The notes beneath the pieces are model-generated. The model worked only from the letters and a program-made list of their open reading frames with translations, was not told where the DNA came from and made no database searches. Shown one piece after another: positions 1-64,000 of a stretch of DNA of 64,000 nt. The stretch spans positions 10,168,001 to 10,232,000 of the forward strand of contig JAGUCH010000003.1 of the NCBI GenBank assembly GCA_019096065.1, written 5' to 3'. This DNA is from Paracyclopina nana (taxonomy: Eukaryota; Arthropoda; Copepoda; Cyclopoida; Cyclopettidae). A program made the position numbers and the translations under genes. Each line of letters opens with the position of its first letter. Within the stretch, counting starts at the first letter, position 1.

Positions 1-288
1 TTGATTAGTCATAAAATGGCAAAAAGTTATTAAAAAAATTAAGTATTTTGGAACAAAAAACATAACCAAAAAAGTACAAAATGTCAAATTTTAAAAATTC
101 ATAACTTTGGAAATAAAAATATCTGACGTAAATATTTGACATTGTACACATCTACACACACCATATTTGTAATTTATCACAAAAAATTTATAATTTATAT
201 GTATTTAATTTGCAACGGGGTTTACTACTGATTTACTACTGATTTTTTGTTTTGTGGGGTAAAGTGTGGCTGTCACTTGTCATTCCAG
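1..288. other. AT-rich intron of the upstream Scratch-like gene
   Basis: No coding potential is seen. The stretch is AT-rich and ends in a splice acceptor (CATTCCAG at 281-288) directly before a conserved zinc-finger exon, so it is read as the 3' part of an intron. The earlier exons of that gene lie outside the window. Confidence 0.6.
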
Positions 289-665
289 GCGAGAAACCGT
301 TCCGGTGTGGCATCTGCGAAAAAGCTTTTGCTGACAAGTCCAATCTGCGGGCTCACGTTCAAACCCACTCCAACACCAAACCATTTGTGTGTGCCCGATG
401 CAACAAAGCTTTCGCGCTCAAGTCCTACCTTTACAAGCATGAAGAGTCCTCCTGCATGCGATTGATCAAGTCACCGATGAGTAAGACTCGTCGAAAATCT
501 TCAGGCACCACAGTGTCAAACTCAACCACTCCCTCCCCTCCGCCAATGCTGCCAAACTCACCTTCAGTCCCTTCAGGCAGTTCTGCAGCCAATGCATTTG
601 GGCATCACCTCCTCCTGGCCCTTTCCAAGGCGAGAGCAGCGTTTGATGCTACCACCAATTGTTAA
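289..665 (+). CDS. Scratch-family C2H2 zinc-finger protein, last exon (partial gene)
   Basis: Last coding exon of a Snail/Scratch-superfamily transcription factor; these are E-box-binding nuclear repressors used in neural differentiation. After the acceptor at 288 the frame reads a GEKPF linker, then a C2H2 finger with the Snail/Scratch signature AFADKSNLRAH, then a last atypical finger with FALKSYLYKHEESSC, which marks Scratch rather than Snail. A Ser/Pro-rich tail of about 65 residues follows to the stop at 663-665. The codon split at the acceptor (phase 1, completing Gly) matches the same junction in the convergent paralogue at 1931-3614. The three upstream fingers and the N-terminus must be encoded before base 1, so this entry is truncated by the window edge. 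An AATAAA at 1922-1927 could serve this gene, which would give a 3' UTR of about 1.3 kb. Family assignment is firm; orthology among Scratch paralogues is not. Confidence 0.85.
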
Positions 666-1930
666 TGCTTTTCCCACATTATGTAAATAATGCATATCTC
701 TTTTACCATTCCACCTAGTCAAGAAAAGGAGGATCTCACTGATCTGACGAGCTTGCGAGTAGAACATCTAGTGATTGTACCATAAAAAGTGCCTTTTGTA
801 CTGTACTTCTGTATGTATACTACCAACCCCGATCCCTGCTGATTTGCTGAATCCACAGGTGCTATGATAACTTAACTTGCTGCCAACACTGAAGAAGCTA
901 GGTAGCCATGCAGTTTTTATACCAAAGATGATATTGTAAAACTCCAACTTGTGCACGTGCTCTACATATACTATTATAATGTGAATACCACCCTTAAAGC
1001 TGCAGAGCTGGCTGCTATATTTATGAGGAAATGACTTTCACAAACAAGACTCTTAGTTGTTCTCAGCTGGAGGCTGGCACCACAATAAGCCAATTCCTTT
1101 GGAAAACACCTGGCAGCAACTGAAAGGTGACAAGAAGAGAAGAGCTTTTGTGTATACCCAAAGTGTCGAGTTACAGTTTCTCCACCAGCTTCCTGCTTTC
1201 CAAAAAGATTTAAACCTCGCATGCAACTTTGCCCTTGAGCTGCTGAGGGTGATTTTCTCTCCATGCACGTGGATACTTTGAATACCTTCATTGTTGAGCT
1301 ATTTTGGGCACACTTATTTTTAGATCTGGGGATGACTTGTAGAATATGTGCTATATAAGGAGCTAGGGGGGAGGGGAAAGCTCGACAGGTGAAGCTCAAC
1401 ATGAAGTGGCATAGTAGAAGTTCTCTCCTTCTTTTTTTCGAGGGGAGATACACCAAAAGCGTTTATCTTGAAATTGAAGTCGTCAAACACTGTTTTGCTT
1501 TTCTCTCATCATGGCCATTTCCAATTTGGAGCAGCCCTCAAGGTCTACTTTTTGTGCTTGCACAGCAGCTAGCTCATTGTTTGCATTAAAAGCGGTAGTA
1601 CTGAAGCTAGTGAAGTCACTTTTATCAAGTTGTGTCAAAAGATCTGGCTTGAGGGGAAATTGTGACCAATCAGCCATGTCATCTACTAGTAGTCTCATGG
1701 GGGGAAACGAAACATGCTTCAAAGGGAAACATGAGACTTGTATGTTCTGTGTCAAATCATAGGTGAGCACGTGTTGGGAGTCTTTGCCAAACCGCAATTA
1801 TATGTATACCACTACGATTATTATTTGTAAAAAAGAAGAGAAAAAGGTGCATTTTGAACTGCTATGATATAGTATATATATAAGCCTATGTATTTTTGTA
1901 CAATTTATCTTTTGCGAAACGAATAAAATG
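666..1930. other. convergent intergenic / 3' UTR stretch between two Scratch genes
   Basis: No conserved coding sequence was found. It lies between the stop codons of two convergent genes and so must hold both 3' ends. A plus-strand AATAAA sits at 1922-1927, four bases before the stop codon of the minus-strand gene. No clear minus-strand AATAAA was seen close to the minus-strand stop. Confidence 0.5.
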
Positions 1931-3614
1931 TCACACATTTGCCACGTTGCACGACGCCTCCTCATGCTTGTAAAGGTAGGATTTGAGGGCAAAAGTTTTG
2001 CCGCAATGGCGACACTCGAACGGTTTTGAGTTTGAGTGTGTTTGAGTGTGGGCCCTCAGATTGGACTTGTCAGCAAAAGCTTTTGGACAGAGGTCACACT
2101 TGTACGGACGCTCTCCTGAAAGCACAAACCAAATTGAATATCACACTCGATTCCAACCAATGCTCTCACATAATTCAGACGAACCTGTGTGAGTTCGCAA
2201 ATGTCCCTGCAGCAACCAAGGGCGTGAAAAAGTCTTGCCGCAAATCGAACACTTGCAGCTTTGGTTGTGTGTTCGCATGTGCATGGCGAAAGCTGGCATG
2301 GACACATAGATTTTTGCGCAAGCAGGACACTTCTTAGCCTTTGTGTCACTCAGTGATCTGTGAAAAAGATTGAAGCAGTGAGAGAAAGCCATAGATAAAA
2401 ATACACTTAATTAGATGCCACCTACCGATGAGTTTGTTTATGTCTGGCCAAGTTGCTGGATGTGCTGTAGGTTTTGCCACACTCAGCACACTCATAGACA
2501 GTTTGCTTGAACGTCGTCTCTTTTGGCTTTCGCTTCAAAATGGCATTGTTGTTGTTGCTCTTGGCAAGAGTTTTGATCAGTGCATCTCTATTATTATTAT
2601 TGTTGTTGCTATTGCTGGATTCCATTCCATTACCAGATGTGCAGATCACAATGTGGGTGGTATTCTCTGGCAAAGTAATCTAATTCGAGCATGTAGTACA
2701 ACTGCACAGAGTTCAACTGTTGAAGGATTGATTTACCTGCATCGTTCCTTTAGAGCTCATTTCAGGAGTGACTGGCAATATTGTTTTCCTGGTGGTAATT
2801 TTGGCCCTGGCCAAGTCAATTTTTCGTTTCAGCCTCTTGTCATCCAATTGGCCAGCAGTGGAGAGTGAGACATCAGCCAATGTGGCCAGGTTGATGTTGT
2901 AATGGTCAACATCATCATCCAGGACGAGCTCTTCTTTGATGCCAGGTTCAGGCTCCATTGTGAGGTCAGTGTAGTCATGATCAGACCTGACAACTTCAGC
3001 TGATCTACAAGTCCCATGGGACTTTGAGCAAACTTCCTCCAAATAATTTGAAGTGCTTTCCTGTTGCTCCTGAAAACAACCTTGCTAATAACTCTTTTTT
3101 TCCTGAATGTTATTGCAGGCTTGTACTAGGTCTTTGACCCGAGAAATCAACCACATTTCAAATTGTGTGTGTCAAAACAAAAGACAAATGGAGTTCCAGC
3201 TTGAGCCCAATTTGGCTAATTGCTGGAACAAATGTCGGACCGTTAAATTCCCATGACTTTTTTTTGGCTACTCACTGTGGAATCGTTTTGATCCTCATCA
3301 GTGGAAGTCAAGGAGTCATCATCAAGAGTATCAAGCCACCAACTCCTCTTCCATTCCTCATTGGCAGATGCTCGAGTTGTCAACTTGTCTGATTCATGAA
3401 CCGTTGAAGCACTCCTACGCTTCTTCAGACTTCTTCTTCTTCTACTAGGAGAAGATGAGCTCACATCTGCAAAAGGAGGAAACAGGTGAGACCATTTGGA
3501 GTTGTAACGGTGACGAAGTTCAGCCTTGATCATGGCGGCATCATCATAAAAATCAAAGCCAGACTTTATACTATGCTGCAATAACGAGCTACATCCGCCC
3601 AGGACTTTTTTCAT
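1931..3614 (-). CDS. scrt: Scratch, five-finger C2H2 transcription factor
   Basis: Neural transcription repressor of the Scratch family, read in five exons: 3614-3276, 3069-2737, 2679-2426, 2357-2185 and 2115-1931. All junctions have GT-AG signals and matching phases (0, 0, 2, 1) and together give 427 residues. Finger 1 reads YECAECGKTYSTSSNLARH, finger 2 CPACAKIYVSMPAFAMH, finger 3 CSICGKTFSRPWLLQGH, finger 4 CDLCPKAFADKSNLRAH, and finger 5 ends FALKSYLYKHEEASC. This order and these sequences are diagnostic of Scratch. The first two exons are acidic and Ser-rich with an Asn-rich stretch just before the fingers. No SNAG repressor motif is visible at the chosen ATG (3614), so a further 5' exon carrying it may exist; an acceptor-like TTATTGCAG inside the first exon would allow that. 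A paralogue lies tail to tail at 289-665. Confidence 0.88.
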
Positions 3615-5114
3615 TGAGGGCTTTCACCTTTTTGTTGGAATTCATCATTTTTTGCTGATTTGGAGCATCCATTTTTCAGTTTATGGAACTGAAAAAAGGT
3701 CCCATTTGATAATGAAATATTGACCAGCCAAAAAAGTGGTGCTCATGGCAAACTGCAAAATATAGTAGTAAGTTACTGAATTAAGGAGCATAATCCCTAA
3801 AGAGCAATGTCATGGAAAATGTCCTAAACGTGCCAGAGTGGGATGAAAAAAAATGGAATAAATTGATGTGAAAGAAGAGTTTCCTTGTTTGGAGTTGGGA
3901 AGAAGAAAATCATCCATTAGAGTTTTAAATGATGACACTTCTGCTCCACCTTAGACTCAAAGTTGGCAGAAGCTAAACATGACAAGACTTAATCCCCAGA
4001 GCTGTATATGCATGCATGCTGGGAAGTGTGACATAAACCAGAGGAGCAGCTTAAAAAAATTGTTAATCTTAACTGCTTCAAATGCGAGTTGTGTCCCAAA
4101 TGAGGTGTGGGACATCTCGTTATAATGGTCCCAGATGCAAAAGTCACCAATAACAATAAATCCTTCCAAAAGAAGAAGGAACGGTTTGAAGTGCTGAGCA
4201 CACTTTAAAGCGGGCGCAGACATGACCACAACACGTGTCTTTTGGCTCCAAAGGAAGATAGAGAAGAGGAATGGCCTTGTGACCTTTTGGCCTTTCCGAA
4301 GACCCCTGCAGGTCACCGGAGGAGCAAAGTGGCATATTTCAGCCACAGGATGAAAGCAGCTGCGAATCCGTTAACTTTTTAGAATTTCTTGGCTGTGGAA
4401 GGTGGCAGAAAAAAATGTGAGCCACACACTTACTAGTAGGAGTATTTGTAGTGGTGTCTTTTTTCCTTGTCGTTGGCATTTCCTCTGCTCGTGAAATGAG
4501 GAAACTCTTGGGCATTTGGTGGGTGTGACACACGTGTCAAGTTTGTTTTTCTTCAGCCTGAAAAGCAGCAATTTGCACATATTTATAAACACATCCGCGC
4601 GTCAAAAATCTTTAAACAGTCCAATTCAATCATGCAGCCACTTGGCTAACGTCCGTAATGTCAACAAACAAAACAAATCTATTCTAAATCGAGCTACTTT
4701 TTGATTCCATAGTGTGACGCTGAATCAGCTGACGGTACGCCCGGCGTGCCGCGCCGTGACTTGCACGAGAGCGCGCAGCTCAAAGCGCGCGCGCGCTAAT
4801 TGCTCGGGCTTCAAAGTCTAATGTAAACAAACTCCTTCAAACTTCAAAGCACGACTCTTGGCGCGTTTGGGATTAACGAAAGCCATCTTACACTTGTAAT
4901 GAGCGCGCCAGGTGTGCCAATTCACGGTGGGTTGAAAAAAAAGATAGTAAAATGAATCACGCAATCTGTTTGTCTCTAGTGAGAGGCGCTGGTGTTCCTG
5001 AGGACAAAGCGGGAAAATTCAAATGCACTAATTCTTTCATCTCAATAAATTGCTGTCATTGTTATTGTGTGCTTATGTGGGGCTTTTCAATAAAGCTTAT
5101 AATTTTTTCTCAAA
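3615..5114. other. intergenic region upstream of scratch and the THAP gene
   Basis: No conserved gene was recognised. The scratch-proximal part is AT-rich. The far part holds a CpG-rich block (4725-4905, listed separately). Either flanking gene could use this as 5' sequence, since they are divergently transcribed. Confidence 0.5.
4725..4905. promoter_or_regulatory. CpG-rich, GCGCGC-dense promoter-like block
   Basis: The block stands out from AT-rich surroundings by repeated GCGCGC runs (about 4770-4795) and GC-rich words near 4738-4755, with TGTAAACAAA at about 4821-4830. It lies in the divergent space between scratch (minus) and the THAP gene (plus). Promoter function is inferred from composition and position only. 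Confidence 0.35.
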
Positions 5115-8100
5115 ATGTCAGTTGTTGTGATTGGTAAAGACTATGTCATCAAAAGAAAGTGTTGTGTTCCCAGCTGTAACACAAAATCTGAGTACGGAAT
5201 GTTCAACTTTCCTAAGGATGACCAAAAGAGACAAGCTTGGTTTAATGCCATCCATGTGTCAAAGGCCCGACCTGGTGATAGAGTTTGCTTTAAGCATTTT
5301 TGCCAATCCGACTTTATATATAGAGTGAACTCTACAAACCCAAAGATGAGGCTGCAAAAATGGGCTATACCCTCCAAGTGCATTATGCATGTTTCCAATT
5401 CACAACAGTAACATAACAATAACAAACGCAAGTAGCACGCCTAGCGGACGGAAAGTTGAAACATTTGGGATTAGGGAGTAGTCGATTCAAAATTCAGTGC
5501 TACAAGATCCCTTGATGTGCGCGTGCAGTGAATTTTGGATCGTTTACATCATCTAACAAGAAAAGGATAAAAAAAGGACCGATCTTAGGGCAATTTTTGT
5601 GTGCATTAGCTATTTTTTTAGTTTCGTGTTGGCTACAAGTTTTCTAAACTGTTAGAAATCATCAAGATCAATGGAGCAAGTTTTTTGGCACGCCAATTGA
5701 GAAGTCTGCAGATTATTTTGATTCTTGTTTTTATATTTCAGCCTCAAAAAAGTAGTACGGTTGTGTAAACCGTGAACCCTGAAATCCCAAGTATTTCTTC
5801 AGTAATGTCACTTGATGGCGCATCATTGTTATGATACTTTTGTCTATTCAGATGTAAGTTAATATAAGTGATAACATTAGGTTTTTTAAATAGTACTATT
5901 AAATAGAGCTTCTTGGAGATCATTCAAAACCGCCCAATGCCTTTGTCTGATCTTGAACTTGGCATGGAAGTAATGGTCTCAGAAGTACCTTCAGAGGACT
6001 CTTTTTCAATTGATGCTTCCTCATCACCTATGGCAGCAGCATCCTCTACATCAATCTCTCACGAGTGGCAGGAACATTCTTATTGTGACTTTTCATCTGA
6101 TAGACTTTGGAAAATAGTTGAGTTGGAGCAGAAAAACAAGCTTCTGAATGGCAGGATAACTTATCTTCAAAGACAGCTCAGACTCTACAGAAATAAGTAC
6201 TTTTCCCTCAAGTCTGGTAAGATGCCAGCTTCTGCTAAGGGCCAAATTGTGCACAGTGTCTTGAAGGGCAAGTTTACTCCCTCTCAAATTGACATGATCT
6301 TGAAAAAGAAGCAAAAATGCAAGAGTTGGACTAAGGAAGACTACTGCAATGCAATGGAAATAAGGAGAATTTCTCCTAAAGCCCTCCAATATCTTCGTAT
6401 GAAACAAATTCTGCCTTTGCCAGCTAAGAGCACATTGTCAAAAAAGTTCAGCTTCATCACTGTCTGCCCTGGTATGATCAAGCCTGTCATTGAGTATCTG
6501 AGAGTGAAGATTCCTTCTTTTGCTCCAAGGGAATGCTTGGCTGGCATCAGCTTTGATGAAATGAATTTGTCTTGCTTAGCTGATTTGGACTTGAAGAATG
6601 ACATGGTCTTAGGTCCTAGCAAAAATGCTCAACTTGTCATGGCAAGAGGCTTAACAGCACCTTGGAAGTTTCCTGTATTTGTGGACTTTGACTTAGCCAT
6701 AAGTGCTGTGCTCTTTAATGACATTATTCTTGCCTTGGAGGCTATTGGTATCAAAGTTTTGATTTCAACTTGTGATCAAGGTCCAAGAAATGCCTCTCTT
6801 GCCAGACAGCTCAAAGTTCCTAATGAGAATAATGTGGAGTTTCCCAATCCAGCTGACTCTTCCAGAACTGTCCTCTTTTCTTATGACTTTGTGCATGTGT
6901 TCAAGAATGTGAGAAATCATTTTCTTAGTTACTAAATAAACTTAGAGAGCGGACAGCAAAATCCGCAATTTTGCGCTGGTTCCTTTCACGTAACCTTTTA
7001 AGCAAGTCGGAAAGATATCTTTACCCTCTACAAAACCTAGTTAGCGGCATGGGGATCGGGAAAAGCAAAAGACAATTGTCATTATTTGTATAATTATTTA
7101 ATTATATACTACTGTTTCGGAAAAATTAAATACTGTATTCTTAAGCATAGGATTCATGTTTTTCCGTCAAAATACTCAATTCAGACTCTAAATAAAGGTA
7201 CGCAATCGCCTCAGATTTCTTTAATCGCTTTCAAAAGGAGCCACTACTGAAATTGACCGCTGATACCATAGTGCTCAATTTTGGCGTTGTCCACTCTCTA
7301 AGTTTATTCAGTAGCTACATTTTCTTGACAAAATTGTCACATTTGAGACTGGCACCACTGTCTCAAGCAAGGAGCTTTTGGATCTGAGAGACAAGATTTC
7401 TTCTGAAGTAACATGTGGCTTTCGTCTGTCTGATAAACACTTTGATTGCAAAAGAACTGATCGGCAATCAGTGATTTTGGCAAGGCAACTTTTCTCAAAA
7501 TCAGTGTCAGTGATGTTAAAGTCATTGTTTCCTGGTGACAAAGCCAAGTGTGAACTCTCCTTGTTCATAGCCACAATTGATGAAGCTTTTGATATTCTCA
7601 CTAGCCAAGTGATCTTCTCTAAAGAACCATCTAAGTGTGCTCTTGGTGTCAGCATTGAACACCAATCAGGTGTCCTCAGGAAGCTTTACCAATACTTTGA
7701 CACTATAAAGCTTGGAAGCAGGCAATCAATGCAGTGTTTGACCGGTGGCAAGATGGCTATCAAATGTGCTTTGAAGCTTCAAGTCCTTTTAAAGGAGGAT
7801 TGGTCCTCACCTTACCTTATGACATCTAGGATTAATCAAGACTATCTTGAGGCATTTTTTTGAACAATTAGAAGGCTTGGAGGCACTGACACTAGACCTA
7901 CAGCATTAGGATTCAACCAAAGAGTGTCAAACTACATAAAAGAGAAGTTTCTCAAAGATAAACAGTTTGATATTTTCTCACTGAAACCAGTGCTTGAGCA
8001 AGGCCAAGCAGGTGCACATAAAAATCCTTTAGACATGGCAGAGTCAGAGGTTGAGGATGATGTGCTTGAAACTTTTGATGTGATCACCAAGGATGCTGAG

Positions 8101-8581
8101 GATGAAGGCACAATTTGGCTTGCTGGGTACTTAGCCAAAAAGATGAGACACCTTGACCAATCATTGGGAAGCCGAAAAAATGAACAAGTTCCAGCTGAAA
8201 ACAGAAGAGTCCAATCTTTATTCACTGACCAGATGAATCGTGGAGGTAAGAAAAAGTAACTTAGCTTTCCAGATTTTAACAATTTGCTTTCTGATAGGTC
8301 TCACGTATCCCTCTGAGCACTGGCTGAAGGAAGTTGAAAAAATGTGCCAACTTTTCAACCAACATCATCCAGATAATGGAATTCAAATGGGTCCTGGTGT
8401 CACAAGGAATTTCCTTGCCAAATTGTCAGAGAGTTTTCCTCATAGGCATTTGTCAATCTTGAAGCTTTTTGCTTTACTAAGGACAAGGATAAGGATTAGG
8501 AAAATCAACAAGGAGAGGCATAAAATGAACGAAATGTCAATGAGAGGAAAAAATAAGCTTTCACAGTTGAGTCACAAATAA
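5115..8581 (+). pseudogene. THAP-domain / P-element-type transposase (THAP9-like), disrupted
   Basis: Remnant of a P-superfamily DNA-transposon transposase. Exon 1 (5115-about 5407) encodes a THAP zinc-binding DNA-recognition domain: CCVPSC near residue 17, a conserved Trp, then CFKHF. A likely intron follows (5408-5908, phase 2). From 5909 comes a coiled coil, then the P-element/THAP9 core: SPKALQYLRMKQILPLP, an acidic motif GISFDEM (first catalytic Asp), CDQGPRN (second Asp) and the DFVHVFKNVRN block. The frame is cut at 6926 by a 392-bp insertion. Deleting the insert and one 8-bp target copy joins the two halves in frame. A second lesion is a TGA at 7861-7863 within the conserved EAFF..IRRLGG motif. 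The last exon pair is joined by a 52-bp intron (8246-8297) and ends at 8581. No terminal repeats of the parent element were identified, so a domesticated gene that later died is also possible. Confidence 0.85.
6926..7317. mobile_element. hAT-like MITE inserted in the P-type transposase gene
   Basis: A 392-bp non-autonomous element with about 30-bp terminal inverted repeats that differ at three positions. The left end reads TAGTTACTAAATAAACTTAG and continues AGAGCGGACA; the right end is the inverse with C, G and T at the variable sites. It is flanked by a perfect 8-bp direct repeat CATTTTCT (6918-6925 and 7318-7325). An 8-bp duplication with ends starting TAG fits the hAT superfamily. P elements also make 8-bp duplications but have different ends. 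There is no internal ORF of note. Confidence 0.85.
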
Positions 8582-9905
8582 CGCTCGTAGTCGACAAGAT
8601 TGCTTTGGTTTGTTATTGTTGTTGTTATGAGCGTCAATGTTGCAAGATTCGACCAAAAGTGCCAAAAAAATGGCAGCTTCTGGCTGTTTCCATTAATTTT
8701 GTGAGACTTAATAAATAGGTCAGTTTTCACTCGTTGGAATAAATTTCACAGAGTTATACTTATTTTGTCTAGCATCCTACCATAGTATAGTCCGACGCAG
8801 TGCTATAGCGAAGCCGCGATGAGAACTCACCTTATTACTATAGATCATCTTGAAAAAAGTGAAATCCGATCTGTTTGCGAACGCGGAGGAAGTTCCGAAG
8901 GAGGAAAATGAGCTCTTCCGAACTAGATAGACTTTTAAAATCAACAGACAGCGGCCACGTTCGAGTTTTCCCGATCGCTTTTGCGAGGAAAAACAACGGC
9001 CATTATTGAAGACCAGGTGGATCGCATTTTAATCCCCCCTTGGGACTTGAGCAAAAGCCATCATCGCAACAATTCATCTTTGTCAAACATTGGAGTGCGC
9101 GCACATTTGCGACTTATTTAAGAGGTCTAATGGCCCCGAAAATCACGCTTCCTTCCCGCTCTCAAAAATGGCACATCAAGAATTCTCTTTTTGGGGAAAA
9201 ATATGCAAAATCTTACCTTTGCGAGCTTTCAACCTGATGCCAGCGCACTCAAAACATGGAAGCCACAGGTGAAAAGGCAAAGGTGCTTTCTTTTCTCCCG
9301 GACAAAAATAGGGTGTCCCGAGGAGAGCGGGCTTTCTAAATGGGCGCAAATTGAGAGCGAGCCGAAAAAAGGCGGACACCTTTCGGACATGTTGCTTGAT
9401 TTGAGGAGCAAGCTGTTGCATCTTGGCAAATGCTCAATTTTTCAGCTACTGAGCTCCAGATGGTGCTCTAAAATCCGCTTGTTCATGATTATCTGCCGAT
9501 CTACGCTTGGCCCGACATTTGCCAATTTTTAAAAGGATAATATGTGAATTTTTTAGAAAAATTATTATTATCTCGCGTGTGACAGTTTTGCGCGAGGAAG
9601 TGGACCAGGTGTTGGGCTCATTCCACAGTCTAAGTAATTTTCATCCTTGCTTACTTCCAGACAGACGCAGACATAATACACACACGCACACCAGATACAT
9701 CATTCTCCTACCTAATTACTCTCGCTCGCAAATTGGCGTTTCCACTCTCTCCAAAATTCAAAAAAGGACAACGGAGCAAATTCCGCATTTTAAACAGCAA
9801 AAGTGAAGGCTTTTTAGATATTTGGTCGCGGCGTTGAACTCGTTGGTCATGAACGCCGCTGAAAATAATGGAATTTTATTTTGGACATTTTTTGGAGGAT
9901 CCGAC
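8582..9905. other. intergenic, no gene recognised
   Basis: Mixed-composition sequence with no conserved coding signal. It contains the dispersed module at 8771-8853. The short open frames at 9040-9530 show no recognisable domain on either strand. Confidence 0.5.
8771..8853. repeat. dispersed ~75-bp module, copy A
   Basis: It shares the phrases TATAGTCCGA, GTGCTATAG, CTCACCTTAT and ACTATAGATCATCTTG, in the same order and spacing, with 29780-29848 in the PC2 intron. Its start, CTACCATAGTATAG, also resembles 29290-29304. It is probably the end of a dispersed mobile element. Confidence 0.55.
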
Positions 9906-9910
9906 CACCG

Positions 9911-9945
9911 CACAGTGGGCCCAAAGAGGTATGAAAACTCGCATC
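9911..9945 (+). repeat. Transib left terminal inverted repeat (RSS-like)
   Basis: It begins with CACAGTG, identical to the consensus RAG recombination-signal heptamer. After 13 bases there is an A-rich nonamer-like ATGAAAACT (6 of 9 matches to ACAAAAACC). It pairs with 13217-13251. Confidence 0.9.
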
Positions 9946-10377
9946 ACTTGGCGCGCTCACATTGAGATCGTTTTCGCTTCAGAAAATGGTCCATCTCTCT
10001 ACAGATTTCATTCATATCGACTTTTTGGCTACTCAGTCTAAATCTGGTAACTCTGTTTGTTTTGTTTTCTGGTAGCGCTATATGCTCAACGAAAAATAGT
10101 GATCAGTTCACCAAAAATAGTGATGGACCGATATGTTTTGTTTGCTGAGAAAACTGAGAAAAGTTTGACAGTTCGCCCAATTGAAGTGATTGAAGTGAAA
10201 TCTGACAGTTTTCATCCATACACGCTAGAATAACCCTAATATTAAGTAAATTTAGTGACTTTTTGTTGATTATTAAGAATTTAATAAATGCTTATAAAAA
10301 TGATGATCATATCTCTATTTCTTTATGGGAAAACTTGTATTTTTGCATTTCCTGTGGTCACCATCTCTAAATTCAAA

Positions 10378-12798
10378 ATGGCATTCACAAGAGCTCATCT
10401 CTACAATTCAGTAAAAGTGTCTCCCACTGACCCTTCCTTCCCTACTGAAGTCAAGGCTTGTCTATTGTCCAAAGTTCAGAAAGATGCCAAAGATATGAGT
10501 GAAGAAGAGATGTCACAAATTGATGAGTTTATTAAGTATTTCTCTGGTCATGTTGCTACATTTTGGAGGAAGTGTCATAGGATGAAAACAAGGGTTCTCC
10601 AGAAGCACAATGAGTTTTTCCAAGTAGAAGTGTCCTTTGGCTTTGCTCAAGTACTTGTGGATCCTGGCCTTCCCCATCAAGTTGCACAGCCCTCATCAAC
10701 CAAATCTTCAGAGGTTCCAAAGAAGAAAAAAAGGACATCTTTCAGGTCACTATCTTCATCACAGCAATTTCGTGGAGCTGCTCAAGTCAGGCAATCAGCA
10801 GGACATGAAGGTGCAGTTATTTTGGCAGCTGCACAAACATTTCGTAGAATGGGCCATCATGATGCAGCTTTTGTGGTCCAGAGGCTTCAGTCCAACCCTG
10901 AAAAAGGAAAGAACTTAAAAAATGCTCTGCAAGAAGCCAGCCAGCCTGCAATGGAAGTAGAGGAAGCACTGGCAATCCTTTTTGACAGAAACTATTCAAA
11001 AAAGAGGTTCATTGAGTATAGAGCTGATGTGAACAAGTATGCAGGCAAAAAAGTTGTTCCTAGGTAATTTTACTCTTTCACATTTTCAATGATATCTCCC
11101 GTTCTACAAAAGCCACTGCAATGTAACATACTTTAACGAAAAGCTTGAAACCTTAGCTTTCCATGCAACTAAAATCCATTTTTGTGCTATGCTTAGAAGG
11201 AGAGATATGCACGTTTGAGAAAAAGGCATTTTCATCAAATTGTACTCCAACTAAACCTTATGTTCAACCTAGCTTTCATGCCTTTTAGCTACAAAACTCT
11301 GCAAACTGCAAAGGCTCAGCTGAGACCAAGAGGAATAGTAGTATCCAGTGACAAGGTTCTGGTCCCTCTACAGTCAACCTTAGAGCACACAGCCTCGAGA
11401 ATTTTGGATGACAATGACATGACTTTAAAGCTTTGTGATCTCTCAGAAAAAGGCAAAGTGAATATCACTTTCTACTTTAAATTTGGGCTGGATGGATCTC
11501 GTGGTCATGGCCAATATCACCAAGCTTGCTCACCTGAGGCCTCAACTGGAGCTCTTTTGGCCTCACAAATGGTTCCACTCCAGATGATAGCAGATGTTGG
11601 TGGTAGCAAAGTTGTTCTCTACAACAATGGCCTGGCCAATTCCTCAAGAGCTTGTCGTCCACTCTGTTATTGGTTTGTACCTGAAAACAAGGAAACCTTA
11701 GGAACAGAGATAAAGAGACTAAGAGAAGAACTCAGCCAATTGATCCCTCTGAAATGGACAAACAAAGTGATTGTAAACTTTAAAGGATATTGGTGCCTCT
11801 GTGATCAAAAAGTAGTCAACTTTTTGATGGACAATCCAAGCTCCATGAGCTGTCCCTACTGTTCAGCCACTCCAAGCCAAATGTCTGACCCCAATAGAGT
11901 GTTCACCATCAATCCTGATGCATTCCAAATTATGTGCTTCTCGATCCTCCACTTTGGCCTCAGAGCATTTGAGTTTGTCTTGAACATGGGCTACAATCAA
12001 GAGTTCAGATCATGGCAATGTAGACAAGGTAATCTGGATTCAAAGAAGAGAAAGCAGCAAGAAATCCATGACTTACTTCTTGAAAAGTTGAAAATTCGAG
12101 TAGGAGAGCCTAGAGATGGAGGAGCTGGTACAAGCACCACAGGCAATGTTGCCAGAAGAGCTTTTGAAAATGCTGCTGTCCTTGCAGAAATCTGTGATGT
12201 CCCGTATGAATTGGTTCATGGGCTGTACATTATCTGGATTGCCATGGCTTGCAACTTGCCATTGAATCCAGCCAAATTCGGAGCCAAATGCAGGGCCATT
12301 TTGTCAGTGTACCACTCTCATTGCTCTTGGTATAAGCTGCCACCATCAGTCCACAAGATCCTGGTTCATGGAGAAGAATTATTGAGTGCTCTTCCTCCAA
12401 CTCTTACTTGTGGAATGCTCTCTGAAGAAGGCTCTGAAAGTACCAACAGAATCACAAAATACAATGAAATCTTTCATGCCAGACAAGTTTCATGGGAGAA
12501 GAGAGCAGAGGACGTTTTTAAAAGAGCCATGGATCAATCTGACCCAAAAGTGCTGAGGCATCTTGAGCCCAAAAAACGAAATTCACGTAAGAAAAAGCCC
12601 TTGCCAGCAGAAGTTTTGGAACTGTGTGAAGAGCCTGAGATTCCCGGCTTACCTTGTATCCCAGATAATATTGGTGATGATGGAGACAAAAGTGATAAAG
12701 ATGACGACGATGGTGACAAAAGTGATGACAATGTTGATGATTTGGATGATGACGACGACGACGGCGACACAATTGAGCGGGTCTTTTCAGACTATTAA
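10378..12798 (+). CDS. Transib transposase (RAG1-like DDE recombinase)
   Basis: DDE transposase that would cut and paste the element by recognising its CACAGTG ends in the nucleus. Exon 1 is 10378-11063 (an upstream in-frame ATG at 10288 is also possible). The intron is 11064-11288 and exon 2 is 11289-12798, giving 731 residues. This junction was chosen because it yields VVPSYKTLQTAK, matching the family's conserved YPSY...AKK segment, and keeps phase. By motif alignment with RAG1 the catalytic residues are Asp297 (GLDGSRGHG, RAG1 D600), Glu361 (VPENKETL, E662), Asp401 (CLCDQKVV, D708) and Glu609 or 612 (SEEGSESTN, E962). Zinc ligands are CPYC (417, 420) and HKILVH (584, 589), with the RAG1 spacing. 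Diagnostic text includes CRPLCYWF and NEIFHARQ. The C-terminus is a long Asp-rich tail. No frameshift or stop interrupts it. Confidence 0.93.
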
Positions 12799-13216
12799 TA
12801 GTATCAGCTGATTATTCTCAGCTGACATGTCGCAATTTGCGGAAATCCGATAATTCACGCAACCTCTCAAAATTTCAATTCGTAATTGCTCCAAAAGGGG
12901 CAAAAAAGGGCAGAAACCCTTTTGCACACAGTTCAACCGAGATAAAAATTATTTGTCATAAAAATTCTGTTTGTGAATCATGCTGCAATAGCACACCAGA
13001 GATTCTCAAATGTAGGCCTATTTCAGCTACATCTATGTCAAAAAAAATGTGGCTTTTTTGTGTTTTTTCATTATGTTACGTTGAAATACAGTCAAAACAC
13101 TTAGATCATAGTAGTAAAATTGGTGTTTTTATAATAATTTATTTAAAAAGTTTGATGTTTTGCTCAACCCTTTTTATTGACTAGGCGGTCCAGCCGTGAT
13201 TTCGCGGACTTTTTCG

Positions 13217-13251
13217 GATGCGAGTTTTTAGGCCTATTTGGGCCCACTGTG
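13217..13251 (-). repeat. Transib right terminal inverted repeat (RSS-like)
   Basis: Read on the minus strand it begins CACAGTGGGCCCAAAT and has CTAAAAACT at the same 13-base spacing as the left end. It matches the left repeat at 31 of 35 positions. Confidence 0.9.
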
Positions 13252-13256
13252 CACCG

Positions 13257-16200
13257 TGCGAGTTAAGTTGAATGTTGTTGTTTTTTAGATGGTTATCTTT
13301 TGTTTCCATCGCGTCGGCTCCTCTTGAAAAATCGCTCGTTTATGAGGGCCATCGATTTTTTGGGGACTTGCGAAATAAAGCTCTCTCGCGCATTGTGGAA
13401 AAGCGTCGAATGATCGCGCGCATCTGCTCGCTTGGTTGCAGCTGTTCCAAGCAGAATAGCGCGCGCACACTGGCCGGAACGCGTCGGAAAAGGTCAATTT
13501 TCCGTTCTTTTAAAAAAGCCTCATTAAAGCCAGCACTTCATGGCAGGGTCTTTCGCATTTCTTTTTAAAAAAACCTGTAGCATAAAATGCATTTTATTGG
13601 CCTCTGAATGAAGAAAAATAGCTGCCGTTTAAATACCATATTATGTCATGAGCCATTGAAATAGCGTGATTTTGCAAATAGCGCGAAAGAGTAAGCCCAT
13701 GTTCTACTTCATTTCCGCTCAATTTTGCAGTTGTCCACTTTTGATTTTCGCGGATTCAACGCTGAAGAAGAACATAAATTGCCCAAAAGAAATTTTGAAA
13801 ATAAGCTTAATTTTTGCGTCGAATCCGAGCGGATGCTCAAAAAGACGAGCTTTATTTCGTGATGGTAAAAATACGCGCTTGAAAATGAGAAATTGAAATC
13901 AAGTGAAAAAATGGGGTTTTGTCATTGATTTTCGCACGATTTGAAAGGAAAACCCGAATGGATTGTTTGACGAAGCCCATTCAAGATCGTCTGAAAAGTC
14001 CGCTAATTCGCATAATTGGCATTGTCAAAATAGCAATGGAAACGGCTCTGCAGGTGCTTTTTTGGGGGCATTCAGCTAAAACACGTGCTCCAACGGTTTC
14101 ACGCTTCCAAATGGATAATCAACTCACTCTTCAACCGAGCTGACTTTCTCCTATTGCCGATTCCACATAAGCCATAAGCAATTCCAGGTAATGTAAAACG
14201 CGACAGTTTGACTCTCCCACTTGACATCTTGCGCGTGCTAGGATACAATCCTATTTAAAAAAAAAAGTATTAAGTGCATAAACTGCCGATCAAAATTATT
14301 AGCATTTTCTAAAAACGATCCAAATAAACCCTCTAATTCTGAGCTTCAATTCAATTAATTAGTAGCTCGATTTCAGCTGAAAACGCAATTATGGATGGCA
14401 TTTTTTTCAGCCGGAATGCAATCTTGAAAAAGCTTTTTTTTCCATAAAAATTCATTTGTCATCAAGCTTTTCCCGACAATCGATGATTGCAAACTTTAAT
14501 CACCGATTGATTAGCCCGTAATTCGAGGCCGCGGATGGTCATCTTTATTTACGGATTACAAAGCGATGGTTATTATAATAATGTCAGTGGACGCAAGAAC
14601 GCAACATTACCGATTGACGGATCGAACACAATGGCGCAAATGGCATAGTGGTAATCTGGATTTGGGACATTTAAATGCACGCGCATCTGCTTGCGTGGAA
14701 CCGCCAATAGCAAGTGGAGAGCCCGAGTCGAATTGAAGCGCTTTTTTTCCGGGTCGAATTTGAAGCAACCCTTTCGAATCGGCGGTGGTCTATTCCACGC
14801 TCGGGGGGTCGATCAATTTAAAAAGCAGCTTCATAGTCGCCATTATTATTATTATTAAATCGTCGAAAAGGAGAGCTGAGAGAGAGAGAGAGCAGATGGG
14901 ACTCGAACCTAGTGGAGCACAATGGGGGGACGGTGTCGATCCAAAGATAACTGTTGTCAGAATCCCCTTAATTGTGCACTGGGTCACCAAAAAGAGGGTT
15001 TTTTAACTAGCCAGCTAATAAATATTGCTTTTTTTTTCTAGGAAAAAATCATGCGTTTACCCAAAACTTGATTCAAATCTGTTACACAACTTCTTAGTAC
15101 TTTCTAACTATTTGGGAAAAGCATAAAATTGGAAATGAGCATTTTGCTGATAATTGTTGACATGAACATTTTTTTCAAAACTAAAAGAGCCAAATCATAG
15201 ATTTGGAGGCAAAAAAATAAGGATTTGACTGAAAAACGCCTAGATTTGACTATAAAAGCACAATAGAATTTAATATTAAATGCGTAGATTTCAATATGAT
15301 AACGTAGATTTGAATATTAAATGCATGGATTTCAATATGAAAAACGTAGATTTGACAACAAAAAATGAACGGATTTCAGTATTAAAAAATCATTGACTGG
15401 AAAGTGAAAAGCTTCAATTTAAACGAACAATCTTTGACCACTGACCAAATCATAAGATACTATTCAAAAAATTCAGCTATGATGAAAATCGCACGTTACT
15501 AGCAATCATCAGTTAAGAGTTTTCAATGAGGGTAGGGATAGAGATGCTCCCCGGCCGTGAATAAAATCGGCATGTGCATTGAAACTCATGAATGGCAGTT
15601 CATGTGCAAGTTCCGATTCCCAATTGGAACGGGATTAGCGGGGCATCGGATTGCCAAAATTTCCAATCAATTGCTGTGCTGTAAAAGCAGGCGGAACTCT
15701 TTCTTTTTTCTGATGCTTCCAATAAAGCACAACCTTTGGTTTTTTGCGTGGCAATCTATACAGCATTTCTATTTTAGGTGGAAATCTGTGTGTTTAAGCT
15801 CTTTTTGTCCCCGTCGCGTCCGCAAAATAAAGAACGTAATCAAGTTTTTTTTGTTACATTTTCCTCCATGAAAAAAAAAAGCAATCAGACCTCACACGGA
15901 AAAAAAAGTATTAAAAATCAGTATACTTTTCATGATTCACGAGGTTCATGAAATATTCAATGGCGATGATGAAAAATTGAAAATATGCACTCAGATTACA
16001 CTTTTGATATTTTGAATGGCGGAATAATAAATGATGGACGAGCTAGAGCAGCAGCAGCAGCCCCTTTTTATTTTGCTCTGGTATGAAAAAAAGAGTCCCA
16101 AGGGAGGGCAAATAGAGCTCCGCTGGCAACAATGTATTTCGATATCAAAGGGGAGCCCAAATAACAGCTGCGAATTCGAAATTCGAAAGCAGTCGAATTG

Positions 16201-17161
16201 GGGCTTTCGCAGAGTTCACATCTCAGCTTTGCTAGCCTTGCAAACATTGCATTTTGGGAAATCTCGAATTTTGCCACTTTGGGGAAAATCGATGCTTCGC
16301 AGTGCAGTGGAAGTAACGGTTAGTTAGATGAACAAAACGGCTTCGGGCGGACGCGTTTGTCCTCGTACAAAAGGACCCCGATCGATCGGGGCTCGGAACT
16401 AACTTCGAAAACCGACCAGCAGCGAGCGGGGGTGTTTTCCACTGCGCTCAGTCAACGACTGTGATCCCCCGTGAAGGCATTCCAATTATGCATGGCTCTC
16501 CAAAAGCATAATTCGGTGGCTTACATCTCAATTTATCACTAGTACAGCCGATACACGTAAGTATTACATTTCTTCAAGCAAGAGAATTTTCAGTAAATGG
16601 CTTCAGCATAATTGGAAATATTTTGACATTTGGATGTTGGTGTTCAAATTTCTGATTTAAAAAAAATTCTATTTTTTTTAAGGGGAAAATACTGAAGTAT
16701 TTAGTATGCTTTATAAATACACATTGTGTACAGATGAGTTTTTTCAAAATTATACATTTTCTTTTCAAAAATATTTAGCATTAGTAGAAAACACTTGGAA
16801 ATTTGAAAATTACCCAATGTGGAATCATAACAATAATAAGTTCTCAGAACCTTGAATGTATGGCAGCAATTTGAGGCTAGGAAAAAAGCATAATTACATA
16901 TACGTTTCATTTCATCCTGACAAATAACAAATGGTTGCATTTCAGGCTTCTTTTGAGCCCCACCAGAAAACACAGTCAATATGAGAGTGTCTCGTAATGA
17001 ATTATGATGAAGTTCTCTCGCATGGCAATTAATCACTCCAAAGTCAACATTGTTTCCTGATCGGCGCGAGCAAACAAAAGCTGAGAAATTACTGACCGCC
17101 ATCTGCTAGCTTGGTAAACAAAACGTGTAATTTAGACCTTCATACGAGTGCTTGTGTCATC
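13257..17161. other. intergenic region upstream of tap, no gene recognised
   Basis: AT-rich to mixed sequence without a conserved coding signal on either strand. It contains an imperfect tandem array (15236-15390), a GA microsatellite (about 14878-14891), a TTA run (about 14843-14857) and a short CAG run near 16050. It is the probable 5' regulatory space of the tap/neurogenin gene. Confidence 0.5.
15236..15390. repeat. degenerate tandem repeat, ~24-bp unit
   Basis: Five to six imperfect copies alternate around the phrases CGTAGATTTGAATATTAAATG and GATTTCAATATGAAAAACG. The unit length is about 22-26 bp with substitutions in every copy, so it is an old array. Confidence 0.6.
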
Positions 17162-18699
17162 ATGGATAAAGCGGACGAGGACATTCTAAAGGCTGACCCA
17201 GAATTAGCCAACCTTTTCACTGATGACGAAGACGAAGATGACGAAAAATCGCCCTTCAATTTCGGCCGATCGAGAAACTCGCGCAGAGGTGCAAAATTGG
17301 GGTGAGTTTCAATTGGGAATTTTCAAATTGCGCATAGAGTCCGATGCATGAAAAAGTGTACTGCGCTACTTAAACGTAATTCCTGCTGAAAAATTGCAAT
17401 TTATTTTAATTTATTTTGGTTGAGCATTTTTAGAAAGCACTTTTATCCATCAGTTTTTGAATTTCGATCAGTTCGGTTTTTTGCGGGTGAGACCTTATTT
17501 TCGGAGGGTGAGGGGGACAATGGAGGAATTTCAAGGTGAAGCAGCAGCAGCTACTGAATGTATTTGAAATGGCTGCAATATCGGTTGACTGGAAATTAAT
17601 GGGGAACATGCTGTGCTCAACAACATGTACAAAGATAAGCCCCCGAAATAGGAACAAGTGAAACCTAGCTTTTCAAAGCATATATTTCGTGAAAAATTGT
17701 GAAACAGCTTCAAATTCAAATTTATCAAAATTGCTCCCGGAATTTATTTTTCATAGCATTTTAGCAAGAAATTGAAGGTTGACATGAAAGGCAGGAAATG
17801 AGTGGCACATATTATTGAAAAGCAGACGGGATTCCTGACATTCGGGGTGATATTTCACATGGCCTTTTAACTATTGCAGGTCAAGTCGCGGCGTTGACCG
17901 GCGCGCGTCCTTGCGGCGCTCAGGTCGCGCCGGAAGTGGTCGCACCTCCAACCGCAGTCCGACCGAAGTCCAGCGGCTGAAAAGAATCCGAAGGGCAAAG
18001 GCCAACGACAGAGAACGCAACAGGATGCACATGCTCAACGTGGCCTTAGAAAAGCTGCGCGTTGTCCTCCCAGCGTTCCCAGACGAGACCAAACTCACCA
18101 AAATTGAGACGCTCAGATTCGCCAACAATTACATTTGGGCCTTGACGGAAAGTTTGAAGGCCATCGAGAATGGAGAGCCGCCCCCTTTTGCCAGCCACCC
18201 CGCCCTCACGGCCGCCCTGCAAAACGGCCCCGATGGCGACGGATCGATTTTGTCCGGAGCCAAAGCTCTGGAGAGCTGCGCGTATTTGGCGCAATCCATG
18301 CTCGCGCATAATTTCCGCGAACCCAATATGGGCTTCAATGATAATTACAATGGAGTTGCCTCGCCAACGCCCTCTCAAACCTCTCAATCCTACCCGCAAA
18401 GTCCAATGAGTGGCTATTCTAGTCATGCTGGCGATTTCCAGTTCCACGCGTCTGGTAACGCCGGCACTGGTAATGGCGTGGGCGGAGCCACGTCGTCAGC
18501 TGTCGTTGGCGCGTCAGCTGCGGTGGCTCCGAGTGCAGCTGCACCGGAGCATCACATGTGGAATAGCGGCATGCAAAGTCATCATCACCTGCATCACCAC
18601 CATGGATATAATCATCATGAATTGAGTCATTTTAACCAGTATCATGACATGTACCATAGCCCGCACCACCTTCAGCAACCTGCCTATAATAGGCAATAA
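17162..18699 (+). CDS. tap: Neurogenin/Tap bHLH transcription factor
   Basis: Proneural-type basic helix-loop-helix factor that dimerises with an E-protein (Daughterless class) on E-boxes in the nucleus. Exon 1 is 17162-17301, an acidic N-terminus with a DDEDEDDE run. The intron is 17302-17879 and exon 2 is 17880-18699. The junction (GG|GTGAGT, TTGCAG|G) is phase 2 and gives 319 residues. The bHLH spans about residues 82-138: [19 protein letters not shown] as basic region and helix 1, and [17 protein letters not shown] as helix 2. These are the Neurogenin-family signatures; Tap is the arthropod member. A His-rich C-terminus (HHHLHHHHG region) and Ala-rich tracts follow. ATTAAA near 18812 may be the polyadenylation signal. 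The start at 17162 was chosen as the only ATG giving the acidic exon. Confidence 0.93.
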
Positions 18700-20499
18700 T
18701 TTATGCAATTTCAAAGATTCTCCTGTGCAATAATAATAACGCTCTATGAACTACATGAGAAATGGATTCTTTTGTGTCTGTCACTCTGCACTCGAGTTAT
18801 CTGGCTGTTAATTAAAGCATCATCATGATGGAAAATTCAATTTGCTGCCAAGGTTCCCAACAGCTCCAAGGCCACAAAAACTGCTTACTGCTGTACTCAA
18901 GATGTCAGTTTGTGTCACTTGAGGTCACATCAACGTGGGAAAAATGTTAATAGACAGTGGTGAGGGAATTTCCTGTTTTTAACCCGTTAGATGGTAAGCT
19001 CCAATATTCGGTATTTTTCTTTCATATTACCCAGCAGCAACAACAACATCCACAGCACATAACTAATGCGCTGTTCATCTATTCCCAACTTGAGGAAAAA
19101 CCTCAAATTCAGTTTCAGGCACTGAAAATCAAGTTGATTGCTAGCAAAATGCACTAAGAAAATTGTGGCTGAGAATAATGAAAAAGTCGTCAAAATGAGT
19201 CCAGCAGATGAGCACATTTGTAAGGTGCTCTCTTATGGTGGTCCCATGGGACGTTTTGCTGTCTAGCTTCAAGAGTGTGATTTTTGGCCAGAGTTGTTTG
19301 TTGACAAAACACAGCTCTCAAGGTGAACTGCAGCGTTTGTGTTGTCACCCTTCCATAGGAAAGATGCTAAAAATAGGAGTGGAACAACAGCAGAAATTCC
19401 AATGTTTTGACTGAGGTGTATTAGAAAGCACTTGATGTCTCTTGGGACAAAGCCAAGGAAAAAAGCTTGTGACCTTGGGTGAACACACCCTTTTTCACTC
19501 TTTAAAGTGGGGGTGAAATTCCCCCAGTGTTTCCAGGTGGGGAAATGTTTCCTATTTGGGTTGAACTTGGGTCATGAGAAGAAGACTTTCCTGTCACCAG
19601 AGACATTATTTTGGAAATGGCCAAAGCTCATTTCACGCCATACTTTGTGGGAGAGGCAAACTGAGGCTGTTGGTAAACTCATGACCATGAAATCTGATAG
19701 GTGGAACAATACTTTTTCTTCTCTTTTTGGGGACAAGCTTTTGAAATTCGAAATTCGAAAGCAGCAGCAGGTGTAAAAGAGAGCTTTTAAAAGGAATCCT
19801 CAAGCTTGAGTGGAACCACGCCCAGAGATAACAAGAAGAGGAAAGTGGAATGCAGTAGCCAGGCTCAGCATTACAGCTGTAATTGACATTGGCTGGTGAA
19901 GCTGTGCAATTGAGAAGAGCTGCTGCTGCTGCTGCTCCAGGTGTTTTGACGAGCTCTTAAAACGTGCTCATCTCCGAAATATTCAAGACATTGGCACCTG
20001 GCAGCAAATCTTGACTCTCTGTTCTAAGCCAAGTCTCTCTTATTGTGCCAAAAAGCAGCTGTGGGCTAATTTTGCTATATTTATGTTAATTTGTGGTAGA
20101 ATGGTTAAAAAGGAGAGATGCAATAAAAAAAATTTAGCTACTTTTTTCCTTACGCAAATTTTTCCCAACGTAAATGTCTTCACGCCGAAATTATGATGAG
20201 AAGAAACGAATTTCTGCTCATTCCCACATCTAAATTGGTCTCTGGAGAAATTCCCTTTAAAAAATGCCACAAAAATGTCAAATGAGATAGGGTTGAGTGG
20301 CTAAACATCAGCTTTAGCTGTAGCATATCAAAACTATGAAAAAATGCTCCAGATTTTGCTGGCAAGAATTTGAGTGGAACGACAGATTCGCACCATTTCA
20401 TTCACCTAACTGATTTACAGAGGTGGAAAAAGGTTGCGTGAGTCAATGCGCAAATCTTTGCGCAAACAAACAAACGCCGGACTCAACAGGATTTAATGA
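18700..20499. other. tap 3' flank and intergenic region
   Basis: No gene was recognised. It holds a (CTG)n run near 19920-19935 and a 20-base string AATTCGAAATTCGAAAGCAG at about 19746-19765 that also occurs upstream of tap at about 16174-16193. Confidence 0.5.
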
Positions 20500-21607
20500 T
20501 CAAAACTTATTAGAGGCAAAATGCATGATGAACAGAGGAACTCGAACAAAACTGGGAATTACTGCGGCAATCCAAGTGTGGCCTTTGGTTGCCAATAAAT
20601 TGCTGATGGATCGAATGTCATGGATGTCCCCATCCTCATCAGTGAATCCATACTCCTTTGCAAGATCACAGACCATGACAATTTTGCCAGTTTTCGTAAT
20701 CCTCTTTGCATCCTCTGCCAACTTGACGATAGCTTTCCCCGCAAACTCTGCAGACTCAGCATTTTCAAAAACTTTCTGATTAGGGCCTGCGACATTGTAT
20801 ACAAATTAAAAAATAATTCAAAAATATGTGCTTTGAATGTCGATACCTTGGCCTCGATCCAGAACGTTGTCTTGAACGTATTCAGTCTTGACGGGTCCAG
20901 GCCAAAGTGAGACCATGGTCACATTGTCTTTCCTCAGCTCCACTGCACAATCTGCAGCCATTCTGTCCACAGCAGATTTACCAACTCCATAGACAACATT
21001 GAACAAGTACCTGAGTCCTCCGGGCGAAGAAACGTTGACGATCAGTCCATCCTTGCGATCAACCATCATTCTGGATCAAATCAAAAAATGCTTATAAGCA
21101 TTTGGAAATTATTCTATGTTATATGTTTTTGCCTTGCTGCGTAAGTAGTGCACAAGAAGTGATTACGTAATCCCACTCCATTGATGCAATCCCATTGCTC
21201 TGCAGGGTCATGCACGTAAAACTTTTTGCCATGATTGCGACTGATCATGTCCACTCCAGCATAGGCGTTGTTCACCAGCACGTCAAGCCTTCCATTGTTG
21301 TCGGCCTTGATTTTGTCAAACAGTTGCACAACTTGCTGGTCAACCCCATGGTCCACAGCTACTGGTACAGCCTGAAATTGCAAATTTTGGAAAAAAAATT
21401 ACTACAATTATTAAAGCACTTTTTAGATATTCGATTTCTCACCTTGCCACCTCTTCGCTTAATTTCATCAGCACATTCCTGCAGTTTGTCCACTGATCTG
21501 CCAGTGATGTAAACAGTGGCACCAGCTGCTCCCAGTTGGACAGCAATGCCCTTTCCAATGCCCTTGGAAGCTCCAGTCACAACACAGATTCTGCCATTTA
21601 ATGCCAT
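20500..21607 (-). CDS. short-chain dehydrogenase/reductase, DHRS1-like
   Basis: NAD(P)-dependent oxidoreductase of the classical SDR fold; closest by eye is DHRS1, whose physiological substrate is not well settled. Four exons: 21607-21443, 21371-21133, 21070-20847 and 20786-20500, phases 0, 2 and 1, giving 304 residues (human DHRS1 is about 313). The cofactor motif TGASKGIGKGIA is at residues 12-23. LVNNAYAG replaces the usual NNAG. NVSSPGG supplies the catalytic Ser, and YGVGKSAVDR is the YxxxK pair. WPGPVKTE follows the Rossmann core and a DHRS1-type C-terminal extension ends the protein. The second intron appears to use a GC donor (AAG|GCAAAA at 21133/21132), because only this boundary keeps the YAAR-MMVDR junction in frame. 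Confidence 0.9.
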
Positions 21608-21768
21608 GCTCAATGATCATCAACAAGAGACTGAAATCTAGCTAAGCCAAGTTCTCAGTGAACTTTTCATGTAAACTTGTCTCTGTTGAACTCTCCACTC
21701 TGTTTGTGCTTGACTCTATATTTACTTTTCTGCTCTGCAAATGACTTCTAAAATTAGCAGAATTGTGG

Positions 21769-21775
21769 TTTTTTT

Positions 21776-21810
<35 letters not shown>

Positions 21811-24800
21811 TAAAGAAAGATAACTTTGGTTATTTATTTCATGTCTTAATTTAGGATGTAACATTTGGCTTAATGATATGGTTGGTGGTGGTGGTGGGAG
21901 ACCAATTTCATATAGATATCTTATAAGAAAGAGTTAAACTAAAAACATGTGTGTAGCTCTAGTGAAAGTAATCATTGATATGGTATTATAGTAAGTGAGC
22001 TCTCTTTTCAAATAGTATGGTGACAACTTTTTCAACAGCACAGGACCATTTGAGAAACGTTTTTAGTTGGCCCTCGATCAAATCATTTTTTGTTTGTAAT
22101 TGGTGGTGGTTTTTTTTAATGAGTTGGAAAAAAGCAAAGTTAGTTTGTTGAAGGAGATGACAAATGTTGTTCTTAAAGTAAGTTCAGTTTTTGTTTTCAC
22201 ATACATAATCCCCCTGCCCTGCTGGAACATTTTTTAGGTTTTTTTTGTCTTTCTTTCGTGGTACAGATTTATGATGGTAAAATTGTGTTTCTAAATTGAG
22301 CCCTATTCAGTAATTTTGTTTCAGTTATGTAGTAGTAATAATCGGAGAATAGAAGCACACAATCCTGAATTTTACAGTGCATATGTTAGAAAACAATAGT
22401 GTTTTAGTAGTAAGGGGGGGATGTGTTACATAATTGTTTGCAAGTGCCTTTTTTCATTGATTTTTCAGTTTTTGTAGTTGTAGTAGTTGTTGTTGTTCTG
22501 TATGGCTCTCTTGATTGATTGATGTAGTAATTTTTAGATGTTTTTTCATTGCACTTTTTTCAAATATACCTGAAAAAATTCGGTGTATGTGTGTTTGTGT
22601 GTGTTGTGTGTAATTCTGAACAGAAATATTTTCATTGAGGTATCTCTTTGTGAAAATGTGTTAATCAAGTTAAAATATCATTCCTTTAGGGGGAGATTTT
22701 CCTTTTTCACAATAGGTAGCTTTGGAACTTGTTAACAGGGAGGCTGAAAGCCTATAGTATTTGGTCCTTGGTATCCTGGCTGAAAGCCGAACTGAACAAC
22801 CACTAGATGGCGCACCATGGAGGCAAAAAGTACCAAACGGGCATATCTTGACAAAGACCCCAAAAGACAGTAAAAAGTGTTTTTGGCTTCAGGGCCAAAA
22901 AAATCTGCCTTTTGTGCTCAAAAACATCAACCCAGTCAGCCAGGGAGAATCAGCCTTTTGCTTTTGGTTGGTCTTCAAATTCAAGTCTTTTTTTTTGGTA
23001 ACTGTAGGGAAATCTGTTTCTTCTTTGAGGCATGAAAAACAAAAACTCATTTCTCATTTCAAGGGTAAAAAGTGGAAGAAACTTTCTGCAGCCATTCTCC
23101 ATGACTGGTTAATGCGAGCTTCTTTTGTTGACATTTGTTGTTGTTATTATTGTTTTTTTTGGTGGTGGTGGGACTCTTTTTGGTTTTGCAATTTTTTCAG
23201 AAAAGGCCTCTTTATGCCCCTGGTTCTTTTTGGTAGACCAATGACTCTAGTGAAATTGGTCAAAATTCCATGCTGCCAGTTCGGGGAGCCTCCTCTGCAA
23301 TTTCAATATATTTCTGAGTCAGGTATAAAAAATTTGCTTGTTTCGAGGTACCTCAGACAGCCTAGTTTAGCAGGGACCAAAAAGTCTCTCCTCAAGGAGA
23401 TGAGATGGCAAAAAAGTGTATAAGCCCTCAGCCTGAGTTCCACTTTTAGCTGTTAGAGTTTTTTGTTTACTTAGTTTAAATAATTAATGATAACAAAGTA
23501 CGCGTCAAACTGGTTGAAGCTCTCCAAATACTTATACGAATATTTTAATAATAAATTATTGCACATTTATTAGAAAAATAACGCTGATAATAATTGTTGT
23601 GTGTTGTCTTTTTGCTCAGAACTTAAGAAGCTAGATTCTTGGGCCCTGGCTAAAGAAGATTTTCTTTCAATAAATAATATAGAGGCAGATGGTTGAGGCT
23701 AAAGGGTTGGTATTTTCTTACATCTTGGACATTGAATATGTCACTGTTTTTTTCACTGATGGCAGATTTATATTATTAGTCACTGTTTTTTTTAGTGTTG
23801 ACGTCTGTCTGGACTTGATTTGGCGCCATTTTTTCGTTTCAGGCAAAAAAAGGGCCCATGAAGCAGGTTTTTCCAAAATTGGATAAATCCGCTCGCGATT
23901 GGCCTCAGTTTTGTAGGGTAGTTTCGGGGGAGGCTCAAAACCACCCTACTTCAAAGCAAGGCCAATGAAGGCCAAACGAAGGCCAGAGAAACTGGAGCTA
24001 ACAAAATTTGCTCTAAAATTTCTTCTGTGTCTCCATCATGGAAGGGATGGTAATTTTTTTCTTCTTTCTGGGGGGAAACTTTTTTTCAGTTTTTTTCTTT
24101 TCAGTTGGTATTTACAGTTGCAGTCGCAAATTTTGGGCGTTATAATTCCCACTTAAAATTCTTTGTTGTTCATTTTTTGTTTGTTGACTTGATGGTAAAA
24201 GTTTGGGGCAACCAGATTTTCAATTTTTTTTTTCAATTTTTCAGCTGTGCTACACTAATAGATGGAATTTCGGTAGAACAGCCAGAATGACACCATGTGG
24301 CAGCAAAAATTTGGGTGAAGAAAAAAAGAAGGGAAAAGAAGATACATTTCTTCTTCATTTTGACTTAATGGTTTTTGATGGCAAAAATTGTCTTATTTAA
24401 ATTCCATCCTCTTTTTTTAGCATTTGATGATAGGTGATGTTCTGTTTGCTTTTCTGAACCAAGTTACGACCATTTCATGTTTAATTTCAGCAGGATGGAA
24501 TTGAGGTAGGAATTTTTACCACATTTTCTTTCTTTCAGACTGAGAACTGAGAAACTAGGGATAATAAATGCAGGTTTTCTGGTCTCAACTAAGTAAGATC
24601 TTATGTAAGTGTACATGAATCATTGGTAAGGGGGATTTTTCTTTTTCCACACATTTGTTATAAGTGGTAGAGCTGCTTGAAAATAACTATTTAGAAGTAG
24701 CTTTTTCCCAAAGCAATTTTCATGGTAATTTTGAATTTTTCATCCAGGCCAAAAAATCTCTACTAAAGTTGTGAGCTTTGCACAAGCTCAGATCCGGAAT

Positions 24801-25161
24801 GGCCAAAAATGATCTTTGATGCTTGCACTCACAGAATTTTTTTGCACTTACCTACTTTTTTCATAGTTTGCCAAAATACTTAAATGCCAATTTGTGTAGT
24901 AGTAGTTTTTCATTGTCACTGTGTTCCTTGTTAGAAAAAATAGATATTTTTCATCTTCATTTCGACTGTCTGCTTGTCTTTTTTGTCTGCTTAATTCTAG
25001 GGTTCAAACCCACCCATGTTTTCTTCTATAGTTTTTTTGGAGCTGAATTTTGAAAAAAATAGATGTGTACATATGCTTTTGTGTCAAGCCCTGGGTTTGT
25101 GCTTGCTGGTTTTTTGTGGGCTTCAAGGGTGGGAATCTTAGCTGATTTTTGAATTGGTCTT
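21769..25161 (-). other. probable long 3' UTR of PC2; G/T-rich on the plus strand
   Basis: This 3.4-kb stretch has strong strand asymmetry: T and G dominate the plus strand, with many T runs and GGTGGTGG stretches, and there is no convincing ORF. It follows the PC2 stop codon in the direction of transcription. On the minus strand it ends with AATAAA (21833-21838), then about 24 bases later a 30-base A tract (plus-strand T tract 21780-21809). A single long 3' UTR is the simplest reading but has no transcript support here. Confidence 0.45.
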
Positions 25162-28100
25162 TTACATTTTCTTCTTGTCCTCATGAGCTTTTTTGACAAT
25201 TGCCAGCTTGGAGTGAGGGTCAGTCACAGGCAAATCAGAATAGGGTGCATCCCTTGTGCCATGCAACATCAGGGTCCATTCCTTCAAGAAGCCTTGGTTC
25301 ATTCTCTTTCCATTGAAGCGAACCTGGAAATTTGCAAAAGAAAATTGGCAAGAGTAAAAAATTGCCAAAAAATAGTGCTTAATTTTGGTACCTCAAGAGA
25401 CCATTTTCCTCTGGGATACTCGGCCCAAGTATGAGTGGTCATAAATGGCCATTTGGTGAAGCCATCTCTGGCATCATCATCATTGGGTCGAGTGCTCAAG
25501 ATCATGGACCGAGTGCCCATTGGAGACCTCATGAATAGCTCAACATCACCCCTTCTGGTTGTGTTTAAAGTGATGACAGCTTGCACATGTTCGAGGTAAT
25601 TCACCTCAGTCTCAGTTCCAGAGCATGCTGTTGTTTCCAGAGTCAAAAATAGGGATTTGTCAGATGGAATTGCCCTGAAAAGGACCAATTAGTGCCAAAT
25701 TTAGCCAGATTAACAAGTTTTATTAAGAGAAATGTGATCTCTGGTAGCGCTGTTCACAAGCCCAAACAAAAGCATGTTAACAAAACCAGTTTGCACCAGT
25801 TGAGTGAAAACCTTGCGTAAAGAGCTGAAAGAAAACTTTTGCTGCCTACTTTAACTTTTGGCATGGAAACTTTAATGCCGTGCAAGAGGATCATTTTTAC
25901 CTGGTTGTCTTGTCAGAGCCAGCTTCGCAATGGTACCTAGCTGGTACGGTTTTCCATTGCTTGGCCAAAGCCACCATTGCTCCAGCATCGAGGACACCAA
26001 AGCCAAACAGATGGTTGAATTCCAGTCCAACTCCATTCATGTTCCAGTGGAATCTTCCCTTGGAATCAAACAGGGAGTTCCTCTTGGAGGTCAAAACCGT
26101 GAGATGTTGCATGTCACGCCAGGTCAGCTTAGGGCTACACAAAAATAGTGCAATTTTAGAAAGGCCTCATATATGAGAAAAAGGCCTCTTTAGCTTACTT
26201 GGCTTCCAGGGCCAGAGCAAAGACTCCAGCGGCCTCAGGCGCAGCAGCTGATGTTCCGGAATGGGTCCTGGTGCATTTCCCATATAAATCAGTGGTGGCC
26301 TTAAAAATATGCATATGAAGGAAATTGCACATAGCTTTTTCTTCATGTTGGCTTACCACTCCAGTGTTGGGATCTTTGGCTCCATTGGAGAAAGTTGAAG
26401 CCAGAGTGGAAGAGCAACTTTCGTCATAGTGGGCATTTTCCCCAGTGTTGATGGCGGAGTTGATGGAGATTGTCCACATGGAAGCTGCATAGCCATCACA
26501 ATTGCAATCGTCATCCTCCCCTCCATCTCCGGAAGCCCAGACATAGATGTTGCCAAGGCCATGGCGGCCCTACAAAAGGCAGCAGTGCTATATTTAAGCC
26601 TACACCCAAGGGACTACAAGTGCTTTCCCTAATCCCTGTAAGGCTCTTTGCCTGCTGTTGCGTAAGCTATTGACTGAATATCAGATGATCAGGCAAGACC
26701 AAAAAGACTTTGTTCCTGGTAGCCTATCTTCTGCCCCAAAAGAGCTTAATTTTTCAAAATAGAAAGCTCAATCGCTTAGCTTCTTAGATAACTTGGAAAA
26801 AGCTAATGGAGTCTTTGGCTTGTAATAAATTATAGAATACCTCATTGACTCCCCTCACTATGGCCCTCATTGTGGCATTGCGAGGCCCGTCAACAGTGCG
26901 ACCATCGTCAGTTGGTCCCCAAGAGGCTGAGTAGATGTCAATCAAGTTGGGCTCGTGACCCATGCTGTTGGCCTCAATCAGATCAGTCATGTAGGGCTGA
27001 TCCAGCATCCGGATGCCTGCTCAAGAATATGCTAGATTAAGCAATTTGGAAGTGCACTTTAAAGAATTACCAGCAACTTTGGAGTCATAGGCAACTCCAG
27101 TGCCGCAGACTCCATTATCTCTGGCCCCTGAAACTTCTCCAGCACACCGAGTTCCATGGCTGGAAAACAAATCAATAATCGATTACATACAATAACTTCC
27201 ACGCTAGGAAACAATTTTTGGCTCATCATAGAATAACACAGTATAGATTTTGAGCAGGAGCGCCCAGTGTGCGCGTCCCGGCGCGGCCCGCCATTTCGCG
27301 CGTTCTGATTGGCTAACGTTCACTCTCCAGCCAATAGGAATCGAGCTCATCTTTTTGCTCATAAAATAACGTGATTTGCCTTATCTTTTTACCTGTTGAA
27401 CCAATCATCAGTGTATCTTGGATAAGGATAGGGATCATTGCTGCTGAAGTCGTAGCTAGCTCTTGCATTCTAGGAAAAGCAATTAAGAGTATGTTACTTT
27501 TGGTATGACGACAATAAAGAAGAAAAGCTCCAGTCATTCTTCTCTCGAGTGTAATGACCACAGCCATATACTACAATACTTACATAGTTATTGATGAGAT
27601 CTGGATGCATGTAGTCGACACCTATATTCGTGAGAAGATGGAAAAACCGTCATAAAAAGGTATGAGAAGAAAAAGTGCACAATTACCATCGTCCATAATG
27701 GCTGTGGTGACATTTTTGCCAGTCACACCTTGAGCCCATGCTGCAGCCACATTTAGATCCAGCCTGGGCTTGCCGCCATTCTGGCCAGTATTTTTCTGAA
27801 TAGGCAAAAAAAGAAAGCATCCTCGTTATACAGTTTTCAGATGGCAGAGACAAAACTGTCTCAAATGTACTATCTAAGTTGGTATCAGGCTTTTTTGAGG
27901 CCCCTTGGGATGTCGATGCTATGTTTTATGAAAGCTTGACTTCTCTCTTTGGTGCTTGTAAAAGCTTTCTCTCTTTTTATTATTGAGTATGTCTGAATAA
28001 AAGGAAGCAGAATGGAGAGCAGTATAATGGCACCAAATGGAAAATCCATTAAACTGAAAGTACTGTATGACAAGTACCTCAGTGGCTTTTCTGTCAATTT

Positions 28101-30595
28101 CCTCTTTCTTTGATCTAATAAGGACTTGATCCTTCCTTCAGGGAGATCCAATCTTTTCTATTATTGACTCCTCAAAATCGGCAAGAAGAGGCGAAAACAA
28201 GCTGAACTCGTGCAAAACTTTGCATAAATTGCGAGTAGCAAATTAGAAAGCCCGGCTTTCACTCTCTATAAATGTAGTTCCAATTCTCGTGGTTTTTTCC
28301 CCTACTTACCAAGTACCACTGGTGCTGGAAAAGCGGATCAGTTGGATCTGTTTGTGGTGGCAAATCCACAAGATCCTCCACTTTCAACGGGTTGTAGCCC
28401 CGCTTCTCGTCGCGGTGATTTGCGCTGTACTGCAGCCGGTTAAAGAAGCCCTGATCATGCACCACGTGGGAGTCGTAGTTCAAAGGGCTCTCCTGGTCGT
28501 CCAAGGCCTCTCGCAAGGAGGCAAAGGGCGACCTTCTGGCCGCAGTCAAGGCCAAATCTTCGGCCGAGAGCCCTGTCTTGGGCAGACCGAAGCCTCGTTT
28601 TGCGCGGAGGAATCCGGTCTGCTGGACAGCCAGGTCGACATGTGGGTCAGCTTTGAGGAGGCGAAGGTGGCCCACACTTCGCTTGCTTCGGGCGTGAGGC
28701 AATCCATGGTGAACAAAGTGGTATTCATGGTTGGAGCCCAACACCTAATTTCACAGCCAAAATTAATTTTCAGCTTGTGAGTTGTGACAGCTGGGATTTG
28801 TTTACACTTTACAGTGCGCGCGTGACCGGGTCAAAATAAAACTGTTTTCGCCAGCCGCCCGTCAAAAATGCCAAAAAGCGAATGCGGTCTGAAATCTGCA
28901 TCTGGTAACTTTGCACCTGGTTTAATTGGTAGTTTTTTAATCGGTTTAACCAGGGGCATATCTATCAAGCAATCCTGACGGAATAATTCTACTTTTGAAT
29001 CACGCAACTATAATAGTTATTTCGTCCTCCTCTAGGGAGCGCTCCAGTAGCGCTAGTTCATAAAAATAGCGCGAAATTCAAATTCAAGAACTGGATAAAC
29101 CAATGTGAGAGTGAGCGCTCACGCTCGCTCGCATCACATGCCTGAAAGTGTTACCAGCCTTTTTCCAACTTAAGCTTGTCATAAAATAAAATTAGGCTGT
29201 TTTTATGGGTTCTTGGGGATAATTTTGAATCCATATATTCTAACACCAAGAAAATTCCACAGATTTAAATAGAAATTTCGTCCTGCACCCTGCCATAGTA
29301 TAGGAACCCGAAGTCAAGCTGACTGCACTAGATGGCACTGAGTTCAGACGGCTTGACGTCATCAGTGCGCGCGCGTAGTTGACACGTTTAACAATTGAAC
29401 TGCCAGATGTGAACTATATTAAAAAGTCAAAAAGAGCCAGCTCCCTCGTACAAAAACGCCACTTTAATATAATGGGTCAATCTGGATACACTTTTAATTA
29501 GTGTTCTAGCTTGCCCGTAAGCCAGCCCAAAGGCCAGCCTGTAATTTGAGGAAAAGATGGAATTTCAGGAAAGATAGCTCTCTAAATATAGTGAGATGTA
29601 AATATAATTGGTCAATTTGAATCTTAGACACTACTTAAGCTTGTAAAAATTATACCTTACGAAAAATAATCAAGAAAATAAGGCATTTTGCTCATTCAGA
29701 CGGCGCTACGAAGTCAGCAATCAGCCGTCTGAAATCTTATGAGCTTGCCGGTAGGATAAATATGGTACGATTTACGGTTCCCTATAGTCCGATGACGTGC
29801 TATAGTAAAGCTGCGCATAGAGCTCACCTTATACTATAGATCATCTTGGGTTTAACCACATGGGTCTAATTTAGTAATTTTTAAGTGATTCAATTGCGAG
29901 GCTAATTTGAGTTAATTTTAGTACAATGCATGAAAGGCAACTATGTTAGTGGGAGGCAGGAGAATTATTTAAAGCCTCCTTCAGAAGTTTTTCCCTCTGC
30001 TTTGAAAAAGAGCAGACACAAGAGAATGAAAGGAGCTTTTTCTCCAGGGAAAAACAGAGGAAAGCCTGGAGGAATTCAATTTGTGATGGAGATTTTCATG
30101 CCTGCTCATTCTCGTCGCGGGAGCTTCTTAATGTGTATTTTTATATTGGGTGCTCATAAAAGAGCACATGTAGTGTTGACTCAGCCATCGAAAGCTGTTG
30201 TGTAAGAAGAGAGCAATCAGGACTTCGACAGCTCGTTAAAAAGCCTTATCGCAGTTACGAGCACTCATCAGCAAGTGCCCATGCCCTTGACTCAAACTCA
30301 GATTTTTGTGGCGTTTTTGAACATCAATTGGCGGAATAAAAGTAGTTTAAGGTGAAAAAAGAATTACCGGTCCTAGGTTGTGGAATCCGTTTCTGCGCGC
30401 AATTTTGTGCGCCAAATCTGGTACATTTGGGTCGGGATGTATTTTGACGTAGAACGAGTTCGTGGCGACCTCTTTGGCGGCCGCAGCGACGGCCAGAGAG
30501 GCTGCCAAGAGCACCAATGGCGTCCATAGGCGATCAGCTGTTACGGCACGATGCTTCCCAACATTCAGAATAGTCGTCAAAAGGCTTTTTCTCAT
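25162..30595 (-). CDS. amon: prohormone convertase 2 (PC2, amontillado)
   Basis: Subtilisin-like endoprotease of the regulated secretory pathway that cuts neuropeptide and hormone precursors after dibasic sites. Twelve coding exons: 30595-30368, 28744-28310, 27795-27687, 27621-27584, 27469-27393, 27159-27071, 27016-26841, 26569-26357, 26299-26199, 26134-25901, 25674-25392 and 25323-25162. Phases agree throughout, giving 714 residues. A hydrophobic signal segment is at about 23-40. The catalytic triad is Asp256 (IMDDG), His297 (SHGTRCAG) and Ser472 (HSGTSAAAPE). The oxyanion residue is Asp399 (WASGDGG), the hallmark of PC2 where other convertases have Asn. A P-domain follows (EHVQAVITLNTTRRG ... 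WTLMLHGT). The prodomain is longer than usual, with KRG sites at about 125-127 and 190-192. An acceptor (CAG) at 30603-30605 just upstream of the ATG implies a 5' UTR exon further upstream. Confidence 0.95.
27230..27350. promoter_or_regulatory. intronic CpG-rich block with two CCAAT boxes
   Basis: Inside the PC2 intron 27160-27392 there is a short GC-rich patch (CGTCCCGGCGCGGCCCGCC near 27267-27285), followed by GATTGGCTAAC and CAGCCAATAGG, i.e. CCAAT boxes in opposite orientations. This composition is foreign to its AT-rich neighbours. An internal promoter or enhancer is inferred only. Confidence 0.35.
29289..29849. repeat. mobile-element-like segment in PC2 intron 1
   Basis: It starts with CTGCCATAGTATAGG and ends with CTATAGATCATCTTG. 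Its right 70 bp repeats the module at 8771-8853. Terminal structure and target duplication could not be established. Confidence 0.4.
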
Positions 30596-30602
30596 CGCAA
30601 GC

Positions 30603-32022
30603 CTGAAAAAAAAATTCCTAATTATCACTTTTTATGCATTTTTGTTTTCAATTGTTGCCTATAATAATATTAAATGTCAATTACATTAAGTGTAAGCATG
30701 CTGTAAACTAGTTGACATATGTCAAGTTTTTCCTGCTATGCATTAGATGTACCAGCATATATGTATTTTGTATGTATTCACCTGAGGGGTGTTCGATGTT
30801 AGCTCAAAATCCTGTATTTCGTGGTTGTTGTGCTTTTTTCTAGCAGGAGAAGAATGTTTTCCGACCTAGTAATTCCAAGTGGGGAGGATAATTGGAGAAA
30901 ACTGAGGGAAAGTGATAATCAAATTGGAATTTAGGAGCTACTAGTAGTGTTTCCTTGACAGATGTTGGGAAATGTGGTGGAGAAAAGCAGACAGAGTGTT
31001 TTTTGTTGAACCAAGGCAGACAGGGAACTCAAGATGACGGAGGAAAGGAAGAAGATGAAGAAAAACTGGGTCGAGGCAGTCGGTCAGAGGCTACGTTTGC
31101 GTCCACTGTGAGTTCAAAAATAGTCTAGCCCCCCAAAAATGTCTTCAACTGAGAGTTGCTTCGAGCCCTTCCGTTCCAGCACTGAACGCTGGAGCAGCTG
31201 CTGCTAAAAACGCTTAACTTGGCATGGCTTGGCTGCTGCTGCTGCTGCTCTCCATTCTCTCTCTGACTCTCTCTCTGAGCTTCTCTGGCATTCTCTGAGC
31301 TCCATAGAATACCTTCCAATATGCTGCTGGTCTATTTCAATTTTTCAGGCCCATAGGCCTGACAATTCTTAGGCCCATGTCTTAATTCATTTTGGGACTG
31401 ATTTCTTATTCCACTCGGAGTTTGAGTTTTGTATTTTTTTATGGCCATTTCAGGGAAAATATGGTCCTGGGCATGAATGTAGAAAGCAAGGTGAAAGCCA
31501 CCGACAGGAGAAAGCAGCCTTGAATGACGTAGGCATTCTCTTCTGAGCTGGATGGCCCCTTATTGTAGAATATACTATATATACGAGGCCTCTCTCAACT
31601 CAACCAACTTGTGGCTCAATGCTTACGTAGTTTACTATATATACTATATGCTGCTACACACACTGGGGGCAATCGACCCTAAAAGTTGCTTTCTTTATTT
31701 AGAAAGCCTTTTTTGCACAATGTCTAACTTTGCCTTCTTCCTTGATGCAATATCTGCTATATGGTACTATTTTTTGGACAAAAAACGTAGTAAAAGCCTG
31801 GCTTTCTAAAACTGAGAGAATCTTGCGAAACAGAACAAATTACGGCCAAAGACTTTCTTTGGGGTTCATTAGTTCGCGAGATTATTGATTTACACATCAC
31901 CTACTATCAAAGTTGCCACTATATTCGGTAATTGATTGGACTTTAGCAAGTTTATTGCTGGTGTTGCTCTTACACCATACCTTGGAGAGAAAGCATGATT
32001 AATTATGCAAAGTTAACTACGG
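30603..32022. other. PC2 5' flank / peptide-gene 3' flank
   Basis: No conserved ORF was recognised. It includes CTG and CT microsatellite stretches (31195-31280). A minus-strand AATAAA at 31951-31956 lies about 70 bases downstream of the peptide-precursor stop and is its likely polyadenylation signal. PC2 upstream non-coding exons probably lie here. Confidence 0.5.
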
Positions 32023-32370
32023 TTAAGTCTGCTCTTCAAATAACAGCCTGTTTTTCTTCTGAAAATCCACGAATGAATGTTGACCGAAGTCTTCTTCTTC
32101 CAAAAAGGAATCATCTTCCACTGATCTCTTCTTTCGGCCAAATCCTATTGCAGGACCGCTGACGTGAGAAAAAAGGACATTTTTTAGTATTTTCTCAAAA
32201 TTATGCTGAAGAGTGGCGTTTTCTTACAATGTGCGGCCACAAAAGAGGCAACCCAGGAAAGTGGAACAATCGGTGCAAGTATTGCGCCCACCTCCATTGA
32301 TGAAGAAAAAACCTTGGCTTAGCTCTGCGAAAATGCAGGCAATCACGGACAAAATCAACCAGACCTTCAT
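32023..32370 (-). CDS. putative amidated neuropeptide precursor, four-Cys type
   Basis: A 92-residue secreted precursor read from two exons: 32370-32228 and 32158-32023. A 69-bp intron (GTAAGA...GTCAG, phase 2) joins them in frame. Residues 1-20 (MKVWLILSVIACIFAELSQG) form a typical signal peptide. The mature region starts FFFINGGGRNTC and has two CxxC pairs (residues 32/35 and 41/44). It runs to FGPAIGFG-RKKR at 48-59. Gly followed by RKKR is the standard signal for PC cleavage, basic-residue trimming and C-terminal amidation, predicting a roughly 34-residue peptide ending ...AIGF-amide. An acidic spacer ends the precursor. A splice acceptor (TTTTTCCAG) 15 bases before the ATG and an AATAAA at 31951-31956 complete a gene-like structure. 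I do not recognise the peptide family. PC2 lies about 1.4 kb beyond the peptide gene's poly(A) signal, on the same strand. Confidence 0.8.
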
Positions 32371-35300
32371 GCTTTTTTTGTCTCCTGGAAAAAGATGATA
32401 CACAGTTGTATTTCAGCCTCTTCTGGTAAATTGCATCTAATTTACCTGCTTCTATTTTTGGTGCCCTCGCGCTTTATTGCTGTGAGATAAATGCGAGCTG
32501 CTGCTTTGTGTGTCGGATATAGATATCTGCACAATAAGGCCTCTTCTCCAATATTTATCCAATATATCAATATATAGAGGTAACTATGATGGCAAGAGCT
32601 GCAAGAACAAAAGGGTCACATACTTTAATGCCCCGTTCATCTACTCTAAAAAAAGTTTCCCCTAGAATTCAATTTTAAAAATTGAGGACAACGAAAATCG
32701 AGTCTCGTTTCTTTGATGTTTGAATTTGAAAGGAAAATCTTTGTCGAAAAAAACTTGCAGTGACTGCAAAAAATATTGAATAGAAAAAGGCAATTAATTT
32801 GAATGATGCAATTGTAATAGGAAAAAAAGGCAAGACACACCTCCTTATTCACGGATGATCTCCCGCAAACTAACGCTGGTTCGATTTATCGTACGAAATA
32901 TCACCTTTGGCCCAAGTGAGAATTTAACGCACACACGCTCTCGCAAAATGTACGTAAAGCACTGCTCGTATTCACAGTGACAGAAACTTTTGGTGGAAAA
33001 AAATATGACGCCACGCGAGAATTATATATTGCGAGATTTTGAAGATACAATCTCATTTTTTTGTATATGCTCAGCAAGGTGGTAAATGACATCACTCTCG
33101 TTGCCGCAAATGCGAAAAAAACGACTATCTTATTAATTATCAAGTGAAACAATGGCACTTTAAAACGTACTATATGTTCTACTTCTTTTCAAAAGTGAAC
33201 CAAAAAAAAAAAAAAAAAATGCGAAGTCATATAAAAAAAGGTTTTTTTTGCTAGGGCTCGCACTTTATTTGCAAAAGAAATGCAATTTGCACCTTGATGA
33301 AAATATTTGGGATAGCCACAAAACAGCCTTAAAAAGTGTGGCCCGCTTTTTTAGACGGGCTGATCTTTGTTGTTGTCATCGCGCGCGTTTTCACACGCGC
33401 GCCTTTTTCTACAAGCCACTAAAACACACACGCCTCTATTTGCCTTTTTTGGTTTTTGAATGATTGCAATGCACTTTTTGAATGCAAGGATGCATTCTGT
33501 TTACCATGTGCATTTTTAGCTTTTGGGTCCATTTCTGATGCCAATGCACTTGACCCCTTTATAATGCGGTTAAGCAGCGAATGTTGATTACTTTTTGATG
33601 CACTTACATTATTAACAAGCACCGGAACCACGAGAGCCATAAAAAATATGATACGTGAGCTTCTCGTAAAACGAGAGCAGTAACAAAATTATGAAAATTG
33701 ACTTAAAGTAAGTAGCTTTCATAATTATATTAACTAGGCGCACAGTGGAAAATTGTGTTTTCAGGCCAAATTCTAGTGATGCGAGCACATCCAAAATAAG
33801 GCTTTAATTTTTGGCAGTATGCGCATAAAAATTGGAAAATAGTCCACTGTGCATCCAGGGATATTTCTATTTTCAGCATCATTATTATTTAACTTAAATG
33901 GCCTGAATCATGCTATAGAATAAATGGTAATTTGATGGGCATTATTTCGCCGAATAGCTTCATCATTTTTCGCTCATACTCGCCCATTGTGCACGCTGAC
34001 GCAGAACTTTAGGTGCGTGCGACACACCTGCACGAGTTTTTTGACGCACCTAATGCGTCACAGGAGTTGGCTAGCATGCGTAAAGCTGGGATTAATCAAG
34101 CCGAATTTTCACACGACTTGTACAGATGAAAACACACATTTTTCGTATATTATTCATTATGCGGTTTCAAAGCCATTTCAAAAATCCTATTTTTTTCCTC
34201 AAGACAATTGTGAAAAGACAAAAAGTTAGGTTGGGCCTGAGAAAAATGAAACCAGGCCCAAAAATGCGTCAAAATGCGCATATGCACACGAATTTGAGTA
34301 CATTTCCCAAATGATGTTGATGAACTTGAACTGTACAATGATAATGTCGATGATGATGATGATTTTGAGCTCCTCATGACAATAGCAAAAGAGAATTGCT
34401 GCTCAATTCAAACCCAAATGAGGAAGATTCATGGTAATTGCTCAATATTTTTTTTCTCGGTACATGGCAAAATAGTGGCATTTGTTGTTCGTCAGACTAC
34501 ATTAGTCAATCGTCACAGTTTGCCAACTTTGAGGACATTAAACATACATTAAAATGATGTTTATGAAAAGTGAGGAAGTTTTTCCCAAACAATTTAATGT
34601 ACTCCACTGAATAGCTTAGCTGTCATGCAAAATGGATTCAGAGAAGCACTTTTTTAAACATGATTTATTCAAATCTTTGAAATTTGCCAACGGGCTGAAT
34701 CTGCATTTTGAACAGAATTCAACCTTCAATTTAAGTTGCTAATTAAAAAAGGCAAGTTGTTTATTATTACGCCACTTGCTTTTATAGCATATTTGGTCAC
34801 ACTTGGCGTCATGCACTTTTCCTTAACTACACCTGAGTACATTTTTTCAATAGGTGCGATTTTTTTCGCATTCTTTTGTTCGCGTGAACTTTTCTGGGCT
34901 GGGTGTAAAAGATGAAAAAATCGTTCGGCTCGATTTATTGCAGGATTTTTATGCTTTGTTTGCCTCTTTTACATTGTTTGCTCTTCATCTCAATTAAGTA
35001 AAATGTAGAGTGGTTGGTAGCATCCTGCCAAGCCAGCTCTTGAAAAAAGCTCTTTACTTCGACAACAAGAGTCATTCTTCCTTGTAAATTATGATGTTGT
35101 TGGAATGTTGTTGGTTTTGCAGGTGTGTGTCGCCAAGCTCTCAAGTTTAAGCAAAATTATCGCACATACGTATGAAAATTGAGCGGGACGCAAAACGTCA
35201 ACAAACCCACGTGGTCGATGGCTATTCCGGGAATTTGATCCATTTATGTGATAAATGAAGATAATGGGTGGAGAATGCACGTGACCTTGTTTTTTTTCCG

Positions 35301-35591
35301 CCAAATACCATGCACAAAGACATGATTGTCAATTGCGTAGTTTTCCCCTCAGCTGAGCAATTTTCACTCGCTTCAACCCACAATTTTGAGCATTATTCAT
35401 ACGTTTTTGCTGCTCCATTGAATGACATTCAGTTTATTATTTTTAGGACGGCAATTGTTGTTGTTGTTGTACAGAAATTATATTATTAAAATAGTGACTT
35501 ATAATTCTTCTTCGTTCCGCTAAAAAAATGCCAACAGTTGCTTGTTTTCCACTAAAAGAGTTGTTATATATGTATGTACAATGCAAGTGAA
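32371..35591. other. intergenic between the peptide gene and scribble
   Basis: AT-rich. A possible non-coding first exon of the peptide gene ends with donor AAGCAG|GTAAAT near 32447. A 111-bp inverted pair with CACAGTGG ends is at 33741-33851. An acidic open stretch at about 34313-34435 ends at a donor-like CATG|GTAATT but has no partner exon that I could find. No other gene is recognised. Confidence 0.45.
33741..33851. repeat. short CACAGTGG-ended inverted pair (possible Transib derivative)
   Basis: It begins CACAGTGGAAAATTG and ends with the inverse TAGTCCACTGTG, 111 bp in all. The ends match the first eight bases of the local Transib repeats. No matching 5-bp target duplication is seen (AGGCG against CATCC). 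Confidence 0.4.
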
Positions 35592-49818
<14,227 letters not shown>

Positions 49819-50573
49819 ATGGAGAGCTCTGCAATCAATTCCACCAAATGCCAAGTTCCTTCGTATGGAGGCACAAAAGAAAAGGTATACTGCGTGCTGC
49901 ATAATGATCCAATACGCATGAAAAAAAGTTTGATGCAGTCGTCGATAGTATTGGAAATATTGGCCTTTTCTCCACGTTCAAATCGTGCAAGAACAACTGT
50001 GTGCCTGATAACAACCCTAGCTGTATTACAGTGGCCCCATTATCCTAAATACATATATTCAGCATATCATTTAGGATGATGAAGATAACAACAGATTGAC
50101 TTTTCCAGAACTCACTTGGCATTGGAAGTGCTGATTTGTCTCTAGAGCAGCCAAAGTGCCACAAATGTCAGTGCAGAGCTGCCATGCAGAATTCTGAGCT
50201 TCACCAGGATGAAACCAGGTGAAATTGGATTTCTTTTATAAATATACAGCAAAATCTTTAAAAATAGGCATTTTTCCCTTGTAGATGCAATTCAATGTGT
50301 GCCCAAGTTTTGACCCGAGTCCAGATCGAGTCTGGAGCCAGTGCCAATGACAAGTACGACGCTTTGTGCTCTTGCCTGGAAAATGGGCGAGAAACTTGTC
50401 AGTGTCGATCTCACCAAGCTTGGCTGACCTCAAAATGGAGACCCGACAACTGGCCATATTGGCCTTGGGTCAAGAAGACTCTAGTGGCCTTGTCAATCGT
50501 CTCTCTTCTCATTTGGCTGTTGATCTATCTCATCCTACATTTCTACAAAGAAAGACACAGCAGCAATTTATGA
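49819..50573 (+). CDS. small Cys-rich single-pass membrane protein, unknown family
   Basis: Three exons, 49819-49884, 50109-50218 and 50285-50573, have matching phases (0, 2) and good splice signals and give 154 residues. I do not recognise the family. Residues 37-43 read KCHKCQC. Further Cys pairs follow: CNSMC at about 60, CSC at about 87 and CQC at about 97, so ten or more cysteines precede a Trp/Pro-rich stretch (WRPDNWPYWPW, 110-120). A single hydrophobic helix lies at about 123-144, with a short basic tail. There is no signal peptide, so the Cys-rich part could be cytosolic with a C-terminal anchor; topology is inferred. The stop is 18 bases from the stop of the convergent zinc-finger gene. 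Confidence rests on splice phase agreement, not on homology. Confidence 0.65.
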
Positions 50574-50591
50574 CAAGCATAAAAAAGGCAT

Positions 50592-52020
50592 TTAAATTAA
50601 TCCATGATGTTGCACAATTTGCATCAATTGGTCATCAGTAGAATTTGGAAGCAGTTCAAATTTGGGCTTTTTTAGCTTGCCACTGAATTTCTTGCCATGG
50701 TCCTTGAGCACATGGGCATTTCTTTCCCTCATGGTGGCAAATTCGAATTGGCAGTCACTGCACTTGAAGGTTGGCACTCTGTGCACATCCTCGTGCATTT
50801 TGAGCACATGCTGCTGCACATACCATTTGGAGCCAAACATTTTGCTGCAAATGTGGCACTGAAACGGCCTCTTCTTCTCGTGCACACACTGGACATGTTT
50901 CCTCAAACTCACCTCGTTGGGATACTCCTTGCCACACTGTGCACACATGGACTTGACAGGTTGGTGCACATTTCGTACGTGCAGTTTCAGGGATAAGTCA
51001 TTGGTGAATGTTTTGCCGCACTCCTCGCATGGCCTCTCCTCGCCTTCACTGTGATTCCTGAGGCAATGGTTGATCAGCTGAGTTTTGCTGTAAAAGCTGG
51101 CAGCACAGGATTCGCAGGTGAAGTTCTTGGTCTTCCTGTGCACGGCCTCAATGTGCTCCCTCAAGTAACTGGAGCCTCCATAGCACTTGCCGCATTCCTC
51201 ACATTTGAACCTCTTTTCGTGGGCTTTCCTGATGTGACTAGCTAAGTAGGCATGACTGGTGAAGCTTTTTTGGCATAGTTGGCACGCATAGGGCCTTGGC
51301 ATTTCAGCCACGTTGCTGTCATCCCCAATGGGAGTGTCAGAGCTGGCCATTGTGGGTGTGACCCCACCGTGGAATTTCTTGATGTGCCTCAAGAGCCTGA
51401 AAGGCGTGAGAAAGACAATGCTGCAATCCTGGCACTTTTTCGAGTCCTTCTCTATATTCATCATGATCTCCTGGTCCACTTTGGCATCACTTAAGTTTAC
51501 GTTCGTCTCTGCTTAGCAAGGAAACGTTAATGAATGCATGGTTTTAACAAACAAGTGTTTCTTTACCATAGTTGTCGTCAGGGTGAAACAAGGACTCTGG
51601 CTCAATGTCCTCCAAGTCAGGTGGGTTGATTTGGCCTTTGGCAGCCTCGGCCAAGTCTTCCAATGCATTAGGCAAGTCTTTGTGAAAGGGTTCGGTTAAA
51701 ATTGGAGCTGCCATGGCAACTGGAGGATTTTTGATGACTTCAATACATGCTGGCAAATTCAAGTCCTCCACTTGCAATTTGTGGTGATTTTCCTTGAGAA
51801 ACTTCTCAATCAGTTTGTCGGCTAAAATTGTTCTTTTACACTTTTTCCATGATTCTGGATGGTTGTCACTCAAATGGCTCCGGAGCAAAAAGTCTCTTTG
51901 ACACTGAAATTGGCAGTCTGGGCAACAGTAGAACAAAAATTGGGCCATGTCCACGGAATCCCATGGATTCTTGCCCAATTCCTCATTTTGTGGCCTTGAA
52001 CGGGTTATTGTGACCGCCAT
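50592..52020 (-). CDS. C2H2 zinc-finger protein with nine fingers
   Basis: Probable sequence-specific DNA-binding protein. Exons 52020-51567 and 51508-50592 join at a phase-1 intron (G|GTAAAG ... AAGCAG|AG), giving 456 residues. Exon 1 holds one degenerate finger (CCPDCQFQCQRDFLLRSH) and an acidic linker. Exon 2 holds eight fingers in two groups, among them CQDCSIVFLTPFRLLRH, CQLCQKSFTSHAYLASH, CEECGKCYGGSSYLREH, CEECGKTFTNDLSLKLH and CHICSKMFGSKWYVQQH. The linkers are not the canonical TGEKP, and His-His spacing varies. The ATG at 52020 follows open sequence without a stop, so a longer start cannot be excluded. I cannot assign a named orthologue. Confidence 0.88.
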
Positions 52021-52621
52021 GAAGGACCAAAAGTGGATAAAAGTCAAAGCTTTTGCATTATAGCTCCTTGGTGTTGACAATAACAGCAGTAGGCTCAGTG
52101 CATTGTTTTGATTACGCAACTTTGGCGGACAAATTAACGCAACCTCTCTTACTCAGAATAGCAGAAATTTTCCGATCAGCCAAAGCCTGTTTTAAACGTA
52201 ATTATCAGCTAGATGGGCTCGGATTTAGGGCAATACTTAGCTCGAGCAAAAATTGGTATCGAGCTTTCGAGTTCGAGCCTTAATCCGTTACATCTCTACC
52301 AGCTCAGTTTTTGAGCTGTAGAGTAACTTGACAATTCGGCTTACTTGAGTTGCTGCTTTTCGCAAAGTGAGTTTATCAAAAAATGCGTATTTATCTACGT
52401 TGAAGAAAATCATGGAGGCCAGCATCGACGCCTACACTAGATTCCGGCCCAATAAAGGTATTTGTTGCACTTAATCGAGCGGAGCGGAGGTGGAGTGAAG
52501 CTGGAGAGGAACTTTGCGGAGCGAAACAAGTAAGCGATATATTTGGCTCTTTCAAAATTAGTAGCTTAAGATTTCACATTTTTTATTGCTTGTTGCATTC
52601 ATTTATTTATTTTTTAGCAGG

Positions 52622-52700
52622 GAAGGCTTGCTAGAATTAAATTTTTTACAATAAAAAAATAGGATTTGATTCTAAGTAAAAATTAGCTCTTGTGCCTTTT
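52622..52700. repeat. dispersed 80-bp repeat, copy 1
   Basis: The stretch from GAAGGCTTGCTAGAATT through AGGATTTGATTCTA recurs at 53511-53590 with about 90% identity in the same orientation. Confidence 0.7.
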
Positions 52701-52863
52701 CCCCGGGAAAAGCATTCCCTGGGCTTTTATTTTATGAGAACCGATGATGCTAAGAAGCTGAATTAATTGCTCACCAGGACAACTGGTTTCTAGTAACCAA
52801 TTATAGCCCAACCATAAATTATGAGCCCTCATACGCCAAAAAAACCCTTAAGTGAAACTGATA

Positions 52864-53039
52864 CGTTTTATCAACATAGAGTTTAAGTCATTATGTAACA
52901 TTAACTAGCTGCCTTGACACCTAGGTAAAATCGAAAACACCAATTTTTCGCGTCTCCTTCGATTTTTTCCAATTTTTTTTACTTTGGTGGTACGGAGGTT
53001 AATGTTACATAACGACATAAACTCAACTTTGTTAAAACG
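52864..53039. repeat. 176-bp inverted-repeat element
   Basis: Arms of about 42 bp pair with a few mismatches: the left arm starts CGTTTTATCAACATAGAGTT and the right arm is the inverse of CGTTTTAACAAAGTTGAGTT. Both contain TTATGTAACATTAA. No target duplication was identified. Confidence 0.65.
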
Positions 53040-53510
53040 AAGGAGTGCGAAAACGTTATAATAACTTTCAGAAAACTTAGGAAAATTTCTGGTTGGGAGG
53101 TGTTCAATTGCAAACTTGGATTTTTAGCAAGCTAACAATTGAACTCATCAGCGCGGCGGCGGGAACATTGGTAACTGGAACAACTGGAAGAAAAGTCGTG
53201 CTTAGTCATAGACAACGAATTTCGAAAAGGCCTCAAAACCACCATCTTTGGTGGTTTTGTATTAGTTACCATCTTAGATATTATATTAAATATTCCAACT
53301 GGAGGGCCAACTTTTTATTTTTGGCGTGACAAAAGTTGTCATCATGGCTTTTCTCTTAAAGTTTACTTGTAACCAAGCCTAAAATGTACCCACCAAAATC
53401 TGGGGATATTTTTGAATAAAACATTTAGATTTGACTAATTAGCAACCCTTGTATATTAACATTTAGTCAAAGTTCCATGAAGCTATTTAGCCTGATCACA
53501 ACTTTGCTGA

Positions 53511-53590
53511 GAAGGCTTGCTAGAATTGAATTTTTTTACAATGAAAAAAATAGGATTTGATTCTATGTAAAAATGTGCTCTCGTGCTTTT
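53511..53590. repeat. dispersed 80-bp repeat, copy 2
   Basis: Same-orientation partner of 52622-52700, differing by a few substitutions and single-base length changes in T and A runs. Confidence 0.7.
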
Positions 53591-55440
53591 TTCAGTATGG
53601 CAGATATCATTGCAAGAAAGTACTTTTTGCTGATTTTTTTTACTCAAGAATTGGCTGTCTTGTCAATATCTTTGCAATTTTTGCTGAATCCTCTCAAGTT
53701 GAACCTGTTTGTTTGGAACTCAAAGAGTATTGACTAACAAAATGTAAGGCAATTTTTTTAATTTTCGATCCATCATGCTCAAGTCTGGATATGATAGGAC
53801 TCATAATTCCTCGACTTTCATCAAAATCACTCAAAAGTGTACCATTCTGTTCCTTGTTGAATTATAAGCGTTACAAGCAATATCTGAGCACTTTCGTTGT
53901 CATCTGGTTAGCTAAAATTGCATGAACAGTTTTGTTTATGTTTTTGCAAAGGCACCATTTTTTCGGCAATTGCGACGCATGCTTACATGAAAAAAAGCCA
54001 AAAATTAAACTCCATCTAGTGCATTATGCTTGTCTTTTGTTCCCTAAACAATGTTTTGAGCTTAAGCTCTATAAGAGGTAACAGGGTAATTTTGTTGCTT
54101 GGTTAGCAACAGAATTTAATAAAAGTACACTCTAATCAATTGTAAAAGCTTAAAATCAAACCCCCTTAGTAATCCAAAGTCTGGCAAGCTCCATCTTGGC
54201 CGAAATCATGTCCTAAAGGCCCAGCAAGGGTGGCCTTGCCAGAAGTTAAAGGCCAATCGAGTGTTTAAATATCGTAGTCAGTGACATCGATCAATGCAAC
54301 TTGTGGAATTTCTGAATCCGCCACAAAAGTGCTGCAACAATACGTTTTCATTACTTCATTGTTAATGAAATGTGCAGAAAAAATCTTGATTTTTCACACC
54401 ATATTTATTTTTTTGGGTATGGAAAGCCTAAAAATCTTGGAGCTTCCAATTAAGGCTGCGCTTACAAACGTAGTACATGTGTAGCAGCACTATGAAGACA
54501 CATTTTACAAAGTTGTGTACTTTCATGCTTTGCTAATTTTATCCTTGATAATGCCACTTTTAAAATGGGTCCCATGTGACAAATATTTCCTGTTAAAATT
54601 ACTCGATATAACTTTAGGGAAGGAATGAATGACCAAAAGAGCCGAACTTTTATGCTGCATATTTAAATGCTGTACGTTTATTCACATAATCGTTGCGGCC
54701 TTGCTTATGCTTGAATGAAAGCTATTCTAAAAAGTCAATTACAGCTTTTTTCCCACACATTCCTTGCTCTTTCAATTGACCCAACTTGAAGAAAAAAGGG
54801 GCACATTTTCAGCGAAAGCAATAATGGAATGAGATAAAAAAAATGCTAAAGAAAGTTGAAAGTTGAGCTCTATTTTAGTGGCATAATAAATTGTTTTTGC
54901 AGACTTTGTGAACCTCTCAAGTCATTCCAGCTTCCATGGTTAATTATTCATTTTTCATGAATATTTCACTTTGCTCCATCTTTTCTTAGGAGTGGAGAAC
55001 CCAATAAAACCTGCTGAATAAAAGTATTTTTGCATTGACCTTGGGAGAGAAAGAAGCAATCTCAGCAGGGGAAAATGAAGAGAAAGGCTTGTGTTATGAT
55101 GCACCAGTGTACTATAGTAGAAGCTAGTGCTGTAGAAGTGGGTGAAAAAACGAGAGGAGAAAGCCTTTTAATGCCACTTTGCCCACCAGTTGCTGCTAGT
55201 CTGCAAGGCCAGAAATACAGCCATTCTGTATCCATGTATCAAAAGTAGTAATTTCATACTATCTGCAGGAATGGCCTTTTTGACCTTTGCTCATCTTACA
55301 TCTAGCACACCTTTTTTCATTCATGTTTTTTTAGCTTAATACTACATAAGTATGAGAGCCTTCCTTGCTTCAATAAGTTTACTTGCATCGTTAAATTGGG
55401 TGAAAGTATGCGATTGTGCGCTACACCGATTTTATCTCTG

Positions 55441-55590
55441 CACAGTGGATTATTTCAGTGTATTTGGGTCGCATTGAAAAAAGGCTAATTTTTAGTTTCC
55501 TAGTAATTAATATCTAATTTAATTTTACAGTTGTAGTTTAATTTACGAGGCAAAAAAGTGAGAAAAAGGCATAAATAATCCATAGCTGTG
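55441..55590. repeat. CACAGTGGATTATTT terminus, possible Transib derivative
   Basis: The first 15 bases, CACAGTGGATTATTT, are identical to the left end at 43839. A decayed inverse (AATAATCCATAGCTGTG) lies at about 55574-55590, suggesting a ~150-bp element with one damaged end. Confidence 0.35.
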
Positions 55591-58500
55591 GCTACCTCAA
55601 AAGATGTAACTTTTGCGTAATCAAGGGATTTTTTAAAGAGTTTACATCAGAATAGAACTGTTGTTGTTGTCATCGTAGTTTTAATGAGGTTTCAGCGTCA
55701 GCTGAAAAAAGGATTACAACTTGGCATAATAACAACAACAGAAGATTTGAAGCTATTGAATGTTGGATTCAATCTGGATCAATTCAGCTCTGGATCTCTC
55801 AAGATCAAACGGAATTTCAACAATGGCCTCAAATATGCTCGCCTCCATTATTGTTGTGTATACATCATACACTCTATATAAAATGAAAAAGGGTGATGCA
55901 AAAAATTGAGAACTTCACACTTTGCCATTTATCTCGTTTTTCATAGCCCTTAAATATGCCACTTTTTAAAATAACTAAAACAGCTCATTTCAATAAATTT
56001 CTTTATATCATAATAAACTAATTTTTATCTTGAAAAATTGAAAAAAAAAATCAGGCTAAAAAATGTGGGGTCTGCTGTGGGCTTTATAGTGAAGTAAAGT
56101 AACTCCAGAGCTCGTTTAGAACTCCAGAAAGCTTCTCTCCTCTTCTCTCTCTCTCCTTTAAGACCTGACGAAATGAGTAAAAATTCCACAGTCTGAGCTG
56201 AGACTTTCGCCGAATAGCATTCATACCTAATTACTGCCCACCAAAAAAAGGAGGTAAGAGCGAGCAATTTTCACCTAAAAAAATACACTCTTGAAGGCTT
56301 TTTGTGCGCTTCAGCTTGAAAAGCAACAGGTGCATTACAAAGGCTTTCTTTTATGGACTTTAAATGGGAACTTTCACAACTTTCAATTGTGGGGGAAGTG
56401 TACAACTTCAATGGCGATGGTCAAGTGCTTTTAGAGGCCACTTGACCAGTTTTTTTAGGCTGGCTGAAAATGAACAATTCGGTTGTTCACTTCACAATTT
56501 TTCCTCCCTTGGGATATCAAGAGGTTAGCACGTTTCTTATGTAGGAAAGGAAATTGTCTTAAGTATTCCAACAAAATTGGATTTTCTTCACATCTTTAGA
56601 CATCATTTTTTTGCTTGATTCCTAGCTTCAGGTGCATTTTTTGCTGGCTGCCTTTATTGCAAATATTGCGATGATAAAAAGGTGGGCAAGGCGGCATTTT
56701 GTATGGGAAATAGGCTATGCCATCATATATGGTCAAAATTCATATTTCCTGACCTTTTCCCCCCTTATGGCACAAGCTGCTTTTTACCAACTTTTGAGGT
56801 CGAAAACTGGATAGTATTGCCCACGCATTGAAATATTGCAAAATATGGCCCTTATTAGTTTTCCAACTCGTGTCCAAAACAATAATTGATCAATAATTGT
56901 GTATTTGGCTACTTTTGCTTTTTTCTGGACCAGACTCTAGAAACTGCTGGCTTGTGGCTTTTCCTTTTTTTCAAAATGAAGCTGTAGTAATCAGAGCTAT
57001 GGAGTGATTTGGGCCAGGGCTTTTATATACTATAATGCTTAAAATACAGTCTTTACAGTCTTATTTGGAAAAAAGAGATATGTTGTAGTCGTCTATCTTG
57101 GTGTTGGCACAGAAAGGTCTGCTGTTGATGATTCGCTCTGAGAGTGACATGTATTTCAGTGACGGAGATAGCCTGGCTGCAATGTGCCCTTGGGATATCA
57201 ACTTTTAGTTTCCTCATCTACGCAAGATTCATACTACATATGCTTGCATAACTGCCAAATTGAGCCTGATCCAAAAAATCAGCTCATTTTACTATTGCAA
57301 ACTAGAAATAGGTACCCCAAAATGTATTGTCTGTATTCAGTCAAAACATAATTACAGATAATTTTCAAATTTGTGCCACTAAAATGTATTTAGATAGCTG
57401 CCATTCAAATACATTCAGATGCTGTTTGGATACATTTTAAAGGCTAAGCCAAAGTAAGCGTAGAAGAATTGATCACTTTTTTTGCGATCAGACTCTACTA
57501 TTCTCATGTCGCTGAAAGCTGTGATGGTGACGTGAGAGATCGGAAATAGCCCTTCTTGTGTGCTTGCAGGTGTAATAGGAGGCACCTGTTTTCAAGCTAA
57601 TCCTACGTAAGCTTGCATTCGCGTGGTCGTTCTCCTACTGGAATTTCCATTACAGCTGATTACTCAAAGAGCTTTTGTGGCCTCGTTGAAAGCATTCAAA
57701 GTTGAGTAGCATGCAACATATTGGTCCGAAATGGATGGGCACAAGAGGCATGCACCCTTGTGTCCTTGTTAAAGCCAAGGGTCAAAAGTAAAACCAAGCA
57801 ATAAAGGACATAGCAATGCTCTGTTCATCTATTATTCCATAAAGCTTGGAAAAAAATACTTTATATCCTAATTTCAGTTTTGATTAGCATATTAAAAACT
57901 GGCATGATTTGGTTATGATTTGGAGTCGAAAACATAGGCTAAAACATCGAGGAAATCTAAATGTGAAAATTAGCTTTCAAATGTATCTTACAAAATTGTT
58001 AAGTGTCGACAAATCAAAAGTTACTTTTGACGTATATGAGCTGTCGTTTTTATGAAATCCGGGGATAATGTCACAAGTCCTCATTTAAATTCAGGCAGGA
58101 GATTTGAAAGTTTAAATCCAATTAGGGTTTATGCTAAAAGGTCTACACTGCAAGTACTGCCTTTAGTGAAATGCCACCAAAGTCAATAGTGGTTTGACAC
58201 GATACTCGCATCCATTCCCTTTTTTTGTGAGAGCTTTTTTTGGCTGTATTGGATTCCTCCTGCGTTATCTATTGTTTTCGCAGACATTTTTACTGTTATG
58301 ACAAGCTTCTTTTGCGAAGCTGTAACTACACCAAAAGCACAAAATATTGCCACAACTCTGCATACAAAATGACTGCTGTTATTATAATACAGGTTTGGGC
58401 TTTCTACTGCTATTTCCATAATATTCAAAATACAGCTGCATACATTATTACAGAATGTCAATCAAGATACTGTAGGCTGCCTTTCCGAAAGGAAGGATCT

Positions 58501-59107
58501 TTCTGTCTTATCTCGTATAAACGTCAATTATTTTTTCCAAATTGGTTGAGTGGGCATGAAATATCATCCTCAAAGTAGTAGCCGAAAAGAAAGTTCCAAC
58601 TTGCTTACAACATTCCCCCAAGGGTGTAACACACGAGCTACACTTGTGCGGCCAAATACAGCACCAATTTCCAAAATACAGTTTTCAGCTCGGCAAAGCT
58701 ATTCCAAGATACGTGCAGTTATACACCTCAAATTACAGTGCCTAATTGAGTAACCCTTTTGCCTTTTAATTATTAGGTACGTTTCAAGCTAAAAGTTTGG
58801 CTTCTAACTTTGAAACATAGTATTGCACTTCAAAGACTTGTTTTGTAGTTCAAAGTTCAGTTTTGTGGCTCAAAATAGAGTTTTGTGTTTCAAAGTAAAA
58901 TACTGCACTAAAAGTAAAATATACCGATTATCATTTCAAAATACAGTTTTTGGTTTTTGGGGGTTTAAAATTTTTTTATCAATAACAGCTTGTAAATCAA
59001 AATACAGCTTTGTAACTCTTAATTCAGTTTTTGTAGTCCAAAATATCGTTTTGTATTATTTCGCTTAACCGTTTCAATGTCCAAATACAGTTTTGTAGTC
59101 TAAGGCA

Positions 59108-59321
59108 TGGTTCACCTGCTCATAATATCAGATATTTTGACAAAATATCGGAGCGAAATACTGAGAAACTGAGAAATTAGATACTGTTGTTGGATGGCTT
59201 TTGGTGCCAAAAGACCGAATTCGAAGAAAAAATCTAAAAAATGATGTTGGAAGTACCTGATATTTGCAAATATCAGCATAATATCGCTCGATATTTTGAT
59301 CATAATATCGCAGGTGAACCA
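59108..59321. mobile_element. MITE with TGGTTCACCTGC ends
   Basis: The left end TGGTTCACCTGCTCATAATA and right end TATCGCAGGTGAACCA are inverse over the first 12 bases and similar for about 15 more. The 214-bp unit is very rich in ATATC/GATAT words. The target duplication was not resolved, so the superfamily is unassigned. Confidence 0.6.
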
Positions 59322-59442
59322 GGCCTAAATTACTACTATTTTATTTATCAAAATAGAGTTTTTCAAGTCCAAAATTCCTTTTTGAGGTCCAAAATATAAA
59401 AGTATTTCAAAATACCGTTATTGTATTCCAAAATACTATTAA

Positions 59443-59587
59443 GGCTCATTATCTTCCGCGTCTTTGATCGTGACTTGGTTACGGTTGTTATCGCTTCTTA
59501 TTTACTGACATCGCAACCTCGTCAGTAAATAAGAACCGATAACAACCGCAACCATGCTACGATCAAAGACGCGGAAGATAATGAGCC
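59443..59587. mobile_element. 145-bp foldback element with TAA duplication (Harbinger-like)
   Basis: Arms of about 65 bp are nearly perfect inverses, starting GGCTCATTATCTTCCGCG and separated by about 11 bases. TAA flanks both ends (59440-59442, 59588-59590). A TWA target site fits PIF/Harbinger. The arms are GC-richer than the flanks. Confidence 0.8.
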
Positions 59588-59874
59588 TAAGTATCCAGAT
59601 TAACAATAGATAGCTCAACATAGTACCTGGATGTATTCCAGACTACATTCTATTGGTCTAAAATACATGGAAGACAAAAATCCATCGATCCAAAATACAA
59701 AATCAGGAATTAGAATTCAAAAAACCTGATACTCATTTTTTAAGTGTAGTGGTACATTTGGTACATTTCAGATACTTGAAGTGCAGCTCTGTTGCTTTAA
59801 ACTCAGTTATACTGTTATGTTTTCAGGCTGGTATTGGTTTATACGGGATATTATGATGGCCTAACGTGAGAAAG

Positions 59875-62800
59875 ATGTCGGCCCCAGACGCAATCATGTC
59901 TGAGGAAGGTATTGAGGAAGTTTCCAAGAAGCTACTGAAGACTTCACGTGGCTCCATTGATTCCCAAGGATGCACCATTGATGCCAAACCACCTGAAAGC
60001 ATCAAGCATTTAATAGCCAAGGACGACGGCACAACCACCAAGTAAAATGGCACATCAGTTCATTTTCCTTGTGCTCGAGCATTTCCCCCTATTTGCAGAT
60101 CGTGCGATGGCACTGTGAGTGAGAATATGTCACCAATGAGCCTCCTTTTGGATACAATGGGCATTGAGGAGTTGTGCAACAAGTACTACATTTCTTTGAA
60201 GCAGAGCCTCTTCTTGGCATCGCTCTACCTCATTATCATAGGAAACCTATCTCTACTCGTTGTCACCTTAGCTCTCCAGCAGGTAAAAACCGTTACTTTT
60301 TGAATTCCACGCGCGCTCGCAACAGCTGCCCGCCGCTCCCGCGCGACAGCTGACAGCAGTAAACAAATAGACTCGTTTGAAAAGCGAAAAAAGCCAGCTG
60401 GTGACAGCCTCCAATGCATATAGTGGGAGTAAAGCTGTGGGGAAGAGATGTCCACGTCAAATTACTGCCAAGCCTTGAAACCGAGAAAAGTGCACTTTTT
60501 AGCTGTATTTCAGCTGTTGCAACTCCGCGAAAAATGCACTGGGTGAGATTGAGCAACAAGCATTGTGCTACACAGGTTCAAAGGACATTCTGGGTTGTTG
60601 CTGGGATCCATTATTGCTGAAACACACAACTATTCTCTCTCTTGAGTAAATAAGCAAGAGAGAGAGGAGATCAGCTTGAGGTTATGCACACACTGTGCTT
60701 AATGACATTTTGCCAGAAATACTCTCTCTTGAATAGTGTTCGTGTTGTGGCAAAAAACCACCTCCACATAAATGCATGCTTTTTAATGGGGCAGCCCATA
60801 ATTTGGGCCTTTTTTACACATATACACCACACATCCATAAACAGGTGCCTTTTTATGGGCATTTAAGCACCCATTTTCCCAAGAGGAAACAATAGCACGC
60901 GATTTTGTGGCTCATTAGTTCAACTCACTTTACTATGAGCTTATTAGAAGTGATTGACCATGTAGGGCTTTTACATGCCTCGACACATTAATTGATGTCA
61001 ATTTTTCATAGTCAAACCATTTCCAAGAAGCAAGGCTCATATGTAGTGGAAAGGGGCCTTTCTGTTCCCTCATGGTGAACAAAAGTAGTAGTAGCAGGCC
61101 TTGTACACATTTTGCTAATGAAGGCCAACAAAGGCTGTGGAGTTGGCTCCATATTTGCTCTTTTGTGCTATGTGACTCATGGAGGCTTCACATGGAAACT
61201 TTCTTGTGCTTTGCCATGAAATATTCAACAAAGGGGTCCAATAGAACTGCTAACAGATTCCTTCCGAAAGTTTAACTGACTTGAGGCACACACACACCTA
61301 TGAATTTTGCCAACTGAATGGGGAAGAAGGCCTGGCAAATATTTGCTTTTGCCAAGCCTTTACAACATTGCAGCCTTTGTCAGGCTTGACTGATCTTTTA
61401 AAAGCACCCTTTTAAAAAGCTTTGTACTTTATACCCATTTGTGTTTGCGTTAATATGTTATTATTAGACATCTTTTGTTTTGACAGCTATATTTGGCTGT
61501 AAGATACATGTTCAAGATGGAGTTCAGTGTTCAAATCAAATTCCAAATTAATGAGAAGCTAGTGGGTATTACATTTCAAAGTTTTTAGTTTCCAAAACTG
61601 ACAAAAGTCATGTTGCATTTATTTCTTTGGTATGTCTCTTGTTTTTGGCAATGCATTTTGCTTTGTGACGTAAAATATATTTTTTTGGCAAATTGATGTA
61701 TTCAAATCAAGCATAGTATAAGTAATGACACTCGATTGTTAATTTTCAATTTTTTGTTCATTTTCCAAAACTGAAATACAAATACTGATTTTGGCCTCTT
61801 CCAGCTAGCCTTACACTTTTCTTTACATGAAAAGCACATAAAAAATGCAACGAATCTAAGCAGTGCGAATGTAATGGCAGAAATGCATTACTACTCGAGG
61901 CTCAAATGAATTTTGAGGTCTGCTAAGCCACTCTAGAGGATTTTACACGTTCATGCTTTCAACATTTCATGCTTGGCTGTCAGATTTCTGCTCTCTCCCA
62001 TCTCACAAAAAAGGGGAAAAGATCTACTACTGCTACTGCTTTACACTCTGCTAGGAAGTTTCTCCTTTCGAACTCGACTACTTTTAGTGACCAGGCTACT
62101 CAGCAAAAAAGAGGTGTTAGGGGAGATAAAATAAAGTTATAAAGGAGCACAAAACGAGGGAAAATTGTGCGAGGGGGAAATAAGCAGAGCATCCACTGGA
62201 TACTTGAGCTGCCACGTGGGGGCTTTCACTAGCAAATGACCTTCAACAATTGTAATGATTATTATGATTACAGGAAGCCTGGATCAGTCCAGGATGGACA
62301 CTGGCTTTGACTGCCTCAAGCCTCTTGTTGCTTCCCTGCTTGCTCGTGCTGCATGCTCGCGTTTTGCACACGACAGCTGGCCTCGTAATTATGGCACACT
62401 GGGCAGCCTTGGTCCTCATAGCCCAAACATCATTTCTCGTATGGTAAGCAAAAATACATGTACTACACTGACTACATGGCAAAATACAAGCTGCTATTAC
62501 AGCTAGGGGCCACTAATAATAATAATAATACTAGTATGGCTAGCATGCAACATTAATGATTCCATATAGCACTGCTGTTGCTGTAGTACATATAGACATA
62601 CCGTCTGACCGTTCAAAATTGGACGGTGCGGGAATCAAAAGTTTGTGTTATGATTTCATGAATTTTGAGGCTTAATGGGTATCGTTGGAAAGCTTGAGCC
62701 TTTGGACATCTTTTTTGTTTTCTGACAGAATGAAAAATATTATTGAGAATTCCGGGTGACAGCAAAAATAAATGATGCATCAGTTTTTGTGACAATTTTC

Positions 62801-63966
62801 TGGGTTGCATTGGGAAAAATGAATTTTCCCGGTTTATTCCTCTTTCAATTGATTTTTTCTACTTTTACAAAAAATATGGAAAAAGGCTCAATCTTTCCAA
62901 TGATATCATTTAAAAGTCCTGTATATATTGAATATGTGACAAAAAGATTAGATTCCTGTACCGTCCAATTTTGAACGGTCAGACTGTATATGGTACACAT
63001 TCCCCATCTAGATACAGCTATTGCAACGTAAGCTTGAGGCTGCTGAAGATTGATGCTGCTACAGCCATTTTTCCACCATTTGCTATATACATTTTGGCCT
63101 GGTTATATGTTACAGGATCCTGCATGTCCAGTATCTGCTGGTTTCCATTCTACTTTCCTGGAAAAAAATTAGAAAGCTTTTTAAACTGCACCAATTAAAG
63201 TTAATTCCAAAGGGAATTTACATTTGAATAATTGTTAGTATAATGTCAATAGATAAACCTGGCTAATTGAAAGCAATTGTTGCCTTCGAAGTAAATACAA
63301 TAACAATACAGAGCTTATTTTCCTGCTTCTTCGATTTTCTTGTGCCTTAGCATAATGCTTTTACGGTTGCCACGACAAAAATAATAGGAATGCTTACATC
63401 TGAAGGCAAACACTCCTGGCGTAAAATAACTCGACATTTTTTTGCGAAAAAAATACATATCCCAAGGTGATGTGAGCTGTCGTAAACATTTCAAGAGATC
63501 ATTTTTCGCTCTCTAATTTCGCCTAAACAAACTACATCCAAATTCAGAATTTTCACCTTAATTCTTTTTTTCAAGCTTCATTATCCTTATGCTTTACAGT
63601 CTTGAATATCTGATGGAAATTATAGCTTTCTTATCCACTTTGAATGGCTTTTAGCTACATACAAATCAGGTGGCAAGTGTCAAAAAAGTGAGGTAAAATG
63701 TGAAACACTGCTTTAGTCATTAAAAAGAAGATCTTAGCAGCATATTAAGTAAGCATCACGCTCACGCTTTCACCGGCCGCACGTCATTTTTTTCGACATG
63801 CCAACTTAGAATTTCCTTAGAAGTTATTAATTTTTGCTGCTTGGTGTAATGTTATTTCCAGTCCAATTTCAAATACATTATGCTCATCCTTCAATTTTGC
63901 TTCAATTTCTTTTCTGTGTGCCCAGCATAGGGCTCTATTTTTTGACTTTGGAGGCTGCTTGGCCAG
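59875..63966 (+). CDS. polytopic membrane protein, probable adenylyl cyclase N-terminus (partial)
   Basis: The first four coding exons of a gene that runs off the window: 59875-60041, 60099-60282, 62274-62443 and 63926-63966, with consistent phases (2, 0, 2, 1). A hydrophilic N-terminus of about 75 residues is followed by LCNKYYISLKQSLFLASL, leading straight into consecutive hydrophobic segments: LYLIIIGNLSLLVVTLAL; then after EAWISPGW, LALTASSLLLLPCLLVL, GLVIMAHWAALVLIAQ and LVCIGLYFLTLEAAW. A Tyr-rich amphipathic stretch before six closely spaced helices is the layout of membrane adenylyl cyclases (types 2/3/8 look alike here), but no catalytic domain is within reach. Another polytopic family is possible. 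The acceptor at 59826 and a two-codon uORF (ATGATGGCCTAA) precede the ATG. An in-frame TGA upstream fixes the start. Confidence 0.5.
60283..62273. other. intron of the cyclase-like gene
   Basis: No exon was recognised within this 2-kb intron beyond the GC-rich start. It contains a short CT/GA hairpin near 60636-60668. Confidence 0.5.
60300..60372. promoter_or_regulatory. CpG-rich block with GTAAACAAA in intron 2 of the cyclase-like gene
   Basis: Just after the donor at 60283 there is a short GC-rich patch (CACGCGCGCTCGC and CCGCTCCCGCGCGACAGC) ending in GTAAACAAATAG. It has the same pairing of GCGCGC words with a GTAAACA motif as 4725-4905 and 45660-45712. Function is unknown. Confidence 0.3.
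62515..62531. repeat. (TAA)n microsatellite
   Basis: A run of about five TAA units lies just downstream of the exon ending at 62443. Confidence 0.8.
62601..62986. mobile_element. Tc1/mariner-type MITE, 386 bp
   Basis: Inverted repeats of about 36 bp differ at few sites: left CCGTCTGACCGTTCAAAATT, right inverse of CAGTCTGACCGTTCAAAATT. TA flanks both ends (62599-62600, 62987-62988). Internal strings are shared with the scribble-intron element at 43886-44458. It lies in the intron 62444-63925 of the cyclase-like gene. Confidence 0.82.
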
Positions 63967-64000
63967 GTATGAAATCATGCTCCAAATTGGCCATTTTTCA

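Follow-up and report, generated by a model that had tools for sequence, protein, structure and literature searches.

In the window, by which the whole analysed stretch of 64,000 nucleotides is meant, a candidate gene for a small peptide precursor is located on the minus strand between 32370 and 32023, where two coding exons are joined in frame. The features of the locus and of its nearest relevant neighbour are the following:

32385..32445, minus strand: probable 5'-UTR intron of 61 nt, AGCAG/GTAAAT ... CTTTTTCCAG/GAGAC
32228..32370, minus strand: first coding exon, covering residues 1-47 plus two bases of codon 48, with the signal peptide (about residues 1-20) and all four Cys
32311..32370, minus strand: predicted signal peptide MKVWLILSVIACIFAELSQG, from simple hydrophobicity and the -3,-1 rule (own script)
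32159..32227, minus strand: coding intron of 69 nt, phase 2, GTAAGA...TACTAA...TTTTTTCTCACGTCAG
32023..32158, minus strand: coding exon 2, from the remainder of codon 48 to TAA, with GPAIGF, GRKKR and the acidic C-terminal peptide
32125..32139, minus strand: site G-R-K-K-R for convertase cleavage and amidation, residues 55-59
31951..31956, minus strand: AATAAA polyadenylation signal, 66 nt past the stop codon
25165-30595, minus strand: gene of a PC2-like prohormone convertase, its exons encoding S8 pro-domain, Peptidase_S8 and P-domain

The coding frame opens with an ATG at 32370, is closed by a TAA stop in exon 2 at 32023 and, once joined, runs without stop or frameshift. The 69-nt coding intron is of the GT-AG type: its donor reads ATT/GTAAGA directly after 32228, a TACTAA and a pyrimidine tract are found inside it and its 3' end is CTCACGTCAG. 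Re-derivation of the gene model returned exactly the span 32023..32370, the exon join, the intron at 32159-32227 and the length of 92 residues that had been proposed in an earlier note on this DNA. That proposal named no strand. The 5'-UTR intron (32445-32385), probable as judged from its sequence, and the AATAAA are additions to it; the acceptor of the former (CTTTTTCCAG/GAGAC) is placed 14 nt upstream of the ATG, and a second AATAAA occurs 323 nt past the stop. A relaxed scan also offered one other join, in which exon 2 differs and is shorter. Intron sizes of 61 and 69 nt are ordinary at this locus, since 5 of the 11 junctions examined in the adjoining convertase gene have best-fitting joins with introns of 54-68 nt (54, 57, 64, 65 and 68 nt); of the six remaining junctions, four agree with introns of 226-1623 nt, a fifth (211 nt) has a poor fit and the sixth gave no clear join.

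The spliced product of 92 residues consists of MKVWLILSVIACIFAELSQG, then FFFINGGGRNTCTDCSTFLGCLFCGRTFGPAIGF, the GRKKR and an acidic tail SVEDD...EEQT. The signal peptide claimed by the earlier note was recovered by our own script as a hydrophobic stretch with a site obeying the -3,-1 rule, by which cleavage is likeliest after Gly20 and possible after Ala15. The other elements described in that note are all present: the CxxC-x5-CxxC motif (residues 32, 35, 41 and 44, all four Cys being outside the signal peptide), the Gly-RKKR site (55-59), a peptide of about 34 residues and an acidic spacer. The Cys peptide ends in TFGPAIGF ahead of G-RKKR and, with two Arg and one Asp in 34 residues, is by its sequence not strongly cationic. 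The product has two features of amidated prohormone precursors, namely an N-terminal signal peptide (predicted) and a Gly followed by a basic convertase site.

The assembly comprises 91.95 Mb in 10 contigs. The convertase gene, taken to be PC2-like, starts at about 30595; it shares the candidate's strand and lies about 1.4 kb downstream, and that it should adjoin a likely substrate may be coincidental. On the side opposite the convertase the candidate is flanked by scribble-like exons with LRR and PDZ domains, also on the minus strand. The plus strand of the window carries, farther away, a DNA transposon in pieces that extend over several open frames (5907-8259) and include TNP-like RNase H and GTP-binding domains. 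On that strand too, an open frame of 533 aa at 11197-12798, without a Pfam match at E 0.001, is possibly part of a mobile element. Genome-wide, Cu2_monoox_C, a family which includes the amidating enzyme, gave 19 matches, in which true amidating enzymes and relatives are counted together. Two other peptide-precursor-like exons were noticed in the genome and suggest an arthropod source, probably a crustacean, namely an ACP-like one (QITFSRDWLAGS-GKR) and a PDH-like one (NSELLNSLLGLPKNILKS-GRK), each just above the Pfam cut-off and with an unusual C-terminus:

L004, G000:C1:2811982-2812041, minus strand: ACP-like exon
L026, G000:C5:1241937-1241984, minus strand: PDH-like exon

Relatives of the precursor were searched for in several collections. 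When the whole precursor and its mature part were compared by tblastn with the species' own 92-Mb genome, the gene itself was the only match and no second copy was found. The candidate was also the sole match of the pattern GFGRKKR in the whole genome, the reversed-pattern control giving 4. An IGFG-plus-basic pattern, in a form not covering the candidate, had 6 matches vs 4 in its control; of these six (L030 to L035), L030, L033 and L034 were inspected and none of the three is a precursor, L034 lying in another frame of what is presumably a myosin heavy chain exon. No Pfam-A family exceeded its curated cut-off, the sole match being zf-C2HC_2 with 14 bits vs a cut-off of 27; the prokaryote-oriented NCBIfam library gave 0 families at E up to 10, and among PDB sequences the matches were at chance level only, the best being an MMP2 fragment with E 0.26. 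The opinion of the earlier note that no family could be named is in line with Pfam, NCBIfam and PDB sequences, where no meaningful match was obtained. No relative appeared among viral contigs and prokaryote genomes, as expected for an animal gene, and these collections cannot gauge conservation. The candidate's peptide strings were absent from the literature searched, which covers few subscription papers and is weak evidence of absence; looser strings brought unrelated titles among the matches listed, and searches by topic found no such peptide in titles or abstract openings among the matches listed, which again is weak evidence of absence.

How often a model of this kind arises by chance was estimated with a precursor rule, written when the candidate was already known: a signal peptide, at most one intron, of 45-120 nt and of the form GT[AG]AG...[CT]AG, a total of 55-160 aa and 4 Cys between the cleavage site and G[KR]2+. 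Two sets served for comparison: 200 kb drawn at random from the same genome as 20 stretches of 10 kb, half of them from contig C1 and half from contig C3, and 266 windows of 64 kb from a third-order Markov model. Under the four-Cys rule a single start came from the window, none from the 200 kb of same-genome stretches and one from the 266 Markov windows together; once the number of Cys was left free, the counts became 1, 1 and 74, and it is therefore the Cys requirement that carries the weight of the rarity. Scaled to 92 Mb, the Markov count corresponds to about five chance four-Cys models genome-wide; the candidate is lifted by its flanking gene signals and not by the four-Cys count alone. 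A splice pair upstream of the ATG like that at 32445/32385 was found for 17 of 9763 ATGs, and an acceptor alone for 417 of them, over 264 kb (both strands of the window and of the 20 stretches); this rule, too, was written with the candidate known, and the candidate's own ATG is among the 9763. The upstream splice pair is counted as independent support for the gene.

The codon evidence for the coding exons is mixed. The codon model was trained on 1600 codons from exons of the window, and 3043 open frames served as the noncoding comparison. By the full codon score, exon 1 is equalled or exceeded by 8.0% of the noncoding frames and exon 2 by 16.1%, and the shares of coding windows scoring as low are 0.25% and 0% respectively. 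This score is unfavourable and does not support coding; it is also biased by amino-acid composition when a precursor is small and rich in Cys and Phe. On synonymous codon choice alone the whole candidate scores -0.011, which is intermediate, since it is high vs the background resampling (-0.328 +/- 0.102, with 2 of 5000 as high) and low vs the coding resampling (0.310 +/- 0.091, with 8 of 5000 as low). It is close to the scores of the PDH-like exon (0.014) and of the first exon of the convertase (-0.003) in the same genome, the ACP-like exons having 0.125 and -0.33. Taken separately, exon 1 reached 0.165, a value equalled or exceeded by 0.9% of noncoding frames, and exon 2 stood at -0.231 with 35% of noncoding frames as high, which is indistinguishable from noncoding sequence and gives no support.

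We are reasonably confident that the candidate is a real gene, without a second copy found, composed of one non-coding and two coding exons and encoding a secreted peptide hormone, probably a neuropeptide. This reading is preferred because the signal peptide, two short GT-AG introns, AATAAA and GRKKR amount to a complete gene anatomy, because the four-Cys model and the 5'-UTR splice pair are both rare and the synonymous score is above background, and because a PC2-like convertase lies 1.4 kb away in a genome with Cu2_monoox_C domains. It is weakened by the unfavourable full codon score, the noncoding-like exon 2, the chance models expected genome-wide and the alternative join. The suggestion of a peptide hormone, made in the earlier note, is upheld in part: the gene anatomy is best read as that of a secreted, amidated, Cys-bearing precursor. 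That the gene is transcribed in neural tissue, that its product is secreted, processed and disulfide-bonded, and to which class its receptor belongs, is what we infer.

In the mechanism proposed, signal peptidase would remove the signal peptide by cutting after SQG, and a convertase of the PC2 type would cut at GRKKR. The basic residues would then be trimmed off by a carboxypeptidase, and Gly55 would be converted by the peptidylglycine amidating enzyme to a C-terminal amide on Phe54, giving FFFINGGGRNTCTDCSTFLGCLFCGRTFGPAIGF-amide of 34 aa. With two disulfides its calculated [M+H]+ is 3621.63, or 3678.65 with Gly20 retained, and reduction would add about 4.03 Da. Up to two disulfides among Cys32, 35, 41 and 44, paired either as two local CxxC loops or as crossed bridges, could compact the middle of the peptide, with the amidated TFGPAIGF tail left free to bind a receptor that would most likely be a GPCR. 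The family of the hormone is unassigned and possibly lineage-restricted. More tentatively, the locus could represent an undescribed lineage-restricted family of arthropod peptide hormones, with a double-CxxC core, an FGPAIGF-amide tail and an orphan receptor, encoded beside the gene of its own processing PC2-like convertase.

It is unlikely that the product serves instead in defence, as a secreted antimicrobial peptide, or is some other effector with disulfide bonds. Arthropods have two-disulfide amidated defence peptides, tachyplesin and gomesin, and the predicted product is similarly short, Cys-paired, amidated and secreted and may be lineage-restricted, as defence peptides often are; it lacks, however, a strongly cationic character, its Cys spacing differs from that of tachyplesin and gomesin, no paralogue cluster was found by tblastn in the own genome, and the tetrabasic cleavage site and acidic spacer resemble those of prohormones. 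Quite unlikely, too, is a chance arrangement or a decayed gene, that is, an unexpressed open frame resembling a precursor. The weak codon signal, of exon 2 especially, the roughly five models expected genome-wide after scaling and the lack of a relative in the viral and prokaryote collections (where none would be expected) are what such a frame would display, but the joined frame is uninterrupted, and within 0.5 kb a signal peptide and paired Cys coincide with an amidation site of five residues, with AATAAA and with two short introns of good form.

The least probable explanation, which we regard as very doubtful, is a diverged member of a known family, either of the allatotropin/orexin type or of the calcitonin type with two N-terminal bridges. 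The GF-amide terminus speaks for it, as does the ARGFG[basic]R allatotropin pattern, which has 0 matches in the whole genome vs 3 in the control, and the candidate might then replace allatotropin. This idea is weakened because an allatotropin-like frame, L036, exists elsewhere in the genome (G000:C6:4594724-4594744, minus strand), and it is more allatotropin-like than the candidate. The candidate, moreover, has no ARGF-amide core, no calcitonin-style C-terminal Pro-amide and a Cys spacing unlike that of orexin-A.

In kind the candidate is ordinary, in family it is unassigned, and the gene is probably real. Peptide hormones outside the assigned families are a source of ligands for orphan receptors, and RNA-seq and mass spectrometry offer a direct check of a precursor this short, whose mass can be predicted exactly. 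A further lineage-restricted neuropeptide would be useful and not startling, because such families are already known in small crustaceans.

We know of no nameable family which combines the CxxC-x5-CxxC spacing with an AIGF-amide end. From allatotropin, orexin, calcitonin and trissin the candidate departs in at least one defining feature each. The precursors of CCHamide, CNMamide and trissin resemble it in their small size, signal peptide, short Cys-bonded peptide near the N-terminus and dibasic or longer cleavage site; CCHamide and CNMamide differ in having two Cys and other amidated ends, and trissin in having six Cys, where the candidate has four, and in not being known to be amidated. Allatotropin shares the GF-amide end, but its C-terminal core is ARGF-amide vs PAIGF-G in the candidate. 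A second allatotropin pattern gave 2 matches in the whole genome vs 0 in the control, and the open frame of L036, TTFGTRLKILIARGF-GKKKR after an AG acceptor-like site, is by its sequence a possible allatotropin candidate with an unusual core (ILIARGF-GKKKR). A SIFamide core pattern had no match in the whole genome, where an intron within the motif would hide one. The decapod B-calcitonins have two cysteine bridges and the candidate could form up to two, but known calcitonins end in Pro-amide and the candidate in IGF-G. Orexin-A and the ambulacrarian orexin-type peptides are like the candidate in a peptide of about 33 residues placed directly after the signal peptide, an amidated tail and Cys in the N-terminal half; the spacing in orexin-A is CC-x4-CxC vs CxxC-x5-CxxC here. 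In PMC4772807, orexin-A is given four Cys in two bridges, which favours kinship with the candidate, and the starfish orexin-type peptides six. Decapod neuropeptidomes are reported as very similar to insect ones in PMC4888303, and according to PMC6158917 and PMC4696782 DENamide is so far from Daphnia only and DXXRLamide and FXGGXamide from copepods only. By analogy, an unassigned family in a small crustacean genome would fit the lineage-restricted pattern of Daphnia and copepods.
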